Source: Salinisphaera orenii subsp. orenii MK-B5
GTDB taxonomy: Bacteria > Pseudomonadota > Gammaproteobacteria > Nevskiales > Salinisphaeraceae
Direction of reading: 5' to 3'
Length of the DNA stretch: 64,000 bases
Assembly: GCF_003788635.1 (NCBI RefSeq)
Contig: NZ_AYKH01000023.1
Location: 124,001 to 188,000 of the forward strand
Shown here piece by piece: positions 1 to 64,000 of the stretch (positions are counted from its first letter, which is position 1; the number at the start of each line of letters is the position of its first letter). The notes under the pieces were generated by a model. It was not told where the DNA came from, ran no database searches, and worked only from the letters and a program-made list of their open reading frames with translations. A program made the translations under genes and the position numbers.

Positions 1-503
1 GATGGGCGCCACGCCGGATCGCTCCAGAGGCGCGCGAATGAGAGATCGTCCGCGTGGCGCGTGATCAGCCGCGTGCCGTCCGCGCCGACGGCGGCCCGAA
101 TCCGTCGGCCACGGTCGGCCGGCCCGCGCGGGCACACGCCCGCCGGCGCCCCGGCCGTCCGAGAGGCATGCCGTCAACGCGGCCGCACCGCCATGCTCGG
201 CAGGCACGGAACGCGGCCAATCGTGCCTCCGCGGGCCGTTCGCGCCGAGTCATGCAGCGTCGTTCGGCTGGGACCGAACCCTATCCTGCGTACGTCCGGC
301 GTCGCCTTACTGCGTCAGACCGGTGACGCCTCGCGCCGGCCGGGCCGGTGCGTTGCGGTCGGTCCAGTGCGCCCCGGCGGCGGCGCAGCGGCCGCGGCGG
401 CTCCGGCGTGGGTCATGGCCGACCGGGAGCCATCGCGCTCGCGCCGATCGACGGCTCGATCTCGCCCGCACGATGGTCGCGCCATCGCACTCGTCGCCCG
501 AAC
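1..503. other. No supported gene
   Basis: GC-rich stretch downstream of the D-amino acid dehydrogenase gene. Open frames run through it in several phases, but their translations are Arg/Ala/Pro-rich and carry no recognisable domain, as expected of GC-rich non-coding DNA. I see no terminator, RNA gene or repeat here. Confidence 0.5.
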
Positions 504-1739
504 TCAGGCCGACGGCGTCGCGGCGCTCGACTCGACGATGCCCGCGATGGTGTCCGCCGTGGCCGCCGACAGCGTCCAGCCGAGATGACCGTGGCCGGTG
601 TTGTAGAACACGTTCGACGATCGCCGGCCGCGACCGACACGCGGCAGCATGTTCGGCATCATCGGGCGCAGGCCGGCCCAGGGCACGACGTCACGGGTGT
701 TCACATCCGGGAAATAGGTCTCGACCCAGCGCGTCAGCGGCTCGATCCGGTCGGCGCGGATGTCGTGGTTGAAGCCGTTGAACTCGGCACTGCCGGCCAC
801 CCGCAGGCGATCGGTGCCCAACCGGCTGCTGACGAGCTTGACCGCGTCGTCGAGCAGGCTGACCTCCGGGGCGGCGGCCCGCGATGCGTCATCGCCCAGG
901 TTGACGGTGATCGAGTAGCCCTTGACCGGATAGACGTTGACGCGGTCGCCCAGCTGGGCGGCGAAGTCGCGGCTGGCGTTGCCCGCGCAGACCACCACGG
1001 CATCGTGAACCGCCCGGGTTTCCCGGCCCTCGTGCTCCGCGGTGATCGTCACGCGAAGGCCGTCGCTGTGCACGCGGCGCACGGCGTGCCGATAGCGCAG
1101 CACCGCGCCGCGCCGTTCGGCGGCGCGCGCCAGACCGTGGGTGTACATGTGGATGTCACCGGTGGCGTCGCTTTCGGTATAGAAGCCGCCGTAGTAGTCG
1201 GCGACCAGTGTCGGCTCGAGCGCGCGCATCTCCTCCGGCGTGACCGCGCGTCGCTCCAGGCCGCCGGCTTCCAGCAGCGGATTAACCGCCGCGGCGTGGT
1301 CGAAATCCGCCTTGTTCCGATAGACGTGCATCAGGCCCGTGTGTTTGGCGTCGAAGTCGATGCCCTCGGTCTCGGCCCAGCCGAACAGGTGTTCGCGGGC
1401 GGCGATCGCCAACCGTACGCTTTCGGTCGTGTTCGGCCCGTACTGCGGAATCGCGGCCATGAATTCGGCGAACCAGGAGATCTTGTGCCAGGACGGCTTG
1501 GGGTTGACGAGCAACGGCGCGTCGCCGCGGAACATCCACTTCAGCCCCTTGAGGATGGTGGGCCAGTGGTTCCATGCTTCGGCGTTGCAGGCCGACAGCT
1601 GCGCGCCGTTGGCGAACGAAGTCTCCATGGCCGGATAGCGGTTGCGCTCGTAGAGCGTGACGTCGAACCCGCGCCGTACCAGCGCATAGGCCGTGGTGAC
1701 ACCGGTGATGCCGCCGCCGAGAACAGCGATTGTCTTCAT
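504..1739 (-). CDS. dadA: D-amino acid dehydrogenase small subunit (DadA-like)
   Basis: 411-residue FAD-dependent oxidoreductase of the DAO fold. DadA enzymes oxidatively deaminate D-amino acids to 2-oxo acids and feed electrons to the membrane quinone pool. The N-terminus has the dinucleotide-binding signature GxGxxG at residues 8-13 (VLGGGITG) followed by a Glu about 20 residues later (LYERN). The C-terminus has the family's WAGLRPMMPNMLP and NTGHGHLGWT segments near the flavin. The ATG at 1739 was chosen over an upstream start because it directly begins the Rossmann strand and has a GAGGT ribosome site about 6 bases ahead. It is a single-gene unit with no alanine racemase beside it. Family assignment is firm; the precise substrate is not shown. 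Confidence 0.88.
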   Translation of the reverse strand: MKTIAVLGGGITGVTTAYALVRRGFDVTLYERNRYPAMETSFANGAQLSACNAEAWNHWPTILKGLKWMFRGDAPLLVNPKPSWHKISWFAEFMAAIPQYGPNTTESVRLAIAAREHLFGWAETEGIDFDAKHTGLMHVYRNKADFDHAAAVNPLLEAGGLERRAVTPEEMRALEPTLVADYYGGFYTESDATGDIHMYTHGLARAAERRGAVLRYRHAVRRVHSDGLRVTITAEHEGRETRAVHDAVVVCAGNASRDFAAQLGDRVNVYPVKGYSITVNLGDDASRAAAPEVSLLDDAVKLVSSRLGTDRLRVAGSAEFNGFNHDIRADRIEPLTRWVETYFPDVNTRDVVPWAGLRPMMPNMLPRVGRGRRSSNVFYNTGHGHLGWTLSAATADTIAGIVESSAATPSA

Positions 1740-1992
1740 GCGGACCTCGTCATGGCGTGATGCGACGTATGGCACACGCCGCGTGTGACCGAAGATGGCC
1801 TGTTCAGCGACCGAATCAAGGCTTCTGCACGGTTCGTGCCGCCCATGCCACCGCGCGCGAGCGCCTCGACGCGATGCCGCTCGCATTTGGTCGTTACCAC
1901 TCGAACCGGAAACGGGCCGCCTCGGTGCCGCCATCTGCCCCGAAGGCGGTATCTGCTAGCCTCCGGGCATCACATTGTTTCCGGAGTCCCCG

Positions 1993-2355
1993 ATGATCCG
2001 TATTCTCCCATTCGATGACGATCGCGTCGTCGCCCTGCACGTCGACGGCAAGACCACCGCCGAGGATCTGACCCCGGTGCTGTCCACGATCGAGAAGAAG
2101 CTCGCGGCCCACGATCGTCTGCGCATCTATCTCGAACTGCACGATTTCGGCGGCCTGTCGGCCGATGCACTGCTCGGGGACCTGAAGGCGGCGGTCAAGC
2201 ACTGGAACCGGTTCGAGCGCGAGGCGATCGTCACCGACACGGCCTGGGCCCAGAAGGTCGCCTCGGCCGCGGGCCGGCTGGTGCCCGGCCTCGATATCCG
2301 GTCCTTCGCCTTCAACGAGCGTGACGCTGCCCGGTCGTGGATTCGCGATGCCTGA
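1993..2355 (+). CDS. SpoIIAA/STAS-like protein
   Basis: 120-residue soluble protein resembling the SpoIIAA-like (DUF3478, UspA2-type) family: alternating short strands and helices, an early VDGKTTAEDLTP segment and a conserved WNRFEREAIVTD stretch followed by a C-terminal helix. These proteins have a STAS-like fold and are suspected of lipid or anti-sigma-type binding, but their role is not established. The ATG at 1993 has GGAG 7 bases upstream. An ATG 18 bases earlier would add six residues and lacks such a site. It overlaps the next gene by 8 bases, suggesting co-transcription. Confidence 0.75.
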   Translation: MIRILPFDDDRVVALHVDGKTTAEDLTPVLSTIEKKLAAHDRLRIYLELHDFGGLSADALLGDLKAAVKHWNRFEREAIVTDTAWAQKVASAAGRLVPGLDIRSFAFNERDAARSWIRDA

Positions 2356-2749
2356 GGATGACCCGGACCGCGGCCCGTCCGCCGTGCGCTCCGGCATACG
2401 GCGCGCCGATGCGGTGACGGAATTCGAGACCGAGGAACGCTGCTCTATCCTGGAGGTGGCCAACGACGCCGAAGACGGCGCGGTGTCGATCGCGCGGGCC
2501 CGGGTCCGGCCGGGCGTGACGACCGCATGGCATCACCTGATCGACACCCACGAGCGCTATCTCATCGTCAGCGGACTCGGGCGAGCCGAGATCGGTGAGC
2601 GCCCCCCGGCCGACGTCGCCGCCGGCGACGTGGTGCGCATTCCGGCCGGCGTCGCCCAGCGCATCGAGAACATCGGCGACACCGATCTGGTGTTCTACGC
2701 AATCTGCTCGCCTCGATTCACGCCGGCGTGCTACGTCGCGCTCGAATAG
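2348..2749 (+). CDS. Cupin-domain protein
   Basis: 133-residue single-domain cupin. The segment AWHHLIDTHERYLIVSGLG around residues 51-69 matches cupin motif 1 (metal-binding His/Glu followed by Gly), and GDVVRIPAGVAQRIENIGDTDL matches motif 2. The metal site looks intact, so it may be an enzyme or a small-molecule-binding protein, but no substrate can be named. It starts inside the end of the SpoIIAA-like gene (8-base overlap), so translation is probably coupled. Confidence 0.75.
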   Translation: MPEDDPDRGPSAVRSGIRRADAVTEFETEERCSILEVANDAEDGAVSIARARVRPGVTTAWHHLIDTHERYLIVSGLGRAEIGERPPADVAAGDVVRIPAGVAQRIENIGDTDLVFYAICSPRFTPACYVALE

Positions 2750-3136
2750 CGCCGAACAAGGCCCATGCCGGCGGCGACAGCTGCGCCGCAGCATCCATGC
2801 ACGGCCGGCAGGGGCTTATCTCCCGACTGTCCCTGCCAGACGGACTGCCGCTCGCGCCTTGTTTCGGACCACGATACGTCGGCTCTGCGGCTCGGCCGCC
2901 GTCGTGGCACGAGTCGGCAACGGCGACAACGACGGACGACGAGCGGGTTCGCGGCCGATACGCTGTGTCGCGTCAGCGGGTCGGCACGTCGGTCACAGGA
3001 TTCGGAGGCGCACGACTCGAGCGCCGTATCGCCCGCTCGCCTCGGCCGTCGCCCGGATCGCGCGGAGCCGGTTTGTGATCGCGCGAATTATTGCGCATCC
3101 TTTGCTTTACAGCCCATCACACAGGATGAATGCCGG
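2750..3136. other. Intergenic, no gene seen
   Basis: 387 bases between the cupin gene and the carbonic anhydrase gene. Open frames continue upstream of the carbonic anhydrase start, but the added residues are low-information and Arg-rich. The last 50 bases become locally AT-richer (GAATTATTGCGC, TTTGCTTTACAG), the likely promoter region of the carbonic anhydrase gene. No clear -35/-10 pair with normal spacing was found. Confidence 0.4.
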
Positions 3137-3751
3137 ATGATATCCGCCGACGAAGCCCTCGAACGGCTCAAGCGAGGCAACCGCGATTTCGTCACTCGAC
3201 TCCGCAGCGCGGATACATTGGCCGGCTCCCAGGCCGAGCTGGTGCAGCAGCAGGAGCCGTTCGCCATCGTGCTGGGCTGCTCGGATGCCCGCGTGCCGGC
3301 GGAGCTGGTTTTCAACCAGGGGCTGGGCGATCTGTTCGTAATCCGGGTCGCCGGCAATATCGTGGCACCGTCGCAGATCGGCAGCATCGAGTTCGCGGCC
3401 GCCATGTTCGGCACCCGCCTGGTGGTCGTGCTCGGCCACAGCCAGTGCGGTGCGATCCAGGCCACGCTCAACGAACTACAGCAGCCGACCGAGAATCAGT
3501 CCCCGAATCTGGCTTCGATCGTCAAACGCGTGCGGCCGTCGGTCGCGCGTCTGCTCAAGACCGATCTTCGCCACGATCACGCCGCGCTGGTGGCCGCCGC
3601 GGTACGCGCCAACGTCGACAAGTCGGTGCGCCAGCTGCGGCGGGGTTCGGCCATCCTGGAGGATCTGATCGAGAACGACGGCCTGAAGGTGGTCGGTGCC
3701 GAATACGCCGTGGAGACCGGCGAAGTCGCGTTCTTCGACGGCGCCGCATGA
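3137..3751 (+). CDS. Beta-class carbonic anhydrase
   Basis: 204 residues. It interconverts CO2 and bicarbonate in the cytoplasm. The Zn site is intact: Cys48 and Asp50 in CSDAR, His101 and Cys104 in GHSQCGA, with the Asp50/Arg52 pair of the active beta-CA gate. The flanking segments FAIVLGCSDARVP, FVIRVAGNI and GSIEFA are typical of bacterial beta-CAs. The ATG at 3137 gives normal family length and removes a long unsupported N-terminal extension; AGGA lies about 12 bases upstream. It sits alone, 30 kb from the RuBisCO genes, so a role in supplying CO2 for fixation is possible but only inferred. Confidence 0.93.
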   Translation: MISADEALERLKRGNRDFVTRLRSADTLAGSQAELVQQQEPFAIVLGCSDARVPAELVFNQGLGDLFVIRVAGNIVAPSQIGSIEFAAAMFGTRLVVVLGHSQCGAIQATLNELQQPTENQSPNLASIVKRVRPSVARLLKTDLRHDHAALVAAAVRANVDKSVRQLRRGSAILEDLIENDGLKVVGAEYAVETGEVAFFDGAA

Positions 3752-4096
3752 CGGCCATCGCCGCCCGCGTGGCATGAGCGCGCGGTACGGTCGACCGGCA
3801 GGCCGGTGTGCCATCGCGGCGACGCCCGGCTGGCGCATTCGCGCCAATCGATTGCAGCCGGCTCGGCCGGTCGGAATCATCACGGCCCGGCGGCACGCCA
3901 CCGAGGCCGGCCATACCGCCGTTCGCACGTCGACCGCGCTTGCCGTGGCGCAGGGCCTGAAGCGTCGCCCGCAACGCTGCCGCGCCCTACGATCGGCCCG
4001 CGCACGCGGGCCGTCGTCCGTGTGCTCCCGTCGCGCGTCGGCAACAACGCGGTCCTCGGCCGACCCCGGGCCGCGCGGCGAAAGGATGATTGAGCG
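3752..4096. other. Intergenic, no gene seen
   Basis: 345 GC-rich bases between carbonic anhydrase and the dehalogenase-like gene. No domain-bearing frame, terminator hairpin with a T-run or promoter pair is evident. The last 20 bases contain AAAGGA, the likely ribosome-binding site of the next gene. Confidence 0.4.
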
Positions 4097-4822
4097 ATGA
4101 CCGCGTCAATGCCCCGCACCGATGCCTCGACCCCGCGGATTCTGGCCTGCGACGTCTTCGGTACGGTCGTCGACTGGCACGGCTCGGTCATGCGCGAGAT
4201 CGCGGCACGCGCGCCGGCAATCGATGCCGCGGCGTTCGCGCGCGCCTGGCGGGCCGGGTACCAGCCGGCCATGGCGCGGGTTCGCGCCGGCGAACTCGGC
4301 TGGACGCGTATCGACGTGCTCAACCGCATGATCCTCGACACGCTGCTGCCCGAGTTCGGCCTGGCGGCCATGGACGAGGCGAGCCGCGCCGAACTCAACC
4401 GCGTCTGGCAGCGTCTGGCGCCCTGGCCGGACGCGGTGGCCGGACTGGCACGGCTACGGTCGCGCTTCATGCTCTGCACGTTGTCCAACGGCAACATCGG
4501 CCTGCTGGCCGAGATGGCCAAACACGCCGGCCTGCCCTGGGACTGCATCCTCTCGGCCGAGACCTTCGGCCGCTACAAGCCCGATCCCCGCACCTATCGG
4601 GGCGTGGCCGAGATCTTCGACGTCGAGCCCGGGCAGGTGATGCTGGTAGCCGCGCACCAGGACGATCTGGACGCCGCGCGCGACTGTGGCCTGCAGACGG
4701 CCTACATCGAGCGCCCGGCGGAGTTCGGCGCCGACGCGCCGAAGCCGGTCGTGGGCGATGCGGCCAACACCCTGCATGCGAGGGATTTGACGGATCTCGC
4801 CGACCGGCTCGGCTGTCCGTAG
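4097..4822 (+). CDS. Haloacid dehalogenase type II family hydrolase
   Basis: 241-residue HAD hydrolase of the L-2-haloacid dehalogenase branch. Motif I is DVFGTVVDW (nucleophile Asp19), motif II LSNG (Ser/Asn near residue 134), motif III YKPDPRTY, and the motif IV region reads VAAHQDDLDAARDCG. These are the type II dehalogenase signatures, with Phe-Gly-Thr after the nucleophile rather than the phosphatase-type DxDxT. The expected reaction is hydrolytic removal of halide from short 2-haloalkanoic acids, although many homologues have unknown substrates. Start chosen by AAAGGA about 11 bases upstream. It is isolated, with no transporter or regulator beside it. Confidence 0.85.
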   Translation: MTASMPRTDASTPRILACDVFGTVVDWHGSVMREIAARAPAIDAAAFARAWRAGYQPAMARVRAGELGWTRIDVLNRMILDTLLPEFGLAAMDEASRAELNRVWQRLAPWPDAVAGLARLRSRFMLCTLSNGNIGLLAEMAKHAGLPWDCILSAETFGRYKPDPRTYRGVAEIFDVEPGQVMLVAAHQDDLDAARDCGLQTAYIERPAEFGADAPKPVVGDAANTLHARDLTDLADRLGCP

Positions 4823-5222
4823 CGTGCCGACGATTCGCGGGACGCAGTCGCATCGCCCGGAGTGCGCGATTGCGCGATGAAACGGGCCAGCGCGGCCGCG
4901 CTCGCCGGCCCGGGTCGCCACGGGTGCGGCCGGTCGTCGGCCGGCCGTGATCGAGATCAACCGCTGGCCCGCGCCGTCCGTGAATGCAGCGAGAATGCCG
5001 AAGCGGCTCGATCCCGGACCAGCCCGTCGTCGCGGGCGCGCCACTTCGATGATCGTCGCCCCGGGCGTGCGCGATCGGCGGACGGCATCCGTCGTCCCGA
5101 TGCCCTGGCCCGATGTCCTGGCCCGATCGAATCGTTCCGGCCTATAGTGGCCCCGGCGCGCCGCGCCGCGAGAACGGCCGTCCGGAAGCCGTTCCAGCTT
5201 TCAACGAGGAGAACGACGAGCC
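4823..5222. other. Intergenic, promoter region of cysteine hydrolase gene
   Basis: 400 bases without a convincing gene. Near its end is a 13-base tandem repeat (annotated separately) followed by TATAGT at 5143-5148, a possible -10 element, and a strong AACGAGGAGAACG ribosome site in front of the gene at 5223. No well-spaced -35 could be assigned. Confidence 0.4.
5096..5126. repeat. 13-bp tandem direct repeat
   Basis: CCCGATGCCCTGG at 5096-5108 is followed without a gap by CCCGATGTCCTGG at 5109-5121 and by a partial third unit CCCGA at 5122-5126. It lies about 20 bases upstream of the TATAGT element in front of the cysteine hydrolase gene, so it could be a direct-repeat operator or simple slippage. 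Confidence 0.6.
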
Positions 5223-5819
5223 ATGACTGCGAACCCCACACTCCGCGCCGTCTCCGGACTGCCGGACACGCCCGCCGCCCTGTCCGATGCGGTGCTCATT
5301 CTCATCGATTGCCAGAACACCTACCGCGAGGGGGTGATGCAGCTGGAGGGCGTCGAGCCCGCACTTGTCGAGGCGCGTCGGCTTCTCGAGCGCGCCCGCG
5401 CGGCCGGTACGCCGATCGTGCATGTGCGCCACGACGCCGGCGCGGGATCGCCCTACGATCTGGATACCCACGTGGGCCGGATTGCCGAGGAGGTGGCGCC
5501 GGCCGAGGGCGAGACGCTCATCACCAAGACCCATCCGAACGCGTTCGTGCACACCGATCTGCAAGACGTGCTCCAGCGTTACGGCCGGAGCGATCTGGTC
5601 ATCGCCGGATTCATGACCCATATGTGCGTCAACTCCACCGCCCGCGGTGCCTTCAACCTCGGTTATGCGCCGACCGTAGTCGCTGCTGCGACCGCCACGC
5701 GGGCGCTGCCACTGGGCGACCATACGGTGCCGGCGCAGGCGCTGCACGAGGCCAGTCTCGCCGGCATCGCCGACCTGTTCGGTGTCGTCGCGGCCGATGG
5801 CGACGCCATTCCGGATTGA
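5223..5819 (+). CDS. Isochorismatase-family cysteine hydrolase
   Basis: 198 residues with the cysteine hydrolase triad: Asp29 (LIDCQNTY), Lys102 (ITKTHPNAF) and Cys135 (THMCVNSTAR), in the order and spacing of the isochorismatase-like family (nicotinamidases, N-carbamoyl amidases, isochorismatases). The GFMTHMCVNSTAR stretch with a cis-peptide before the Cys loop is characteristic. The amide substrate cannot be told from sequence. AGGAG precedes the ATG. Stand-alone gene, transcribed toward the aminotransferase gene. Confidence 0.85.
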   Translation: MTANPTLRAVSGLPDTPAALSDAVLILIDCQNTYREGVMQLEGVEPALVEARRLLERARAAGTPIVHVRHDAGAGSPYDLDTHVGRIAEEVAPAEGETLITKTHPNAFVHTDLQDVLQRYGRSDLVIAGFMTHMCVNSTARGAFNLGYAPTVVAAATATRALPLGDHTVPAQALHEASLAGIADLFGVVAADGDAIPD

Positions 5820-6037
5820 ACGCCGTACGGCGGGTGATACGAAACGCCTGCCGGGCTCGTCGACCGAATGGGGTGCGCCATGGCGCTCCCCATGGGCGCT
5901 GCCGCGTGTCGCGTCGTTTCGGAATCGACCGCGGCGGTTTCGGCTCCTCGGGCGCGCTACGGGCGGAGCGCGTTTTGGACGCGACACGCGATCCACCTCG
6001 TCCGCGTTCGCGCGATCACGGATGCGGTGGCCGGAAT

Positions 6038-6076
6038 CAAAACGGCCCGCCGTCGTCTTCAGCGAGGGCGGGCCGT
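6038..6076 (-). terminator. Rho-independent terminator of the aminotransferase gene
   Basis: A 10-base GC-rich inverted repeat (ACGGCCCGCC at 6042-6051 with GGCGGGCCGT at 6067-6076) stands 25 bases beyond the stop of the minus-strand aminotransferase gene. On the minus strand the stem is followed by TTTTG. Confidence 0.75.
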
Positions 6077-6101
6077 ACATCGGCGTAATGCGGCGCGGCC
6101 G

Positions 6102-7241
6102 TCAGCCGACGGGCGCGGCGATCTGCTCGACCACGGCTTCCAGACGGGCCACGGTGCGATCGACATCGGCGAGCTTGTCCAGCCCGAACAGGCCGATGCG
6201 GAACGTGCTGAAGCCGTCGCCTTCATCGCACATCAGCGGTACGCCGGCGGCGACCTGCATGCCGACGTCCTTGAACCGCTTGCCCGAGCGAATGTCCGGG
6301 TCGTCGGTATAGCTGACCACGACGCCGGATGCCTGGTAGCCCTCGGCCGCCACGCTGGGAAAGCCGCTGCTCTCGAGCAGTGCGCGAACCCGGCGCCCCA
6401 GTTCCTTCTGGCGTGCCTCGGCCTCGGCGAGGCCGAAATCGCGCGTCTCGTGCATCATCTCGCGCAGACGCGTCAGGCCGTCGGTGGGCATCGTGGCGTG
6501 ATAGGCGTGCCCGCCCTTCTCGTAGGTTTCCATGATCTCGAGCCACTTGCGCAGATCGCAGGCGTAGCTCGTGCTGGTCGTGTGCTCGATGCGTTCGCGC
6601 GCACGTTCGCCGAGCATCACCAGGCCGGCGCAGGGCGATGAACTCCAGCCCTTCTGCGGCGCGCTCACGAGCACGTCCACACCGGTGTCGGCCATGTCGA
6701 CCCAGTGCACGCCCGAGGCGATGCAGTCGAGCACGAACAGCCCGCCGACCTCGTGGACGGCGTCTGCGACCGCCCTGAGATAGTCGTCCGGCAGAACCAT
6801 ACCCGCCGAGGTCTCCACGTGCGGCGCGAACACGACGTCCGGCGCGTCGGCCCGAATGCGCTCGACCACCTCGCCGATCGGTGCGGGCGCGAACGGCGCC
6901 TGCAGATCGTCGTGGGTGCGCCGCGCCTGAATCGCATCGTGGGACGCGGGGATGCCGCCCATCTCGAGGATCTGCGTCCAGCGATAGCTGAACCAGCCGT
7001 TGCGGATGACCAGGCATCGCCGATCGCCGGCGAACTGACGCGCGACCGCCTCCATGCCGAAAGTGCCGCTGCCCGGGACGACCACGGCCGAGTGGGCTGC
7101 GTAGGCTTCCTTGAGCAGCGTCGAGACGTCGGTCAGCACATCCTGGAAGCGCGCCGACATGTGATTGAGGGCGCGGTCGGTGTAGACCACGGAGTATTCG
7201 AGCAGTCCGTCCGGATCCACCTGAGACCAGTTTTCTGACAT
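6102..7241 (-). CDS. Class V aminotransferase (alanine-glyoxylate / serine-pyruvate type)
   Basis: 379-residue PLP enzyme of the AGXT/SPT branch. Visible features: the N-terminal PGSGTFGMEA loop that holds the cofactor phosphate, the HVETSAGM segment, Asp172 (FVLDCIAS) that pairs with the pyridine nitrogen, and the Schiff-base Lys197 in SAPQKGWSSSP. Likely reactions are alanine:glyoxylate or serine:pyruvate transamination, or a related small amino donor; the choice is not decidable here. GGGAG sits 10 bases ahead of the ATG, and a clear terminator follows the stop. In a RuBisCO-bearing organism glyoxylate transamination would fit photorespiratory salvage, but this is speculation. Confidence 0.85.
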   Translation of the reverse strand: MSENWSQVDPDGLLEYSVVYTDRALNHMSARFQDVLTDVSTLLKEAYAAHSAVVVPGSGTFGMEAVARQFAGDRRCLVIRNGWFSYRWTQILEMGGIPASHDAIQARRTHDDLQAPFAPAPIGEVVERIRADAPDVVFAPHVETSAGMVLPDDYLRAVADAVHEVGGLFVLDCIASGVHWVDMADTGVDVLVSAPQKGWSSSPCAGLVMLGERARERIEHTTSTSYACDLRKWLEIMETYEKGGHAYHATMPTDGLTRLREMMHETRDFGLAEAEARQKELGRRVRALLESSGFPSVAAEGYQASGVVVSYTDDPDIRSGKRFKDVGMQVAAGVPLMCDEGDGFSTFRIGLFGLDKLADVDRTVARLEAVVEQIAAPVG

Positions 7242-7410
7242 ATTCTTCTATCTCCCGGTGTTCGTGCCAGCTCGGTACTGTCGCACAAAAATCACCGGGG
7301 GTCGCGGCGCGACGCCCACGTACCGGCCCCGATGACGGCACCCGAATGAACGAATCCCGAGCGAATGCGCCCCGAACCCGGCCCTGTGGCCCGACCCGCC
7401 GGCGTCGTCC

Positions 7411-8019
7411 GTGAATCTGCTCGTGCACCTGTATCTGGCCGAACGCACGGGCACGTCCGCCGCCGGCCAGATTCTCGGCGACATGGTCAAGGGACGGCTC
7501 GACGGGCGTCACGGCGCGGCCGTCGAGCGCGGCATCCGTCTGCACCGCGGCATCGACCGGGTGAGCGACGATCACGAGGCGCACCGCGCGATGCGTCGCC
7601 GTTTCCCGCCGCCGCTGCGCCGCTATGCCGGCATACTCGTGGACATCGGCTTCGACTACAGCCTGGCGCGGGCCTGGCCGGCCGCCATGCACGGCAGTCT
7701 CGCGGCCTTTGCACAGCGCGCGCAGCGCCGGGTGATCGCCGAGTGGCCGCAGACTGCACCCCTGCCCGCCTCACGAATGCGGGGGCTGGCCGCCACGCTG
7801 GCCGGCTATGCCGATCCGAGCGGCATTCAACGGGCGCTGGACTCCGTCGCCGCACGACTGGCGCGGGCCAGCCCGGTGGCCGACGCCCTGCCCGCGATGC
7901 TGGCCGAGCGGCCGGCTTTCGACGCGCGGCTGCCCGATATTCTGGCCGACCTGGATGCCTTCGCGGCGGCCGGCGCGAACGAGAGCGTCGGGAGGCCGGC
8001 GCGCCCGGCCGAGCGCTGA
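7411..8019 (+). CDS. acpH: Acyl carrier protein phosphodiesterase (AcpH / DUF479 family)
   Basis: 202 residues. The N-terminus MNLLVHLYLAE followed by GQILGDMVKG and the helical HRGIDRVSDDHEAHRAMRRRFPPPLRRYAGILVDIGFDY match the DUF479/AcpH family, HD-like hydrolases that remove 4'-phosphopantetheine from holo-ACP. His and Asp residues of the metal site (HRGID, VSDDH, DIGFDY) are present. The start is GTG at 7411, directly at the conserved N-terminus, without an obvious ribosome-binding site. Starts opposite the aminotransferase gene with a 169-base shared promoter region. Confidence 0.82.
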   Translation: MNLLVHLYLAERTGTSAAGQILGDMVKGRLDGRHGAAVERGIRLHRGIDRVSDDHEAHRAMRRRFPPPLRRYAGILVDIGFDYSLARAWPAAMHGSLAAFAQRAQRRVIAEWPQTAPLPASRMRGLAATLAGYADPSGIQRALDSVAARLARASPVADALPAMLAERPAFDARLPDILADLDAFAAAGANESVGRPARPAER

Positions 8020-8173
8020 GGGCGGTTCCAGTCGCCGAGCGTTACCGGTACGCGGGCCCCGCGCGCGGTCGGCATGCGATTTCGGGCCGGCTGGGCCTCG
8101 CGGTTGCGATACGCCGGCGGCATGCGCCGTGAAAAGCGCGAGACAGGAAACGAACCGAAGGCCTCGTCCGTCG

Positions 8174-8761
8174 TCAGCCGGCCCAGCTGCGCTCCAGACG
8201 ATCGGCGACGTCGATGTCGCGCAGGGCGCGGATGCGCGGCGCGTCGATCTGCTCGGCGATATAGTGCGCGACGTGGCGACGGAGTTCGCCCTCGACGTCC
8301 GCCAGCCGGTTGAGCACGTTGGCGCCGAAACCGCGGGCCGCGACCTCCACGCGCACGTCCGCTTCCGCGGGCGTGGCCACGTCGATGAATATCCGCAGCG
8401 GCGCGAGCGCCCGCGCGGTCAGGCGCAGATCGGCGTGCAGGTCGGCGTCGAAGCGATGCGACTGGCCGGCCAGCCGCACTTCGAGGGCGAGATGCACCGG
8501 CAGGGTCACGTCGAAGGCGATGACCTCGCCCTCGCGCGGCGTCACCTTGGGCGCCACCACGTGGCCGCTCGCGGTGATGCTCGCCACGCCGCCGGGGCCG
8601 ATGCTGCGCGGGCCGACGTCGATGCGGTCGCCGGCGATGCTCGCCAGCGCCGACTCGACGCGTTCCGTGGTGACCGCATACTCGAAGAACCGTCGACCGA
8701 AGGTCTCGTAGGAGAACTCGCGTTCGTCGCCCTCCGGCGCAGCAGCCTCATCCGCACTCAT
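8174..8761 (-). CDS. Conserved hypothetical protein
   Basis: 195 residues, no signal peptide or membrane segment. The body is a run of beta-strand-like segments (GGVASITASGHVVAPKV, IAFDVTLPVHLALEVRLAG, HRFDADLHADLRLTARALAPLRIFIDV) ending in a helical, charged tail. The alternating pattern recalls elongated lipid-binding beta-barrels, but I do not recognise a named family and assign no function. It lies 45 bases downstream of the IalB-like gene on the same strand and may share its transcript. The third-position GC preference and lack of frame interruptions support it being real. Confidence 0.6.
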   Translation of the reverse strand: MSADEAAAPEGDEREFSYETFGRRFFEYAVTTERVESALASIAGDRIDVGPRSIGPGGVASITASGHVVAPKVTPREGEVIAFDVTLPVHLALEVRLAGQSHRFDADLHADLRLTARALAPLRIFIDVATPAEADVRVEVAARGFGANVLNRLADVEGELRRHVAHYIAEQIDAPRIRALRDIDVADRLERSWAG

Positions 8762-8806
8762 CGTCGGCCGCAGCCGCGGCCGTCCACGCGTATCAAGCCC
8801 ATGGCG

Positions 8807-9331
8807 TTAGCGACGGATACGGTTGTCGGCGTCGGTGAATCCCTGCAGCGAGACGTTCAGATCGATCTGCTCGCCGCGCGGGCCGATGAGGCTGACCTTC
8901 GCGTTACTGCCGCTGCGCATGCGGTTGCGCAGCGCATCATCCACGGGGAAATCCGCACGACAGCCCTGCTGCAGGCATATCTGAAAGGGAAACGTCTCCG
9001 GCTCGCTACCGTCGACCGAGAACTGCACACCCGGCGACAGGCGGGTACCCAGCGGCAGGATGAGGATCATCGCCGCACTGTCGATCTCGGGCGGATAGCC
9101 CATCACGATACGCAGAATGGGCTCGCCGGACTCGGGGCTGTTGACGAGCTGGGTCATCTCGCAGCGCTGCTCGCCGTTCTCCGGGCAACGGACCTGCCAG
9201 TCCTCGAACTCCTCGACATCCACGTTCTCGGCGTTGGACGGCTGCTGCTGCTGGGCGAAGGCGCCCGGCGCGAACGCTGCCGAGAAAGCGAGCATCGCGA
9301 CGGCGAACCCCTGGACAAGACGCTGCGACAT
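8807..9331 (-). CDS. Invasion-associated locus B (IalB) family periplasmic protein
   Basis: 174 residues. A signal peptide (about residues 1-26, ending GAFAQ) precedes an IalB-type domain: the FEDWQVRCP opening, CEMTQLVN with paired cysteines, a LPLGTRLSPGVQFSVD segment and CLQQGCRADFPVD with two further cysteines, a pattern of secreted disulphide-bonded IalB proteins. First named for an erythrocyte-invasion protein of Bartonella, the family is mostly of unknown role in free-living proteobacteria. AGGGGA precedes the ATG. The hypothetical gene at 8174 follows on the same strand. Confidence 0.82.
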   Translation of the reverse strand: MSQRLVQGFAVAMLAFSAAFAPGAFAQQQQPSNAENVDVEEFEDWQVRCPENGEQRCEMTQLVNSPESGEPILRIVMGYPPEIDSAAMILILPLGTRLSPGVQFSVDGSEPETFPFQICLQQGCRADFPVDDALRNRMRSGSNAKVSLIGPRGEQIDLNVSLQGFTDADNRIRR

Positions 9332-9411
9332 GTTTCGAATCCCCTGTAGTTGACGCCACTACTTTACTAGACAACGCCGTGATCGTGACACGGCGCTCGC
9401 CCGGCGCCGGT

Positions 9412-10086
9412 TCACCGGGCGGGATCGATCGGTTCGACCAGCGCCGGGTCGTCGTGCGCGCCGGCCCGGTTGAGACGCGTGCCCACCGCCCACGTGGTGA
9501 GGTCCCTGTGCGCCTGCGCCGTGGCGACGTCCGCCGCCGGGATGTCGACATCCAGCCAGTCCCGAGCGCCGGCCGCGTCCAGTACCAAAGGCATGCGGTG
9601 GTGTATCTCGGCCGCCGCGCCCACCGCCGGACGCGTGACGATCGCCGCACATCGTTGCCCGGCGGCCCGGTGATCGGCGGCCAGCGCGGCCGGTCGCGAC
9701 CAGACGGCGGCCAGAAAGAACGGCTGGCCGTCGGCCGGGCGCAGCGCGAACGGCTGCCGGTGCGTGTCGAGACGCTGCCACTCGTACCACCAGTCCGCGG
9801 GGATCACGCCGCGACGCCGGCCGAACGCTCGCCGCCAGAACGACGTCGCGCGCTTGTCCAGGCGCGCGTTGATCCGCGCACGGCCGCGGCTGTCCCAGCT
9901 CGGAATGAAGCCCCAGAACAGGCGGTCGTAACAGGGTCTCTCCTGCGGTCGCGGCCGATGGATGGCGGCGATCGACGCGCCCGGCGCGATGTTGTAGCCG
10001 GTGACGTCGTCCGGCGGCCGAGCCTCGATACCGAGCAGCCGCGCGAAGACGGCCGGGTCGGTGGTCAGACCGAAACGCCCGCACAT
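9412..10086 (-). CDS. yedK: SOS response-associated peptidase (YedK/HMCES family)
   Basis: 224 residues. Family members crosslink covalently to abasic sites in single-stranded DNA through Cys2, which is present (MCGRFG). Other active-site features are visible: the NIAPG segment, INARLDK (Asn of the NAR motif), PADWWYEW (catalytic-region Glu) and EIHHRMPLVL (His). The start was set at the ATG at 10086 because Cys2 must follow the initiator; an upstream in-frame start would bury it. Lies 120 bases from the hrpA stop, same strand. Confidence 0.9.
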   Translation of the reverse strand: MCGRFGLTTDPAVFARLLGIEARPPDDVTGYNIAPGASIAAIHRPRPQERPCYDRLFWGFIPSWDSRGRARINARLDKRATSFWRRAFGRRRGVIPADWWYEWQRLDTHRQPFALRPADGQPFFLAAVWSRPAALAADHRAAGQRCAAIVTRPAVGAAAEIHHRMPLVLDAAGARDWLDVDIPAADVATAQAHRDLTTWAVGTRLNRAGAHDDPALVEPIDPAR

Positions 10087-10206
10087 GGGCTCAGGCGTCT
10101 CCCGGTCGCTGCGGTGTGACGACCGGAGATCCACGGCCGGCGGCGATCGTCGCCGTGGTGTTCGCCCTACCCGCAACCACGTCTAGCCGGCGCAAGTGCG
10201 GACGCC

Positions 10207-13200
10207 TCAGCATTCGGCCTGAACCGCCGCGAGGCGCTTGCGCGAGACCTTCATCGCCGTGCCGAGCGGCTGGGCGAAGACCTGGACGCGATATTCCTCG
10301 ACCATCCAGCGCAGCGTGGTGAGGGCGTCGGGCCAGCGGCCGCGGGCGAGCGCACGCTCGGCGCGCTGTTTGTAGTCCTGCCAGAACGGCGCGACCTCGT
10401 GCATGCGTGCGCGATCGGCGTCGGCGCCCTCGCGCGCGAGCTTGTCCAGGCGCTGCTCGATAGCCGCGAGATAACGCTCAAGGTCTCGGCCCATCCGGGC
10501 GGGCTGCGCGCAGTCGCTGATGAAACCGGCATAGAGCAGATGGGCCATCTGGTCGCGGATGTCGTCGACCGCCGGCATCCAGTCCAGGCCGATGTTCTTG
10601 GACAGCCGCTTGCGCAGTGCGGCGGCGCGCGACAGCGCGGGCTTGAGCCGTGCCCAGAGATCGACCGCGTCCGCCATGAGATGCGTGCGCACGGCCTCGA
10701 CGCCAGCCTCGAAGCCGGCGCGGTCGCGCGGGGCCTCGCCCAGGCGGGCCGCGATCAGCGCGTTGAGCAGATCGGCGAGCAGCGCCGGCTCGGGGTCGGT
10801 CGCCAGCGCCGAATGGACCACCGGATCCACCGCCAGCGTCTCGGGCGCGGTGGGCAGCGGCATCACCGCGGCCTGCTTGAAGCCGTCGAGATCGCGCTTG
10901 ACCAGCCGGCACTGCTTCGCACACGCCAGCCGCAGCAGGCGGATCACGCCCTGGCGGTGGAGTGCATCGGCGCGTGGCATGTCGTCGATGAGTTCCAGAT
11001 CGACGTGCGTGCCGCGGTCGATGAGCGCCGGCCGCGCCTGCAGTCTGACGCCGGCGTGCGACAGATCCACGTGTGCCGGCAGGTCGCGGGCCGGCCACTC
11101 GGTCAGCCCCTGCTCGCTGATGTCGTCGTCGGAGGCGCGGCTGACCGCCTCCCGGGCGCGGCCGCCGAGTTCACCGCGCAGGGCCGCGAGATCGCGCCCG
11201 GCGGCGATCTCGGCGCCGGCGTCGTCGATCACGGCGAAGCGCATGCGCAGATGGGTGCTGGGCTCGAAGTCGTCCCAGACCTCGGCGGGGATCTCGGTGC
11301 CGGTCATCGCGTGCACGGCCTCGCGCAGTGCGGCGATCGGATCGCCCTCGCCGAAGGTCACGCGCTCGGCGGCGGCGCGGGCGAAATCCGGGACCGGCAC
11401 CACCGCGCGCCGCAGACTCTTGGGCAGCGCCTTGAGGTATTCACGATATTTCTCCTCGAGCAGCCCCGGCACCAGCCAGGCCGCGCGCTCGGCCGACATC
11501 TGGTTGAGGGCGGCCAGCGGCAGCCGCGCGGTCACGCCGTCCGCCAGCGTGCCCGGCTCGAAGGCGTATTCGAGCGCGATCGGCGTATCCCCCAGACGCA
11601 GCGTCTCCGGATAGGCGTCCTCGGGCAGTTCGATGCCGGCATGACGCAGCAGCGTCTCCTCGTCGAAGCGCAGCGTCGTGTCGTCGTGATCGCCGAGCCA
11701 CTGCTGCAGCGTCTTGCGGTCGCGCACACTCTCGGGCAGGCGCTCGTCGTAGAAGTGCGCCTGGGTCGACTCGTCCACGAGCAGATCGCGCCGACGAAAA
11801 CGGGCCTCGCGGGCGGCGATGTCGGCCACGATGGCCTGATTGTGTTCGAGAAACGCCGGCAGCCGGCCGCGCTTGTCGGCCACGGCGAAGGCCACCAGCC
11901 CGTCGCGGATGAAGATCTCGCGGGCGATCGCCGCGTCGATGCGGGCGAAGTCGACCTTGCGCCCGTCCGACAGCGTCAGCCCGAAGAGCTTGACGCGCTC
12001 GCGTGTGGCCACCTGGCCGCGGCGCTTCTCCCAGTGCGGGTCGTAGTGCTCGCGCGCGACCAGATGGGCGCCGGCGTCCTCGATCCACTTCGGATCGACG
12101 CCGGCGACCGTGTGTCCGAACAGGCGGCTGGTCTCGATCAGCTCGCCGGCCACGATCCATTTCGGCGCCTTCTTCGAGAGCACCGAGCCGGGAAAGATAT
12201 GGAACCGGCGCCCGCGCGCGCCCTGGTAGACGCCCTTGTCCTCCAGCATGCCGATGTGATCGAGCAGCCCCGAGAGCAGCGCCCGGTGCAGGGCCACGAA
12301 GTCGGCCTCGGCGAGACGCCCGCGGGCGGGACCGCTGTCCAGGCCCAGATCGCCGCCGATGCGCCGCAGCTGGCGCGCCAGATCCTCCCACTCCCGCATC
12401 CGCATGAAGTTGATGAAGCGATCGCGGCACCACCGCCGCAGCTGATTGCCCGAGTGCTCGCGCCGGGCGGCAGCGAAGGCGTCCCAGAGCTTGAGCAGCC
12501 CCACGAAGTCGGAGCGCACGTCCGCGAACGCCGCCTGGGCGCTGTCGGCGGCCTCACGCTGTTCCGGCGGGCGCTCGCGCGGATCCTGGATGGTCAGACC
12601 GGCGGCCAGCACACGCAGGGCCGCGGGCACGCCGTGCTGACTGCCGGCGATGAGCATGCGTCCGATGCGCGGGTCCAGCGGCAGACGCGCGAGCTTGCGT
12701 CCGAGCGGCGTGATGCGCGCGTCGGCGAGTGCTTCGAGCTGGACCAGCAGATTGCGGCCGTCGTTGATGTAGCGCCGTTCGGGCGGATCGATGAAGGGAA
12801 AGGACTCGATGTCGCCGAGTTTGAGGTCGGCCATCGTCAGCAGCACGTTGGCCAGGTTCGTGCGGCGGATCTCCGGATCGGTGAACTCGGGTCGGTCGTG
12901 GTAATCGGCCTCGTCGAACAGCCGCACGCAGATGCCCGGCGCCACGCGGCCACAGCGGCCGGCGCGCTGATTGCAGCTGGCCTGGGAGACGCGCTCGATG
13001 GGCAGCCGCTGGACCTTGGCCGCGGTGGAATAGCGGCTGATGCGCGCGAGCCCGGTGTCGATCACATAGCGGATGCCCGGGACGGTCAGCGAGGTCTCGG
13101 CGACGTTGGTCGAGAGCACGATGCGCCGGCCGTTGGAGGCGCTGAAGATCCGGTTCTGGGCCGAGCGCGTCAGCCGGGCGTAGAGCGGCACGATCTCGGG

Positions 13201-14166
13201 ACGGTACTTCTCCCCGGCGAGCGCGCGCGTCAGATGGCGTTCGGCGTCGCGGATGTCGCGCTCGCCCGGCAGGAAGACGAGAATGTCGCCGGGGCCTTCG
13301 CGCCAGAGTTCGCGTGCTGCGGCCTCGACCGCCTCCGGCATATCCTGGCCGTCGGCCGGCGGGCGATAGCGCACCGTGACCGGATAGCCGCGGCCGGCCA
13401 CGTTGATGATCGGGGCGTCGTCGAAGAAGGCGGCGAAGCGCTCGGGGTCGATGGTCGCCGAGGTGACGATGAGCTTGAGATCCGGTCGTCGTGCGAGCAG
13501 CCGCTTGAGATAGCCGAGCAGGAAATCGACGTTGAGCGTGCGCTCGTGCGCCTCGTCGATGATGATCGCCTCATAGGCGTTCAAGAAGCGGTCGCGCGCG
13601 GTCTCGGCGAGCAGGATGCCGTCGGTCATCAGCTTGAGCTGGGTGGCATCCGACAGGCGGTTCTCGAAGCGCGTCTGGAAGCCGACGAGCCCGCCGAACT
13701 CGCTGCCGACCTCCTCGGCCACGCGCTGGCCCACGCTGCGCGCGGCCAGGCGCCGCGGCTGGGTGTGGCCGATCAGCCCGCGGGCGCCGATGCCGGCCTG
13801 CATCAGGATCTTGGGCAGCTGCGTGGTCTTGCCGGAGCCGGTCTCGCCGCAGACCACGACCACCTGATGCGAGGCCACGGCGTCGGCGATCTCCTCGGCC
13901 CGGCCGCTGACGGGCAGATCGTCGGCCAGCGTGATCGCGCCCAGGGCGTCGAGCCGTGTGCGGACGACTTCGGCGCTGGCCTCAATCTCCGCGTCCACGG
14001 CGGCACGGGCCTCGGCGCTCCGGGCGCGCGCCAGCCGGCGCCCGAGACGGTGGCGGTCGCGCGTGCGCACGCCGGCGAGCCGGGTCTCCGGGTTCGCGCC
14101 GGTCGCGGCGTCGTCGTCGGTCGGGTGTGAGCGGCGGGATTCGGGGATCGGTTCACCTTGGGGCAT
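10207..14166 (-). CDS. hrpA: ATP-dependent RNA helicase HrpA
   Basis: 1319-residue DEAH-box helicase, the normal length for HrpA. Walker A GETGSGKT at 107-114, DEAH at 204-207, SAT at 236-238, the second RecA domain with STNVAETSLTVPG and QRAGRCGR, then winged-helix, HA2 and OB regions, and the long C-terminal DUF3418 region found only in HrpA-type proteins. HrpA acts on RNA, including release of stalled ribosomes on mRNA. It is divergent from the amidase gene, with a 134-base shared upstream region. The long plus-strand open frames opposite it are shadows of its codon bias. Confidence 0.95.
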   Translation of the reverse strand: MPQGEPIPESRRSHPTDDDAATGANPETRLAGVRTRDRHRLGRRLARARSAEARAAVDAEIEASAEVVRTRLDALGAITLADDLPVSGRAEEIADAVASHQVVVVCGETGSGKTTQLPKILMQAGIGARGLIGHTQPRRLAARSVGQRVAEEVGSEFGGLVGFQTRFENRLSDATQLKLMTDGILLAETARDRFLNAYEAIIIDEAHERTLNVDFLLGYLKRLLARRPDLKLIVTSATIDPERFAAFFDDAPIINVAGRGYPVTVRYRPPADGQDMPEAVEAAARELWREGPGDILVFLPGERDIRDAERHLTRALAGEKYRPEIVPLYARLTRSAQNRIFSASNGRRIVLSTNVAETSLTVPGIRYVIDTGLARISRYSTAAKVQRLPIERVSQASCNQRAGRCGRVAPGICVRLFDEADYHDRPEFTDPEIRRTNLANVLLTMADLKLGDIESFPFIDPPERRYINDGRNLLVQLEALADARITPLGRKLARLPLDPRIGRMLIAGSQHGVPAALRVLAAGLTIQDPRERPPEQREAADSAQAAFADVRSDFVGLLKLWDAFAAARREHSGNQLRRWCRDRFINFMRMREWEDLARQLRRIGGDLGLDSGPARGRLAEADFVALHRALLSGLLDHIGMLEDKGVYQGARGRRFHIFPGSVLSKKAPKWIVAGELIETSRLFGHTVAGVDPKWIEDAGAHLVAREHYDPHWEKRRGQVATRERVKLFGLTLSDGRKVDFARIDAAIAREIFIRDGLVAFAVADKRGRLPAFLEHNQAIVADIAAREARFRRRDLLVDESTQAHFYDERLPESVRDRKTLQQWLGDHDDTTLRFDEETLLRHAGIELPEDAYPETLRLGDTPIALEYAFEPGTLADGVTARLPLAALNQMSAERAAWLVPGLLEEKYREYLKALPKSLRRAVVPVPDFARAAAERVTFGEGDPIAALREAVHAMTGTEIPAEVWDDFEPSTHLRMRFAVIDDAGAEIAAGRDLAALRGELGGRAREAVSRASDDDISEQGLTEWPARDLPAHVDLSHAGVRLQARPALIDRGTHVDLELIDDMPRADALHRQGVIRLLRLACAKQCRLVKRDLDGFKQAAVMPLPTAPETLAVDPVVHSALATDPEPALLADLLNALIAARLGEAPRDRAGFEAGVEAVRTHLMADAVDLWARLKPALSRAAALRKRLSKNIGLDWMPAVDDIRDQMAHLLYAGFISDCAQPARMGRDLERYLAAIEQRLDKLAREGADADRARMHEVAPFWQDYKQRAERALARGRWPDALTTLRWMVEEYRVQVFAQPLGTAMKVSRKRLAAVQAEC

Positions 14167-14300
14167 GGCGTGTGGCGTGCCGGACTGCGGCCGCCAGTTT
14201 AAAGCCTACGGCCCGGCTGCTGCCGGGCGTCCCGCGCGCCGGCGCGGCGTGTCGCGATCTGACAGAATGCGGGCGTTCGCCCGGGGACCGCTGACCGCCG

Positions 14301-15140
14301 ATGATGATTCAACGCCACCTTTGCCGGTGGGCCGTGCTGGCCACCGCACTCGTGCTCGCCGCCTGCGCGGCGCCGGAGACGCTGCACGAACGCCCCGGCT
14401 ACTGGGCCGATCAGAGCACCGCCGCCCGGGCTTACAACGAGCGCGTGCGGTTTCTCGTGCTGCACTATACCGGCGGCGACGAAGCCCGCGCGGTGCAGGT
14501 GCTGACCGGGCCCGCGGTCAGCTCGCACTATCTGGTGGCCCCCGCGCCGCCGGAGCGCGGCGGCGCCCCCATCGTGCGGCAGCTGGTGCCGGAGCGGGCG
14601 CGGGCTTGGCACGCCGGCACCAGCAGCTGGGCGGACCGGTCGCATATCAACGACAGCTCCATCGGCATCGAAATCGTCAACCGGGGACGCCACGAGAGCC
14701 CGCGCGGGCAGGTCTGGGCCGGCTACAGCGCAGCCCAGATCGATGCACTGATCGTGCTGTTGCGCGATCTCGTCTCGCGTTACGACATCCAGCCGCAGAA
14801 CGTGGTCGGTCACGCCGATGTCTCGCCGGGGCGCAAGATCGATCCCGGACCGGCCTTTCCCTGGAAACGCCTGCACGAGGCCGGCATCGGCGCCTGGCCG
14901 GATCCGGGGCGTGTCGCGACCTACCGCGCCCGCTTTCGGCGGCGCATGCCGGACATGCGCACCATCCAGCGCGCCCTGGCCCGTTACGGCTACGATCTGC
15001 CGGTAACCGGCGAACATGACCAGCGTACCCACGCCGTGCTCACGTCCTTCCAGATGCATTTCCGACCGGCCCGCTATGACGGCCGGCCGGATCCGGAGAC
15101 CCTGGCACGACTCTGGGCCCTGAACGCCGAGTATCGTTAG
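14301..15140 (+). CDS. N-acetylmuramoyl-L-alanine amidase lipoprotein (AmiD-like)
   Basis: 279 residues. A lipoprotein signal (ALVLAACA, lipid-modified Cys22) directs it to the outer-membrane inner face. An Amidase_2 domain follows: LVLHYTGG (zinc His55), SSHYLV, GTSSWADRSHINDSSIGIEIVN, and VVGHADVSPGRKIDPGPAFPW holding the second zinc His and the catalytic Lys/Asp region. The C-terminal 70 residues form a peptidoglycan-binding helical domain (TIQRALARYGYDLPVTGEHDQRTHAVLTSFQ type). The expected reaction is cleavage between N-acetylmuramic acid and L-alanine, including anhydro-muropeptides during wall recycling. Confidence 0.92.
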   Translation: MMIQRHLCRWAVLATALVLAACAAPETLHERPGYWADQSTAARAYNERVRFLVLHYTGGDEARAVQVLTGPAVSSHYLVAPAPPERGGAPIVRQLVPERARAWHAGTSSWADRSHINDSSIGIEIVNRGRHESPRGQVWAGYSAAQIDALIVLLRDLVSRYDIQPQNVVGHADVSPGRKIDPGPAFPWKRLHEAGIGAWPDPGRVATYRARFRRRMPDMRTIQRALARYGYDLPVTGEHDQRTHAVLTSFQMHFRPARYDGRPDPETLARLWALNAEYR

Positions 15141-15511
15141 CGGCCTGCGACTGACGCGGTCGCGCGCCCCGACCGGCGCACGTAGCGGTGATCAGAAACC
15201 AGGACAGTGCATGTCGTCACCGCCCGCTTGGCCGATGTGGCCGCTCGGCCGCTCGGCCGCTTTTGATCCGGGTGTGCGATCGAGGTTGTGCGATCGCTGC
15301 GATCGTCGGTCGATCGGCTTCGTAAAAACCTGCGATGCGTGACGCATTCGAGCCGCCGGATGGCGCGGTTATCGCGGCCGGCGGCTCGAGACGCCGGAGC
15401 GGGGTGCGGGCAAGGCGCGAGTCGCCGCTGACGACGCGATATGTTCGAACAGCCGCGAGCTCGGCCCTGTCGCGCCACGGTGCCGGCCAGGCGACCGTGC
15501 CCGCAGACCGA
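15141..15511. other. Intergenic between converging amidase and purK genes
   Basis: 371 bases between two genes that face each other. No supported gene. It contains four CGATCG hexamers within about 45 bases (15276-15317) and GC-rich GGCCGCTCGGCCG-type repeats followed by TTTT near 15231-15264, which might serve as a weak terminator for the amidase gene. Confidence 0.4.
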
Positions 15512-16660
15512 TCAATCGCCGGTGTCGGCTGCGAGCGCCTCGCGAGCGGCGATCGCGCGCCGAGCGGCATCCTCTCCGTCGTCGCCGAAAGCCACGAGAT
15601 GGCCCATCTTGCGCCCGGGCCGGGGTTCGGCCTTGCCGTAGAGGTGCAGCTTGATCGCGGGATCGGAGAGCGCATGCACCCATTTAGGCGTACCGGCAGC
15701 CCACAGATCGCCGAGCAGATTGACCATGGCCGAGGGCCGCAGCCGGCGCGTATCCCCCAGCGGCAACGCACAGACCGCACGCAGCTGCTGTTCGAACTGG
15801 CTGGTCACGCAGGCATCGAAACTGAAATGGCCGGAATTGTGCGGGCGCGGGGCGAGCTCATTGACCCGCAGCGTGCCGTCCCGGCCGAGGAAGAATTCCA
15901 CGCAGAGCACGCCGACCACGTCCAGCGCCTCGAGCACGCCGCGGGCGATGGCGACGGCCTCTTCGGCGATCGCCGGGTCGATGTTCGGATCCGGGGTCGA
16001 GACGTCCAGGATATGATCACAGTGGCGATTCTCGGTGACGCCGTAGTGGGCGAAGGCGCCGTCGCAGCCGCGCGCGGCGACCACGGAGATCTCGCGCTCG
16101 AAGTCCACGAAACCCTCGAGCACGGCTTCGCCGGCGCCGATGGCCGCCCAGGCCGCGTCGGCCTCTGACGGCGTGTCGATCACCGCCTGGCCCTTGCCGT
16201 CATAGCCGAAGCCCGCGGTCTTGAGCACGCAGGGCGTGCCCAGCCGCGCGATCGCGCCGTCGAGGGTGGCGCGGTCGGGAACGTGCTCGAACGGCGCGGT
16301 CGGAAAGCCGGCGCCGGCGAGAAAATCCTTCTCGCGCTGCCGGTGCTGGGCGATGTGCAGCACGCGTCCCGCGGGCCGCACCGGGACGTGCTCGGCGGCC
16401 GTGGCCGCGGCTTCGTGCGGCACGTTCTCGAATTCGAAGGTGACCGCGTCGACGCGGCTGGCGAACTCGGCGACCGCCGCCAGGTCGGTGTAGTCGCCCA
16501 CCGCCTCGCGGTCGGCGACCTGCCCCATCGGCGTGTCGTCGCCGGGCGAGAAGGTGTGCACGCGATAGCCCATGCGGCGGGCGGCGAGCGCGAACATCCG
16601 CCCCAGTTGGCCGCTGCCCAGCACGCCGACGGTCGCGCCCGGGAGGATGGGCCGGCTCAT
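15512..16660 (-). CDS. purK: 5-(carboxyamino)imidazole ribonucleotide synthase PurK
   Basis: 382-residue ATP-grasp enzyme. It converts AIR, bicarbonate and ATP to N5-CAIR in de novo purine synthesis. The N-terminus [12 protein letters not shown] is the PurK dinucleotide-like fold signature, followed by FEFENVP, the ATP-grasp core [51 protein letters not shown] and the C-terminal [17 protein letters not shown]. Its ATG overlaps the purE stop (ATGA), so translation is coupled in a purE-purK operon. Confidence 0.96.
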
Positions 16661-17148
16661 GGCAGTCGGTCCGAGCCGACCTGGTCGGCCTGGCGTTGCC
16701 GGAAGTCCGCCAGCGATTCGCGCAGCTCGCTGCGGTGGGCGGCCAGCATGGCCACCGCGAACAGCGCCGCATTGCGGGCGCCGGAGTCGCCGATGGCAAA
16801 GGTCGCCGTGGGCACGCCGCCCGGCATCTGCACGATCGACAGTAGCGAATCGAGGCCGTTGAGGGCGCGGCTTTTGACGGGTACGCCGAGCACCGGCAGC
16901 AGCGTCTGCGCGGCGACCATGCCCGGCAGATGGGCCGCGCCGCCGGCGCCGGCGATGATGATCTCCAGGCCGCGATCGGCCGCTGTGTTCGCATAGTCGC
17001 GCATGGCGTCCGGCGTGCGGTGCGCCGACACCACCCGGCATTCGTGCGCCACGCCGAACGTGTCGAGCATCTCATGGGCATGGCACATGGTGTCCCAGTC
17101 GGACTTGCTGCCCATGATCACGCCCACCAACGGGTTGTCGTCCGCCAT
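16657..17148 (-). CDS. purE: N5-carboxyaminoimidazole ribonucleotide mutase PurE
   Basis: 163 residues, the class I PurE length. It isomerises N5-CAIR to CAIR, the step after PurK. Hallmarks: [14 protein letters not shown] near the N-terminus, [12 protein letters not shown] (active-site His), [13 protein letters not shown] and [29 protein letters not shown]. The ATG at 17148 was chosen over an upstream frame extension; AGGGGG lies just upstream. First gene of the operon, coupled to purK by a 4-base overlap. Confidence 0.96.
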
Positions 17149-17334
17149 ATCGCCCCCTGCACCCGGGTACAGAAAAGCCGTGCAGTGTACCAAGTTCGCG
17201 CGTTCGATGGCGGCGGGCGGTCGCGACCCTCATGACAGGCGACGTGCAAGGTGCGCCCAGGCGCCGCGATCGCAGCGATTCGGCGCCATCGAGGCAGGCC
17301 CCGCTCCGGCCTCGCCCCGCCGACCCGATCCGGC

Positions 17335-17952
17335 CTAATCGAGGATGATCAGACGATTCGGCAGCTCGTTGCGTTCGTGGGTCGCCGGTACCGCCGCCTG
17401 CAGATGCGTGCCGCAGGCCTCGATGCAGTGGAGAAAGCCGGCCAGCGTCTCGCCGCGCTTCACATGGGCGGTGAAGTCGTCGACGATCGCCGACCAGGTG
17501 GCGTCATCCAGGCGCTCGGATATGCCGCGGTCGACGATGATCTCCACGTAGCGCTCGGCTTCGGAGACGAAGATCAGCATGCCCGTGGCGTCGTCGGTGT
17601 GATGCAGGTTCTGTTCGAGAAACTGCCGGCGCGCGAGGTTGGCCGCACGGCCATGGCGGATGCTGCGCGGGATCAGACGCGTGGCGACCTGCGGTACGCG
17701 GAAGATGGCGCCCAGGATCACGAAACAGCCCCACTGGATGAGCAGCAGCGTCTGCGCGTGCAGGTCGCCGGTGAAGAACAGCGCCGCCCCGGGTACGAGC
17801 AGCGCCACGAGGCCGGCCCAGAGCAGCGGGATGAAATGGTAGTCGTCCGCACGTTCGGCGAGCACCGTGACCAGTTCCGCGTCGGTATGACGCTCGACTT
17901 CGGTGATCGCGTCGGCGACCTGTTTGCGTTCGGTCTCGTTGAGCAGACTCAT
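17335..17952 (-). CDS. TPM-domain membrane protein
   Basis: 205 residues. The N-terminal part begins a TPM-like domain (MSLLNETERKQVADAITEVERHTDAELVTVLAERAD), then two membrane helices (PLLWAGLVALLVPGAALFF and LLLIQWGCFVILGAIF), then the TPM core with GMLIFVSEAERYVEIIVDRGISERLDDATW. TPM proteins bind metal and in plants act in photosystem repair; bacterial versions next to lemA are of unknown role. Third gene of a lemA-ygcG-TPM operon, starting 9 bases after the preceding gene. Confidence 0.82.
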   Translation of the reverse strand: MSLLNETERKQVADAITEVERHTDAELVTVLAERADDYHFIPLLWAGLVALLVPGAALFFTGDLHAQTLLLIQWGCFVILGAIFRVPQVATRLIPRSIRHGRAANLARRQFLEQNLHHTDDATGMLIFVSEAERYVEIIVDRGISERLDDATWSAIVDDFTAHVKRGETLAGFLHCIEACGTHLQAAVPATHERNELPNRLIILD

Positions 17953-17961
17953 GTCCTCGTC

Positions 17962-18750
17962 CTACCAGCCGCCGGAGGCGCCGCCGCCACCGAAACCACC
18001 GCCACCGCCGGAGAAGCCGCCGCCACCGGAAAAACCACCGCCGCCGAAACCGCCGCCGATGGGCAGCGGGAGAATGCCGAAGCCGCGTCGCCGCCGCCGG
18101 CCGCGCCCACCGCCGGCACCGCCGCCGAACAGGCCGATGATCATCACCATGAGCACGAAGAACATGATGCCGCGGCCCAGCGACGGCCCCTCCCCGCCGC
18201 GCGATTCGCTTCGCTGCGCTTCGGCCAGCGGATCGCCGCCGAGCACCTGCACCATCGCCGCGGCACCGCGCTCGATGCCGCCGGCGAAGTCGCCCTCGCC
18301 AAACGCGGGCGTAATGATGCGGTTGATGATGACCGACGACTGCGCATCGGTGAGGCGCCCCTCCAGACCGTAGCCGACCTCGATGCGCACCCGGCGTTCG
18401 TCCTTCGCCACGAGCAGCAGCGCGCCGTTGTCCGAGTCGGCCTGGCCGATGCCCCATTCGCGGCCGAGCTGATAGCCGTATTCCTCGATCGTCTCGCCGC
18501 CCAGATCGGGCAGCGTGGCCACGACCACCTGCTCGCCGCTGGACTGCTCGTGTGCGGCCAGCATGTCGGTGATCTCGCGCTCGATCGCTGCGTCGAGCAT
18601 GTCGGCGTTGTCGACCACGCGCCCGGTGAGTTCCGGGAAGGTCGGCGCCGCCGCGGCGGCCGCGCTCAGACACAGCAGCACGAGCATCGCCGCCCACAGA
18701 GGCCGGGACGCGATGCGCCCGCCGGATCGGGTTGTCGCCGTCATGCGCAT
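17962..18750 (-). CDS. TPM-domain protein with Gly-rich tail (YgcG-like)
   Basis: 262 residues: a signal peptide or anchor (about 18-36), a TPM domain (LTGRVVDNADMLDAAIEREI, GEQVVVATLPDLGG, DNGALLLVAKDERRVRIEVGYGLEGRLTDAQ), a membrane helix (IMFFVLMVMIIGLFGGG) and a tail of Gly-Phe/Ser repeats ending GGASGGW. This architecture is that of YgcG/methanol dehydrogenase-like TPM proteins; the old methanol dehydrogenase label in databases is not supported by function. Its ATG overlaps the lemA stop by one base (TGATG). Confidence 0.87.
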   Translation of the reverse strand: MRMTATTRSGGRIASRPLWAAMLVLLCLSAAAAAAPTFPELTGRVVDNADMLDAAIEREITDMLAAHEQSSGEQVVVATLPDLGGETIEEYGYQLGREWGIGQADSDNGALLLVAKDERRVRIEVGYGLEGRLTDAQSSVIINRIITPAFGEGDFAGGIERGAAAMVQVLGGDPLAEAQRSESRGGEGPSLGRGIMFFVLMVMIIGLFGGGAGGGRGRRRRRGFGILPLPIGGGFGGGGFSGGGGFSGGGGGFGGGGASGGW

Positions 18751-19364
18751 CAGAAGTCGACGCTGGGCGCCTGGTCCGCGTTCTCGCTGGTGGCCTCGAA
18801 GGTGGCGTGCGGCTCCATGTCGCTATAGAGCAGCGTGTGCCAGAGGCGGCCCGGGAAGGTGCGCAGTTCGGTGTTGTATTTCTGCACCGCCTGGATGAAA
18901 TCGCGGCGCGCCACCGAAATGCGGTTCTCGGTACCCTCGAGCTGCGACTGCAGCGCCAGGAAGTTCTGGTTGGACTTGAGGTCGGGGTAGCGCTCCGAGA
19001 CGGCCATCAGCCGGCTGAGTGCGCTGGAGAGTTCGCCCTGCGCCTGCTCGAAGCGCTGCAGCTGCTCGGGATTGTCGAGCACGTCCTCGCCGACCTGAAT
19101 GGACGTGGCCTTGGAGCGCGCCTCGGTGACCGCCGTCAACGTCTCCCGCTCCTGCTCGGCGAAGCCCTTCACCGTCTCCACCAGATTGGGCACCAGGTCC
19201 GCCCGGCGCTGATACTGATTCTCCACCTGCGCCCACGCGGCCTTGACCTGCTCGTCGTAAGTGGGAATGTTATTGACGCCGCACCCGGAAACCGACAGCA
19301 CCAGCAGCGCCAGGGACAGCCAGGCGAGCATGGGCCGGGCACGCACGGCATGAAGCGACGACAT
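18750..19364 (-). CDS. lemA: LemA family lipoprotein
   Basis: 204 residues. Lipoprotein signal LVLSVSGC; then the LemA helical domain with VKAAWAQVENQYQRRADLVPNLVETVKGFA, a near-invariant family segment, and LSRLMAVSERYPDLKSNQNFLALQSQLEGTENRI. LemA proteins are membrane-anchored coiled helical proteins of unclear role, typically in operon with TPM-domain proteins as here. The ATG at 19364 was chosen because it places a normal lipoprotein signal at the N-terminus, with AGGA upstream; a longer frame adds 33 poorly structured residues. Confidence 0.9.
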   Translation of the reverse strand: MSSLHAVRARPMLAWLSLALLVLSVSGCGVNNIPTYDEQVKAAWAQVENQYQRRADLVPNLVETVKGFAEQERETLTAVTEARSKATSIQVGEDVLDNPEQLQRFEQAQGELSSALSRLMAVSERYPDLKSNQNFLALQSQLEGTENRISVARRDFIQAVQKYNTELRTFPGRLWHTLLYSDMEPHATFEATSENADQAPSVDF

Positions 19365-19525
19365 GAAGCGTTTTTCCTGCACTTGACGAACCTCGCCGGA
19401 ACAAGCTGAGCGTTTGAATACCGCGTACCATACGCGATGTCGCCGACGTGTTGGCGACGGCATGACGGTACCGCCGTGGCGGGCGTCTGAACGCCCCGCG
19501 GCACAAGCAATAATAACGAGGACCC

Positions 19526-20065
19526 ATGATGACCCATCGTTTTCTTACAACACTCGCCGCCGCCCTGCTGCTCGCCGGCGGCCCCGCGGTCGCCGCGGAT
19601 GATACCGCCAGCGACGGGGCGTCGGGCGACATCGACGTCAAGGAAAGCATCACCGTCGACGCGCCGCCGGCCAAGGTATGGAAGGCCATCGGCGACTTCG
19701 ATGCCATCGACCGCTGGCACCCGGCCGTCGAGTCGGCGGAGATCGTCGAGGGCGAGAACAACGAGCCGGGCGCCCGCCGGCATCTGACGCTGGCCGGCGA
19801 CGGCGGCACGATCGATGAAGAACTGGTCGCCCGCGACGACGACCGAATGAGCTACAGCTATCGGCTCATCGAGGGCGTGCTGCCCGTGCGCAACTACCGC
19901 TCCGAGATCGTCGTGAAGGCGGCCCACGGCAACGCCACGCGGATCGTCTGGACGGGCAACTTCGATGCCGCCGAAGGCGTCGAGGACGCCAAGGCGCAGG
20001 AAGTGATCACCGGCGTCTACACCGGTGGTCTGGAGAACGTGAAGAAGATGATGCAGGCGGACTAG
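19526..20065 (+). CDS. Secreted SRPBCC family protein
   Basis: 179 residues. A signal peptide (about 1-24, AVAAD) precedes a START-like SRPBCC domain: IDVKESITVDAPPAKVWKAIGDFDAIDRWHPAVESAEIVEG at the N-terminus and a long C-terminal helix (DAKAQEVITGVYTGGLENVKKMM). The fold makes a deep hydrophobic ligand pocket; the ligand is unknown. GAGGA precedes the ATG. A strong hairpin just beyond the stop ends the unit. Confidence 0.8.
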   Translation: MMTHRFLTTLAAALLLAGGPAVAADDTASDGASGDIDVKESITVDAPPAKVWKAIGDFDAIDRWHPAVESAEIVEGENNEPGARRHLTLAGDGGTIDEELVARDDDRMSYSYRLIEGVLPVRNYRSEIVVKAAHGNATRIVWTGNFDAAEGVEDAKAQEVITGVYTGGLENVKKMMQAD

Positions 20066-20075
20066 CCGTGATTGC

Positions 20076-20107
20076 GGCCGGCTCGGTGGTCGACCGAGCC
20101 GGCCTTT
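20076..20107 (+). terminator. Rho-independent terminator after the SRPBCC gene
   Basis: Perfect 12-base inverted repeat GGCCGGCTCGGT (20076-20087) and ACCGAGCCGGCC (20093-20104) with a 5-base loop, followed by TTT. It lies 10 bases after the stop and just ahead of the DUF488 gene. Confidence 0.75.
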
Positions 20108-20124
20108 CACCGGTGGATGCCGAC

Positions 20125-20493
20125 ATGAGCCGCGCGCCCGTTCACATCAAGCGCGCCTACGACTGGCCCGCCGAGGGCGACGGTCACCGAGTGCTCGTGG
20201 ACGGGATGTGGCCACGCGGTGTGCGCAAGGCGGACGCCGCGATCCACGCGTGGCCGCGCGAACTCGCGCCGAGCAAGTCGCTTCGCCAATGGTTCGGCCA
20301 CGATCCGGATCGTTTCGATACCTTTCGCGCCTGTTTTCGCGAGGAGCTCGCGAGCAGTGACGCGGCCCGGGCCGAACTCGAGCGCCTGAACGAGCAGCGG
20401 CTGGAAACGCCGGTGACGCTCGTGTACGCGGCACGCAATCGCGACTGCAACAACGCGGTGGTGCTCCAGGAACTGCTGACCGAGCAGCGCTAG
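20125..20493 (+). CDS. DUF488 family protein
   Basis: 122 residues: IKRAYDWPAEGDGHRVLVDGMWPRGVRKADAAIHAW, then LAPSKSLRQWFGHDP and TLVYAARNRDCNNAVVLQELL. These are the conserved segments of the short DUF488 (YeaO-like) proteins, whose function is unknown. The ATG at 20125 was chosen because the terminator hairpin of the previous gene would otherwise fall inside the coding region, and because family members begin about 5-10 residues before the AYD motif. Confidence 0.85.
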   Translation: MSRAPVHIKRAYDWPAEGDGHRVLVDGMWPRGVRKADAAIHAWPRELAPSKSLRQWFGHDPDRFDTFRACFREELASSDAARAELERLNEQRLETPVTLVYAARNRDCNNAVVLQELLTEQR

Positions 20494-20518
20494 TCGCCCG
20501 CCCCGCGCGTCGGCTGGT

Positions 20519-21106
20519 TCACGAACCGCCCAGCATTCGCATGCCGACGATCACGCCGGCGATCAGCAGGAGCAGGCTCGTGCCCAGCAGCAGGGCGTGG
20601 CGTCGCCACAGTGCGAGCGCGCGCTCGCCCGCCAGATACACCAGCAGCGCCAGGCCGAAATAGCGCAGGCCGCGGGCCAGGCCGACGGCGACGAGAAACA
20701 GCGGCAGCGCATAGCCGGCGATCCCCGCGGCCAGCAGTGCGACCTGAAACGGAATCGGCGTTACACCGATCGCGACGATGGCCAGAAAACCGTTGTTCGA
20801 GAAACGCTGGCTGAAGCGCTCGTAGGCGGCGTCGGCGCCGAGCGTGTCCAGCAGCCACTGGCCGATGGAATCGAACACGAAGAAACCGATGCCGTACCCG
20901 ATGAGCGAGCCGGCGACGCAGCCGCCGAAGGTGACCGCCGCGATCAGCCACAGCCGTGTCGGACGCGCGAGCATATACGGCACCATGACCAGTTCGATCG
21001 GAACCGGCAGGATCAGCGTCTCCATCGCCGACAGTACGCCGAGCCATGCGAGGCCGTGGTTGGAATCGAGCAGACGCTGTGTCCAGCGCGAGGCGCGCGT
21101 CACCAT
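20519..21106 (-). CDS. DedA/YqaA-like membrane protein (VTT domain)
   Basis: 195 residues with about five hydrophobic segments. The N-terminal amphipathic part MVTRASRWTQRLLDSNHGLAWLGVLSAMETLILPVPIELVMVP and the core AIGVTPIPFQVALLAAGIAGYALPLFLVAVGLARGLRYFGLA match the SNARE-associated/VTT family of YqaA type, with the conserved Pro-rich re-entrant loops and Arg of the second repeat. DedA-family proteins are linked to lipid scrambling and membrane-potential maintenance. Last in a minus-strand run with the MmcB-like gene 33 bases upstream. Confidence 0.83.
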   Translation of the reverse strand: MVTRASRWTQRLLDSNHGLAWLGVLSAMETLILPVPIELVMVPYMLARPTRLWLIAAVTFGGCVAGSLIGYGIGFFVFDSIGQWLLDTLGADAAYERFSQRFSNNGFLAIVAIGVTPIPFQVALLAAGIAGYALPLFLVAVGLARGLRYFGLALLVYLAGERALALWRRHALLLGTSLLLLIAGVIVGMRMLGGS

Positions 21107-21139
21107 GGCCGGCGCATGCGACGTATCAAGCGTATCTCC

Positions 21140-21856
21140 TCAGAGGTCCATCTGTGGCGAGGCGTCATCGCAGATGACGGGTGTCGCCTGTGCCATGGCC
21201 ATCCAGTGCCGGGTGGCCAGGCGACACGGCGTTCGCGGTGCGGCCCGAGCCAGAGTATAGCCCTGCTCCGCCCGCCAGACGACCACGCCGTAATCGGTCG
21301 GAATCTCCTCCGGTTCCGCGATGCCCTCGGCCAGCACGAGATAGCACTCATCGGCGAGCTCCCGATAGCGGGCCGTCTTGTCGGCGCGCAGCTCGCTCAA
21401 CAAGTCGGCGCGGCGCACCTTGATCTCGTGGACCCGGGGCGCGAGATGATCGGCCCGCAGGCCGCGCGTCACCGAGAACACGTCCGGTCGGCACACGCGC
21501 CAGCGCCCCTCGCGAGCGGTGCGCATCGCCAGTTCGGTGAACACCACGCGACCGGTCGTGGCCAGATGCCGGGCAACGCCGGCGACGACTTCCGCGTGGC
21601 GGGCGCGCGCCCCACGGTGGCGCGTCATGTTCTCGGCGAGCGCGGCGCGGCCCGCTTCGGTGAGCAGAAAACGGCTCGCCGCCCGCGGATCGGCGATTTC
21701 CCGGATGAGGCCCCGGGCCAGCAGATCGATATCGATGCTGTCATGGTGCGCCCAGCCCAGGCTGCGCCAGTAGTGGCGCAGTCGAATCGCGTGGCGGCGC
21801 GGCAGGCCCGCGCGGCCGCAACTGTCGTTCCGGTGATCTTGAATCGAATCGTGCAT
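21140..21856 (-). CDS. MmcB-like PD-(D/E)XK-fold protein
   Basis: 238 residues. The middle resembles a DNA-repair nuclease-like core: CRPDVFSVTRG (acidic residue), VHEIKVRRADLLSELRADKTARYRELADECYLVLAEGIAEPEEIP. The E-x-K element (HEIKVRRAD) with a preceding Asp is the PD-(D/E)XK pattern, and the order resembles MmcB-related proteins, which restore replication forks on damaged DNA. The N-terminal third looks like a winged helix (LLTEAGRAALAENMTRHRGARARHAEVV). The start is uncertain: the ATG at 21856 or a GTG at 21877; neither has a clear ribosome site. The family call is tentative. Confidence 0.55.
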   Translation of the reverse strand: MHDSIQDHRNDSCGRAGLPRRHAIRLRHYWRSLGWAHHDSIDIDLLARGLIREIADPRAASRFLLTEAGRAALAENMTRHRGARARHAEVVAGVARHLATTGRVVFTELAMRTAREGRWRVCRPDVFSVTRGLRADHLAPRVHEIKVRRADLLSELRADKTARYRELADECYLVLAEGIAEPEEIPTDYGVVVWRAEQGYTLARAAPRTPCRLATRHWMAMAQATPVICDDASPQMDL

Positions 21857-21901
21857 CGGCAGCGAGACTAAATGCACGGTGGGTCAGCACGCGATACGCA
21901 C

Positions 21902-21930
21902 AAAAAAATGTCCGGCCGAAGCCGGACATT
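21902..21930 (-). terminator. Rho-independent terminator of the small secreted protein gene
   Basis: ATGTCCGGC (21908-21916) pairs with GCCGGACAT (21921-21929) around a CGAA loop; on the minus strand the stem runs into seven T. It lies 33 bases beyond the stop at 21963. Confidence 0.92.
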
Positions 21931-21962
21931 CAGATCGGAGCGGCAGTAGACGAGCGCCGGGG

Positions 21963-22277
21963 TTACTGCTTCTGTCCGGAATCCGACTTGCCGTCGTCGC
22001 TGGACATGTTGTCTCTCTCCTCCAGATGTTCCTGCTGCGACTGGGTCGTCGGCATGCCGCCGGTGGTCTCGCCGGTTTCCTGCGTGTCCCGGCTGTCGGC
22101 GTCGTCCGGCACGTTTTCCAGGCTCTCACTCTGGTGTTCGGTCGCCGGCATGATGGTGTCGTCGCCCTGTTTGGCCTGATCGGCGGCGATGGCAGGCACA
22201 GCCATCGCGAGCGCGAGCAGCCCGCTTGCCAGGGCGCCGTTGAGCAGTCCGCGCTTCAGTATCCGGATATCGCTCAT
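21963..22277 (-). CDS. Small secreted protein with duplicated (M/V)P-(A/T)-T-x-x-Q motif
   Basis: 104 residues, no recognised family. A signal peptide spans about 1-31 (AVPAIAAD), and the mature chain is acidic, Gln/Glu/Ser-rich and lacks Cys and Trp. It contains two copies of one short motif, MPATEHQSESLE at 43-54 and MPTTQSQQEHLE at 75-86. The gene at 22458 encodes a second protein of the same design. A very strong AGAGGAGAG ribosome site precedes the ATG at 22277 and a textbook terminator follows, so this is a monocistronic, probably well-expressed gene. Periplasmic location is inferred; function is unknown. Confidence 0.82.
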   Translation of the reverse strand: MSDIRILKRGLLNGALASGLLALAMAVPAIAADQAKQGDDTIMPATEHQSESLENVPDDADSRDTQETGETTGGMPTTQSQQEHLEERDNMSSDDGKSDSGQKQ

Positions 22278-22400
22278 TATTCTCTCCTCTTTCTCGTTGA
22301 TATCGAACGATGCCTCAAGAGCACGACCTCTCCCGCCGCGCTCGAACCCTATGACTATCACGTTTCGGCCGGCAGCCGTGCAATCCGCATAATTGCGGAC

Positions 22401-22429
22401 AAAAAAAGACCCGGCCTGAGCCGGGTCTT
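22401..22429 (-). terminator. Rho-independent terminator of the second small secreted protein gene
   Basis: AGACCCGGC (22407-22415) pairs with GCCGGGTCT (22420-22428) around a CTGA loop; the minus-strand stem is followed by seven T. It is 29 bases past the stop at 22458. Confidence 0.92.
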
Positions 22430-22457
22430 GACGACGGCCGATGGCCGAACGCGGGAT

Positions 22458-22736
22458 CTATTTCTGCGCCACGGCGCGCAGGAGATTGCCGCGATCCTGA
22501 CCATGGTCCAGAACCTGCATCTGGCTGCGCGTCGCCGGCACGTCGGCGTGGCCGGGCTCGGCGTTATCGGACGTCGAGCCGTCGGAGACGTCGCGCAGCA
22601 TGCTGGCCTGCGAGCTGGAGGCCGGAACCATCGTCTCGGCGGCGGCATTGCCCTGTCCCGCGAGCGCCGGTGCGGCGACGGCGGAAAGTGCGATGGCGGC
22701 GACGGCCAGATGAGTGCGGTCGAAGAATTTGGTCAT
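22458..22736 (-). CDS. Small secreted protein, paralogue of the 21963-22277 product
   Basis: 92 residues. Signal peptide about 1-26 (APALAGQ), then an Ala/Ser/Asp-rich mature chain with two motif copies: VPASSSQASMLRDV from residue 37 and VPATRSQMQVLDHG from residue 66. The same (M/V)P(A/T)(T/S)xxQxxxL pattern occurs twice in the neighbouring protein with similar spacing (about 30 residues), indicating duplication and divergence. GGGAG precedes the ATG; a terminator follows the stop; a palindrome lies upstream. No function can be assigned. Confidence 0.8.
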   Translation of the reverse strand: MTKFFDRTHLAVAAIALSAVAAPALAGQGNAAAETMVPASSSQASMLRDVSDGSTSDNAEPGHADVPATRSQMQVLDHGQDRGNLLRAVAQK

Positions 22737-22791
22737 TTCGAACTCCCTTTCAGACGAAAAATGTCAATACCACTAAAGTCGAGTGATGAAT

Positions 22792-22811
22792 ATGACACTG
22801 GTCTGTGTCAT
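22792..22811. promoter_or_regulatory. Palindrome upstream of the small secreted protein gene
   Basis: ATGACAC-N6-GTGTCAT (22792-22798 and 22805-22811), a perfect 7+7 inverted repeat 55 bases upstream of the ATG at 22736, in an AT-richer patch. Position and form suit a dimeric regulator's operator; no regulator is identified. Confidence 0.5.
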
Positions 22812-22927
22812 TGCAAGCGCTGCACTGCAGCACGATGCTTGCAAAACGTCCCAGAAAGCCGAAGGTGCTTGTCTAAGTTGATTTTTTGGGTGTCCATGGA
22901 ATTTCAGGATGAGGTCATAGGCCGCAC

Positions 22928-24304
22928 CTATGACTGGGCGCGGATCCGGCTCGAATCGTCCGAGTGTGTGGCCGGCACGACCTGAAGACTGCGATAGAAC
23001 ACGACACAGGCCAGCGCGCCGGCGAGCAGATTGCCGATCGCCGCGCCGATGCCGACGGTCACCATCGAATCCGCCCAGACCCCGAGTGCGATGCACGGCA
23101 GATAGCAGACGAACAGGCGCGCAAACGAGATCATCAGCGCGCGCAGCGGCCATCCCAGCGCGTTGCCTGCAGACACCACCAGCATGCACAGGCCGAGCAG
23201 CGCGTAGCTCGGCAGCATGAAGCGGATCAGCCACGCCAGACCCTGCCGAACCTCCGGATTGCCGGTCAGCGCCTGGGCGATCCAGGGGGCGAGCAGGCAC
23301 ATCGTGACCCCGAGCAAGAGCTGCCAGACGACGACCGCTTGGGTCGCCACCCGCATGAGCGCGCGGATTCGCGGCCAGTGGCCGGCGCCGTAGCAATGCC
23401 CGAGCCACGGCGGCAGAGACATCGTCAGTGCCAGCACCACCATGAGCGACACGGTTTCGAGGCGGCTCGCCAGGCCCCAGGCCGCCACCGCCGAATCCCC
23501 GAGTCGGGCGATCAGCCCGGTCGCGACCATGGCCGACAACGGCGGCATCAGCTGACTGAGCATGGCCGGGCCGGCGATGCTCAAAAAGCTCGGCGTGGAG
23601 ATCTTCGCCTCGCCGATCAGGCCGTGGCCGCTCAGCCAGTCTTGGCGCGACACGCGCCAGACGAGGAGGACCACGGCCACGGCGAAGGCGAGTATCGTCG
23701 CGATTGCCGCACCCGGCAGGCCGAAACCGTCCCAGCCGCCGACACCGAATATGAGCACCGGGTCGAGCACCAGATTGCACAGGCTCGTCAGCACCATCAG
23801 CGTGCCCGGCAGGCGGGTGTTGTTATGGGCACGAAACAGCGTGTAGCCGAAATAGACCACGCCGCCGAGCCAGTTCGCAGCCAGCTGCGGGGCCCAGTAC
23901 GCGCGGATGCGCCCCAGCATCTCGCCGTCGGCGCCCAGCATCCGGAACAGCGGCGCCTGGAACAGCCAGAGGCCGACCGCGAGTGCGGCCATGATGGCGC
24001 TGCCGCCAATCAGCACGAGACTGGCCAGGCGCTTTGCGCGATCGTCGTCGCCGGCGCCCATCGCGCGCGAGATCGTCGCCGCCATGGCGATGCCCAGCCC
24101 CACCTGCACGCCGATCATGAGAAACGTCAGCGGAAAGGTGAACGACTGCGCCGCCAGCGGTTCCGTACCGAGCCGCGCGACGAACGCCGAATCCACGAGC
24201 TGGAAACCCAGCAGTGACAGTACGCCGATCGCCATCGGCCAGGTCTGGGCGAAGAGCTGCCGGCGCAGCGCACCGGAACTGGCTGTCGGCGGAGTATCGA
24301 CCAT
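22928..24304 (-). CDS. MATE family efflux transporter
   Basis: 458 residues with about 12 hydrophobic segments in two pseudo-repeats of six, the MATE architecture. The N-terminal QTWPMAIGVLSLLGFQLVDSAFVARLGTEPLAA segment is typical of MATE helix 1-2, where transport of cationic drugs or dyes is coupled to H+ or Na+. The second-half copy SIAGPAMLSQLMPPLSAMVATGLIARLGDSAVAAWGLA repeats that pattern. Substrate unknown. No local regulator; the small secreted protein gene lies about 190 bases downstream on the same strand. Confidence 0.9.
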   Translation of the reverse strand: MVDTPPTASSGALRRQLFAQTWPMAIGVLSLLGFQLVDSAFVARLGTEPLAAQSFTFPLTFLMIGVQVGLGIAMAATISRAMGAGDDDRAKRLASLVLIGGSAIMAALAVGLWLFQAPLFRMLGADGEMLGRIRAYWAPQLAANWLGGVVYFGYTLFRAHNNTRLPGTLMVLTSLCNLVLDPVLIFGVGGWDGFGLPGAAIATILAFAVAVVLLVWRVSRQDWLSGHGLIGEAKISTPSFLSIAGPAMLSQLMPPLSAMVATGLIARLGDSAVAAWGLASRLETVSLMVVLALTMSLPPWLGHCYGAGHWPRIRALMRVATQAVVVWQLLLGVTMCLLAPWIAQALTGNPEVRQGLAWLIRFMLPSYALLGLCMLVVSAGNALGWPLRALMISFARLFVCYLPCIALGVWADSMVTVGIGAAIGNLLAGALACVVFYRSLQVVPATHSDDSSRIRAQS

Positions 24305-24687
24305 GCAGCGGCCACGTGGCAGAAGAGTGGATGCGGCGGTACGAACACGGCGCCGCGGACGCGGCGACGCGCGGGTCGCCGGTACGTTCGTAACGGGCTA
24401 GATTGCGCTGGCCGCGCGTTTTACAAGTCGCGGCGCAACGAAAACCGGCCGCCCCGTTGCCGCCCGGCGGCCGGTTCCGGTGCAACATCGAAGGACGCCG
24501 CACGCGCCATCGGTGCTGCACGTCTGAAGCGCGGTGTCGCGTCGGCCGATCACGAGCCGGCGGTCCCGCGGCCGAGCGGGCCCGGACGGTCATGAGCGAA
24601 GGTAATTTCAAGGCCCGTCCGCTCTCGCGACGACACGATCTGACGTCGGGTCTCGGCGCCCTGTCAGCGTGTGGATGCCCCGCGCCT
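24305..24687. other. Intergenic between the CDF and MATE genes
   Basis: 383 bases without a supported gene. It holds the hairpin annotated at 24441-24476, and a separate inverted pair GTACGAAC (24336 region) and GTTCGTAAC (24388 region) near the MATE start that could be regulatory. Nothing else was recognised. Confidence 0.4.
24441..24476 (-). terminator. Hairpin, probable terminator downstream of the CDF exporter gene
   Basis: AACCGGCCGCC (24443-24453) and GGCGGCCGGTT (24466-24476) form a perfect 11-base stem with a 12-base loop. On the minus strand the stem is followed by TT. It is about 210 bases past the CDF stop, so it may instead end a longer leader or act as a structural element. Confidence 0.5.
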
Positions 24688-25593
24688 TCAAGGCACGTAG
24701 ACGTCGGAGACCTTGGCCTTGTCCTCGGGCTCTACGTGGATCGTCACCGTGCTGTTGGCCACGGTCTCGTGCAGCGCCGCCTCGAGTCGATCACAGATCG
24801 CGTGGGCGTCGCGGACCGGCATCTGTCCGGCCACGACCAGATGAAACTCGATGAACGTGCGCCGGCCGGCATGTCGGGTCCGCAGATCGTGCGCCTGATA
24901 GGCGCCCTGAGCGTGCTCGAATATCACCGCGCGTATTCGGTCGAGCTCCTCCTGAGGCACCGATTCGTCCATCAGGCCGCCGACGGACTCGCGCACGAGC
25001 TTCCAGCCCGACCAGAGGATATTGAGCGCGACCAGCGCCGCCAGCAGCGGATCGAGGATCAGCCAGCCGGTCAGACCGACCAGCACGACCCCCGCGAACA
25101 CGCCCAGCGAAGTCACGACATCGGTCAGCAGGTGCTTGCCGTCGGCGACCAGGGCCAGCGAGCGCAGCCTGCGCCCCTCCCGGATCAGCACCCAGGACCA
25201 GATGCCGTTGATCAGCGTCGCCAGCGCATTGAGAGCCAGGCCCTCGGCCGGCGCCTGGAGCGGCTGCGGCGCCCCCAGCGTGTGGTAGGCCTCGCGCAGG
25301 ATCGCCAGGGCCGCGATCACGATCAGCACCCCTTCGATGACCGACGAGAAATACTCGGCCTTGGAGTGTCCGAAGGGGTGGTTGTCGTCGGCCGGCATCG
25401 CGCTCACGCGCAGCGCCACCACCGCGGCGCCTGCGGCCACGATGTTGATCACGCTTTCCAGCGCATCGGAGTACAGCGCCACGCTGCCGGTGATCCAGTA
25501 CGCCAGATACTTCAGCGCAAGTACCACCACCCCGACGCCCACGCTGCCCAGAGCCAGCATCACCGTCCGGTGCATGCGCGGCGTTGGGCTCAC
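24688..25593 (-). CDS. Cation diffusion facilitator (FieF/CDF family)
   Basis: 301 residues, six membrane helices plus a cytoplasmic C-terminal domain. It exports divalent metal (Zn, Fe, Cd, Mn or Co) against protons. Metal-site motifs are visible: SDALES in helix 2 and DGKHLLTDV in helix 5 give the D-xxx-D and H-xxx-D pairs of the transport site, with HPFGHSKAEYFSS between helices 2 and 3. The C-terminal domain has RRTFIEFHLVV, HAICDRLEAAL and TIHVEPED. A GTG start at 25593 has GAGGT 6 bases upstream and gives standard FieF length; an ATG 18 bases earlier is the alternative. Confidence 0.88.
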   Translation of the reverse strand: MSPTPRMHRTVMLALGSVGVGVVVLALKYLAYWITGSVALYSDALESVINIVAAGAAVVALRVSAMPADDNHPFGHSKAEYFSSVIEGVLIVIAALAILREAYHTLGAPQPLQAPAEGLALNALATLINGIWSWVLIREGRRLRSLALVADGKHLLTDVVTSLGVFAGVVLVGLTGWLILDPLLAALVALNILWSGWKLVRESVGGLMDESVPQEELDRIRAVIFEHAQGAYQAHDLRTRHAGRRTFIEFHLVVAGQMPVRDAHAICDRLEAALHETVANSTVTIHVEPEDKAKVSDVYVP

Positions 25594-26566
25594 GACGCGA
25601 CCTCGCCGCATCCGATCGGACGCGTCGCGGGACCCCTGCGCACGGCCGCCGCGTCAGGCCCCGGGCCCGGCGTCGCTATAGGCGCAATCTGTCGACCGAA
25701 CATTGCCGCGGGAGCCCTCTCACCAGCTGTCTTCATGCGCGGGGAGCGAATCATAAACCATCATCGAACGATGATCCGCTTGGGCCGCTCGGCCGGCAGC
25801 GCGCGGTGTCACGGTGGTAACGGATGCGCGCGCTCGCGGCCCCAGCATGTGCGTGACGGCAAGCACAGCCGCTTGGACCTGACGGCGCGGTTGCGCGGTG
25901 CCATTGCGATGGTCGTCGTGTTCCGATCGGAGCGCTTGCGCTACGGTGGACGACCGAAAACTCGGCCGTCACGAGCGCGGGCCGGGCGGCGTGTCGTGCG
26001 GCCATCTCGAAACCGTGATGCGACGTCAATGCGGCCGTCCGGAGTCATCGCTGCGTGGCCTCATGCAGGCTCTTGGTTATGAACGATCGTCGGCCGGGCC
26101 CTACTATCCTCTTTGCATTCAAGTCCCGTTTACGCAGCGACGCCGACGCGTCGGGGCGACGGGTGTCCGCCGCGGCGCGCCGGCGTGAACCGGCATCGCC
26201 GGCGCCGTGTCGGGTGCCCTTCTTTCGGTTACCTTTCTGGGGCGCGCGAGAAAGGTGACTCGCGCATCAGCGCGAAACCCGGGCCGAGTTGCGGCGTCCG
26301 TAAGCGCCAACGCGCTGAAAGTTCGTGCATATCGGCTCCGGCTGAGCTTTATGCATAATCAAGTACAGGCTTGCGCGGCCGGCGACTCTTGGCCGCCCGA
26401 TCGGACCGCCCGCAAACCGACGGGATCGGGCGGAAAATGCGGCCGCAGCGCGTTGATATCAGCCGCGAACGCCCCATATCCCTCCGTATAATTACCGGGT
26501 CGACGCATCGTGGCGTTCCGGTGCCCCCTCTTTTCAAAGCATATTCGGTTTCTTCAGGAGACAGCC
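25594..26566. other. Long non-coding gap
   Basis: About 970 bases with no domain-bearing frame. Contents seen: an inverted repeat at 26228-26259 (annotated separately), a GC-rich inverted pair CCGCCCG/CGGGCGG (26406-26412 and 26427-26433), and TATAAT at 26487-26492 about 75 bases before the small membrane protein start, probably its -10 element, though no matching -35 was seen 16-18 bases upstream. The upstream half presumably includes the promoter of the CDF gene. Local base composition is less GC-rich than neighbouring genes. Confidence 0.45.
26228..26259. repeat. Inverted repeat of a dispersed-repeat type
   Basis: GTTACCTTTCT (26228-26238) and AGAAAGGTGAC (26249-26259) pair over 11 positions (one G-T), separated by 10 bases, within CTTTCGGTTACCTTTCTGG ... 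AGGTGACTCGC. From memory, stretches of the form CTTTGGTTACTTTCTT...AAGAAAGTAACTCG recur in intergenic DNA of many gammaproteobacteria and give rise to spurious ORF calls. I suggest this is a member of that dispersed repeat; a second copy is not visible in the window. Confidence 0.5.
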
Positions 26567-26791
26567 ATGCTGTTCAACGTTCGGCAGTTCGGTTTCTCGT
26601 CCTGGGTGATCACACTGGTCGCCCTTGCGCTCGGTCTGGGTGGTCTCGCGACCGCGTTCACGGCCGAGGGCTTGCAAACGGCGGCGGTGGCCGCGGCGGC
26701 CTTCATCCTCGGCTGCCAGTATCTGGCACTGCGCCGGGCGCGGCTGCAGCACGCGCGCGCCTGGGGCGCTGCGGCTGCCTCTCGCCGGTAG
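26567..26791 (+). CDS. Small membrane protein
   Basis: 74 residues, too small for domain recognition. Two hydrophobic helices (about 13-33, WVITLVALALGLGGLATAF, and 37-53, AAVAAAAFILGCQYLAL) and a basic C-terminal tail (RRARLQHARAW) suggest an inner-membrane protein with the tail in the cytoplasm. A clear CAGGAGACAGCC ribosome site precedes the ATG at 26567 and TATAAT lies upstream, which supports expression. Function unknown. Confidence 0.65.
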   Translation: MLFNVRQFGFSSWVITLVALALGLGGLATAFTAEGLQTAAVAAAAFILGCQYLALRRARLQHARAWGAAAASRR

Positions 26792-26829
26792 GACTCGTTC
26801 ACGACCGGCAGTCCGTCCGACGCGGCGCC

Positions 26830-27096
26830 TCAGTGACCCCGCGCCCGCGCGTGCTTGATCGACAGCACCACCGCGCCCGGCAGATGCACCGCACCGAAGC
26901 CGGCGAAGAACGCGGCGAGTCCGTCAGAGCCGGCCGGGTCGATGCGTGCATAGAACGCACACACGCCGCCGAAAAACAGGCCCGGCCCGATGAGCAGTGC
27001 GTGCGTGGTCATCGGGTACCGGGTGTGCCGGCGAACCAGATAGTGCGCCCAGATGAACGGCAGGAGTGCCATCAGGACGATCAGCGTTTCGAGCAT
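26830..27096 (-). CDS. Small membrane protein
   Basis: 88 residues with three hydrophobic helices: LETLIVLMALLPFIWAHYLV, HALLIGPGLFFGGVCAFYA and AAFFAGFGAVHLPGAVVL. No family recognised. The ATG at 27096 is preceded by CGAGG; an in-frame TTG nine bases earlier is less likely. It lies about 130 bases downstream of the metal RND operon on the same strand and converges with the small gene at 26567. It could be read from the RND operon, but no functional link is shown. Confidence 0.6.
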   Translation of the reverse strand: MLETLIVLMALLPFIWAHYLVRRHTRYPMTTHALLIGPGLFFGGVCAFYARIDPAGSDGLAAFFAGFGAVHLPGAVVLSIKHARARGH

Positions 27097-27228
27097 GGTG
27101 ACCAAGCCTCGCGGGCTCCAGGTGTTCGGAACTAGGATCTGTTGCCTGTTCCCTGGAAAGACAAGGCCGGGACCGCGGCCGGTGACGCGAGTGCGCGCCG
27201 TAGCGGCCGACTCTACGCCGATGCATCG

Positions 27229-30200
27229 TCATGACGTTTCTCCCGCCGGGTGAGCGAACCAGCGATAGACGCTCGGCAGCACCAGCAGCGTAAGCAGCGT
27301 CGAGGTCACCAGCCCGCCGATGACCACTGCGGCCAGCGGACGCTGCACGTTCGAGCCGATGCCGTCGGCCAGCAACAGCGGGATGAGCCCGAGTATGGCG
27401 GTGAGCGCGGTCATCAAGACCGGACGCAGACGATGTTCGGCGCCGGTGCGCACGGCCGCGTCCATGGCCATGCCCTGCTCTCGCAGCTGGTTGATATAGG
27501 CCACCAGCACCACGCCGTTCTGAACCGCCACGCCGAACACGGCGATGAAGCCCACCGCGGCGGGCACGGACAGATACAGCCCCGACAGCCAGAGCGTGAA
27601 GATGCCGCCGATCACCGCGAACGGCACGTTCAGGAATATCAGCGCGGCATAGCGCAGGCTCGCGAACGCGCTATAGAGCAGGATGAAGATCAGCCCAAGG
27701 GTGACCGGTACGACCAGATACAGCCGCTGCATCGCGCGTTGCTGATTCTCGAACTGACCGCCGAAGTCCACGAAATAGCCGGCCGGCATGTCGACCTGCG
27801 TATCGATAGCGGCCCGCAGGTCCTCGACCACGCCGCCCATGTCGCGCCCGCGCACGTTCATCTGTACGTAGAGCCGCCGACTGGCGTTCGAGCGCGATAT
27901 CTTCTTTGGCCCGGTATAGACCTCGATATCGGCCACCCGCGATAGCGGCACGAGCGCCCCGTCGGGCGTGCGCAACGACAGGTCGCGCAGATCCGCCACG
28001 CGTTCACGCTGATCGGCCTGCAGGCGCATGAAGATATCGAAGCGACGCACACCGTCGAACACCTGGCCCACTGCCTCGCCGCCGATCCCGAGCGACACGG
28101 TCTGCAGCACCGCGTCGATGCTCAGCCCGTAGCGCGCCAGCGCCGCGCGATCCGGACGGATCACGACCTGCTGCTTGCCGCCCTGCTGCTGTACACGCAC
28201 ATCGACGGCACCTTCAGTGTTGCGTGCGAGCCCGGCGACCTTGCCGCCGAGCTCCGAGAGTCGGTCGAGATCGTCGCCGAAGATGCTGACCACGAGCTGG
28301 GCTTGTACGCCGGAGAGCAGTTCGTCGGTACGCAGCTGGATCGGCTGCGAGAAGTTGTTGGCCAGCCCCGGCACCGTCTCTGCGAGGCGCTGGCTCATCG
28401 CATTCTGCAGCCCTTCGTAGGAATAGCCGGACGTCCAGTTGGCGAGCGGTTTGAGGTTGACGGTGGTCGCGACGACGTTCACCGGCTCCGGGTCGCCGCC
28501 CACCTCGGCCCGGCCCACGCGCGAATAGGCGCCGGTCACGTCTTCGAACTCGGTGACGGTGTTCTGGATGCGCTTGCCGTAGCCGATCGCCGAGTCGAGA
28601 CTCGCCCCCGGCGGCAGGGTCGAGCGGACCATGAACGTGCCCTCGCGCAGCGTGGGCAGAAACTCCGTGCCGAGCTGTGGAAACGCGGCGAGGCTCGCCG
28701 CAAACAATGCGAGCGTCACGCCGAACACCACCGCCGGTGCGCGCAGCACGGCATCGCGCAACGGCCGATAGCCCGCCTTGAGCCAGGCCACCAGTCGCGG
28801 CTCGCGCACGATCTCGGCCCGCTTGAACGACAACAGCGCAAGTACGGGCACGAGTGTGAGCGAAAGCGCCAGTGCGCCGGCCAGCGCAAAGCTTATGGTA
28901 TAGGCCATGGGCGAGAACAGCTTGCCCTCGGCGCCCTCGAGCGAGAACAACGGGATGAACACGATGATCACGATCGCCACCGCGAACACGATCGGCCGCC
29001 CCACTTCCTGTGCGGCCGCGCCGATACGCGCGGCCATCGGCCGGTCGTCCACGCTATCGCTTTCAAAATGCCGAAAGATGTTCTCGATCATCACCACCGA
29101 GCCGTCGACCATCATGCCGATGCCGATCGCCAGACCGCCCAGGCTCATGAGATTGGCCGATAGCCCGGCCGCGCGCATGGCCACGAACGCGATCAATAGC
29201 GACAACGGCACGCTGGAAATTACGATCAGTGTGGAGCGCAGATTGCCGAGAAACAGATACAGCAGCACCAGTACCAGCACGGCGCCTATCGACAGCGCCT
29301 CGATCACCGTGCCGGTGGCCTTGTCGACGAGTTCGGCCTGCGAGTAATAGACCGAGGTCGTCATGCCATCGGGGAGAGAGTCGTTGATCTCGGCGAGCTT
29401 GGCGTTCACATCCTCGAGCACGCGCTGGGTGTCGGCGCCGATGAGCTTGAGCACATAGCCGCCGACCGACTCCTCGCCGTTGGCCAGCTCCGCGCCGCGC
29501 CGGATCGCACGCCCGTAGTCGACGCTCGCCACATCGCCGATGGTGACCGGGGTGCCGTCGGCAGTGGTTGCGACCCGCGTCTGACGCAGGTCTTCGAGCC
29601 CTGCGTCGCCGGGCGACACCCAGCCATAACCGCGGATGATCGCCTCTTCCCCGCCGCGTTCAATATAGGACGCGCCCACATTACGATTGTTGCGCTTGAG
29701 CGCGTCGCGCACGTCCGCGGGGGTGAGGCCGCGGGCGGTCAGCGCGGCCATGTCGAGCGCGACCTGGTACTGCTTTTCGAAGCCGCCGATCGAGAGCACG
29801 CCGGTCACGCCGTCGACCGTGCGCAGCTGCGGTTTGACGATCCAGTCCTGGGCGGTGCGCAGTTCGGTGAGCGAATGATCGCCGCCCGGCTCGTTTTCCA
29901 CCGAATACATCAGAATACGCCCGAGCCCGGTGGTCAGCGGGCCGAGCTGGGGTTCACCCAGGCCCTCGGGCATTTCGCGCCGGGCATCGGCCAAGCGCTC
30001 GTTGACCAGCCGGCGCGCGAAGTAGATATCGGTACCGTCCTCGAAATAGATATCCACCCGCGACAGGCCGAAGATCGAAGTCGACTGCACGCGTTCGAGC
30101 TGCGGCAGGCCGTACATGCTGATCTCGATCGGATAGGAGATCAGCGTCTCCACATCCACCGGCGACAGGCCGGGGCTGGCGGTATAGACCTGTACCAGCG

Positions 30201-30333
30201 GCGGTGTGGCGTCGGGAAACGCGTCCAGGGGCAAGGCTCGCCAGGACAGCACTCCGGCAACGGCGAGCGCGGCCACGACCACGAGCACCATCAGCCGGTT
30301 CGCCATCGCCAGGCGAATCAGTCCATTGATCAT
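27229..30333 (-). CDS. Heavy-metal RND efflux pump, inner-membrane subunit (CusA/CzcA family)
   Basis: 1034 residues, full length for an HME-RND permease with 12 helices and two large periplasmic loops (about 35-335 and 555-860). The metal- and proton-relay motif in helix 4 reads AIGIGMMVDGSVVMIEN at 402-418 (Asp410). Typical CusA-type (Cu/Ag) proteins have AxG...VDAA and CzcA-type (Zn/Co/Cd) have DFG...VDGA; this one is intermediate, so the metal cannot be named. Other landmarks: PDATPPLVQVYTASPGLSPVDVE near the N-terminus and RTGAEHRLRPVLMTALTAILGLIPLL near the C-terminus. GGAG precedes the ATG. Last gene of the operon. Confidence 0.93.
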   Translation of the reverse strand: MINGLIRLAMANRLMVLVVVAALAVAGVLSWRALPLDAFPDATPPLVQVYTASPGLSPVDVETLISYPIEISMYGLPQLERVQSTSIFGLSRVDIYFEDGTDIYFARRLVNERLADARREMPEGLGEPQLGPLTTGLGRILMYSVENEPGGDHSLTELRTAQDWIVKPQLRTVDGVTGVLSIGGFEKQYQVALDMAALTARGLTPADVRDALKRNNRNVGASYIERGGEEAIIRGYGWVSPGDAGLEDLRQTRVATTADGTPVTIGDVASVDYGRAIRRGAELANGEESVGGYVLKLIGADTQRVLEDVNAKLAEINDSLPDGMTTSVYYSQAELVDKATGTVIEALSIGAVLVLVLLYLFLGNLRSTLIVISSVPLSLLIAFVAMRAAGLSANLMSLGGLAIGIGMMVDGSVVMIENIFRHFESDSVDDRPMAARIGAAAQEVGRPIVFAVAIVIIVFIPLFSLEGAEGKLFSPMAYTISFALAGALALSLTLVPVLALLSFKRAEIVREPRLVAWLKAGYRPLRDAVLRAPAVVFGVTLALFAASLAAFPQLGTEFLPTLREGTFMVRSTLPPGASLDSAIGYGKRIQNTVTEFEDVTGAYSRVGRAEVGGDPEPVNVVATTVNLKPLANWTSGYSYEGLQNAMSQRLAETVPGLANNFSQPIQLRTDELLSGVQAQLVVSIFGDDLDRLSELGGKVAGLARNTEGAVDVRVQQQGGKQQVVIRPDRAALARYGLSIDAVLQTVSLGIGGEAVGQVFDGVRRFDIFMRLQADQRERVADLRDLSLRTPDGALVPLSRVADIEVYTGPKKISRSNASRRLYVQMNVRGRDMGGVVEDLRAAIDTQVDMPAGYFVDFGGQFENQQRAMQRLYLVVPVTLGLIFILLYSAFASLRYAALIFLNVPFAVIGGIFTLWLSGLYLSVPAAVGFIAVFGVAVQNGVVLVAYINQLREQGMAMDAAVRTGAEHRLRPVLMTALTAILGLIPLLLADGIGSNVQRPLAAVVIGGLVTSTLLTLLVLPSVYRWFAHPAGETS

Positions 30334-30347
30334 GGGAAACTCCGGGG

Positions 30348-31640
30348 TCAGTGGCTGTGAGCGGCGCTGCGACCACCCGCGGTCAGTGCGGCCTTGAGAT
30401 CGAAGGCGCCGGCCGTGACCAGCGCGTCGCCGGGCGACAGCCCCTGCGTGATCTCGACGGCACCGCCGCTCTCCGCGCCTGTGGTCACCGGGGTGAACAC
30501 GAACGCGCCCGCGTGCTCGCCGGGTACGAAGACGCCCGCCCGCTTGCCGATCTGCTGCAGCGCATCGATCGGCACCAGCGCGTTGGCCGACGCGCTGTCG
30601 TTTGCCTGGCCGGTTTCGATCCGCGCGGTCGCGAACATGCCGGCCTTGAGACGGTCGTTCGGATTGTCGACCACGGCCCGTATGCGCACGCTGCGCGACT
30701 CGCGGTCGAGCTCGGGCGCGATCCAGTCAATACGGCCGGTGAACGTCTCGCCGGGCAACGGCCGCACGCCGAAACGCACAGTCTGGCCCACCGCGACTCT
30801 GGGCAGCGCCTGTTCCGCGGCTTCGATCATCAGCCACATGCGGCTGTTGTCGACGACATGGATCGGCGTTTCGTCCGGGCCGACCGTTTCGCCGGCGACC
30901 AGATCGCGACGTGCGATCCGCCCGGCCCGCGGTGCCGTGAGGGCCAGACGCGACAACGGCGCGTCGCTGTCGTCGACGATCGCATCGATCGCCGCGTCGT
31001 CCATTCCATACAATTTGAGCTCGGCACGCGCGGCCCGCCGTTCGGCTCTCGCCTGCCGATAATCGGCCCGCGATTCGGCCAGCGCCGACTCGCTCACGAT
31101 CTGATCCTGAGCCAGGCGGCGATCGCGCTCGTAGGCGGCCGCGCGGGTGCGATAGCGGGCCGCTGCGGTGAGATACGCCGCCTTGGCCTGACCCAGCTCG
31201 ACGCTGTCGAGCACCGCCAGCACATCGCCCGCGGCCACCGTATCGCCGAGATCGGCCTCGACCGTGCGTACCTTGGCCCGCAGCCGCGGGCCGACGCGCG
31301 CCACCCGGTCGGCGTCGAAGCGCAACGTTGCGGGCGCGGTGACCACGGCCTCGGCGCTGCCCGCACGAGCCGTGCCGATCTGCAGATCGAGCGCGGCGCG
31401 TTGGTCGGCGTCAAGCTCGACGCGATCGGGCGTTTCGCCGTGGCCTTCGTGCGCGCCGTGAGCGCTCCCGTCCTTGCCCCGGACGTGGCCAGGCGACGCG
31501 CTGTCCTGGCTCGGCTCATCGTGTGTGGGCGACGGCGCCTCGGGCGCGGCATCGCTGCCGCAGCCGGTCAGCCCGATCGCCACGCTGCAGGCGACCAGCA
31601 GCACGCGCCATGGCGTCGCTCGTGGATAACGCCTATTCAT
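30348..31640 (-). CDS. Heavy-metal efflux periplasmic adaptor (CusB/CzcB family), lipoprotein
   Basis: 430 residues. Lipobox LTGC near residue 26, then a His-rich linker (SPGHVRGKDGSAHGAHEGHGE) of a kind that binds metal, a beta-barrel/lipoyl/helical-hairpin adaptor core (VRTVEADLGDTVAAGDVLAVLDSVELGQAK, then a Tyr/Arg-rich coiled region) and a membrane-proximal domain ending in AAHSH. It bridges the RND permease and outer-membrane channel. The ATG at 31640 places the lipobox correctly and overlaps the upstream gene's end by 8 bases. The permease follows after 14 bases. Confidence 0.9.
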   Translation of the reverse strand: MNRRYPRATPWRVLLVACSVAIGLTGCGSDAAPEAPSPTHDEPSQDSASPGHVRGKDGSAHGAHEGHGETPDRVELDADQRAALDLQIGTARAGSAEAVVTAPATLRFDADRVARVGPRLRAKVRTVEADLGDTVAAGDVLAVLDSVELGQAKAAYLTAAARYRTRAAAYERDRRLAQDQIVSESALAESRADYRQARAERRAARAELKLYGMDDAAIDAIVDDSDAPLSRLALTAPRAGRIARRDLVAGETVGPDETPIHVVDNSRMWLMIEAAEQALPRVAVGQTVRFGVRPLPGETFTGRIDWIAPELDRESRSVRIRAVVDNPNDRLKAGMFATARIETGQANDSASANALVPIDALQQIGKRAGVFVPGEHAGAFVFTPVTTGAESGGAVEITQGLSPGDALVTAGAFDLKAALTAGGRSAAHSH

Positions 31641-32934
31641 CGTCGTTCTCCCCGGTCGCCATGACCACAAGCCCGCCGGTGGCACGCTCCAGATCGGTGC
31701 CGGCGGCGATCAGCGCGTTGAGCGCGTCGAGATAGTCGCGGCGCACGTCGATGAGGTTGTTCTGTGCCGAGGTGATGGCCGGCGCGCCGACCTTGCCCGC
31801 GGCGAACGAGCGCCGGGTCAGTTCGAGCGTCTGTTCCGCAGCCTCGAGCACCGCGCTGCCGAGGGCGTCGGCGCTTTCGCGGGCGCCCCGATACGCGCTG
31901 ATGCCCGACAGCACCTGCAGGCGCACCTCGCGCTGCAGCGTGTCCTGATCGAGCCGGGCGGCAGCGAGCTCGGCCGAGGCGATCTCGCGATCGCCGGCGT
32001 GGCGATCCAGCAGCGGCAACTCGAAGCCGACGCCGCCGCCGGTGATGTCGGCGCCGCCGTCACCGCGGCCGCCGGCCTCCTCGCGATAGAAGCCGAACAC
32101 GGTCAGATTGGGCACGAGTCGACGACGCGCGAGCGACAGCTGCTCGCCGGCGGCCGCGACCCGCGCGGCTGCGGCATCCAGATCGCCGCGACGCCTGATA
32201 GCACGGGCCAGCAGCGTGTCGCGATCGGGCAGCGTGAGGTCCTCGAAGCCGATATCCCCGGCGATCGCCAAACGTCTTGACGGATCGATCGCCAGTCGGT
32301 CCTTGAGCTGCAGCCGGGCCCGAGTCGCCTGATCGCGGGCTTCGGCGAGCAGGGCCCGGGCGCGCTGGTGGCCGATGTCGGCGGCATTGGTCTCGATCCG
32401 GGTGCCGGCGCCGGCCTCGAGCCGTTTGCGGGCATAGGCGCTCAGCCGTCGGTTGACGTCGACCACACGCTCGGCGGTGGCGACCGCTTCTTCAGCGACC
32501 AGTACCGAGAGAAACGCGGCCCGCGTGCGCGCCCGGACGCTGGCGACCAGAAAATCGTAGTCGCCGCGGGCCGCCTCGAGCGTGTCGCGCGCGGCACGCT
32601 CGCGCAGCCCGCCCTGGCCCGCGATCCAGAATTCCTGGCTGATGCGGATGCCGATGTCGGTGCTCGATCGCTGCGGCTGCCGCCGACGACCGGCCTCGAG
32701 CTCCAGGCGCGGATTGGACGGTACGGGTACATCGGCGTCCGTGACTTCGCCGCTGCGGCGTTCGATACGGATGCGGGCGGCCCGCACCGCGGGATTGTAC
32801 TGCTGCGCCCACTCGAGCGCGTCGTCCAGCCGGAGCGGCTGGGGTATCTGAGTGGCCGCGGGCGATGGACCGGCGGCCAAGAGCAGGCACACGGCGGCCA
32901 GCGCCGCCGCCTGCTGGCGTGCATGAATACGCAT
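31633..32934 (-). CDS. Heavy-metal efflux outer-membrane channel (CzcC/CusC, TolC family)
   Basis: 433 residues. Signal peptide about 1-27, then the TolC-family duplicated helical-barrel pattern: LRLDDALEWAQQYNPAVRAARIRIERRSGEVTDA at the start, SQEFWIAGQGGLRERAA, and the second-repeat SFAAGKVGAPAITSAQNNLIDVRRDYLDALNALIAAGTDLERATGG near the end. It forms the outer-membrane exit duct of the metal RND pump. Its end overlaps the adaptor start by 8 bases, so the operon is translationally coupled. Confidence 0.9.
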   Translation of the reverse strand: MRIHARQQAAALAAVCLLLAAGPSPAATQIPQPLRLDDALEWAQQYNPAVRAARIRIERRSGEVTDADVPVPSNPRLELEAGRRRQPQRSSTDIGIRISQEFWIAGQGGLRERAARDTLEAARGDYDFLVASVRARTRAAFLSVLVAEEAVATAERVVDVNRRLSAYARKRLEAGAGTRIETNAADIGHQRARALLAEARDQATRARLQLKDRLAIDPSRRLAIAGDIGFEDLTLPDRDTLLARAIRRRGDLDAAAARVAAAGEQLSLARRRLVPNLTVFGFYREEAGGRGDGGADITGGGVGFELPLLDRHAGDREIASAELAAARLDQDTLQREVRLQVLSGISAYRGARESADALGSAVLEAAEQTLELTRRSFAAGKVGAPAITSAQNNLIDVRRDYLDALNALIAAGTDLERATGGLVVMATGENDDE

Positions 32935-32990
32935 GCTGAATCCTCAACGCTTGATGACAGGCCGCCCGACGGGCGGCAGCGGAGATGGAT

Positions 32991-33338
32991 TCAGGCGATG
33001 GGCGGATCGATCAGCGGGGCGTGGATGACGCTCTCGTAGCGCGTGCCGCGGGCATCGTCGTGCGCTGCGGCCGCGTCCGTGGCGAGCACGGCGTGGCAGG
33101 CGTGCAGGCCGACGAGATGGGCACTGGCGTGGCCGCAGTGGTCGCCGTGCTCGATCTCATCCGCGTCGGCAGAAGAGGCGGCGGCGGACGCCCCGTCGAG
33201 CGCGGTGGTCTCCACGTGGGCGCCGCCATCGGCCGCCGGCCAGTCCACGTGGCTGGCCCAGGCCTGGGCGCTGAAGGCCACGACTGCGATTAGCAGCGCG
33301 CTGATGAGCTTCAGCAGTGGCGGTCGGCCGGTGATCAT
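32991..33338 (-). CDS. CzcI-like small secreted protein of the metal efflux operon
   Basis: 115 residues. N-terminal hydrophobic signal (about 10-28, AQAWAS), then a His/Asp-rich chain with HVDWPAADGGAH, EIEHGDHCGHASAHLVGLHACHAV and HDDARG, a likely metal-binding surface with two cysteines. Placement as first gene of a czc/cus-type operon, size and the HxDHCGHASAHLVGL segment resemble CzcI-type proteins, whose role is proposed to be regulatory or periplasmic metal buffering. No ribosome site is visible upstream of the ATG, and TAAATTGACTCA lies immediately before it, so a leaderless transcript or different start is possible. Confidence 0.65.
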   Translation of the reverse strand: MITGRPPLLKLISALLIAVVAFSAQAWASHVDWPAADGGAHVETTALDGASAAASSADADEIEHGDHCGHASAHLVGLHACHAVLATDAAAAHDDARGTRYESVIHAPLIDPPIA

Positions 33339-33466
33339 TGAGTCAATTTAGCACACGCCGCGCGTACCCGCCCAACGAAAACGCGCTTATGGGCGGCTTC
33401 GAACGCGCGTCGTACGGTCGCGAAATCAGTATCGGGGCAACGGCCAATCAATAATTTTATATTATT

Positions 33467-33516
33467 CTTATCCCAATAAAGATTTATTTTTACTTATCAA
33501 AATGCTCGTCCATATT
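33467..33516 (+). promoter_or_regulatory. AT-rich promoter/operator region of the tkt-fba-prk block (candidate CbbR site)
   Basis: Conspicuously AT-rich in a GC-rich genome. It contains CTTATCCCAATAAAG (33467-33481, with TTAT-N4-ATAA inside) and a second CTTATCAAAATG (33493-33504), plus TTTACT-N16-CATATT (33489-33494, 33511-33516), a plausible -35/-10 pair 80 bases upstream of tkt. A very similar arrangement lies upstream of cbbL. LysR-type CbbR proteins bind such A/T-rich sites; assignment to CbbR is inference. Confidence 0.55.
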
Positions 33517-33595
33517 GAAGTCAAATCGCGGCCGACAGAGCCGCAGCCGCGCGTCATGTTCCGTGACCAGGCGCGAAGGCAGCGAGGAGATCGAT

Positions 33596-35662
33596 ATGGA
33601 AGCGACCGAAGCCCAGGCCGGGCGTGCCGGCACCGATACGGCATCGTATCCGAGCCGCCGGAGTCTGGCGAACGCCATCCGCATTCTGGCCATGGACGCC
33701 GTCGAGGCTGCCAACTCCGGGCATCCGGGCATGCCGATGGGCATGGCCGATATCGCGGAGGTGCTGGTCAACGATTATCTTCGATTCAATCCCGCGAATC
33801 CGCACTGGGTCGACCGCGACCGGCTGATCGTGTCGAACGGGCACGGCTGCATGCTGCAGTACGCGCTGCTGCACCTGACCGGCTACGATCTGCCGCTGGA
33901 CGAGATCCGCAACTTCCGGCAGCTGCATTCGGCGACTCCGGGGCATCCGGAGTACGGCCTGACCCCCGGCGTGGAAACCACCACCGGCCCGCTCGGCCAG
34001 GGGCTGGCGAACGCGGTCGGCTTCGCCCTGGCCGAGGCCGCGCTCGCCGCGGAGTTCAACCGTGACGACGGCGCCATCGTCGATCACTGGACCTGGTGCT
34101 TCGCCGGCGACGGCTGCCTCATGGAGGGCATTTCGCACGAGGCCTGCTCGCTGGCCGGCCATCTCGGCCTGGGCAAGCTGGTCGTGTTCTATGACGACAA
34201 CGGCATCTCGATCGACGGCGAGGTCGCCGGCTGGTTCTCGGACGATACGCCGGCACGGTTCGAGGCCTACGGCTGGCAGGTGGTGCGCGATGTCGACGGC
34301 CACGACGCCGACGCGATCGTCGCCGCGATCGAGACCGCACGGGGCGACACCACGCGCCCCACCCTGATCTGCTGCCGCACGGTCATCGGCTGGGGGGCGC
34401 CCAACAAGCAGGGGACGGAGGGGGTCCACGGCGCCGCCCTCGGCGCGGCCGAGGTCGCCGCGGCGCGCGCCCGGCTCGAATGGTCCGACGACACGCCGTT
34501 CGCCATCCCGACGGCGATCTACGACGCCTGGGACCATCGCGCCCGCGGCACCGCGGTCGAGACGACCTGGCGCGAGCGGTACGAACGCTACGCCCACGCG
34601 CATCCGGAACTGGCGAGCGAGTTCACCCGGCGCCAGGAGGGTGCTCTGCCGGAGGATTGGCACAAGCATCTGATGCGGCACCTGCACCACGTGCAGGCCG
34701 AGGCCGGTAGCGACACCGCGAGCCGCAAGTCGTCCAAGGCGATGATCGAGTTCTTCGCCCCGCGTCTGCCGGAACTGTTCGGCGGCTCGGCCGACCTGTC
34801 CGGTTCGAACGGGACCGACTGGGGCGGGCACGTCGTCATTGGTGCGCCGGCGTACCGCGGCAACTACCTGCACTACGGCGTGCGCGAATTCGCCATGACC
34901 GCCATGGCCAACGGCCTGGCCCTGCACGGCGGCTATATCCCCTTCACGGCGACCTTCCTGACGTTTTCCGACTATGCCCGCAACGCGGTACGCATGGCCG
35001 CGCTCATGGGCGTGCGCCAGATTCTGATCTACACCCACGACTCGATCGGTCTCGGCGAGGATGGCCCCACGCATCAATCGGTCGAGCATGTGTCCAGCCT
35101 GCGGCTGATCCCGAACCTCAACGTGTGGCGACCGGCCGACGACGTCGAGACGATCGCGGCCTGGACCGCCGCCATCGAGCGCGCCGACGGGCCAAGCGCG
35201 CTGGCCCTCTCGCGCCAGGACCTGCCGCATCTGGATCGCGACGTACCCACGGCGGAGAACATCTTCCGCGGCGGTTACGTCATCCACGAGCCGGCCGGCG
35301 AACCGGAGGCCCTGATCATTGCCACCGGCTCGGAGGTCGCGCCCGCCATCGCGGCGGCGGGCGACCTGGCCGCACGCGGTCGCGCCGTGCGCGTGGTTTC
35401 CATGCCCTGTCTCGACGTCTTCGAAACACAGGATGCCGCCTATCGCGCCTTGGTGCTGCCCGACCGCATCCGGGTACGGGTCGCGGTCGAGGCCGGCGTC
35501 AGCGCGCTCTGGCGACACTACGTCGGTCCGTACGGTCGCGTGCTCGGCATCGACCGGTTCGGCGAATCGGCCCCGGGCCCGGAGCTCTACCGGCACTTCG
35601 GCCTGACCCGCGCCGACATCCGCAGCGCGGTCGAAGCGCTGCTCGAATCCGAAACCGCATAA
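33596..35662 (+). CDS. tkt: Transketolase
   Basis: 688 residues, full length. It moves two-carbon units with thiamine diphosphate in the Calvin cycle and pentose phosphate pathway. Domain order is normal: N-terminal TPP-binding part (ANSGHPGMPMGMADIAEVL; GDGCLMEGISHEACSLAGHLGLGKL with the GDG...N-type cofactor motif), pyrimidine-binding part (FAMTAMANGLALHGGYIPFTATFLTFSDYARNAVRMAALMG, QILIYTHDSIGLGEDGPTHQSVEH) and C-terminal domain. The ATG at 33596 has GAGGAG upstream; longer frames add residues with no similarity. First gene of a block with fba and prk, as in cbbT-type clusters. Confidence 0.95.
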   Translation: MEATEAQAGRAGTDTASYPSRRSLANAIRILAMDAVEAANSGHPGMPMGMADIAEVLVNDYLRFNPANPHWVDRDRLIVSNGHGCMLQYALLHLTGYDLPLDEIRNFRQLHSATPGHPEYGLTPGVETTTGPLGQGLANAVGFALAEAALAAEFNRDDGAIVDHWTWCFAGDGCLMEGISHEACSLAGHLGLGKLVVFYDDNGISIDGEVAGWFSDDTPARFEAYGWQVVRDVDGHDADAIVAAIETARGDTTRPTLICCRTVIGWGAPNKQGTEGVHGAALGAAEVAAARARLEWSDDTPFAIPTAIYDAWDHRARGTAVETTWRERYERYAHAHPELASEFTRRQEGALPEDWHKHLMRHLHHVQAEAGSDTASRKSSKAMIEFFAPRLPELFGGSADLSGSNGTDWGGHVVIGAPAYRGNYLHYGVREFAMTAMANGLALHGGYIPFTATFLTFSDYARNAVRMAALMGVRQILIYTHDSIGLGEDGPTHQSVEHVSSLRLIPNLNVWRPADDVETIAAWTAAIERADGPSALALSRQDLPHLDRDVPTAENIFRGGYVIHEPAGEPEALIIATGSEVAPAIAAAGDLAARGRAVRVVSMPCLDVFETQDAAYRALVLPDRIRVRVAVEAGVSALWRHYVGPYGRVLGIDRFGESAPGPELYRHFGLTRADIRSAVEALLESETA

Positions 35663-35705
35663 CAGAACACCAACGCATTCGCTCATCGCGAACAGGAGGA
35701 GCCGC

Positions 35706-36734
35706 ATGGACACCCAAGCACTCGAACAGACCGCCCGGGCGATGATCGCCGACGGCAAGGGGCTGCTCGCCATCGACGAGAGCACGCCGACCTGTGGCAA
35801 GCGCTTCGCCGACTACGGCATCGACAACACCGAGGATAACCGCCGCGACTATCGGGCGCTGCTGCTGAGCACGCCGGGCCTCGGCGAGAACGTCAGCGGC
35901 GCGATCCTGTACGACGAGACGCTGCGGATGACCACCGCCGACGGCACTCCCTTCGCCCGCATGATGGCCGATCACGGCATCATTCCCGGCATCAAGGTCG
36001 ACACGGGCGCCAAAGATCTGGCTGGTCACCCGGGCGAAAAGGTCACCGAAGGCCTGGACGGCCTGCGCGAGCGGCTGGCCGAATACCACGACATGGGCGC
36101 CCGATTCGCCAAGTGGCGGGCGGTCATCACGATCGGCGACGGCCTGCCCAGCCGCGGCTGCTATGCCGCGAACGCCCACGCACTCGCCCGCTACGCCGCC
36201 CTGTGCCAGGAAGCAGGCATCGTGCCGATCGTCGAACCCGAGGTGCTGCTCGACGGCGACCACGACATCGATCGCTGCTACGCGGTGACGGAGGAGACAC
36301 TCACGCGTCTGTTCGCGGAACTGCGCGATCAGAACGTGCATCTGCCGGGGCTCATCCTGAAGGCGAGCATGGTGCTGCCGGGCAAGAACGCCGCCCAGCA
36401 GGCCGACATGCGCGAAGTCGCGGCGGCGACGCTGCGCTGTCTCTACGCCACGGTGCCGGCCTCGGTGCCCGGTGTGGCGTTCCTTTCCGGGGGCCAGAGC
36501 AATGAGGACGCCACCGCGCATCTGGACGCGATGAACCGGCTCGACGGCGGCCGCGCGCCCTGGAAGCTGACGTTCTCCTACGCCCGCGCGCTGCAGCAGC
36601 CGGCACTGGATATCTGGCGCGGCGAGGCCGCGAACGTCGACAAGGCCCAGGCCGCCCTGGCCCATCGTGCCCGCTGCAATCGAGCCGCCGCGCAGGGGCG
36701 CTACGATCCGGCGCAGGAGAAGCAGGTCGCCTGA
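35706..36734 (+). CDS. fba: Class I fructose-bisphosphate aldolase
   Basis: 342 residues. Schiff-base (metal-independent) aldolase of the type otherwise common in eukaryotes: the N-terminal GKGLLAIDESTPTCGKRF, AKWR with Lys136, VEPEVLLDGDHD, and the Schiff-base Lys219 in LILKASMVLPG. It joins dihydroxyacetone phosphate with glyceraldehyde 3-phosphate or erythrose 4-phosphate in the Calvin cycle. AGGAGGAG precedes the ATG. It lies 43 bases after tkt and 60 before prk. Many proteobacterial cbb operons carry a class II enzyme here instead. Confidence 0.93.
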   Translation: MDTQALEQTARAMIADGKGLLAIDESTPTCGKRFADYGIDNTEDNRRDYRALLLSTPGLGENVSGAILYDETLRMTTADGTPFARMMADHGIIPGIKVDTGAKDLAGHPGEKVTEGLDGLRERLAEYHDMGARFAKWRAVITIGDGLPSRGCYAANAHALARYAALCQEAGIVPIVEPEVLLDGDHDIDRCYAVTEETLTRLFAELRDQNVHLPGLILKASMVLPGKNAAQQADMREVAAATLRCLYATVPASVPGVAFLSGGQSNEDATAHLDAMNRLDGGRAPWKLTFSYARALQQPALDIWRGEAANVDKAQAALAHRARCNRAAAQGRYDPAQEKQVA

Positions 36735-36794
36735 TCGAGGCCCTACGGGACGTCAACGCGCGATCGCGCGACTGCAGCAATCGGGAGACACACG

Positions 36795-37676
36795 ATGTCG
36801 ATCAAGCATCCGGTGTTCGCGGTGACCGGTTCGTCCGGCGCCGGCACATCGACCGTTCGCGAGGCGATGGAGCACATCTTCCGCCGCGACGGGTTCAAGG
36901 CCGCCACGGTGGAGGGCGACTGCTTCCACAAGTACGAACGCATGGAGATGAAGCGCCAGGTCAAGCTGGCCGAGGAGGAGGGCCGCCACTTCAGCCATTT
37001 CGGCCCGGAAGCCAACCACTTCGACAAGCTGGAGGCGCTGTTCCGCGAGCACGGCGAGAGCGGCGGCGGCAAGCGCCGCCACTACCTGCACAACGCGGAG
37101 GAGGCAAAGGCCTGGGACCAGGAGCCCGGCACCTTCACCCCCTGGGAGGAGGTGCCCCAGGACTGCGATCTGCTGTTCTACGAAGGCCTGCATGGCGGCG
37201 TGACCACCGACGAGGTGGATGTCGCCCGCCATGTGGATCTGCTCGTGGGCGTGGTGCCGATCATCAACCTCGAGTGGATCCAGAAGCTGCACCGCGACAA
37301 GCTCGCTCGCGGCTACAGCACCGAGGCGGTCATGGACGTGATCCTGCGGCGCATGCACGACTACGTGCATTACATCACGCCGCAGTTCTCGCGCACGCAC
37401 ATCAACTTTCAGCGCGTGCCGACGGTGGATACCTCCAATCCGTTCATCAGCCGCTGGATTCCGAGCCTCGACGAAAGCCTCATCGTGATCCGCTTCCGCG
37501 ATCCCAAGAAGATCAACGTCGACTTCCAGTATCTGCAGTCGATGATCCATGACTCGTTCATGTCCCGCCGCAACACGCTCGTGGTGCCCGGCGGCAAGAT
37601 GAGCTTCGCGATGGAGATCATCATGCAGCCGCTGATCGAGTCGATGGTCACGACCGGGGTCGTGCGCTATCGCTGA
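36795..37676 (+). CDS. cbbP: Phosphoribulokinase
   Basis: 293 residues, the bacterial (octameric) type. It phosphorylates ribulose 5-phosphate to ribulose 1,5-bisphosphate, the RuBisCO substrate, and is diagnostic for the Calvin cycle. P-loop GSSGAGTST at 12-20, VEGDCFHKYER (catalytic Asp42 region), FYEGLHGG, and HRDKLARGYSTEAVMDVILRRMHDYVHYITPQFSRTHINFQRVP are all present. GGGAG precedes the ATG. It converges with cbbR, whose stop lies 9 bases beyond. Confidence 0.96.
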   Translation: MSIKHPVFAVTGSSGAGTSTVREAMEHIFRRDGFKAATVEGDCFHKYERMEMKRQVKLAEEEGRHFSHFGPEANHFDKLEALFREHGESGGGKRRHYLHNAEEAKAWDQEPGTFTPWEEVPQDCDLLFYEGLHGGVTTDEVDVARHVDLLVGVVPIINLEWIQKLHRDKLARGYSTEAVMDVILRRMHDYVHYITPQFSRTHINFQRVPTVDTSNPFISRWIPSLDESLIVIRFRDPKKINVDFQYLQSMIHDSFMSRRNTLVVPGGKMSFAMEIIMQPLIESMVTTGVVRYR

Positions 37677-37685
37677 GACACGGCC

Positions 37686-38624
37686 CTACGGATGACCGGT
37701 CACGAGGCCGGCGGCCTTTGCGGCCGTCGGCCAGACCGTGTCCGCGTGGTCGGCCAGAAAGGCCCGGAATGCCTCGGCTGCCGGCGACAGGCGCTTGCCG
37801 TCCCGATGCACCATGTACCAGTGGCGCACGATCGGGAAATGCGCCACATCCAGTATCTGGAGCCGGTTTGCGTAGAGATCCAGCTCCAGCGTATGCGCCG
37901 AAACCAGCCCCAGGCCCAGTCCGGCACTGACGGCCTGCTTGATCGCCTCGTTGCTGGTCATGACCATGGCGGGCTGGAATTCGACCTGGTGACGGCGGGC
38001 GAAGCGTGTCATCGCCGCCCGGGTGCCGGAGCCCTCCTCGCGCACCACGAACCGCTCGGCCGCCAGCGCCTTGAGCGGGATCCGCTTCCGGTCCTCCAGC
38101 GGATGACCGATGGGCGCGATCACCACCAGCGGGTTCTCCATGAAGGCCTCGCCCACCAGCCCCTGGTCGGCCGGCGGTTCGCCCATCACGACCAGATCGA
38201 TGCGATTGTCCTGGAGCAGCTTGAGCAGCGCCTGCCGGTTGGTCACCGACAGGTTGATCGCGACCTCCGGATACTCGCGGTGGAAGGCCGCGATCAGATG
38301 GGTGATGAAATAGTTGGCCGTGGTGGCCACGGCGACGTAGAGGCTGCCCTTCGACACCCCCTTGAGTCGCGCCACGACGTCGCCGATCTCGTCGATCTGG
38401 GCGGCGATCGTGCGCGCGTAGCGCAGGATCTCCTCGCCCGCCGTGGTCAGGTAGATCTGCTTGCCGAACTGCTCGAACAGCGCCAGACCCACCGCTTCCT
38501 CGAGACTCTTGACCTGGATCGAGACCGCCGGCTGCGTCAGATGCATCTCCTCCGCCGCCCGCGTGTAGCTCGCGTGCCGGGCCACGGCCTCGAAAACCTT
38601 GAGTTGGCGGAGGGTTATGTTCAT
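37686..38624 (-). CDS. cbbR: LysR-type transcriptional regulator CbbR
   Basis: 312 residues. N-terminal winged helix-turn-helix MNITLRQLKVFEAVARHASYTRAAEEMHLTQPAVSIQVKSLEEAVGLALFEQFGKQIYLTTAGEEIL, followed by the periplasmic-binding-like effector domain (GSLYVAVATTANYFITHLIAAFHREYPEVAINLSVTNRQALLKLLQDNRIDLVVMGEPP). These segments and the divergent position to cbbL identify CbbR, the activator of CO2-fixation genes in response to metabolites such as RuBP or NADPH. It is transcribed away from cbbL and toward prk, so it stands between the two cbb blocks and may control both. Confidence 0.93.
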   Translation of the reverse strand: MNITLRQLKVFEAVARHASYTRAAEEMHLTQPAVSIQVKSLEEAVGLALFEQFGKQIYLTTAGEEILRYARTIAAQIDEIGDVVARLKGVSKGSLYVAVATTANYFITHLIAAFHREYPEVAINLSVTNRQALLKLLQDNRIDLVVMGEPPADQGLVGEAFMENPLVVIAPIGHPLEDRKRIPLKALAAERFVVREEGSGTRAAMTRFARRHQVEFQPAMVMTSNEAIKQAVSAGLGLGLVSAHTLELDLYANRLQILDVAHFPIVRHWYMVHRDGKRLSPAAEAFRAFLADHADTVWPTAAKAAGLVTGHP

Positions 38625-38689
38625 TCAACGCACCGAATCGGGGGACTTGCGAGGCGGCGTTACCGGGTCAACGCATCGCCTCATATTTT

Positions 38690-38743
38690 CTTATCCAAAC
38701 AATAATAACTATTTACTTTTATTTATCAATGACCGGTTCTAGT
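38690..38743 (+). promoter_or_regulatory. cbbR-cbbL intergenic operator/promoter region
   Basis: AT-rich segment with CTTATCC (38690-38696), the interrupted palindrome TTAT-N7-ATAA (38691-38705), TTTACTTTTATTTATCAATG (38712-38731) and TCTAGT (38738-38743) as a possible -10. The order CTTATCC, then TTTACT, then TTATCAA matches the region upstream of tkt. Expected to be the CbbR-activated cbbL promoter; exact promoter elements are uncertain because the TTTACT-TCTAGT spacing is 20. Confidence 0.55.
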
Positions 38744-38747
38744 CTGA

Positions 38748-40247
<1,500 letters not shown>

Positions 40248-40273
40248 GACGCGATCGAATCAGGAGACACGCC

Positions 40274-40690
40274 ATGCGTATTACCCAGGGCACCTTTTCC
40301 TTCCTGCCGGATCTCACCGACGAGCAGATCAAGAGGCAGGTCAAATACTGTCTCGACAACGGCTGGGCCGTGAGCCTCGAGTACACCGACGACCCGCATC
40401 CCCGCAACACCTACTGGGAGATGTACGGACAGCCAATGTTCGACCTGCGAGACCCCGCCGGGCTGATGATGGATCTGGAGGAGTGCCGCAAGACCTATCC
40501 GAAGCACTACATCCGGGTCACCGCGTTCGACAGCACGCACCAGTGGGAGACCCCGCGGCTGTCGTTCATCGTCAACCGTCCGCCCGAGGAGCCGGGCTTC
40601 CGTCTGAAGCGTCAGGAGCAGGAGGGCCGCAAGGTCCGCTACACCATCGACAGCTACGCCAGCGATCAGCCGGAGGGTCAGCGGTACTGA
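40274..40690 (+). CDS. cbbS: RuBisCO small subunit, red type
   Basis: 138 residues: [31 protein letters not shown], then [25 protein letters not shown], and the C-terminal extension after [17 protein letters not shown] that forms the beta-hairpins filling the central pore in red-type enzymes. It caps the L8 core of CbbL. AGGAG precedes the ATG; 26 bases after cbbL. The C-terminal extension supports form IC/ID assignment. Confidence 0.97.
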
Positions 40691-40734
40691 GTCGCCGCTG
40701 ACGGGGTGGACCACGGATACAACAGGAGACGGTG

Positions 40735-41679
40735 ATGAGTGTTGCCGACAAGCCGGACGAGACCCGGGCGGACGAGAAGACGCTGGATGCCGATGCGAAG
40801 GTGGATCTGGATGCGGTCTTCGAGGAGTCCCGCATTCAGGAGGTCTTCGATCAGCTCGACCACGATCTCGTCGGGCTCAAGCCGGTCAAGACCCGCATTC
40901 GCGAGATCGCCGCCCTGCTGCTGGTCGACCATGTCCGACGCCAGTTCGATCTGGCGTCGGACAGCCCCACCCTGCACATGTGCTTCACCGGCAACCCGGG
41001 GACCGGCAAGACCACCGTCGCCGAGCGCATGGCCGACATCCTGCACAAGCTGGACTACATCCGCGAGGGGCATCTGGTCTCGGTCACCCGCGACGATCTC
41101 GTGGGCCGGTACATCGGCCACACCGCGCCCAAGACCAAGGAGGTGATCAAGCGCGCGATGGGCGGCGTACTGTTCATCGACGAGGCCTACTATCTCTATC
41201 GGCCCGAGAACGAGCGCGATTACGGCCAGGAGTCCATCGAGATCCTGCTGCAGGTCATGGAGAACAACCGCGACGACCTCGTGGTGATCCTGGCCGGCTA
41301 CAAGGACCGCATGGATCGCTTCTTCGAATCCAATCCGGGATTCCGCTCGCGCATCGCCCACCACATCGACTTCCCCGACTATCGGGCCGACGAGCTCGAG
41401 TCGATCGGCGAGCTGATGATGAACGAGGAGAACTACCACTTCAGCGACGACGCCCGGCAGGCGTTCTCCGAGTACATCGAGCGCCGCATGCGCCAGCCCC
41501 ACTTCGCCAACGCCCGATCGATCCGCAACGCGCTGGATCGCATGCGCCTGCGTCAGGCCAAGCGCCTGTTCGAGGCCCGCGGCTCGATCACCAAGTCCGA
41601 CCTGATCACCATCCAGGCCGACGACGTGCGCGCCAGCCGGGTGTTCGACGAACCGCTCGACGACGAGGCCGGGGCATGA
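40735..41679 (+). CDS. cbbX: Red-type RuBisCO activase CbbX
   Basis: 314-residue AAA+ protein. It remodels inhibited red-type RuBisCO, threading the large-subunit C-terminus through its hexamer pore, and is stimulated by RuBP. Walker A GNPGTGKT at 86-93, the pore-loop RYIGHT near 125-130, Walker B VLFIDEA near 145-151, and an arginine-finger region [11 protein letters not shown]. Only form IC/ID enzymes use this activase, matching cbbL/cbbS here. AGGAG precedes the ATG at 40735; its stop overlaps the next start (ATGA). Confidence 0.96.
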
Positions 41680-42353
41680 GCGCCCGCGATCTCATCATCG
41701 CGCCGTCGATCCTCTCGGCGGACTTCGCCCACCTGGGCGACGAGGTCGACGCGGTGCTCGCCGCCGGCGCCGACTGGATCCACGTGGACGTCATGGACGG
41801 GCATTTCGTGCCCAACATCACGATCGGGCCGCTGATCGTCGAGGCGCTGCGCCGGCACGGCGACGCCACGCTGGACACGCATCTGATGATCGCACCGGCC
41901 GACCCATATCTGGAGGCCTTCGCCAAGGCCGGTGCGGACATCCTCTCGGTGCAGGCCGAAGCCGGACCGCATCTGCACCGTTCGCTGCAGAACGTGCGCA
42001 ACCTCGGCGTTCGCGCGGGCGTCGTGCTCAACCCAGCGACGCCGGTCGAGGCGGTGGCCCACGTGATCGACGACGTCGACCTGATTCTCGTGATGTCCGT
42101 CAATCCGGGTTTCGGCGGCCAGACATTCATTGGCTCGGTACTGCCGAAGATCGAACGCCTGCGGGCCATGATCGGCGAGCGTGACATCCGGCTCGAGGTC
42201 GACGGCGGTGTGACCGCGGACAACGCCGGCGACATCGTGGCCGCCGGCGCCGACACGCTCGTCGCCGGCTCCGCGGTGTTCCGCGGCGGTCCCGCGGCCT
42301 ACGCCGACAACATCCGCGCCATCCGGGCGGCCGGCGAGGCCGCCCTGGCCTGA
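41676..42353 (+). CDS. rpe: Ribulose-phosphate 3-epimerase
   Basis: 225-residue TIM barrel. It interconverts ribulose 5-phosphate and xylulose 5-phosphate, regenerating the RuBP precursor. Family features: [32 protein letters not shown] (metal His/Asp), [19 protein letters not shown] and [11 protein letters not shown] with [12 protein letters not shown]. The start overlaps the cbbX stop by 4 bases, so it is the last gene of the cbbLSX-rpe operon (the cbbE position). Confidence 0.95.
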
Positions 42354-42564
42354 CCCGGCGTTCGACGCGGCTGTCGCGGGCGCGCGGCACTCGCCCGACC
42401 GCCGCCACGTGCCGAGCGAACCGGCGCGTCGACGCACGCTGCCAGAACGATCGGACGATCCTGCGTTTTCGGATCGTTGCCGCCGTCATCCCGACGTCGC
42501 GACCGCCGCTGCCGATGCCGACGTCTTGGCAGCATGCGATCGCGCGGGTAACGTCTCGCCCATC

Positions 42565-43593
42565 ATGATTGAAACCGCCGCCCACACGATCGCCGCCACG
42601 GCGGATCGCGACGACGACCCGGCCGCTGCCGCCGCGGACTGGCCCGCATGGCCGACCTACGGCCTGGTCGAGGATCTCCTGCCGGTGCTAATGCGCTGGC
42701 GCAACGCCGGACGGCGCGCGGCGCTGGCCACGCTCGTGACGATCGAGGGCTCGTCGCCGCGGCCGCTGGGCAGCGAGATGGCCGTCAGCGATCACGGCGA
42801 GGTCGCCGGCTATGTCTCCGGCGGCTGTGTCGAAGGCGCCGTCGCCGCCCATGCGGCCGGCGTGCTCGCCGGCGGTCCGCCGGTGATGCTCGACTACGGC
42901 GCCGGCAGCCCGGTGCTCGACGTGCAGCTGACCTGCGGCGGCCGCATCGGCATATTCGTGCGCGCGCTGTCCGATCTCGACACGTATGTGGACACGCTGC
43001 ATGCCGCGCGTCGGGCGCGTCGTGCGATCGAGGTCACCGTCGATCTGGACGACGGCCGCCATCTGTTCGACACCGCGCTGCCGCCGGGGCGGCACGGATT
43101 CCGCAGACAGCATCTGCCGCCGCCCCGGCTGGTCGTCGCCGGCGGCGACCCGGTCACGCTGGCGTTGTGCCAGCTTGCGCCCACCTTCGGCTTCGAGACG
43201 ATCCTGCTGCGGCCCTACGGCCCGAGCTGCGCCCCGCCCGGCACGACGCTGACGCACTATGACACCCGACCGCTGGCGCGGGCACTGTCCGAGTTGCATC
43301 TGGATGCGCATACCGCCGTCTACACGCTGACCCACGATCTCGATGACGACGACCGCGTGCTCGCGCATGCTCTGGCCTCGCCGGCGTTCGCCATCGGTGC
43401 GCTCGGCAGCCGGCGCAAGACCCGTGAACGGGCCGCTCGTCTGCGCGATGCCGGGTTCGACGCCGCGGCCATCGATCGGCTCAACAGCCCGGCCGGACTG
43501 GACATCGACGCCCGGCAGCCCCGGGAGATCGCACTCTCGGTGCTCGCCGAACTCACCACGCACCGGCCGCACGCAGACGCCGGCACCTGTTGA
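42565..43593 (+). CDS. XdhC/PaoD-type molybdoenzyme maturation factor
   Basis: 342 residues. XdhC-family proteins bind molybdenum cofactor, promote its sulfuration and insert it into xanthine-oxidase-type enzymes. The N-terminal domain shows RRAALATLVTIEGSSPRPLGSEMAVSDHGEVAGYVSGGCVEGAV, including the conserved Cys in SGGCVEG. The C-terminal Rossmann-type domain starts at LPPPRLVVAGGDPVTLAL, where family members usually have a GAGH signature; here it reads AGGDP. It directly precedes the MocA-like gene and the PaoABC-like genes, so it most likely matures that enzyme. The ATG at 42565 lacks a clear ribosome site. Confidence 0.82.
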   Translation: MIETAAHTIAATADRDDDPAAAAADWPAWPTYGLVEDLLPVLMRWRNAGRRAALATLVTIEGSSPRPLGSEMAVSDHGEVAGYVSGGCVEGAVAAHAAGVLAGGPPVMLDYGAGSPVLDVQLTCGGRIGIFVRALSDLDTYVDTLHAARRARRAIEVTVDLDDGRHLFDTALPPGRHGFRRQHLPPPRLVVAGGDPVTLALCQLAPTFGFETILLRPYGPSCAPPGTTLTHYDTRPLARALSELHLDAHTAVYTLTHDLDDDDRVLAHALASPAFAIGALGSRRKTRERAARLRDAGFDAAAIDRLNSPAGLDIDARQPREIALSVLAELTTHRPHADAGTC

Positions 43594-44213
43594 CCGCGGC
43601 GATCGTGCTGGCGGCCGGCCGCTCGCAGCGCTACGGCCGCGCCAACAAACTGCTGGAAGCGACGCCCGACGGGCCGTTGATCGGCCATGTCCTCGACGTC
43701 CTGGCCGCCGCCCCGGTACGTCCCATCGTGGTGGTGGTCGGCGCCGATGGTCGGCGTGTGGCCCGAATCGCGCGCCGGCACGTCGCGCATTCGGGGCGGC
43801 TGCGCGTCGTGTCGAACGCGGCCTACCGCGAGGGCATGGCGTCGTCGCTGCGGGCGGGTCTATCGGCACTGCCGCCGCACTGCGGTGGCGCCCTGGTCTG
43901 TCTCGCGGACACGCCCGGCCTGGATCGGCGGCTGATCCGGCGTCTGCTGGCCCACCGCCGCCCCGGCGTGGATGTCGCGCGCCCCCAGCATGGCGGCGTG
44001 CCGGGCCATCCGGTCTATCTGTCGCAGCGTCTGATTACCGATTTAACGGATCTCGCGGGCGATCGGGGGGCGCAGCCGATCATTCGACGGGTCCCCGCGC
44101 ATCGCCGGCGGACATTCGAAGCCGGCATCGAGGCCGTACGGGATATCGACACGCCCGGGGCGCTGCGCCGATTCGTTTCGGCGTCACGGCGCGGTCACAA
44201 ATCGTCACGATAG
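43590..44213 (+). CDS. MocA-like molybdenum cofactor cytidylyltransferase
   Basis: 207 residues of the MobA/MocA NTP-transferase family. N-terminal nucleotide-binding loop AAIVLAAGRSQRYGRANKLLE, then ADTPGLDRRLIRRLL (metal-binding Asp), and PGHPVYLSQRLITDL. MocA adds CMP to Mo-molybdopterin, producing the cytosine-dinucleotide form used by PaoABC-type oxidoreductases, so the context favours MocA over the GMP-specific MobA. The start is TTG at 43590, overlapping the xdhC stop (TTGA), so the two are translationally coupled. Confidence 0.82.
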   Translation: MTAAIVLAAGRSQRYGRANKLLEATPDGPLIGHVLDVLAAAPVRPIVVVVGADGRRVARIARRHVAHSGRLRVVSNAAYREGMASSLRAGLSALPPHCGGALVCLADTPGLDRRLIRRLLAHRRPGVDVARPQHGGVPGHPVYLSQRLITDLTDLAGDRGAQPIIRRVPAHRRRTFEAGIEAVRDIDTPGALRRFVSASRRGHKSSR

Positions 44214-44326
44214 TCAAAGCCAAAACAAAGCGCGCCGGCGATCGTATAGGCTATTCATACAGCGCGGCGACAACGCGCGTTCCACCGAGTGACGCATCGG
44301 TCGCAGGCCGATCAACGGAGAAAACG

Positions 44327-44998
44327 ATGGCAGACGATAACGACAGTCGCGGCCGGGGGGCCGATCGCCCCGAACGCGACGAGTTGACGCACTCCCCCTC
44401 CCGTCGGCGCTTCATGAAGAGCGTCGGAATGTCGAGTCTGGCCGCGGCGACCACCGGCGCCGGCCTGGGGAACGCCTGGGCCGACGAGGGCGCGTCCGAG
44501 ACCGAGGCCGCCGACGCCCCGGCTGAAGGCACCACCCGCGTGTCGTTCAAGATCAACGGCCAGGCCAAGCAGATCGACGTCGCACCGAACGTGATCCTGC
44601 TGGACGCGATCCGGGACGAGCTGCAGCTGACCGGTACCAAGAAGGGCTGCGACCACGGCCAGTGCGGTGCCTGCAACGTGCAGGTCAACGGCACCGTCAT
44701 CAATTCCTGCCTGAGCCTGGCGGTCATGCATGAGGGCGACGACATCACCACGGTCGAGGGCCTGTCCCGTAACGACGGCGAGTTGGGGCCGCTCCAGCAG
44801 GCCTTTCTCGAGCACGACGCCTATCAGTGCGGCTACTGCACCTCCGGTCAGATGATGACCGCCGACTATGTGCTCAAGAGCAAGCACATCGGCAGCGACG
44901 ATGCCGCGGTGCGCGAAGCCATGAGCGGCAACATCTGCCGCTGCGGCGCCTATAAGAACATCCTGTCGGCGGTGCAGTCGGCCCGCGGCAAGGTCTAG
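44327..44998 (+). CDS. paoA: Periplasmic aldehyde oxidoreductase, 2Fe-2S subunit (PaoA-like)
   Basis: 223 residues. A twin-arginine signal (SRRRFMK at 25-31 followed by a hydrophobic stretch to about 52) exports the folded enzyme. The iron-sulfur domains carry eight cysteines: Cys108, 113, 116 and 128 for the plant-type cluster, and Cys168, 171, 204 and 206 for the second 2Fe-2S. In E. coli PaoABC this subunit alone bears the Tat signal for the heterotrimer; the same holds here, since the B and C products have none. GGAG lies upstream. First of three tightly spaced genes. Confidence 0.9.
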   Translation: MADDNDSRGRGADRPERDELTHSPSRRRFMKSVGMSSLAAATTGAGLGNAWADEGASETEAADAPAEGTTRVSFKINGQAKQIDVAPNVILLDAIRDELQLTGTKKGCDHGQCGACNVQVNGTVINSCLSLAVMHEGDDITTVEGLSRNDGELGPLQQAFLEHDAYQCGYCTSGQMMTADYVLKSKHIGSDDAAVREAMSGNICRCGAYKNILSAVQSARGKV

Positions 44999-45007
44999 GA
45001 GCAGGAC

Positions 45008-45988
45008 ATGCGAAATTTTGCCTACCAACGCGCGGGCAGTGTGGACGCGGCGGTGGCCGCCCATAGCGGTCAATCGTCGTCCTTCGTGGCCGGCGGTACC
45101 ACCCTGCTCGATCTCGTCAAGCTCGACGTCATGCAGCCGGAACGGATCGTCGACGTGCGATCGTTACCGCTCTACGACGTCGAAAGACTCGACGACGGCC
45201 GGCTCAAGGTCGGCGCGATGGTGACCAACACCGATCTCGCCCATCACCCGATCGTGACCGAAAACTATCGCGTGCTCTCCGAAGCCCTGCTGGCGGGCGC
45301 ATCCACGTCGCTGCGCAACAAGGCGACCACCGGCGGCAACGTCATGCAGCGGGTGCGCTGCCCGTACTTCCGCGACGGCGTCTCGGCCTGCAACAAGCGC
45401 GAACCGGGCTCGGGCTGTGCCGCGATCGGCGGCCTCAACCGCAGCGTGCACGCCGTGCTCGGCACCAGCGACCAGTGCATTGCCAGTCATCCCTCGGACA
45501 TGTGCGTGGCCATGGCCGCGATCGGCGCGACCGTGCTCGTATCGGGTCCGAACGGCGAGCGCGAGATCGATTTCCTCGATTTCCATCTGCTGCCGGGCGA
45601 TTCGCCGGACAAGGAGCATGCGCTCGAAGCCGACGAGCTGATCACGCACGTCGTACTGGACGCGCCGATGGAGGGCAATCGCTCGCACTATCTCAAGCTG
45701 CGCGACCGGGCGTCGTATCAGTTCGCCCTGGCCTCGAGCGGTGTGGTCATCGCAACAGAAGGCGGCACGATCCGCGACGCGCGCATTGCGCTCGGCGGCG
45801 TGGGCACCAAGCCCTGGCGCGCGACCGAGGCCGAGCAATCGCTGATCGGCAAACCTGCCAACGAAGCCAGCTTTCAACACGCCGCCGAGCTCGCCTTCAA
45901 AGAGGCGACCGCCTATGAACACAACGCGTTCAAGATCCCGCTCGGTCAGCAGGCGATCGTACGCAGCCTGACCACGGTCACGGCCTGA
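45008..45988 (+). CDS. paoB: Periplasmic aldehyde oxidoreductase, FAD subunit with 4Fe-4S cluster (PaoB-like)
   Basis: 326 residues. FAD-binding segments FVAGGTTLLDLVKLDV and TTGGNVMQ flank an insertion with four cysteines, Cys118, 128, 137 and 157 (RCPYFRD, SACNKREPGSGC, SDQC), the 4Fe-4S motif typical of PaoB/YagS and absent from ordinary xanthine dehydrogenase FAD subunits. It passes electrons from the Mo subunit's iron-sulfur chain to an acceptor, probably a periplasmic one given export. GGAG precedes the ATG, 9 bases after paoA. Confidence 0.9.
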   Translation: MRNFAYQRAGSVDAAVAAHSGQSSSFVAGGTTLLDLVKLDVMQPERIVDVRSLPLYDVERLDDGRLKVGAMVTNTDLAHHPIVTENYRVLSEALLAGASTSLRNKATTGGNVMQRVRCPYFRDGVSACNKREPGSGCAAIGGLNRSVHAVLGTSDQCIASHPSDMCVAMAAIGATVLVSGPNGEREIDFLDFHLLPGDSPDKEHALEADELITHVVLDAPMEGNRSHYLKLRDRASYQFALASSGVVIATEGGTIRDARIALGGVGTKPWRATEAEQSLIGKPANEASFQHAAELAFKEATAYEHNAFKIPLGQQAIVRSLTTVTA

Positions 45989-46004
45989 GCGAAGGAGTCA
46001 GTAC

Positions 46005-48221
46005 ATGAGTGACGACAAGCACGGCAAGATCATCGGCGCGTCGAGATCGCGTATCGACGGTCCGAAGAAGCTCCGCGGCGATGCGCCCTATGCGGCCGAC
46101 CATCACCTGCCGAACATGGCCTATGCCTACGGCGTGTTCAGCACCGTGGCCAACGGCCGGATCACCGGTATCGATGTGTCCGAGGCGCGGACCCTGCCCG
46201 GTGTCATCGACATATTTCATCACGACCATTTTCCGAACCTGTATCGGACGCCCAGCACGTTCGCGCAGGAGAACAAGGTCGACGAGACCCGGCTGCCGTT
46301 CGAGGACGCCAAGGTGCACTACCCGGGCCAGTTCGTGGCGCTGGTCGTCGCCGACACCTTCTCGAACGCACGCGACGCCGCCTACCGGGTTCGGGTGGAC
46401 TACGAGGAAGACGAGCCCGTCGCCACGCTCGCTCAGGCCATGGAAAGTGGCGAGCCGACACCGCACGCTGCCAGCGGCCACACCCGGGGTGATCCGGACA
46501 GCGCCTGGAACGATGCGCCGCACCGGATCGAGTCCACCTACATCACACCCATGGAAACCCACAATCCCATGGAAATGCACGCGAGCACCGCGTACTGGGA
46601 CAAGGGCGATCTCGTGCTTTACGAGGCCTCGCAGGGCGTGGTTTTCGCCCGCAACGTGATGGCCAAGGTCTTCGGCATCCCGCCGGAGCGTGTCGATGTA
46701 CGGTCACCGTTCATCGGTTCCGGCTTCGGCAGCAAGCTCTGGATCTGGCCGCACGCGGTCGCCGCCGCGGCCGCGGCCCGCGAGGTCGGGCGGCCGGTGC
46801 AGCTGGTCGTGCCGCGCGAGGAGATGTTCACCACGACCGGCCACCGGCCGCCCACACACCAGACACTGCGGCTGGCGACCGACGCCAACGGCAAGCTGCA
46901 GGCGCTGAGCCACGACGGCATCAACACGACCTCCATGGTCAACACGTACATCGAGAAGACCGGCAGCTGCACCAAGAGTCTCTACGCCTGCCCCAACCTG
47001 CGGGTGAGCCACGCCACGCTTCCGGCCAATCACGGCACACCGACCTCCATGCGCGCGCCCGGCGCGGCCCCCGGCCTGTTCGCACTGGAATCGGCGATGG
47101 ACGAGATGGCCGAGTCGATCGACATGGATCCGCTGGAATTCCGGCGTGCGAACTACACCGAAACCGATGAGAGCCTCGATCTGCCGTTCTCGAGCATTCA
47201 TCTCATGGAGGCCTTCGACCGCGGCGCCGAAAAATTCGGCTGGTCGAAGCGGACGCCGGAGCCCGGCTCGATGCGCGACGGCGACGAGATTATCGGCTGG
47301 GGCATGGCCGCCTGCAACTGGGAGGCCCTGAAGATGGATTGCGACGCCCGCGTATCGCTGCGGGCCGACGGCACTGCCTTCGCCTCCTGTGCGACCCAGG
47401 ACATCGGCACCGGCACGTATACCATCGTGGCGCAGGCGGTCAGCGACATCACCGGCCTGCCGCTCGAGCGCATCGAGGTCGAACTGGGCGACTCGAGCTA
47501 TCCGTCCGGCCCGGTCTCCGGCGGCTCCTGGGCCACCGCGACGACCCTGCCGGCGATCGCACAGGCCGCACGCAACGCCATCGATGCCCTCAAGACCTAC
47601 GCCACGGGTGACGGCGGCGCGTTCTCCGGCAGCGAGGCCGATACGCTGACCTTCGCAGACGGCACCCTTTCCGACGGCAACGGCAAATCGGTGGACTATG
47701 CCGAGGTGCTCAACCAGCTCAAGCTCGCCAACGCCGACGGTGAGGCGCACACCCCGGCCGCCACCAACGACGAGTATTCCTTCCGGTCGTTCGGTGCACA
47801 CTTCGTCGAGATTCGCTGGGATCCGGGCATCTCCAACCTGCGGGTCTCGCGCGTGGTCAGCGCCATCGACGTGGGCCAGGTCATCAACCAGACGACCGCG
47901 GCCAACCAGGTGGAAGGCGCGATCGCGATGGGCATCGGCATGGCACTGTTCGAGAACACCGAGTACGACTCGCGCAGCGGGCGGCCGGTGAACAACAACT
48001 ACGCCGAGTATCTCGTGCCGGTACACGCGGACCAGCCGGAAGAAGTCGACGTGATCCTGCTGGATCATCCGGACTATGCCTTCAACGAGTTTGGTGCCCG
48101 TGGCATCGGCGAGATTGGCATCACGGGCCTGGCCGCCGCGGTGGCCAACGCCGTGTACCACGCTACCGGCAAGCGGATCCGGGAGCTGCCGATCACGCTC
48201 GATAAACTGATGGTGACCTGA
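46005..48221 (+). CDS. paoC: Periplasmic aldehyde oxidoreductase, molybdenum subunit (PaoC-like)
   Basis: 738 residues. It holds the molybdopterin cytosine dinucleotide and oxidises aldehydes to acids. Features of the xanthine oxidase family: the N-terminal cap domain (KKLRGDAPYAADHHLPNMAYAYGVF), MEMHASTAYWD, the long molybdenum-binding core (SPFIGSGFGSKL; SMRAPGAAPG), GSWATATTLPAI and the catalytic Glu in ARGIGEIGITGLAAAVANAV. No signal peptide of its own. A classic terminator follows 26 bases after the stop, so paoABC form the end of a transcription unit that may begin at the XdhC gene. Likely substrates are aromatic or short aldehydes; unproven. Confidence 0.92.
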   Translation: MSDDKHGKIIGASRSRIDGPKKLRGDAPYAADHHLPNMAYAYGVFSTVANGRITGIDVSEARTLPGVIDIFHHDHFPNLYRTPSTFAQENKVDETRLPFEDAKVHYPGQFVALVVADTFSNARDAAYRVRVDYEEDEPVATLAQAMESGEPTPHAASGHTRGDPDSAWNDAPHRIESTYITPMETHNPMEMHASTAYWDKGDLVLYEASQGVVFARNVMAKVFGIPPERVDVRSPFIGSGFGSKLWIWPHAVAAAAAAREVGRPVQLVVPREEMFTTTGHRPPTHQTLRLATDANGKLQALSHDGINTTSMVNTYIEKTGSCTKSLYACPNLRVSHATLPANHGTPTSMRAPGAAPGLFALESAMDEMAESIDMDPLEFRRANYTETDESLDLPFSSIHLMEAFDRGAEKFGWSKRTPEPGSMRDGDEIIGWGMAACNWEALKMDCDARVSLRADGTAFASCATQDIGTGTYTIVAQAVSDITGLPLERIEVELGDSSYPSGPVSGGSWATATTLPAIAQAARNAIDALKTYATGDGGAFSGSEADTLTFADGTLSDGNGKSVDYAEVLNQLKLANADGEAHTPAATNDEYSFRSFGAHFVEIRWDPGISNLRVSRVVSAIDVGQVINQTTAANQVEGAIAMGIGMALFENTEYDSRSGRPVNNNYAEYLVPVHADQPEEVDVILLDHPDYAFNEFGARGIGEIGITGLAAAVANAVYHATGKRIRELPITLDKLMVT

Positions 48222-48247
48222 CACCACGGCACCGCACGCGCTCTTCG

Positions 48248-48272
48248 GGCGGCCTTCGGGCCGCCTTTTTTT
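48248..48272 (+). terminator. Rho-independent terminator after paoC
   Basis: GGCGGCC (48248-48254) pairs with GGCCGCC (48259-48265) around a TTCG loop, then seven T. It separates the aldehyde oxidoreductase operon from the downstream response-regulator gene. Confidence 0.95.
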
Positions 48273-48373
48273 GGCCCCGGATACAGGACCATGGCGAGAC
48301 GTTAAACCTGTCGGGATTTGCGTTGTCCGACAACCTGATGCCCGAATCGGGGTCTGTCGAAAGCGTTCGTACA

Positions 48374-49069
48374 ATGCATGTCCTGATCATCGAAGACAAC
48401 GATGCGCTCGCCGTCCGGATCGGCACCTATCTGGAGGAGGCCGGCGACGAGCCCGACTTCGCCTACGACGGCCGGCTTGGCCTGAGGCTCTGCGAGATCA
48501 ACCAGTACGACGCCATCGTGCTGGATGCACGACTGTCACGGGCGCGATGCATCGATTTCTATCGAGACCTGCACGCCCGTCTCGATAACCCGGTACCGAT
48601 TCTCCAGCTGGGCCGCGGCCGCACGGACGAGCATCCGACATCGCACGACGGTCTCCCAGCCGGTGCGGACGAATGCCTCGATGCCTCCTTCTCTCTGCAC
48701 GAACTCCGCCGCTCGCTCCAGACACTGGTGCGTCGGCGGAGGGCAAGGTCACGCGAGGTCGTGGCCGGACCGCTTCGCATGGATGTCGACCAACGAATGG
48801 TTCACTGCGAGAGTCGATCGGTCGAGCTCTCGCCCATCGGCTTTCGTATCCTAGAGATGCTCGCCCGGGCCTTTCCCGGGATGGTCACACGCGACGAGAT
48901 CGAGCACCGCGTCTGGCAGGGCGACCCACCCCGCTCGGACGCCGCCCTGCGCGGGCATATTCATCGTCTGCGCCAGATACTCGAGTCGACCACCAGCGGA
49001 CCGACGATCCGCACGGTACCAGGCGCAGGCTATAAGCTTTCGATCGAAATGGAGAACGAAAGAAAATAG
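48374..49069 (+). CDS. OmpR-type response regulator with degenerate receiver
   Basis: 231 residues. The N-terminal receiver keeps the acidic pair Glu8/Asp9 (LIIEDND) and the phosphoacceptor position Asp51 (AIVLDARLS), but the beta4 Thr/Ser is replaced (ILQLGRG) and the beta5 Lys is missing (ADECLDASF). The C-terminal half is a winged helix (VELSPIGFRILEMLARAFPGMVTRDEIEHRVW; AALRGHIHRLRQIL; TVPGAGYKL). It should bind DNA, but phosphorylation control is doubtful. No histidine kinase gene is adjacent. Between the aldehyde oxidoreductase terminator and the quinoprotein genes, it may regulate the latter. ATG at 48374 chosen as the receiver start. Confidence 0.82.
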   Translation: MHVLIIEDNDALAVRIGTYLEEAGDEPDFAYDGRLGLRLCEINQYDAIVLDARLSRARCIDFYRDLHARLDNPVPILQLGRGRTDEHPTSHDGLPAGADECLDASFSLHELRRSLQTLVRRRRARSREVVAGPLRMDVDQRMVHCESRSVELSPIGFRILEMLARAFPGMVTRDEIEHRVWQGDPPRSDAALRGHIHRLRQILESTTSGPTIRTVPGAGYKLSIEMENERK

Positions 49070-49500
49070 AAAATAAATTCTAATTATCAATTATTTGCGA
49101 AATAATATTTATGTGTTTTATATCTTTTGATTCGAGATTATGCCGCCTGAGAGCGCGAGCAGTTCGCCCCGCGGGGGGAGGAACTGGCTGCTTGAATATT
49201 GACGGCGCGAGCCGGGCTGTGGCGATCCCCGTAGCGCGGGCCGACGATGCACGACCCAGTGCGCAGTTCATGTGAAATCCACGCCAAACGCGATAATGAA
49301 CTGATTTTCATTGACTAGACTTTAGTCGTAATACGCGAGCAGGCGAATCCCGCGGCATCGCTGGCGCGTAGTATCCACAAACGACAAGATGCTGCGGGTC
49401 GCAGCACTCGCCCTCTTTGCACGCGCATGCTGGCGCGAGCATTCTTGCCGGCGACATCACGACCTGCAGATCGGTTGAACAAGTACCGGAGGAGAATCCG
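49070..49500. other. AT-rich intergenic region upstream of the quinoprotein cluster
   Basis: 431 bases. The first 80 are among the most AT-rich in the window (runs such as AAATAATATTTATG) and include the palindrome annotated at 49090-49106. Farther on, TTGACT at 49311-49316 overlaps a short inverted repeat GACTA-N5-TAGTC (49313-49327). GGAGGAG just before 49501 is the ribosome site of the next gene. No supported coding region. Confidence 0.5.
49090..49106. promoter_or_regulatory. 17-bp AT-rich palindrome
   Basis: ATTATTT-GCG-AAATAAT, a perfect 7+7 inverted repeat, 20 bases after the response-regulator stop in a strongly AT-rich patch. It lacks the GC stem and T-run of a normal terminator, so a protein-binding site is more likely. 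Confidence 0.5.
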
Positions 49501-49893
49501 ATGAGAATAAGCAAGGCCGCCCTTCTGGGCGCGTTGATCGTGCCCGCGGTGGGCGTGACCGCCGAGTTGCCGGAACACAATTATCCGACACAGGCGCGCG
49601 TGGAATACGTCTTCGGCTGCATGCAGCAGCTTGGTGGCGAAAACTACGACACGCTGTACAAATGCTCCTGCAGCATCGATTACATCGCGGACAAGCTGAG
49701 CTACGACGACTACGTCACGCTGGACACCTACACACGCGGCGCCCAGGCGGGTGGCGAGCGGCCTGAAGTCCTTCGCGAAGGCGATCTGGCACGGGGCAGC
49801 CGAGCGGAATTCGACAAGATCAAAAGCGAAGCGGCGGACCGCTGTCTCATCGACACCACGCAGGCAGACGATGGGTCTGGAGACGCCGAATGA
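49501..49893 (+). CDS. Secreted four-cysteine protein associated with quinoprotein genes
   Basis: 130 residues. Signal peptide about 1-21 (VGVTAE). The mature chain has Cys40, Cys55, Cys57 and Cys115 in the segments YVFGCMQQLGGENYDTLYKCSCSIDYIADKLSYDDYV and AADRCLID, enough for two disulphides or a redox or metal site (CSC). I recall similar VFGCM...YKCSCSID proteins beside PQQ-dehydrogenase genes in other proteobacteria, but no function is known to me. GGAGGAG precedes the ATG at 49501. It reads in the same direction as xoxF, about 420 bases upstream of it. Confidence 0.72.
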   Translation: MRISKAALLGALIVPAVGVTAELPEHNYPTQARVEYVFGCMQQLGGENYDTLYKCSCSIDYIADKLSYDDYVTLDTYTRGAQAGGERPEVLREGDLARGSRAEFDKIKSEAADRCLIDTTQADDGSGDAE

Positions 49894-50316
49894 GCGCCGG
49901 CAGATTTGATTGTATGCCGCAGCGCGATCATCGCCAGAGCGTTCGTTCTGCAGGCATTTTTTTGCTGCAGCGCAACGCGCATTTAGCCTCGCAAAACCGG
50001 TGCGGCACCGCAGCGAAAAGATTCGGCCGAACACGCGGCCTGCCTGACCGTACCGTTGTGGGCGTCGATCGCGAGCCGCAGAAACACCGCGATCGGGAAG
50101 ATTTCCCGGTTGTTGGAGCGGATTCGAAGCAGCATTCTCGGCATGTGTCTCATGACCAACGCCGTCGTTCCCAATTGACGGTAAATAGGACGCGTGCTAT
50201 CGAAGAGCGTGAGGGGTTGACCGGACATCGCGTTCGATAACCCAAAGGGATGGCCGCCACGGTCATCGACAACGATGGGCATCCGCCCTTCGAACATGAG
50301 ACGGAGGAGAAACGTC
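49894..50316 (+). other. Intergenic leader/promoter region of xoxF
   Basis: 423 bases without a supported gene. It contains the promoter candidate at 50175-50203 and, just before the start codon, ACGGAGGAGAAAC as ribosome site. A CTGCAGGCATTTTTTTGCTGCAG palindrome-like element at about 49951-49972 could end the upstream transcript. Confidence 0.45.
50175..50203 (+). promoter_or_regulatory. Candidate sigma-70 promoter of xoxF
   Basis: TTGACG (50175-50180), a 17-base spacer and TATCGA (50198-50203), about 115 bases ahead of the xoxF start. The -35 matches five of six consensus bases; the -10 is weaker. Confidence 0.4.
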
Positions 50317-52251
50317 GTGAAATTTAATCCAGTCAAGGGGGCACTCCGCGCGACGACTACGGCATTCGCCGTGTCTGCGCTGATGGCTTCCTCAACAGTC
50401 CTCGCCCAGGACAACGGCGACAAGGAGAGCTCCGACAAGAGCGACTCCGGCAGCACGAACCTGGTCGAGATGCAGAAGGATGCGTCGAACTGGCTTATGT
50501 GGAGTGGTCAGTACAACGGCCAACGCTACAGCGAACTCGACCAGATCACCGCCGAGAACGCCGGCGAGCTTGCGCCCGCGTGGACCTTCTCCACGGGTGT
50601 GCTCCGCGGCCATGAAGGCGGCCCGCTGGTCAAGGGCGACACGCTCTACATCCACACGCCGTTCCCGAACAAGGTCTTCGCGATCGATCTCGATTCGCAC
50701 GCGATCAAGTGGAAATACGAGCCGACGCAGAACCCGCAGGTCATCCCCGTGATGTGCTGCGACACGGTCAACCGCGGCCTAGCCTACGGTGACGGCAAGA
50801 TTTTCCTGCAGCAGGCCGACACTACGCTGGTCGCGCTCAACGCGGAAGATGGCAAGGTCGTCTGGAAGAGCAAGAACGGCGACCCGAGCAAGGGCGAGAC
50901 CGCCACGAACGCCCCGCTGGTGATCAAGGACAAGGTCCTGACCGGCATTTCGGGCGGCGAGTTCGGCGTTCGGGGCCACTTGACGGCCTACAACATCGAA
51001 GACGGCAAGCTGGCCTGGCGTGCCTACAGCACCGGCCCCGACGATTCGATGCTGATCGACCCGGAAAACACGATCAACGGCATCACGCAGGAGCCGGTCG
51101 GTGAGGACACCAGTCTCAAGAGCTGGGAAGGTGACCAGTGGAAGATCGGTGGCGGCACCACCTGGGGCTGGATGACCTACGATCCGGAACTCGATCTCGT
51201 GTACTACGGCACCGGTAACCCCGGCACCTGGAACCCGACCCAGCGTCCGGGCGACAACAAGTACTCGATGACGATCTTCGCCCGCGATCCGGACACCGGT
51301 GAGGCCAAGTGGCTCTACCAGATGACGCCCCATGACGAATGGGATTATGACGGCGTCAACGAGAAGATCCTGGTCGACCAGAAGATCGATGGCGAGATGC
51401 GCAAGCTGGTCGTTCACTTCGATCGCAACGGCTTCGCCTACACGCAGGATCGCACCAACGGCGAGCTGCTCGTTGCCGAGAAGTACGACCCGGCGGTCAA
51501 CTGGGCCAGCAAGGTCGACATGAAGACGGGTCGCCCGCAGGTCGTGGACAAATACTCCACGTCGGGCAAGGTCGGTACGAACGTCGAGAACATCTGCCCG
51601 GCGGCGCTGGGTTCCAAGGACCAGCAGCCGGCGTCCTACTCGCCGAAGACCGGTCTGTTCTACGTGCCGACGAACCACGTCTGCATGGACTACGAGCCGA
51701 CCAAGGTCGACTACACCGCCGGCCAGCCCTACGTGGGTGCCACGGTCGCCATGTATCCGGGTCCGAACGACATTACGAACCCGGTCAAGGAGCCGATGGA
51801 AAACCGCATGGGCACGTTCATCGCCTATGACGCCACCACCGGCAAGATCAAGTGGTCCGTGCCGGAGCGTTTCTCGGTCTGGAGTGGCGCCCTGGCCACG
51901 GCGGGCGACGTCGTGTTCTACGGCACGCTGGAGGGCTACCTGAAGGCGGTTGACGCCGAGACTGGTGAGGAGCTCTACAGCTTCAAGACGCCGTCGGGCA
52001 TCATCGGCAACGTCAATACCTGGAAGTACAAGGGCAAGCAGTACATCGGCGTGCTCTCGGGTATCGGCGGCTGGGCCGGCATCGGCATGGCCGCAGGCCT
52101 GACCGACCCGAACGCGGGTCTGGGTGCCGTGGGCGGTTACAAGGACCTCAAGAACTACACCCAGCTGGGTGGCGTGATGACGGTCTTCGCCCTGCCCGAT
52201 TCCGTGGTCGAGAAGACGGAGTCCGGCAGCGACGAGGTCGCGTCCAATTAA
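50317..52251 (+). CDS. xoxF: PQQ-dependent methanol/ethanol-type dehydrogenase, XoxF type
   Basis: 644-residue periplasmic beta-propeller quinoprotein that oxidises primary alcohols with PQQ. Signal peptide about 1-30 (VLAQ), then an acidic Ser/Asp linker. PQQ-site features: adjacent Cys147-Cys148 (VMCCDT), Glu215 (GGEFGVRG), Asn301 (GTGNPG) and catalytic Asp343 in [12 protein letters not shown]. Asp345, two residues after the catalytic Asp, is the extra lanthanide ligand that separates XoxF from calcium-type MxaF, which has Ala there. Start is GTG at 50317 after GGAGGAG; an ATG at 50296 overlaps that site. A hairpin separates it from its cytochrome gene. Confidence 0.93.
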
Positions 52252-52283
52252 GACGCATCGTCGTATGACGTAAGTGTCGTACC

Positions 52284-52328
52284 AGCCCGTACTCGCCGTA
52301 CCATCTGGTCGGCGGGTACGGGCTTTTT
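52284..52328 (+). terminator. Intercistronic terminator/attenuator hairpin between xoxF and xoxG
   Basis: AGCCCGTACTCGCCG (52284-52298) pairs with CGGCGGGTACGGGCT (52310-52324) over 15 positions with one G-T, followed by TTTTT. It lies 33 bases after the xoxF stop and 42 before xoxG. It could end most transcripts after xoxF or stabilise the xoxF message while lowering xoxG expression. Confidence 0.88.
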
Positions 52329-52369
52329 ATTGGCTGCTAAAGGCGGCCCGTGCAAAAGAGGAGAAGAGA

Positions 52370-52993
52370 ATGATCAAGAATGGCCCGGCGATAGCGGCGA
52401 TCGCTCTTGCAATGGCGCTGCCGTTCGCAACGACCACTGTTTTTGCCCAGGATGACGAGCCGATCGTCAACGATTACAGCAACATGGGCGCGGAATACAA
52501 CCCGTCAGACGATTCGGGCGGCGATGCCTCGAGCGATGACACGAGCGCGTCAACGGACGCCGACGCGAAAAGCGCTTCGACTGACGAGTCGTCCGCCGAC
52601 GAGGCATCCGGATCCGGAAAGGACGACGGCCAGCTCTATGTCGTCGAATGCACCGACGGCAGGGACTGCAAGGTCGGCGACGATGTGATGACGGGCTACG
52701 AGAAGTTCGGCAGCCACTGCTCGCAGTGCCATGGCCAGAACGCCGAGGGCAGCACCTTCGCGCCCAGTCTCGTTCAGCGCCTCAAGGACATGAACCAGGG
52801 TCGATTCACCGCGGCGGTCGCCGGCGGCGTGACCCGAATGGATTCGACGACAGGCCAGTACAGCGTCATGCCCGCCTGGTCGGAGAACGACGACGTCATG
52901 AGTCATCTGCAGCAGATCTGGGCGTTCCTGCGTGCACGCTCCGACGGTGAGCTCCCGGCCGGGCGCCCCGAGCCGCTGAAAGGCAACGGTTAG
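52370..52993 (+). CDS. xoxG: XoxG-type periplasmic cytochrome c
   Basis: 207 residues. Signal peptide about 1-26 (TVFAQ), a long acidic Ser/Asp/Ala low-complexity stretch (about 45-88), then one c-type haem domain with CSQCH at 117-121 and the axial Met167 in VMPAW. As electron acceptor of XoxF it would carry electrons toward the oxidase chain. AGAGGAG precedes the ATG at 52370. The acidic linker is unusual compared with compact MxaG/XoxG cytochromes and may be a halophile adaptation or a spacer. Confidence 0.85.
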   Translation: MIKNGPAIAAIALAMALPFATTTVFAQDDEPIVNDYSNMGAEYNPSDDSGGDASSDDTSASTDADAKSASTDESSADEASGSGKDDGQLYVVECTDGRDCKVGDDVMTGYEKFGSHCSQCHGQNAEGSTFAPSLVQRLKDMNQGRFTAAVAGGVTRMDSTTGQYSVMPAWSENDDVMSHLQQIWAFLRARSDGELPAGRPEPLKGNG

Positions 52994-53001
52994 AGTTCGC
53001 G

Positions 53002-53943
53002 ATGCCGGTCTGGCGACTGGCGCTCGGGGTAACGACGGGCACTATGCTGGCGCTGTCCGTGGCGGTCGCCGGTGACAGCGCCGAAACCGCCCTCGCCGTG
53101 AGTGAGCTCGCGCCCGGCATCTATGTACACGAGGGCGCGCAGGCCGACGCCGATCGACACAATCGGGGCGACATTGCCAACATCGGCTTCATCGTCGGGT
53201 CGCGGTGTGTCGCAGTGATCGATACCGGCGGCACCCCGACAATCGGCCGTCGACTCAGAACGGCAATCGAGCGCGAGACGAATCGCCCGGTGTGCTACGT
53301 GATCAATACGCACATGCATCCTGATCACGTGCTCGGTAATCGTGCGTTCGTCGAAGGCGAAACGCAGTTTATTGCGGCTGAGGGGTACTGGCGGGCTCTA
53401 TCCACGCGCGCCTCGTCCTATCTCGATTCGGCAGCCGATCACATCGGCGTCGACGCGGACGAGCGCTGGATCGTCGAACCCGATCGGATGATCGCGGACC
53501 AGGCAACGATCCGGCTCGGTGACCGATCGCTCACCCTTACGGCGCATCAGCGTGCTCACACCGACAACGACCTGACCGTGTTCGACCCGAAGAGCGGGAC
53601 ACTCTGGCTCGGCGATCTCCTCTTCGTCGATCGTGTGCCGTCTATCGACGGCAGTCTCAGCGGCTGGCTCGATGTGCTTGCAGCGCTCGAGGATCGCGAG
53701 GACGTGAATACGGTGATACCCGGCCATGGCCCGCCCGGTCACGATCTGATGCGGATGCTCGGGCCGGAGAAGCGCTACCTGACTCATCTGCGCCGGGATG
53801 TTCGAAAAGCGATCGACGACGGCTACGGGATCGATTACGCGGTCGCTCACGCAGCCCGTGAAGAACGCGACGACTGGCGGCTGTTCGACCAGTACCACCC
53901 GCGCAACGTGACCGCCGCCTATACCGAACTGGAGTGGCAGTGA
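53002..53943 (+). CDS. Quinoprotein relay system zinc metallohydrolase
   Basis: 313-residue metallo-beta-lactamase-fold protein with an N-terminal signal peptide (about 1-23). The metal motif HMHPDH occupies 104-109, further ligands are in HQRAHTDND and a GDLLFVDRVPSIDGSLSGWLDVL segment, and VIPGHGPPG supplies the last His. This matches the family seen beside PQQ dehydrogenases together with the SoxYZ-like carrier (quinoprotein relay system hydrolase). Role unproven; a part in sulfur or persulfide handling or in acceptor maturation has been suggested by gene association. Starts 8 bases after xoxG and overlaps the next start by one base (TGATG). Confidence 0.85.
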   Translation: MPVWRLALGVTTGTMLALSVAVAGDSAETALAVSELAPGIYVHEGAQADADRHNRGDIANIGFIVGSRCVAVIDTGGTPTIGRRLRTAIERETNRPVCYVINTHMHPDHVLGNRAFVEGETQFIAAEGYWRALSTRASSYLDSAADHIGVDADERWIVEPDRMIADQATIRLGDRSLTLTAHQRAHTDNDLTVFDPKSGTLWLGDLLFVDRVPSIDGSLSGWLDVLAALEDREDVNTVIPGHGPPGHDLMRMLGPEKRYLTHLRRDVRKAIDDGYGIDYAVAHAAREERDDWRLFDQYHPRNVTAAYTELEWQ

Positions 53944-54830
53944 TGAACTCTCGAGATCGGCACGGAAGGAATCGGCTGATGCTGACGATCGGCATCATGG
54001 CCACCTGTCTCGCAGCCGCCCTGACGCTGCATGCCGGCCCGAGCACGGCGCAATCCAATATTCGTTCGACCGACCGCGCGGAGGTCGCCTGGAAAGCGCT
54101 CCGCGACGAGCATTTCGGCGATCGTCCAATCGTGGACGGCAGCGACGTGATCGCGCTCGATGCGCCGGATCAGGCCGAGGATGCTGCGGTGGTGCCCATC
54201 ACCATCACCGACAAGCGGGCCGATACGGACCGGCCATCCATCGAACGGCTCTGGCTGGTGATCGATAACAACCCCGTGCCCATGTCGGCGGAATTTCGTT
54301 TCGGGCCCGCCGCGGCGTCCGCGACGATCGGCACGCGCGTTCGGGTCAATACCTACACCTATGTGCGCGTGCTCGCGGATACCGGAGAGGACTCGCTCTA
54401 CATGGTCAAGCACTACGTGCGGGCCGCCGGCGGCTGCTCCGCACCGATCGGCTCCGACCCCACGGAGGCGCTCAAGCACATGGGTGAGATGCGGCTTCGG
54501 CGGGTCCGCCGGAACGCCGGCGATGCCGCCCGCTCGCAGCTGCTGATCCGCCATCCGAACATCACGGGGCTGCAGATGGATCAGCTCACACGCCATGTCT
54601 GGCCCGCCCATTTCGTCGATGCCATCACCATCCGGAAAGGCGACGCGCTGGTGCTTGACGCATCGATGACGTTCTCGCTCAGCGAAAACCCCGCGCTGGA
54701 ATTCGATGCCCGACGCGGCGCATCCGGTCCCATTAGTGTCCGGGTGCACGACAACAAGGACAATACGTTCGACAAGACGTGGCAGCCGCAGACCGCGCAG
54801 GCCGCGCACGAGGAGGAAACCGACACATGA
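53943..54830 (+). CDS. Quinoprotein dehydrogenase-associated SoxYZ-like carrier
   Basis: 295 residues. Signal peptide to about residue 38 (STAQ), a SoxY-like domain (about 45-170) ending with Cys165 in AAGGCSAPIG, which corresponds to the sulfur-carrying Cys of SoxY's GGCG tail, then a SoxZ-like immunoglobulin domain (about 185-290; LLIRHPNITGLQMDQLTRHVWPAHFVDAI). In Sox systems the carrier holds sulfur covalently. Here there are no other sox genes, only quinoprotein genes, so its cargo is unknown. Coupled to the upstream hydrolase (TGATG) and the downstream binding-protein gene (ATGA). Confidence 0.86.
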   Translation: MNSRDRHGRNRLMLTIGIMATCLAAALTLHAGPSTAQSNIRSTDRAEVAWKALRDEHFGDRPIVDGSDVIALDAPDQAEDAAVVPITITDKRADTDRPSIERLWLVIDNNPVPMSAEFRFGPAAASATIGTRVRVNTYTYVRVLADTGEDSLYMVKHYVRAAGGCSAPIGSDPTEALKHMGEMRLRRVRRNAGDAARSQLLIRHPNITGLQMDQLTRHVWPAHFVDAITIRKGDALVLDASMTFSLSENPALEFDARRGASGPISVRVHDNKDNTFDKTWQPQTAQAAHEEETDT

Positions 54831-55741
54831 CACGCCCCAAGACAGACATCTCGCGAAGGCTACGCGCCGTACTGGCCACCAGCGTGGGGGTGGCCGGCCT
54901 CCTGGTCGCCACCCACGCTTTCGCGCAGAAAGATGACGCCCAGAATCCGGCCAGCGAGACGCTGCGGGTCTGTGCGGATCCCAGCAACATGCCGTTCTCG
55001 AACGAAGAACGCGAAGGCTTCGAGAACAAGATCGCCGCCCTATTCGGCGAAAAGCTCGATGTGCCGGTCGAATATGCCTGGGCCGCCGAGCAGATGGGCT
55101 TCGGCCGCAATACGCTCAAGCGCTGGATCTCCGAGGAGAATCGTTACGCCTGTGATCTGGTCATCAGCATCGGCAGCGGTTTCGACGTGGGTAAGGCCAC
55201 GCGGCCCTACTACCGTTCCACCTACGTCATGGCCTTCCGCGAGGATCACGGTCTCGATTCCGTCGAGGCGCCGGACGATCTTCTCGACCTGCCCGAGGAC
55301 CAGCTCGAGTCGCTGCGCATCGGCGCGTTCACCGGCTCGCCGGCCGCCAACTGGCTTATCGAGAACGGCTTTATCGACCAGATCGTGAGTTACCGGGCAC
55401 AGTCCGGCGGCTACGATTCCGATCCCGGCGACATGATCACCGACGATCTCGTCGGAGACGATATCGACATCGCCGTGATCTGGGGGCCGATTGCCGGCTA
55501 CTACGCCAAACAGGTGGATGCCGATATCACCGTGGTGCCCTTCACCCGGGCGGACGGCAGCCAGTTCGATTTCCCCGTATCCATGGGCGTGCGCTACGGC
55601 AACGATGCCTGGCTCGAAAAGGTCCAGAGCCTGATCGACGACAACCGGGAAGAAATAATTGCGATCCTCGAGGACTACGGCGTGCCGCTGGTCCCGCTCC
55701 GCGAGGAGGATCGCCAACCCATGGAGGACGACGATGATTGA
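54827..55741 (+). CDS. xoxJ: XoxJ-like quinoprotein-associated periplasmic binding protein
   Basis: 304 residues. Signal peptide about 1-33 (THAFAQ), then a solute-binding-protein fold: ETLRVCADPSNMPFSNEEREGFENKIAALFGEKL is the family's hallmark start, followed by MGFGRNTLKRW, ACDLVISIGSGFDVGKATRPYYRSTYVMAF and the second lobe with DIAVIWGPIAGYY. XoxJ/MxaJ-type proteins are thought to help activate or assemble the dehydrogenase rather than serve an ABC importer; none is nearby. GAGGAGGAAAC precedes the ATG, which overlaps the upstream stop by 4 bases. Confidence 0.88.
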   Translation: MTRPKTDISRRLRAVLATSVGVAGLLVATHAFAQKDDAQNPASETLRVCADPSNMPFSNEEREGFENKIAALFGEKLDVPVEYAWAAEQMGFGRNTLKRWISEENRYACDLVISIGSGFDVGKATRPYYRSTYVMAFREDHGLDSVEAPDDLLDLPEDQLESLRIGAFTGSPAANWLIENGFIDQIVSYRAQSGGYDSDPGDMITDDLVGDDIDIAVIWGPIAGYYAKQVDADITVVPFTRADGSQFDFPVSMGVRYGNDAWLEKVQSLIDDNREEIIAILEDYGVPLVPLREEDRQPMEDDDD

Positions 55742-56474
55742 ACGCCTGATGCGTGGCAACGGCCGCCTGCTGTGTCTGTGTATCGCCGCCGCCGTGCTGG
55801 CGGCGGGCGCACCGCTGGCCGCAGCGGATACGAACAAGGACGAGTTCTCCAAGGCCAACCAACTGCTGTTCATGACGGACCACTTCGTCGGTCTGCAGAC
55901 GCCGGCGCGACTCGAGTACACGTTCGAGCGCACCGGCAGTCCGGAAAACGACTTCACTGATGAGGTCGAATTGAAGGTCGCTGAAGGCGACGAGCATGGC
56001 AAGAAGGTCGAAACCAGCTTTCTGACGGGCGACCGCCATCGCTATACGCCGAACGTCGACGCCGCAACCGGCAACCCCGTCATCATGATGTTCCTCCAGA
56101 ACGACGTCTCGTCCATCGCCGAACGCAGCGGCGGGAGCTGGCGCTACCTGCAGCGTCGGGTCAAGACGGCGCTGGAGAACAGCGCCAAGGTGACCGAGGA
56201 ACAGGCCGAGTACAACGGCCGGAAGATCGACGTGGAGCGTATACGCCTCAAGCCCTTCGCCGGCGAGGAGGAGCATCGCGGCCAACTCGACGACCAGGTC
56301 CAGAAGCGTTACGTGTTCACGCTCTCCGATGCGGTGCCCGGCGGCGTGCTCGAGATGCGCAGCGAGATGCCCTCGCCCGCCGAGAATGGCGAGCCGCTGG
56401 TGGAACGGCTCACGCTCGCTTCCGTGTCGCATGGCGGGAACGGGGGGCAGAAAGATGGCGACAGCGCTCAGTGA
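55734..56474 (+). CDS. Secreted protein of unknown function in the quinoprotein operon
   Basis: 246 residues. Signal peptide about 1-32 (PLAAAD). The mature part begins KDEFSKANQLLFMTDHFVGLQTPARLEYTFERTGSPENDFTDEVELKV, resembling an extended lipoprotein-like beta-structure, and contains QNDVSSIAERSGGSWRYLQRRVKTALE. I recognise no domain. It overlaps the xoxJ end by 8 bases and the next gene by 20, so it is part of the same translationally coupled operon and probably acts in the periplasm with XoxF. Homologues beside other PQQ dehydrogenase clusters would be expected. Confidence 0.75.
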   Translation: MIERLMRGNGRLLCLCIAAAVLAAGAPLAAADTNKDEFSKANQLLFMTDHFVGLQTPARLEYTFERTGSPENDFTDEVELKVAEGDEHGKKVETSFLTGDRHRYTPNVDAATGNPVIMMFLQNDVSSIAERSGGSWRYLQRRVKTALENSAKVTEEQAEYNGRKIDVERIRLKPFAGEEEHRGQLDDQVQKRYVFTLSDAVPGGVLEMRSEMPSPAENGEPLVERLTLASVSHGGNGGQKDGDSAQ

Positions 56475-57126
56475 TCGCCTCCGTCGGCGCGTCGCCGGCT
56501 GTCGTCGCACAGTCGGCGCGGCGGCCGTCGTGCTTGTGATCGCACTGATGGCCACCCCGTTCGCCTCGGCGGCGTCCGGCGATGAGGGCACGGATCAGCA
56601 GCCCGAGCGGCTGCTGATTCTGCCTTTCGACATGGTCGACAGCAGTCTCCAGGGCGAAATGAATCACGGCCCGCTCGAGGCCGACGTCGCACGCCTGCGA
56701 CGCACCGCGGACATTCTGCGTCGCTCGCTCGGCGACCGCGACGAGTTCGAGCTCGTCGACCCGGATTCCGTCTCCGAGAAGATCGAGGAGGCTGCTAGCT
56801 CCTATCGATATCTGTACGAGTGCAACGGCTGTCAGATCGATCTGGGCAAGGCGGCGGACGCGGATCTCGTGATGACCGGCTGGGTACAGAAGGTCAGCAA
56901 CCTCATTCTCAACATCAACGCCACGCTCTACGACGTTGACACGGGTCAGTCCGTCGGCGGCGGCTCGGTCGACATGCGCAGCAATACCAACAAGTCCTGG
57001 CGGGCCGCCGGCCTGTATCTCGTCGAGCACGCCATGCTCGAGAACTATCACTCACGACAGCGGGCCCGGGCCGCCGCCGAGACGACGGCGACATCGCAAA
57101 CCGGCGAGCAGTCCGAGGTGCCCTGA
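56455..57126 (+). CDS. DUF2380-like secreted protein of the quinoprotein operon
   Basis: 223 residues. Hydrophobic signal about 20-39 (PFASAAS). The rest fits the DUF2380 pattern: LLILPFDMVDSSLQGEMNHGP, EFELVDPDSVSEKIEEAASSYRYLYECNGCQIDLGKAADADLVMTGWVQKVSNLILNINATLYDVDTGQSVGGGSVDMRSNTNKSW. The opening strand, the ADLVMTGWVQKVSN core and the Cys pair in ECNGC are notable. Such proteins recall TolB/CsgG-like N-terminal domains, but the role is unknown. Overlaps the preceding gene by 20 bases; last gene of the xox operon. Confidence 0.78.
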   Translation: MATALSDRLRRRVAGCRRTVGAAAVVLVIALMATPFASAASGDEGTDQQPERLLILPFDMVDSSLQGEMNHGPLEADVARLRRTADILRRSLGDRDEFELVDPDSVSEKIEEAASSYRYLYECNGCQIDLGKAADADLVMTGWVQKVSNLILNINATLYDVDTGQSVGGGSVDMRSNTNKSWRAAGLYLVEHAMLENYHSRQRARAAAETTATSQTGEQSEVP

Positions 57127-57317
57127 ACGTGCGTCGGTCGGCCCGATCGTCGACAGCCCGCATGACGTTATCGCCGTCATCGTGAACCGCGCGGGCTGAA
57201 GCCGTTTCGAAACCGGGCCGAAAGCGGATCGGCACGTGCGGGCCGCATCGCCCGGATCCCCGCTGCATGATGCCGGTAGATCCGATAGGACAGCGCGTGC
57301 CGCGCCCGGTCATGACA

Positions 57318-57797
57318 CTACTTCGAGGGCACCAGCGGTACAACGGCGAAATCGACGATACGCCGGATTGCAGCATTGATCGTTGTCGCCAGTTCGTTGA
57401 ATGGCGCGCATTCGGTTGCCGTCGGCAGCAGCAGGCTCGCGGCATGAACCCGACCGTCCTGTTCGAAGGCGACCACGCGACACGGCATGTAAAGCATGTA
57501 CGACGGATCGATCTCGATCACTCGACGCGCGTATTCAAGATTGCAGAACTGCACGATCACGGCATCCGGAAAATCGGCATGGCCGCGCCGGCGAACGGCG
57601 TCCCCGATATCGTTACGCCCCACGATCGCGAAATTCTCGTCGCCAATGGCCTGTTCGAGATCCAGCACGACGTCGGCGAACTGCTTGTCGGCCGGCGCGA
57701 CGCGATCGTAGTGCTCGCGTTGCGCCTGGGCGGTCGCCGCGCTCGCGCCGAGAACGAGGAAGACGAGCAGCGCCAGGCGCGTGAAGTAAAGAGCCAT
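57318..57797 (-). CDS. Secreted DUF302 family protein
   Basis: 159 residues. Signal peptide about 1-25 (ATAQA), then a DUF302 domain: FADVVLDLEQAIGDENFAIVGRNDIGDAVRRRGHADFPDAVIVQFCNLEYARRVIEIDPSYMLYMPCRVVAFEQDGRVHAASLLLP. The FCNLEYAR and MPCRVV segments with Cys are typical of the family, whose function is unknown. It converges with the xox operon and diverges from the ureidoglycine aminohydrolase-like gene. Confidence 0.8.
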   Translation of the reverse strand: MALYFTRLALLVFLVLGASAATAQAQREHYDRVAPADKQFADVVLDLEQAIGDENFAIVGRNDIGDAVRRRGHADFPDAVIVQFCNLEYARRVIEIDPSYMLYMPCRVVAFEQDGRVHAASLLLPTATECAPFNELATTINAAIRRIVDFAVVPLVPSK

Positions 57798-57948
57798 CGT
57801 CGCGGTCTCGCAGGCGGTTTGATTACTGTAGCCACTCTATCGATCGCGGCGCTCTTCGGCCACAAGCCCGGCGCCACCACCAGGCAAACGACGGACCGCC
57901 ACCGAGGATCATATTCGCAAGTCAAGTTTCGGCACATTCGACGCCCAT

Positions 57949-57960
57949 ATTGGATACAAT
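57949..57960 (+). promoter_or_regulatory. Inverted repeat / -10 element upstream of the cupin gene
   Basis: ATTG-GATA-CAAT, a 4+4 inverted repeat that includes TACAAT (57955-57960), a good -10 match, 32 bases upstream of the ATG at 57992. TTGxATACAA-like palindromes are typical of GntR-type operators in purine catabolism; here that is only a suggestion. Confidence 0.35.
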
Positions 57961-57991
57961 CAAGGCGCAGATCTCTCTGGCCTTGTCGATC

Positions 57992-58816
57992 ATGAGTACA
58001 TCCCGCTACTACGCCGCACCCGGTGGGCTGCCGCCGCAGACGAACAAGCTCACGGACCGAGCCGTGTTCACCCCCGCCTACGCCGTCATTCCCGGCGGGG
58101 TGCTCACCGACATCGTCACGAGCGCGCTGCCCTTCTGGCGCGACACCCGCCTCTGGGTGCTCTCACGGCCGATGTCCGGCTTCTCCGAGACGTTCTCGCA
58201 GTACCTCATGGAGGTCGCCCCCGGCGGCGGCAGCGACCACCCGGAGGCCGACCCGACGGCGGAAGCCGTGCTGTTCGTCGTCGACGGGACGCTCACGCTC
58301 GAACTGGCGGACGGCACGCATACGATGGCGCCAGGCGGCTACGCCTTCATCCCGCCGGGCACCCCGTGGCGGGCGTCCAACCGTGGTGATGCGGCGGTGC
58401 GCTTCCACTGGATACGAAAAGCCTACGAGGCCGTTCCGGGCATCGATACGCCGCCGGCGTTCGTGACCAACGAGAACGATATCGAACCCATCGAGATGCC
58501 GGACTGCGGCGGCGTCTGGGCCACCACGCGCTTCGTTGACCCCCAGGATCTGCGCCACGACATGCACGTGAACATCGTCACGCTCCGGCCCGGCGGCGTC
58601 ATTCCCTTCGCCGAAACGCACGTCATGGAGCACGGCCTCTACGTACTGGAGGGCAAGGCCGTCTACCACCTCAATCAGGACTGGGTGGAAGTCGAGGCCG
58701 GCGACTATCTCTGGCTACGCGCCTTCTGCCCCCAGGCCTGCTACGCCGGCGGCCCCGGGCCGTTTCGCTATCTCCTGTACAAGGATGTGAACCGACACAT
58801 GACGCTCCACCGCTGA
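57992..58816 (+). CDS. allE: (S)-ureidoglycine aminohydrolase-like bicupin (AllE)
   Basis: 274-residue bicupin. AllE converts (S)-ureidoglycine to (S)-ureidoglycolate and ammonia in allantoin degradation. The N-terminus STSRYYAAPGGLPPQTNKLTDRAVFTPAYAVIPGGVLTDIVTSALPFW is characteristic of AllE/YlbA, and the C-terminal cupin has RPGGVIPFAETHVMEHGLYVLEGKAVYHLNQDWVEVEAGDYLWLRAFCPQACYAGGPG with the metal ligands (Glu, His, His, Gln). No other allantoin genes are in the window, but a LysR gene and a molybdenum hydroxylase follow, which could belong to purine breakdown. ATG at 57992 fits the family start. Confidence 0.88.
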   Translation: MSTSRYYAAPGGLPPQTNKLTDRAVFTPAYAVIPGGVLTDIVTSALPFWRDTRLWVLSRPMSGFSETFSQYLMEVAPGGGSDHPEADPTAEAVLFVVDGTLTLELADGTHTMAPGGYAFIPPGTPWRASNRGDAAVRFHWIRKAYEAVPGIDTPPAFVTNENDIEPIEMPDCGGVWATTRFVDPQDLRHDMHVNIVTLRPGGVIPFAETHVMEHGLYVLEGKAVYHLNQDWVEVEAGDYLWLRAFCPQACYAGGPGPFRYLLYKDVNRHMTLHR

Positions 58817-58841
58817 GCCGCATCCGCGGATGCGTCGTGTC

Positions 58842-59036
58842 CTACGGAATATAACGCGCGAACGGGCCGTACCGGCCGACAAAGCGTGCGAGCTCGGTAT
58901 CGGCGCGCGACGCGGTCCGGGACGGCTCGCGGGTCGCGCCCGCGGGATCGAATATCGTCGGCACACCGCGGACCGGCGGTGTGCGCTCCGGTCGAGTCGT
59001 GTCCCGTGCCGGGTCGAAGGCGTCATTGAACAACAT
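58842..59036 (-). CDS. Possible small protein divergent to the LysR gene
   Basis: 64 residues, Arg/Pro/Thr-rich (MLFNDAFDPARDTTRPERT to ARFVGRYGPFARYIP), with no signal peptide or known domain. It is included because a very strong AAGAGGAGACAGCGC ribosome site stands at ideal spacing before the ATG at 59036, and it fits the gap between allE and the divergent LysR gene. Composition is not unlike random GC-rich reading, so it may be spurious. Confidence 0.45.
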   Translation of the reverse strand: MLFNDAFDPARDTTRPERTPPVRGVPTIFDPAGATREPSRTASRADTELARFVGRYGPFARYIP

Positions 59037-59162
59037 GCGCTGTCTCCTCTTGAATCGTGAACGACGTATCTGACGCCGTTACGATAGGACGAAATGCGGG
59101 CGCCATCATCGGGCTGGCGGGAAATGCGCTTTTGCGCGCACGGCACAAGCGGAGAGAATCGG

Positions 59163-60125
59163 TTGGATAAGCTGATCGCGATGACCGTGTTCGCGCGCGT
59201 GGTCGAGGCGCGTGGTTTTTCGGCCGGTGCCCGGGCGCTTGAAATGTCGCCGTCGGCCGTGAGCAAGCAGATCGCGCGACTGGAGGAATCGCTGGGCGTA
59301 CAGCTGTTCTATCGCTCGACGCGTCGGGTCACGCTCACCGAAGCCGGCCGCGCCTATCACGAGCGCTGCATACGGATACTCGACGAGATCGCCGACGCCG
59401 AAGCGGCCACCACCGCGCTCAACGCCGAGCCGCGCGGCACGTTGCGGATTGCCGCCACGGTGTCGTTCGGACGCGTGGAGATCCTGCCGCGCATCGACGC
59501 CTTCATGCGCCGTCATCCGGAACTGTCGATCGAATGCGAGCTGACGGACCGCCACGTCGACCTGGTCGAGGACGGCATCGATGTCGCCGTCCAGTGGCGG
59601 GAACAGGTGGACGATCCCGATATCGTCGCGCGCAAGCTGTGCGTAAACCGACGCATCATCTGTGCGGCACCGCGTTACATCCGGCATCACGGCATGCCGC
59701 AGCGGCCGGAGGATCTGCGCGCGCACAACTGCCTCACGCTGTCCGCGCTCGACGAGTTCAACGACTGGGCGTTCGAGGACGCCGACCAGGGGCACCGCGT
59801 GCTGCGCGTGCACGGCAATTTCCGAGCGAATACGGTGGACGGGCTCTATGGCGCGGCGCTGGCCGGCCTGGGCGTGGCGCGGCTGTCGACCTGGCTGGTC
59901 GCACCGGACATCGAAGCCGGACGACTGGTGCCCGTGCTACCGGACTATCGCCACGACTATTCCGCCTTTTATATTCTCTATCCGCACCGGCGGCATCTGT
60001 CGACCAAGGTGCGTGCCTTCGTGGACTTCCTGGTCGATGTGTTCACCCCGGTGCCGCCGTGGGAAGCCACCGGTGGCAGCGACGACCCCGCTCGGGCCGA
60101 GAGCGGCCAAGGGGCGGACGACTAG
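59163..60125 (+). CDS. LysR-type transcriptional regulator
   Basis: 320 residues. HTH domain LDKLIAMTVFARVVEARGFSAGARALEMSPSAVSKQIARLEESLGVQLFYRSTRRVTLTEAG at the N-terminus, then an effector domain of the DmlR/aromatic-acid-like subgroup (GTLRIAATVSFGRVEILPRIDAFMRRHPELSIECELTDRHVDLVEDGIDVAVQW). The start is TTG at 59163, where family members begin (usually MDKL); GGAGAG lies upstream. It faces the molybdenum hydroxylase operon, whose genes converge on it, and follows allE, so it may regulate either unit or the small divergent ORF. Confidence 0.85.
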   Translation: MDKLIAMTVFARVVEARGFSAGARALEMSPSAVSKQIARLEESLGVQLFYRSTRRVTLTEAGRAYHERCIRILDEIADAEAATTALNAEPRGTLRIAATVSFGRVEILPRIDAFMRRHPELSIECELTDRHVDLVEDGIDVAVQWREQVDDPDIVARKLCVNRRIICAAPRYIRHHGMPQRPEDLRAHNCLTLSALDEFNDWAFEDADQGHRVLRVHGNFRANTVDGLYGAALAGLGVARLSTWLVAPDIEAGRLVPVLPDYRHDYSAFYILYPHRRHLSTKVRAFVDFLVDVFTPVPPWEATGGSDDPARAESGQGADD

Positions 60126-60246
60126 ACACCCTGGAGCGGGGACGCTCGGCCGTCCCGCCCCGGTTCCGCTATCGCGCGCCGGGTGGCCCGCGCCGGCGGG
60201 CGCCGCAGTGTTCTGTGATCCCGGGCACGGTCGTCACCGTGTCGCT

Positions 60247-61461
60247 TCAGTCGCTGCTCGCGCCGATGATGTCCTCCACCGCGGCCGTATCGACCGTGTC
60301 GTCGTGCCCGCCCCATCGCTGCCGCAGCCAGGTGGCCAGCGCGGCGATCTGATCGGCATCCATGTCGTCCGCGAAGCCCGGCATGGCCTGTACGCGTTCA
60401 AAGGTGCCGAAGGAACGCGCCTCGATGCCCTCGTGGATGACCTTGACCAGATTGCGTGGGCTGTCCAGTCGCAGCGTGGTGTTGCCGGGCATGGCGCTGG
60501 CCACCTGGGCCACGCCGCGCCCGTCGCTGCCGTGGCAGCCGGCACAGTTGTCGAGATAGAGCTGCGCGCCCTGCCCGTCCATGGTCGACGACTTGGCGGC
60601 CAGCGGCGTCGGCTCCGGCGGGTCGTCGCCCAGCAGCGCGCGGGTCATGGCGCTCAGGTCGTCCTCGCGGAGGTAGCGGGTGCTGTGGTGGAACACCGGA
60701 TACATCTCGCTGTACATGCTGCCCTGCGGGCTGCGGCCATCGCGCAGAAAACGCGTCAGATCGGACGCCGTCCAGCCGCGGCCGGCCAACGCATCCGGGG
60801 TGAGCGCGGGCGCTTCGTAGCCGCCGATCACCGCGCCCTCGAGTCGGTGGTCGGATTCGACCGCGCCGAAGGCGTTGCGCGGCGTATGGCAGGCGCCGCA
60901 GTGGCCGAGGGTGTCGACGAGATATCGCCCGCGATCGGCGGTCGAATCGTCCGAGTCATCCGAGTCATCCGAATCGTCCGGGGCGAACAGCCAGTTCCAG
61001 GCATTGAGCGTCCAGCGCATGGAGAACGGCCAGGCAAGATCCGTCTGCGTGGACTGCTGATGCACCGGGTCGAGACTCATGAAATAGGCGTAGAGCGCGT
61101 CCGAGTCGGCGCGGCTGATGCCGTGGTAATCGGTGTACGGCATGGCCGGATAGAGCTGGGTGCCGTCCGGGAGCTCGCCCTCGGTGAGCGCGCGATGGAA
61201 ATCGTCGGCGGAATAATCGCCGATGCCATAGTCGTCGTCCGGCGTGATGTTGGTGCCGTAGACCGTGCCGAAGGGCGTCTCGATCGGATGCCCGCCCGCA
61301 TACGGCGTGCCGCCCTCGCTCGTGTGGCAGGCCGCGCAGTCGGCGGCCCGGGCGAGATAGCGTCCGCGCTCGACGCGGTCCGTGTCGGCACCGGGGTCGG
61401 CGGCTCGCGCGACGCCCGTGGCGGCGACCAGCAACCCGGCCATAAGCAGTACGCGTCGCAT
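60247..61461 (-). CDS. Tri-haem cytochrome c subunit of a molybdenum hydroxylase
   Basis: 404 residues. Signal peptide about 1-21 (VARAAD). Three c-type haem sites: CAACH at 42-46, CGACH at 189-193 and CAGCH at 307-311, with axial-Met segments such as YPAMPYTDYHG, MYPVFHH and QAMPGFADDM. This is the organisation of the membrane-associated cytochrome subunits of acetic-acid-bacterial aldehyde and alcohol dehydrogenases and of nicotinate-dehydrogenase-type enzymes, which hand electrons to ubiquinone. Four repeats of Asp-Asp-Ser (163-174) join haem domains 1 and 2. AAGGAGG precedes the ATG. Last gene of a three-gene operon. Confidence 0.88.
   Translation of the reverse strand: MRRVLLMAGLLVAATGVARAADPGADTDRVERGRYLARAADCAACHTSEGGTPYAGGHPIETPFGTVYGTNITPDDDYGIGDYSADDFHRALTEGELPDGTQLYPAMPYTDYHGISRADSDALYAYFMSLDPVHQQSTQTDLAWPFSMRWTLNAWNWLFAPDDSDDSDDSDDSTADRGRYLVDTLGHCGACHTPRNAFGAVESDHRLEGAVIGGYEAPALTPDALAGRGWTASDLTRFLRDGRSPQGSMYSEMYPVFHHSTRYLREDDLSAMTRALLGDDPPEPTPLAAKSSTMDGQGAQLYLDNCAGCHGSDGRGVAQVASAMPGNTTLRLDSPRNLVKVIHEGIEARSFGTFERVQAMPGFADDMDADQIAALATWLRQRWGGHDDTVDTAAVEDIIGASSD
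60944..60979. repeat. 9-bp in-frame tandem repeat (four copies)
   Basis: Four adjacent units of GARTCRTCC (plus strand) at 60944-60952, 60953-60961, 60962-60970 and 60971-60979 encode (Asp-Asp-Ser)4 in the cytochrome's interdomain linker. Units 1 and 4 are identical, as are 2 and 3. Copy number could change by slippage without a frameshift. Confidence 0.9.
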
Positions 61462-61463
61462 GA

Positions 61464-62024
61464 TCAGCCCTCCTTGATGGTACCGGGGGTGGCGAGCACG
61501 GCGTCGCGCACGGCGCGGTAGTAGCGCACATAGCCGGTACAGCGGCACAGGTGATCCTCGAGCGCGTCGCTGATCGTGTCTTCGAGCGCCTCGCGCGCGA
61601 CGGGTTCGCGCTGCAGCCGTTCCACGAGCACGGTCGCGGCGTTGACGAAACCCGGAGCGCAATAGCTGCACTGAAACGAGAAATGCTCGAGAAACTGCTG
61701 CTGGACTTCCGACAGCGAAGCGATTTCGCCGTCCTCATCGCGCTCGGCGTGGCCCTCGACCGTGCGGATGGACTTGCCTTCGAAGAAATGCGCGCCCGTG
61801 ATGCAGGTGCGCCGTTCCTCGCTGGTGCCGTCCTCATGATCGACGATCACCGTGCAGGCGCGGCACAGGCCGATACCGCAGCCATAGCGTGTCCCCGTGA
61901 GGTTGCGATACTCGTGCAGGTAATCGAGCATCATCAGTTCGTTGGGCACGTCCTCCACGGGTTGGCGGCGGCCGTTGATGGTGACGTGCAGCGGTGTGCT
62001 GGGAATACGATCGCGTTCGCTCAC
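61464..62024 (-). CDS. 2Fe-2S subunit of a molybdenum hydroxylase (IorA/CoxS-like)
   Basis: 186 residues. Eight cysteines for two 2Fe-2S clusters: Cys49, 54, 57 and 74 (GTRYGCGIGLCRACTV, RRTC), and Cys119, 122, 160 and 162 (QCSYCAPGFV, LCRCTGY). Unlike the PaoA-like protein it has no Tat or Sec signal, as is common in the IorAB type. It relays electrons from the molybdenum centre to the tri-haem cytochrome. Start is GTG at 62024, overlapping the stop of the Mo subunit gene (GTGA). The cytochrome gene follows 2 bases after its stop. Confidence 0.88.
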   Translation of the reverse strand: MSERDRIPSTPLHVTINGRRQPVEDVPNELMMLDYLHEYRNLTGTRYGCGIGLCRACTVIVDHEDGTSEERRTCITGAHFFEGKSIRTVEGHAERDEDGEIASLSEVQQQFLEHFSFQCSYCAPGFVNAATVLVERLQREPVAREALEDTISDALEDHLCRCTGYVRYYRAVRDAVLATPGTIKEG

Positions 62025-64000
62025 AGAACCTCCCGGATACGCTCGGGCGTGATCGGCAGCCGATGAAAATGATGATTGATGGCGTGCGCCACGGCGTTGC
62101 CGATGGCGCCGGCGACGGGGATCATCACCACCTCCGCGATGCCCTTCGGCGGGTCGGTACGCGACAGCGCCGGCAGAATCTCGGCCGTCTGCTTCCAGAC
62201 CGCGACTTCGCTGGCGCGCGGGATGTGGTAGCGGTTGATGTTCCAGGTGCCGTTGCCCGGCCCGTCCTCGTAGAGCGGCATGTCCTCGTACAGCGCGTGG
62301 CCGATACCCATGGCCAGCCCGCCTTCGAGCTGGCCGTGGACCAGTTCCTCCACGATCGGATTGCCGCATTCGAGAAACGAGTGGTGGTCGAGCAGGCTCA
62401 CTTCGCCGGTGCCGGTATGAACCGCCAGTTCGACCAGCGTTCCGCAGGCGCTGTAATAGGTCACCCCGGCGTTGTTGCGCTGGGTCGACGGATAGTCGAC
62501 GTTGCGCCGCTCGAGCCGATGAAAGCCGCGCGCGGTGTCCATCGCAGCTTTCTTGTCGGGTCCGGCGCCACGGCCGTACTGCACCGCCAGTCCGTCGAGC
62601 GGCAGATTGTCGCTCGTGCCGTCGATATCGAAATCCGCTCGCGACCAGGCCCAGCGGTTGAAGGCGTGCGCCATCACGCCGGTCACGCGGCCGGCGGCGT
62701 GGGCGCGCTCGGCCAGAAACGTCAGTGACAACGGTTCCATGCCGTTGGCCGTCAGCTTGCCGTTCTCCCAGCGCGCGTCGGCCTCGCGCAGGACATAGGG
62801 TCGGGCCTGGCCGCCGCCGATGCCGCGGCGCCAGTACGCCTCGGCTTCCGGCCAGAGCGCGTGGCGGAATATCACCCGCGCGGCTTCAATGGTCGGAAAC
62901 GACAGATAATAGGCGGAGTTGCTCGCGCTCGACGCCTGGATCAGCTGCGGCGTCCAGCGCGGGTCCCCGGCCGCCTCGTCCTGCTCGGACTGACTGATCG
63001 TGTACGGACTGGCGGTCTCGAACATCGCGAGATCGGACCAGTCGGTCTGGGCCGTCTGCACCACGTCGGCCGCGCGACCCAGCCAGGCCGAAACCACGGC
63101 CGCCTGACTGGTGGAATAGCCGGTGCCCATCTCGGCGCCGGTGTTGCGGATCTCGATCCGGCCGTCGGGCCGCAGCCGCACCTCCGAGAACACGCCCTCG
63201 GCGCCGTGTCCGAAGTCCTTCTGAACGCAGGCGAAGCCCACGCCGTAGCGATGCTGCGGGTGGGCGGCCTCGTATTCGCGCTTGCGCGCGTTGCGCTCGC
63301 GCCAGATCGGGTGCTTTTCGGCGCGCTCGAGAATCTCGTCGCCGCGCAGGTGACCGGCGGGAATCGCCCCCTGGGTGTTCTTCATGCCCGACTTGAAGAC
63401 GTTCGCGCGCCGCAGCGCCATCGGATCCTTGCCGATGGCGGCCGCGATCTCGTCGACCATGAGTTCGGTCGCCGCCATGGTCTGGATGGTGCCGTAGCCG
63501 CGCATGGAGCCGGCCTCGGGCATGCGCGAATACGCCGCCTTGGCGATGAGATCGCTGCTCGGCATGTAGTAGATGCCCTGCGCGGCCGTGGTGCCGACGA
63601 ACGCCACCGAGTTGGAGAAATTCGCCCGGCCGCCGCCGTTGGCGGTCAATTCCTGCTTGAAGACCCGGAACCGGCCGCTGTCACGCTCGACTGCCAGCCG
63701 ATTGCGGATCGTGAACGGATGCCGCTTCATCGTGGACTGGAACTGTTCGAAACGATCGTTGGCCAGCCGCACCGGCCGGCCGTCGCCGTAGAGCGCGGCG
63801 ATCAGGCCGTAGTAGGGAAAGATCGTGTTGTCCTTCGAGCCGTAACCGACCGTGTAGGTCGGGTGCAGGAAAAAGCGCGGCGACTCGAAGCCGGAATCCG
63901 ACAGCATCGGCGTCATGCGCTTGACCATGTCCGCCGGGGACTGGCTGCCGCAGACCAGATGCACGTCGTGCGTGTCCGGGTCGTGCCAGGCGTTGGTGTT
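62021..64000 (-). CDS. Molybdenum-binding subunit of an aldehyde-oxidase-like hydroxylase (5' end outside window)
   Basis: At least 659 residues, cut at the window edge. The frame is open to position 64000 (reading NTNAWHDPDTHDVHLVCGSQ, the typical pterin-proximal segment). Xanthine-oxidase-family landmarks: MRGYGTIQTMAATELMVDEIAAAIGKDPMALRRANV, GAEMGTGYSTSQAA, CGNPIVEELVHGQLEGGLAMGIGHALYED and the active-site Glu in PKGIAEVVMIPVAGAIGNAVAHA. With the tri-haem cytochrome and 2Fe-2S subunits it resembles isoquinoline 1-oxidoreductase, nicotinate dehydrogenase or aldehyde dehydrogenase complexes. Substrate unresolved; nearby allE raises the possibility of a purine. Confidence 0.9.
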   Translation of the reverse strand, partial: NTNAWHDPDTHDVHLVCGSQSPADMVKRMTPMLSDSGFESPRFFLHPTYTVGYGSKDNTIFPYYGLIAALYGDGRPVRLANDRFEQFQSTMKRHPFTIRNRLAVERDSGRFRVFKQELTANGGGRANFSNSVAFVGTTAAQGIYYMPSSDLIAKAAYSRMPEAGSMRGYGTIQTMAATELMVDEIAAAIGKDPMALRRANVFKSGMKNTQGAIPAGHLRGDEILERAEKHPIWRERNARKREYEAAHPQHRYGVGFACVQKDFGHGAEGVFSEVRLRPDGRIEIRNTGAEMGTGYSTSQAAVVSAWLGRAADVVQTAQTDWSDLAMFETASPYTISQSEQDEAAGDPRWTPQLIQASSASNSAYYLSFPTIEAARVIFRHALWPEAEAYWRRGIGGGQARPYVLREADARWENGKLTANGMEPLSLTFLAERAHAAGRVTGVMAHAFNRWAWSRADFDIDGTSDNLPLDGLAVQYGRGAGPDKKAAMDTARGFHRLERRNVDYPSTQRNNAGVTYYSACGTLVELAVHTGTGEVSLLDHHSFLECGNPIVEELVHGQLEGGLAMGIGHALYEDMPLYEDGPGNGTWNINRYHIPRASEVAVWKQTAEILPALSRTDPPKGIAEVVMIPVAGAIGNAVAHAINHHFHRLPITPERIREVL

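Follow-up and report, generated by a model that had tools for sequence, protein, structure and literature searches.

What do two small neighbouring genes of Salinisphaera orenii, whose products look exported and carry a twice-repeated motif, contribute to the cell, and what controls them? Genes A and B lie on the minus strand of the window, the whole stretch of 64,000 nucleotides that was analysed, and all parts of the pair described below are on that strand. Gene A (22277-21963, from its ATG at 22277 to the last base of the stop codon at 21963) encodes an acidic 104-long protein and gene B (22736-22458, likewise from ATG to stop codon) a 92-long one, both ORFs being where a first-pass annotation made from the sequence alone had placed them. 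That annotation attributed a signal peptide to each product, and both indeed look exported when judged by eye, with putative signal peptides at residues 1-31 of A (22185..22277, PAIA followed by ADQ) and residues 1-26 of B (22659..22736, APALA followed by GQ). Shine-Dalgarno-like sequences, likewise recognised by eye, precede the starts of A (GAGGAGA, 22283..22289) and B (AAGGGAG, 22744..22750), in agreement with the ribosome sites proposed before. The terminators of near-identical style that had been described are also present: a terminator scan places them at 21906..21931 for A and 22406..22429 for B, with stems of 11 and 10 pairs, a loop of 4 and seven T (counted by eye). Four terminator-like sites are found in 21000-23500 (those of A and B, one nested in B and one at 23021) versus 1.4 +/- 1.3 in shuffled sequences, and the promoter scan gave no sigma-70-like promoter in the same segment.

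The mature chains, cut by the AxA rule, are free of Cys and Trp in all 14 proteins of the genus, as had been claimed for the two of the window, and in a homologue from another order (G199, see below). The rule cuts window B after residue 33, residue 26 being the likelier site, and the residues between the two cuts also lack Cys and Trp. Each of the 14 chains has at most one aromatic residue, and their net charge runs from -2 to -20. A lipobox cysteine is absent from window A and B, which have no Cys; L[ML]GC occurs inside the signal peptide of four of the seven A orthologues (G003, G005, G007, G009), which may be lipoproteins. The pair is flanked upstream by the gene of a MATE family transporter (22928..24304, PF01554) and downstream by the gene of an uncharacterised conserved protein (21140..21877) that matches neither a Pfam nor an NCBIfam model at E <= 0.01. 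This 245-long protein is present in 13 of the 14 genomes of the genus.

Each protein carries two copies of the motif [MVT]P-x-[TS]-xx-Q-xxx-[LM]. These are MPATEHQSESL (22119..22151) and MPTTQSQQEHL (22023..22055) in A, and VPASSSQASML (22596..22628) and VPATRSQMQVL (22509..22541) in B, all located by pattern match; the separation, announced as about 30 residues, measures 32 in A and 29 in B. Exactly two places of P-x-[TS]-xx-Q-xxx-[LMI] exist in 15/15 proteins (14 from the genus plus G199), this being also the search pattern, so that P, T/S, Q and L/M/I were required of every copy. The final position is L in 26 of the 30 copies and M in the other four. The internal repeat of A is significant, an equally good match arising in 0 to 9 of 300 shuffles for the seven A proteins. 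For the seven B proteins the range is 3 to 129 of 300; the repeat is weak by this measure in five of them (17 to 129), and the best internal match of the G005 protein is not the motif pair. The two copies of A from G004 are identical at 11/13 positions in protein (by eye) and 30/39 in DNA.

A and B are paralogues, as had been proposed: tblastn relates them within their own genome at E 3.2e-4, and hhalign between profiles of the two orthologue groups gives probability 96 and E 1.6e-9. A tblastn search with A found no third A-like place in this genome at E <= 10. Like-numbered copies are the closer ones, with mean BLOSUM scores of 19.2 (first copies of A and B) and 22.2 (second copies), against 15.7 (first of A with second of B) and 15.0 (second of A with first of B). 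This favours an internal duplication that preceded the gene duplication, the order suggested by the first-pass annotation, by a small difference between short copies.

A and B are found together in seven of 14 Salinisphaera genomes: G000, which is the genome of the window, G003, G004, G005, G007, G009 and G012, whose A is 89% identical to window A. Five pairs for each gene give dN/dS values of 0.13-0.31 for A and 0.18-0.29 for B; these ten pairwise comparisons, all within 0.13-0.31, indicate that A and B are real protein genes, and both evolve under purifying selection. The order MATE transporter, B, A, uncharacterised gene is kept in six genomes, with a flank-to-flank distance of 1.05-1.21 kb in five of them, the contig of G012 breaking off within the second flank. 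B adjoins the MATE gene and A the other flank in G004 too, but there about 280 kb separate the two genes and their strands differ, which is what an inversion with one breakpoint between B and A would produce. The flanks abut or overlap in G001, G002, G006, G008, G010 and G013, leaving no room for the pair, and neither flank was found in G011 (81% complete). An unrooted tree of both flanks from 13 genomes, which does not itself give the direction of gain versus loss, separates the seven carriers from the six non-carriers by one branch with full support (100% ultrafast bootstrap, 1.000 in FastTree), and hence a single event, either of gain or of loss. The first-pass annotation had missed that A and B form a separate islet of about 1 kb with this one change within the genus. 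G014-G016, of the same family, have no credible homologue of A or B.

Searches beyond the family yielded one likely remote homologue. Profile A1 matched four of 369 genomes of the class (G000, G003, G199 and G212), and the G212 match was dropped for two stops within it; profile A2 matched two of the 369, both Salinisphaera. Profile A3 was searched in 85 genomes of the order and 398 of the phylum, where at E <= 0.01 it hit 11 of the 398, namely its own genome and ten others that we do not believe. Sixteen weak A3 hits from the order and phylum searches were judged from their translations to be chance or signal-peptide matches, as were L075, L076 and L080. The class and phylum searches scored up to 12-14 candidates per genome, and distant members may have escaped them. 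The retained protein of G199, from another order of the same class (A1 E 3.2e-4, one of 369 genomes), is 96 residues long and exported-looking. It shares with A and B a signal peptide (by eye) and two motif copies, MPATEHQEDIL and TPVTYHQAEVL, whose internal match is equalled in 1/300 shuffles; it differs in being encoded by a single gene and in having a spacing of 35 and five aromatic residues in the mature chain. Among 56 genomes offered as relatives of G199, which included none other from its listed family, only G199 itself matched. Beside its gene, in divergent orientation, stands the gene of a PQQ dehydrogenase that shares 65% identity with the window protein encoded at 50275-52251. A candidate PhaR core lies 142 bp before the gene of the homologue, where about 0.2 such cores are expected per 180 bp.

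The first-pass annotation knew of no described family with this motif, and no convincing match came from Pfam (best E 0.018, below cut-off), NCBIfam (best E 0.24, window A and B only), PHROGs (best E 0.0031, in 1/10 members, of unknown function), PDB sequences (none below E 0.5) or PADLOC. It had also named absence of the repeated motif from all relatives as what would overturn its view, and the motif is conserved in them. The G007 A orthologue, searched for the A side only, has no match in plasmids or phages, and 74 pattern matches of the A1 alignment in viral contigs included no relative. No RNA family reaches the gathering threshold in 20500-24500. We rejected A and B as phasins, which are cytosolic granule proteins, given the signal peptides recognised by eye and the lack of a phasin profile match. 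A and B appear to form a family without earlier description, made of small paralogues that look exported and largely confined to the genus; in kind it is ordinary. The earlier interpretation is thus supported in part: exported-looking paralogues, internal followed by gene duplication, no convincing family and a motif kept in relatives all stand, and it had not seen the islet or the control region described below. Its further suggestion, that the genes are maintained at good expression, draws on the ribosome sites and terminators.

AlphaFold models of A and B have mean pLDDT of 54.6 and 55.9 and pTM of 0.13 and 0.17, which is consistent with disorder and does not prove it; with only seven sequences for each protein the weight of this reading is limited. 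The A model has no helix outside the signal peptide. In the B model two helices of the mature chain begin, at low confidence, just after the motif S/T (residues 41 and 70). Under the helix capping-box rule, these helix starts together with T/S-x-x-Q suggest that the motif is a helix N-cap.

A PhaR-type palindrome is conserved in front of B and not of A, a feature new here and missed by the first-pass annotation. PhaR is a regulator that senses polyhydroxybutyrate (PHB) granules. In the window, B is preceded by the palindrome TGCTGCAGTGCAGC (22819..22832, minus), a candidate for a PhaR-type operator, which contains CTGCNNNGCAG and lies 82 bp from the start codon. Two bp after it comes TTGCAA (22811..22816, minus), a -35-like hexamer by eye that reads TTGAAA in 5/7 genomes; the -10 box of B is poor, also by eye. 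The 14-bp form TGYTGCANYGCARC is found upstream of B in all seven genomes, 76-82 bp before the start. A single block stands out by far in the alignment of the MATE-B intergenic regions (7 genomes, 233 columns), namely TGYTGCANYGCARC and, directly after it, NNTTGMAA. It holds the three best 14-column segments, which overlap, include the palindrome and tie at 0.918, versus a mean of 0.59 for all columns. Past the palindrome and still ahead of B, G000 and G012, alone among the seven aligned genomes, have a further inverted repeat, TGACACAGACCAGTGTCA (22793-22810).

Three descriptions of PhaR sites serve for comparison. The excerpted text of PMC12542648 gives CTGCNNNGCAG as the PhaR operator of Rhodobacter sphaeroides and YGCRNYGCR as the core in Sinorhizobium meliloti, where TGATGCTGCACTGCAGCGGAA is among the sites bound efficiently; that of PMC12849132 gives the Ralstonia eutropha consensus YTKNTGCRNYGCANMAR, accepting up to 3 mismatches. 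Compared with these consensus sequences, a PhaR-type palindrome stands in 7/7 upstream regions of B, and none is conserved across the seven upstream regions of A. The YGCRNYGCR core is present in all seven B regions and in one of the seven A regions (G009), there not at a conserved place. The B sites have 1-3 mismatches to YTKNTGCRNYGCANMAR, and at most 2 in six of the seven, the seven regions being related and thus not seven independent cases. The A regions have 3 to 5, the 3-mismatch match of G005 being acceptable under the published rule. When 2000 pieces of 180 bp were drawn at random from the window, 51 had a match with at most 2 mismatches and 309 one with at most 3. A PhaR signature pattern had no match in the Salinisphaera stretches scanned, which cover parts of the genomes. 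The PhaR regulon, as known from R. eutropha phaP1 and the PhaR modules of S. meliloti, shares with B the palindromic YGCRNYGCR core (excerpts of PMC12849132 and PMC12542648). It differs in that those excerpts name no A/B-like protein, and in that PhaR of Salinisphaera is a candidate put forward from the site match. The PhaR-dependent proteins of S. meliloti tabulated in PMC12542648 include three 'hypothetical signal peptide protein' entries.

The exact 14-mer was reported in 58 rows over the 14 genomes, versus 34 rows for a reversed-pattern control, and four places seen on both strands merge to leave 54 distinct ones: seven before B, eight at a phasin-like gene, five at a PQQ dehydrogenase gene, two at a PHA-synthase-like gene and 32 elsewhere, several of the last within genes or common to close relatives only. 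The palindrome lies 34-57 bp before the phasin-like gene in 8/14 genomes, and was not found there in the other six, where exact matches only were sought. It directly follows TTGACA-N18-TAATAT in G009 and TTGACA-N18-TAGAAT in G004 (by eye). The assignment as phasin, made by profile comparison, is weak: two of five orthologues hit Phasin_2 below cut-off (best E 0.0014), all five hit the unrelated model Glucodextran_C equally weakly (best 0.0071), and there is no NCBIfam phasin match. A lexA gene is divergent beside the phasin-like gene in 8/8 loci, with a LexA box near its start, CTGGATATATTTACAG exactly in five and the variants CTGGATATCCTTACAC or CTGGATATTCTTACAA in the remaining three. LexA was rejected as owner of the palindrome because in every one of these loci lexA comes with a distinct box for it. 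In G005 and G009 (2/14 genomes) the palindrome adjoins the PHA-synthase-like gene, in the gap that separates this gene from an aldo/keto reductase gene running divergently. The product scores below threshold (192.8 bits, cut-off 365.3) and has Ser at the position where PHA synthases carry Cys.

In 5/14 genomes the palindrome is found about 300-350 bp before a PQQ dehydrogenase gene, after a small exported-looking gene. The window holds such a second exact copy, TGCTGCAGCGCAAC (49963-49976, plus), 312 bp before the PQQ dehydrogenase gene (50275-52251), which is followed by genes for cytochrome c-like and metallo-beta-lactamase-fold proteins; this arrangement recurs in 5/14 genomes. The small gene upstream (49501-49893, plus) encodes an exported-looking protein with cysteines, present in 5/5 loci compared and unmatched in Pfam and NCBIfam at E <= 0.01. 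PHB in Salinisphaera is not a subject of the titles and abstract openings listed, and the papers listed on periplasmic proteomics of this genus are unrelated.

We tentatively favour the hypothesis that A and B are disordered proteins that leave the cytoplasm, that their repeated motif caps helices and serves in binding, and that B is under PhaR-type control. Both would be small, Sec-exported, soluble and largely disordered proteins of the periplasm, or secreted ones, of a lineage-restricted family. Each would present the same short binding element twice, made of a proline, a helix N-cap (T/S-x-x-Q) and a hydrophobic face residue (L/M), and the two copies, folding on contact, may dock onto a common envelope partner. 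B would be transcribed from a promoter of its own, controlled through the PhaR-type operator next to the -35-like hexamer, and PHB granules would titrate PhaR so that B is made together with phasin. A would be expressed from its own upstream region, which has no PhaR-type operator. From this control of B and the presumed export and binding of both proteins, the most likely role of the pair would be to tune some process of the envelope or the periplasm when carbon is in excess.

The pair could instead be a generic envelope filler of a halophile, that is, acidic, disordered, exported hydrophilin-like proteins acting against salt or drying, the motif being what duplication left behind and another regulator owning the palindrome. 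Salinisphaera is a halophilic genus, and the acidic chains free of Cys and Trp, the models with no confident fold and the separate terminators of A and B would all suit such a role. We nevertheless hold it to be somewhat unlikely: P, T/S, Q and L/M are kept across the paralogues and in the homologue from another order beyond what a hydrophilin needs, B is only weakly acidic (net charge -2 to -4), and the palindrome is common to B and the phasin-like gene. Much less probable is a periplasmic chaperone or stress adaptor like Spy and CpxP, a family with a repeated LTxxQ motif that T-x-x-Q-x-x-x-L resembles. A and B share with these proteins their small size, exported look and twice-repeated TxxQ segment, two TxxQxxxL segments being present in each. 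They differ in having P-x-[TS] in place of L-T, with Leu before T/S in 1/30 copies, in lacking a confident fold, helical or other, and in their profile matches: a Pfam scan of 10 members at E <= 1 gave eight families, neither Spy/CpxP nor phasin among them.

The anatomy may also be right and the carbon-storage link wrong, if the palindrome is the operator of a regulator other than PhaR. PhaR is a candidate from the site match, and the pattern also stands about 300 bp before the PQQ dehydrogenase gene in 5/14 genomes and at unrelated genes. We regard this as unlikely, in view of sites that fit CTGCNNNGCAG or its one-step relatives, of their position at the promoter of the phasin-like gene and beside the PHA-synthase-like gene, and of the separate LexA box in all eight phasin-like loci (five exact, three variant), which leaves the palindrome to another protein than LexA.

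A bolder and rather improbable extension of the favoured explanation proposes an exported arm of the PHB response: granules would sequester PhaR, B would be made, and its tandem capped-helix motif would bind a partner in the periplasm, possibly the PQQ dehydrogenase system. This partner is suggested by the same palindrome about 300 bp upstream of its gene in the window and by the presence of such a gene beside the homologue of G199, the only remote one. If true, the arm would link the carbon stored within the cell to the oxidation of substrates on the outside.

For a family with no convincing match in five libraries, the clean pattern of presence and absence eases deletion and comparison. The PhaR-type palindrome provides the first testable condition, PHB accumulation, for proteins otherwise without a handle. 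Should PhaR indeed control B, signalling from storage granules would extend to the cell envelope.
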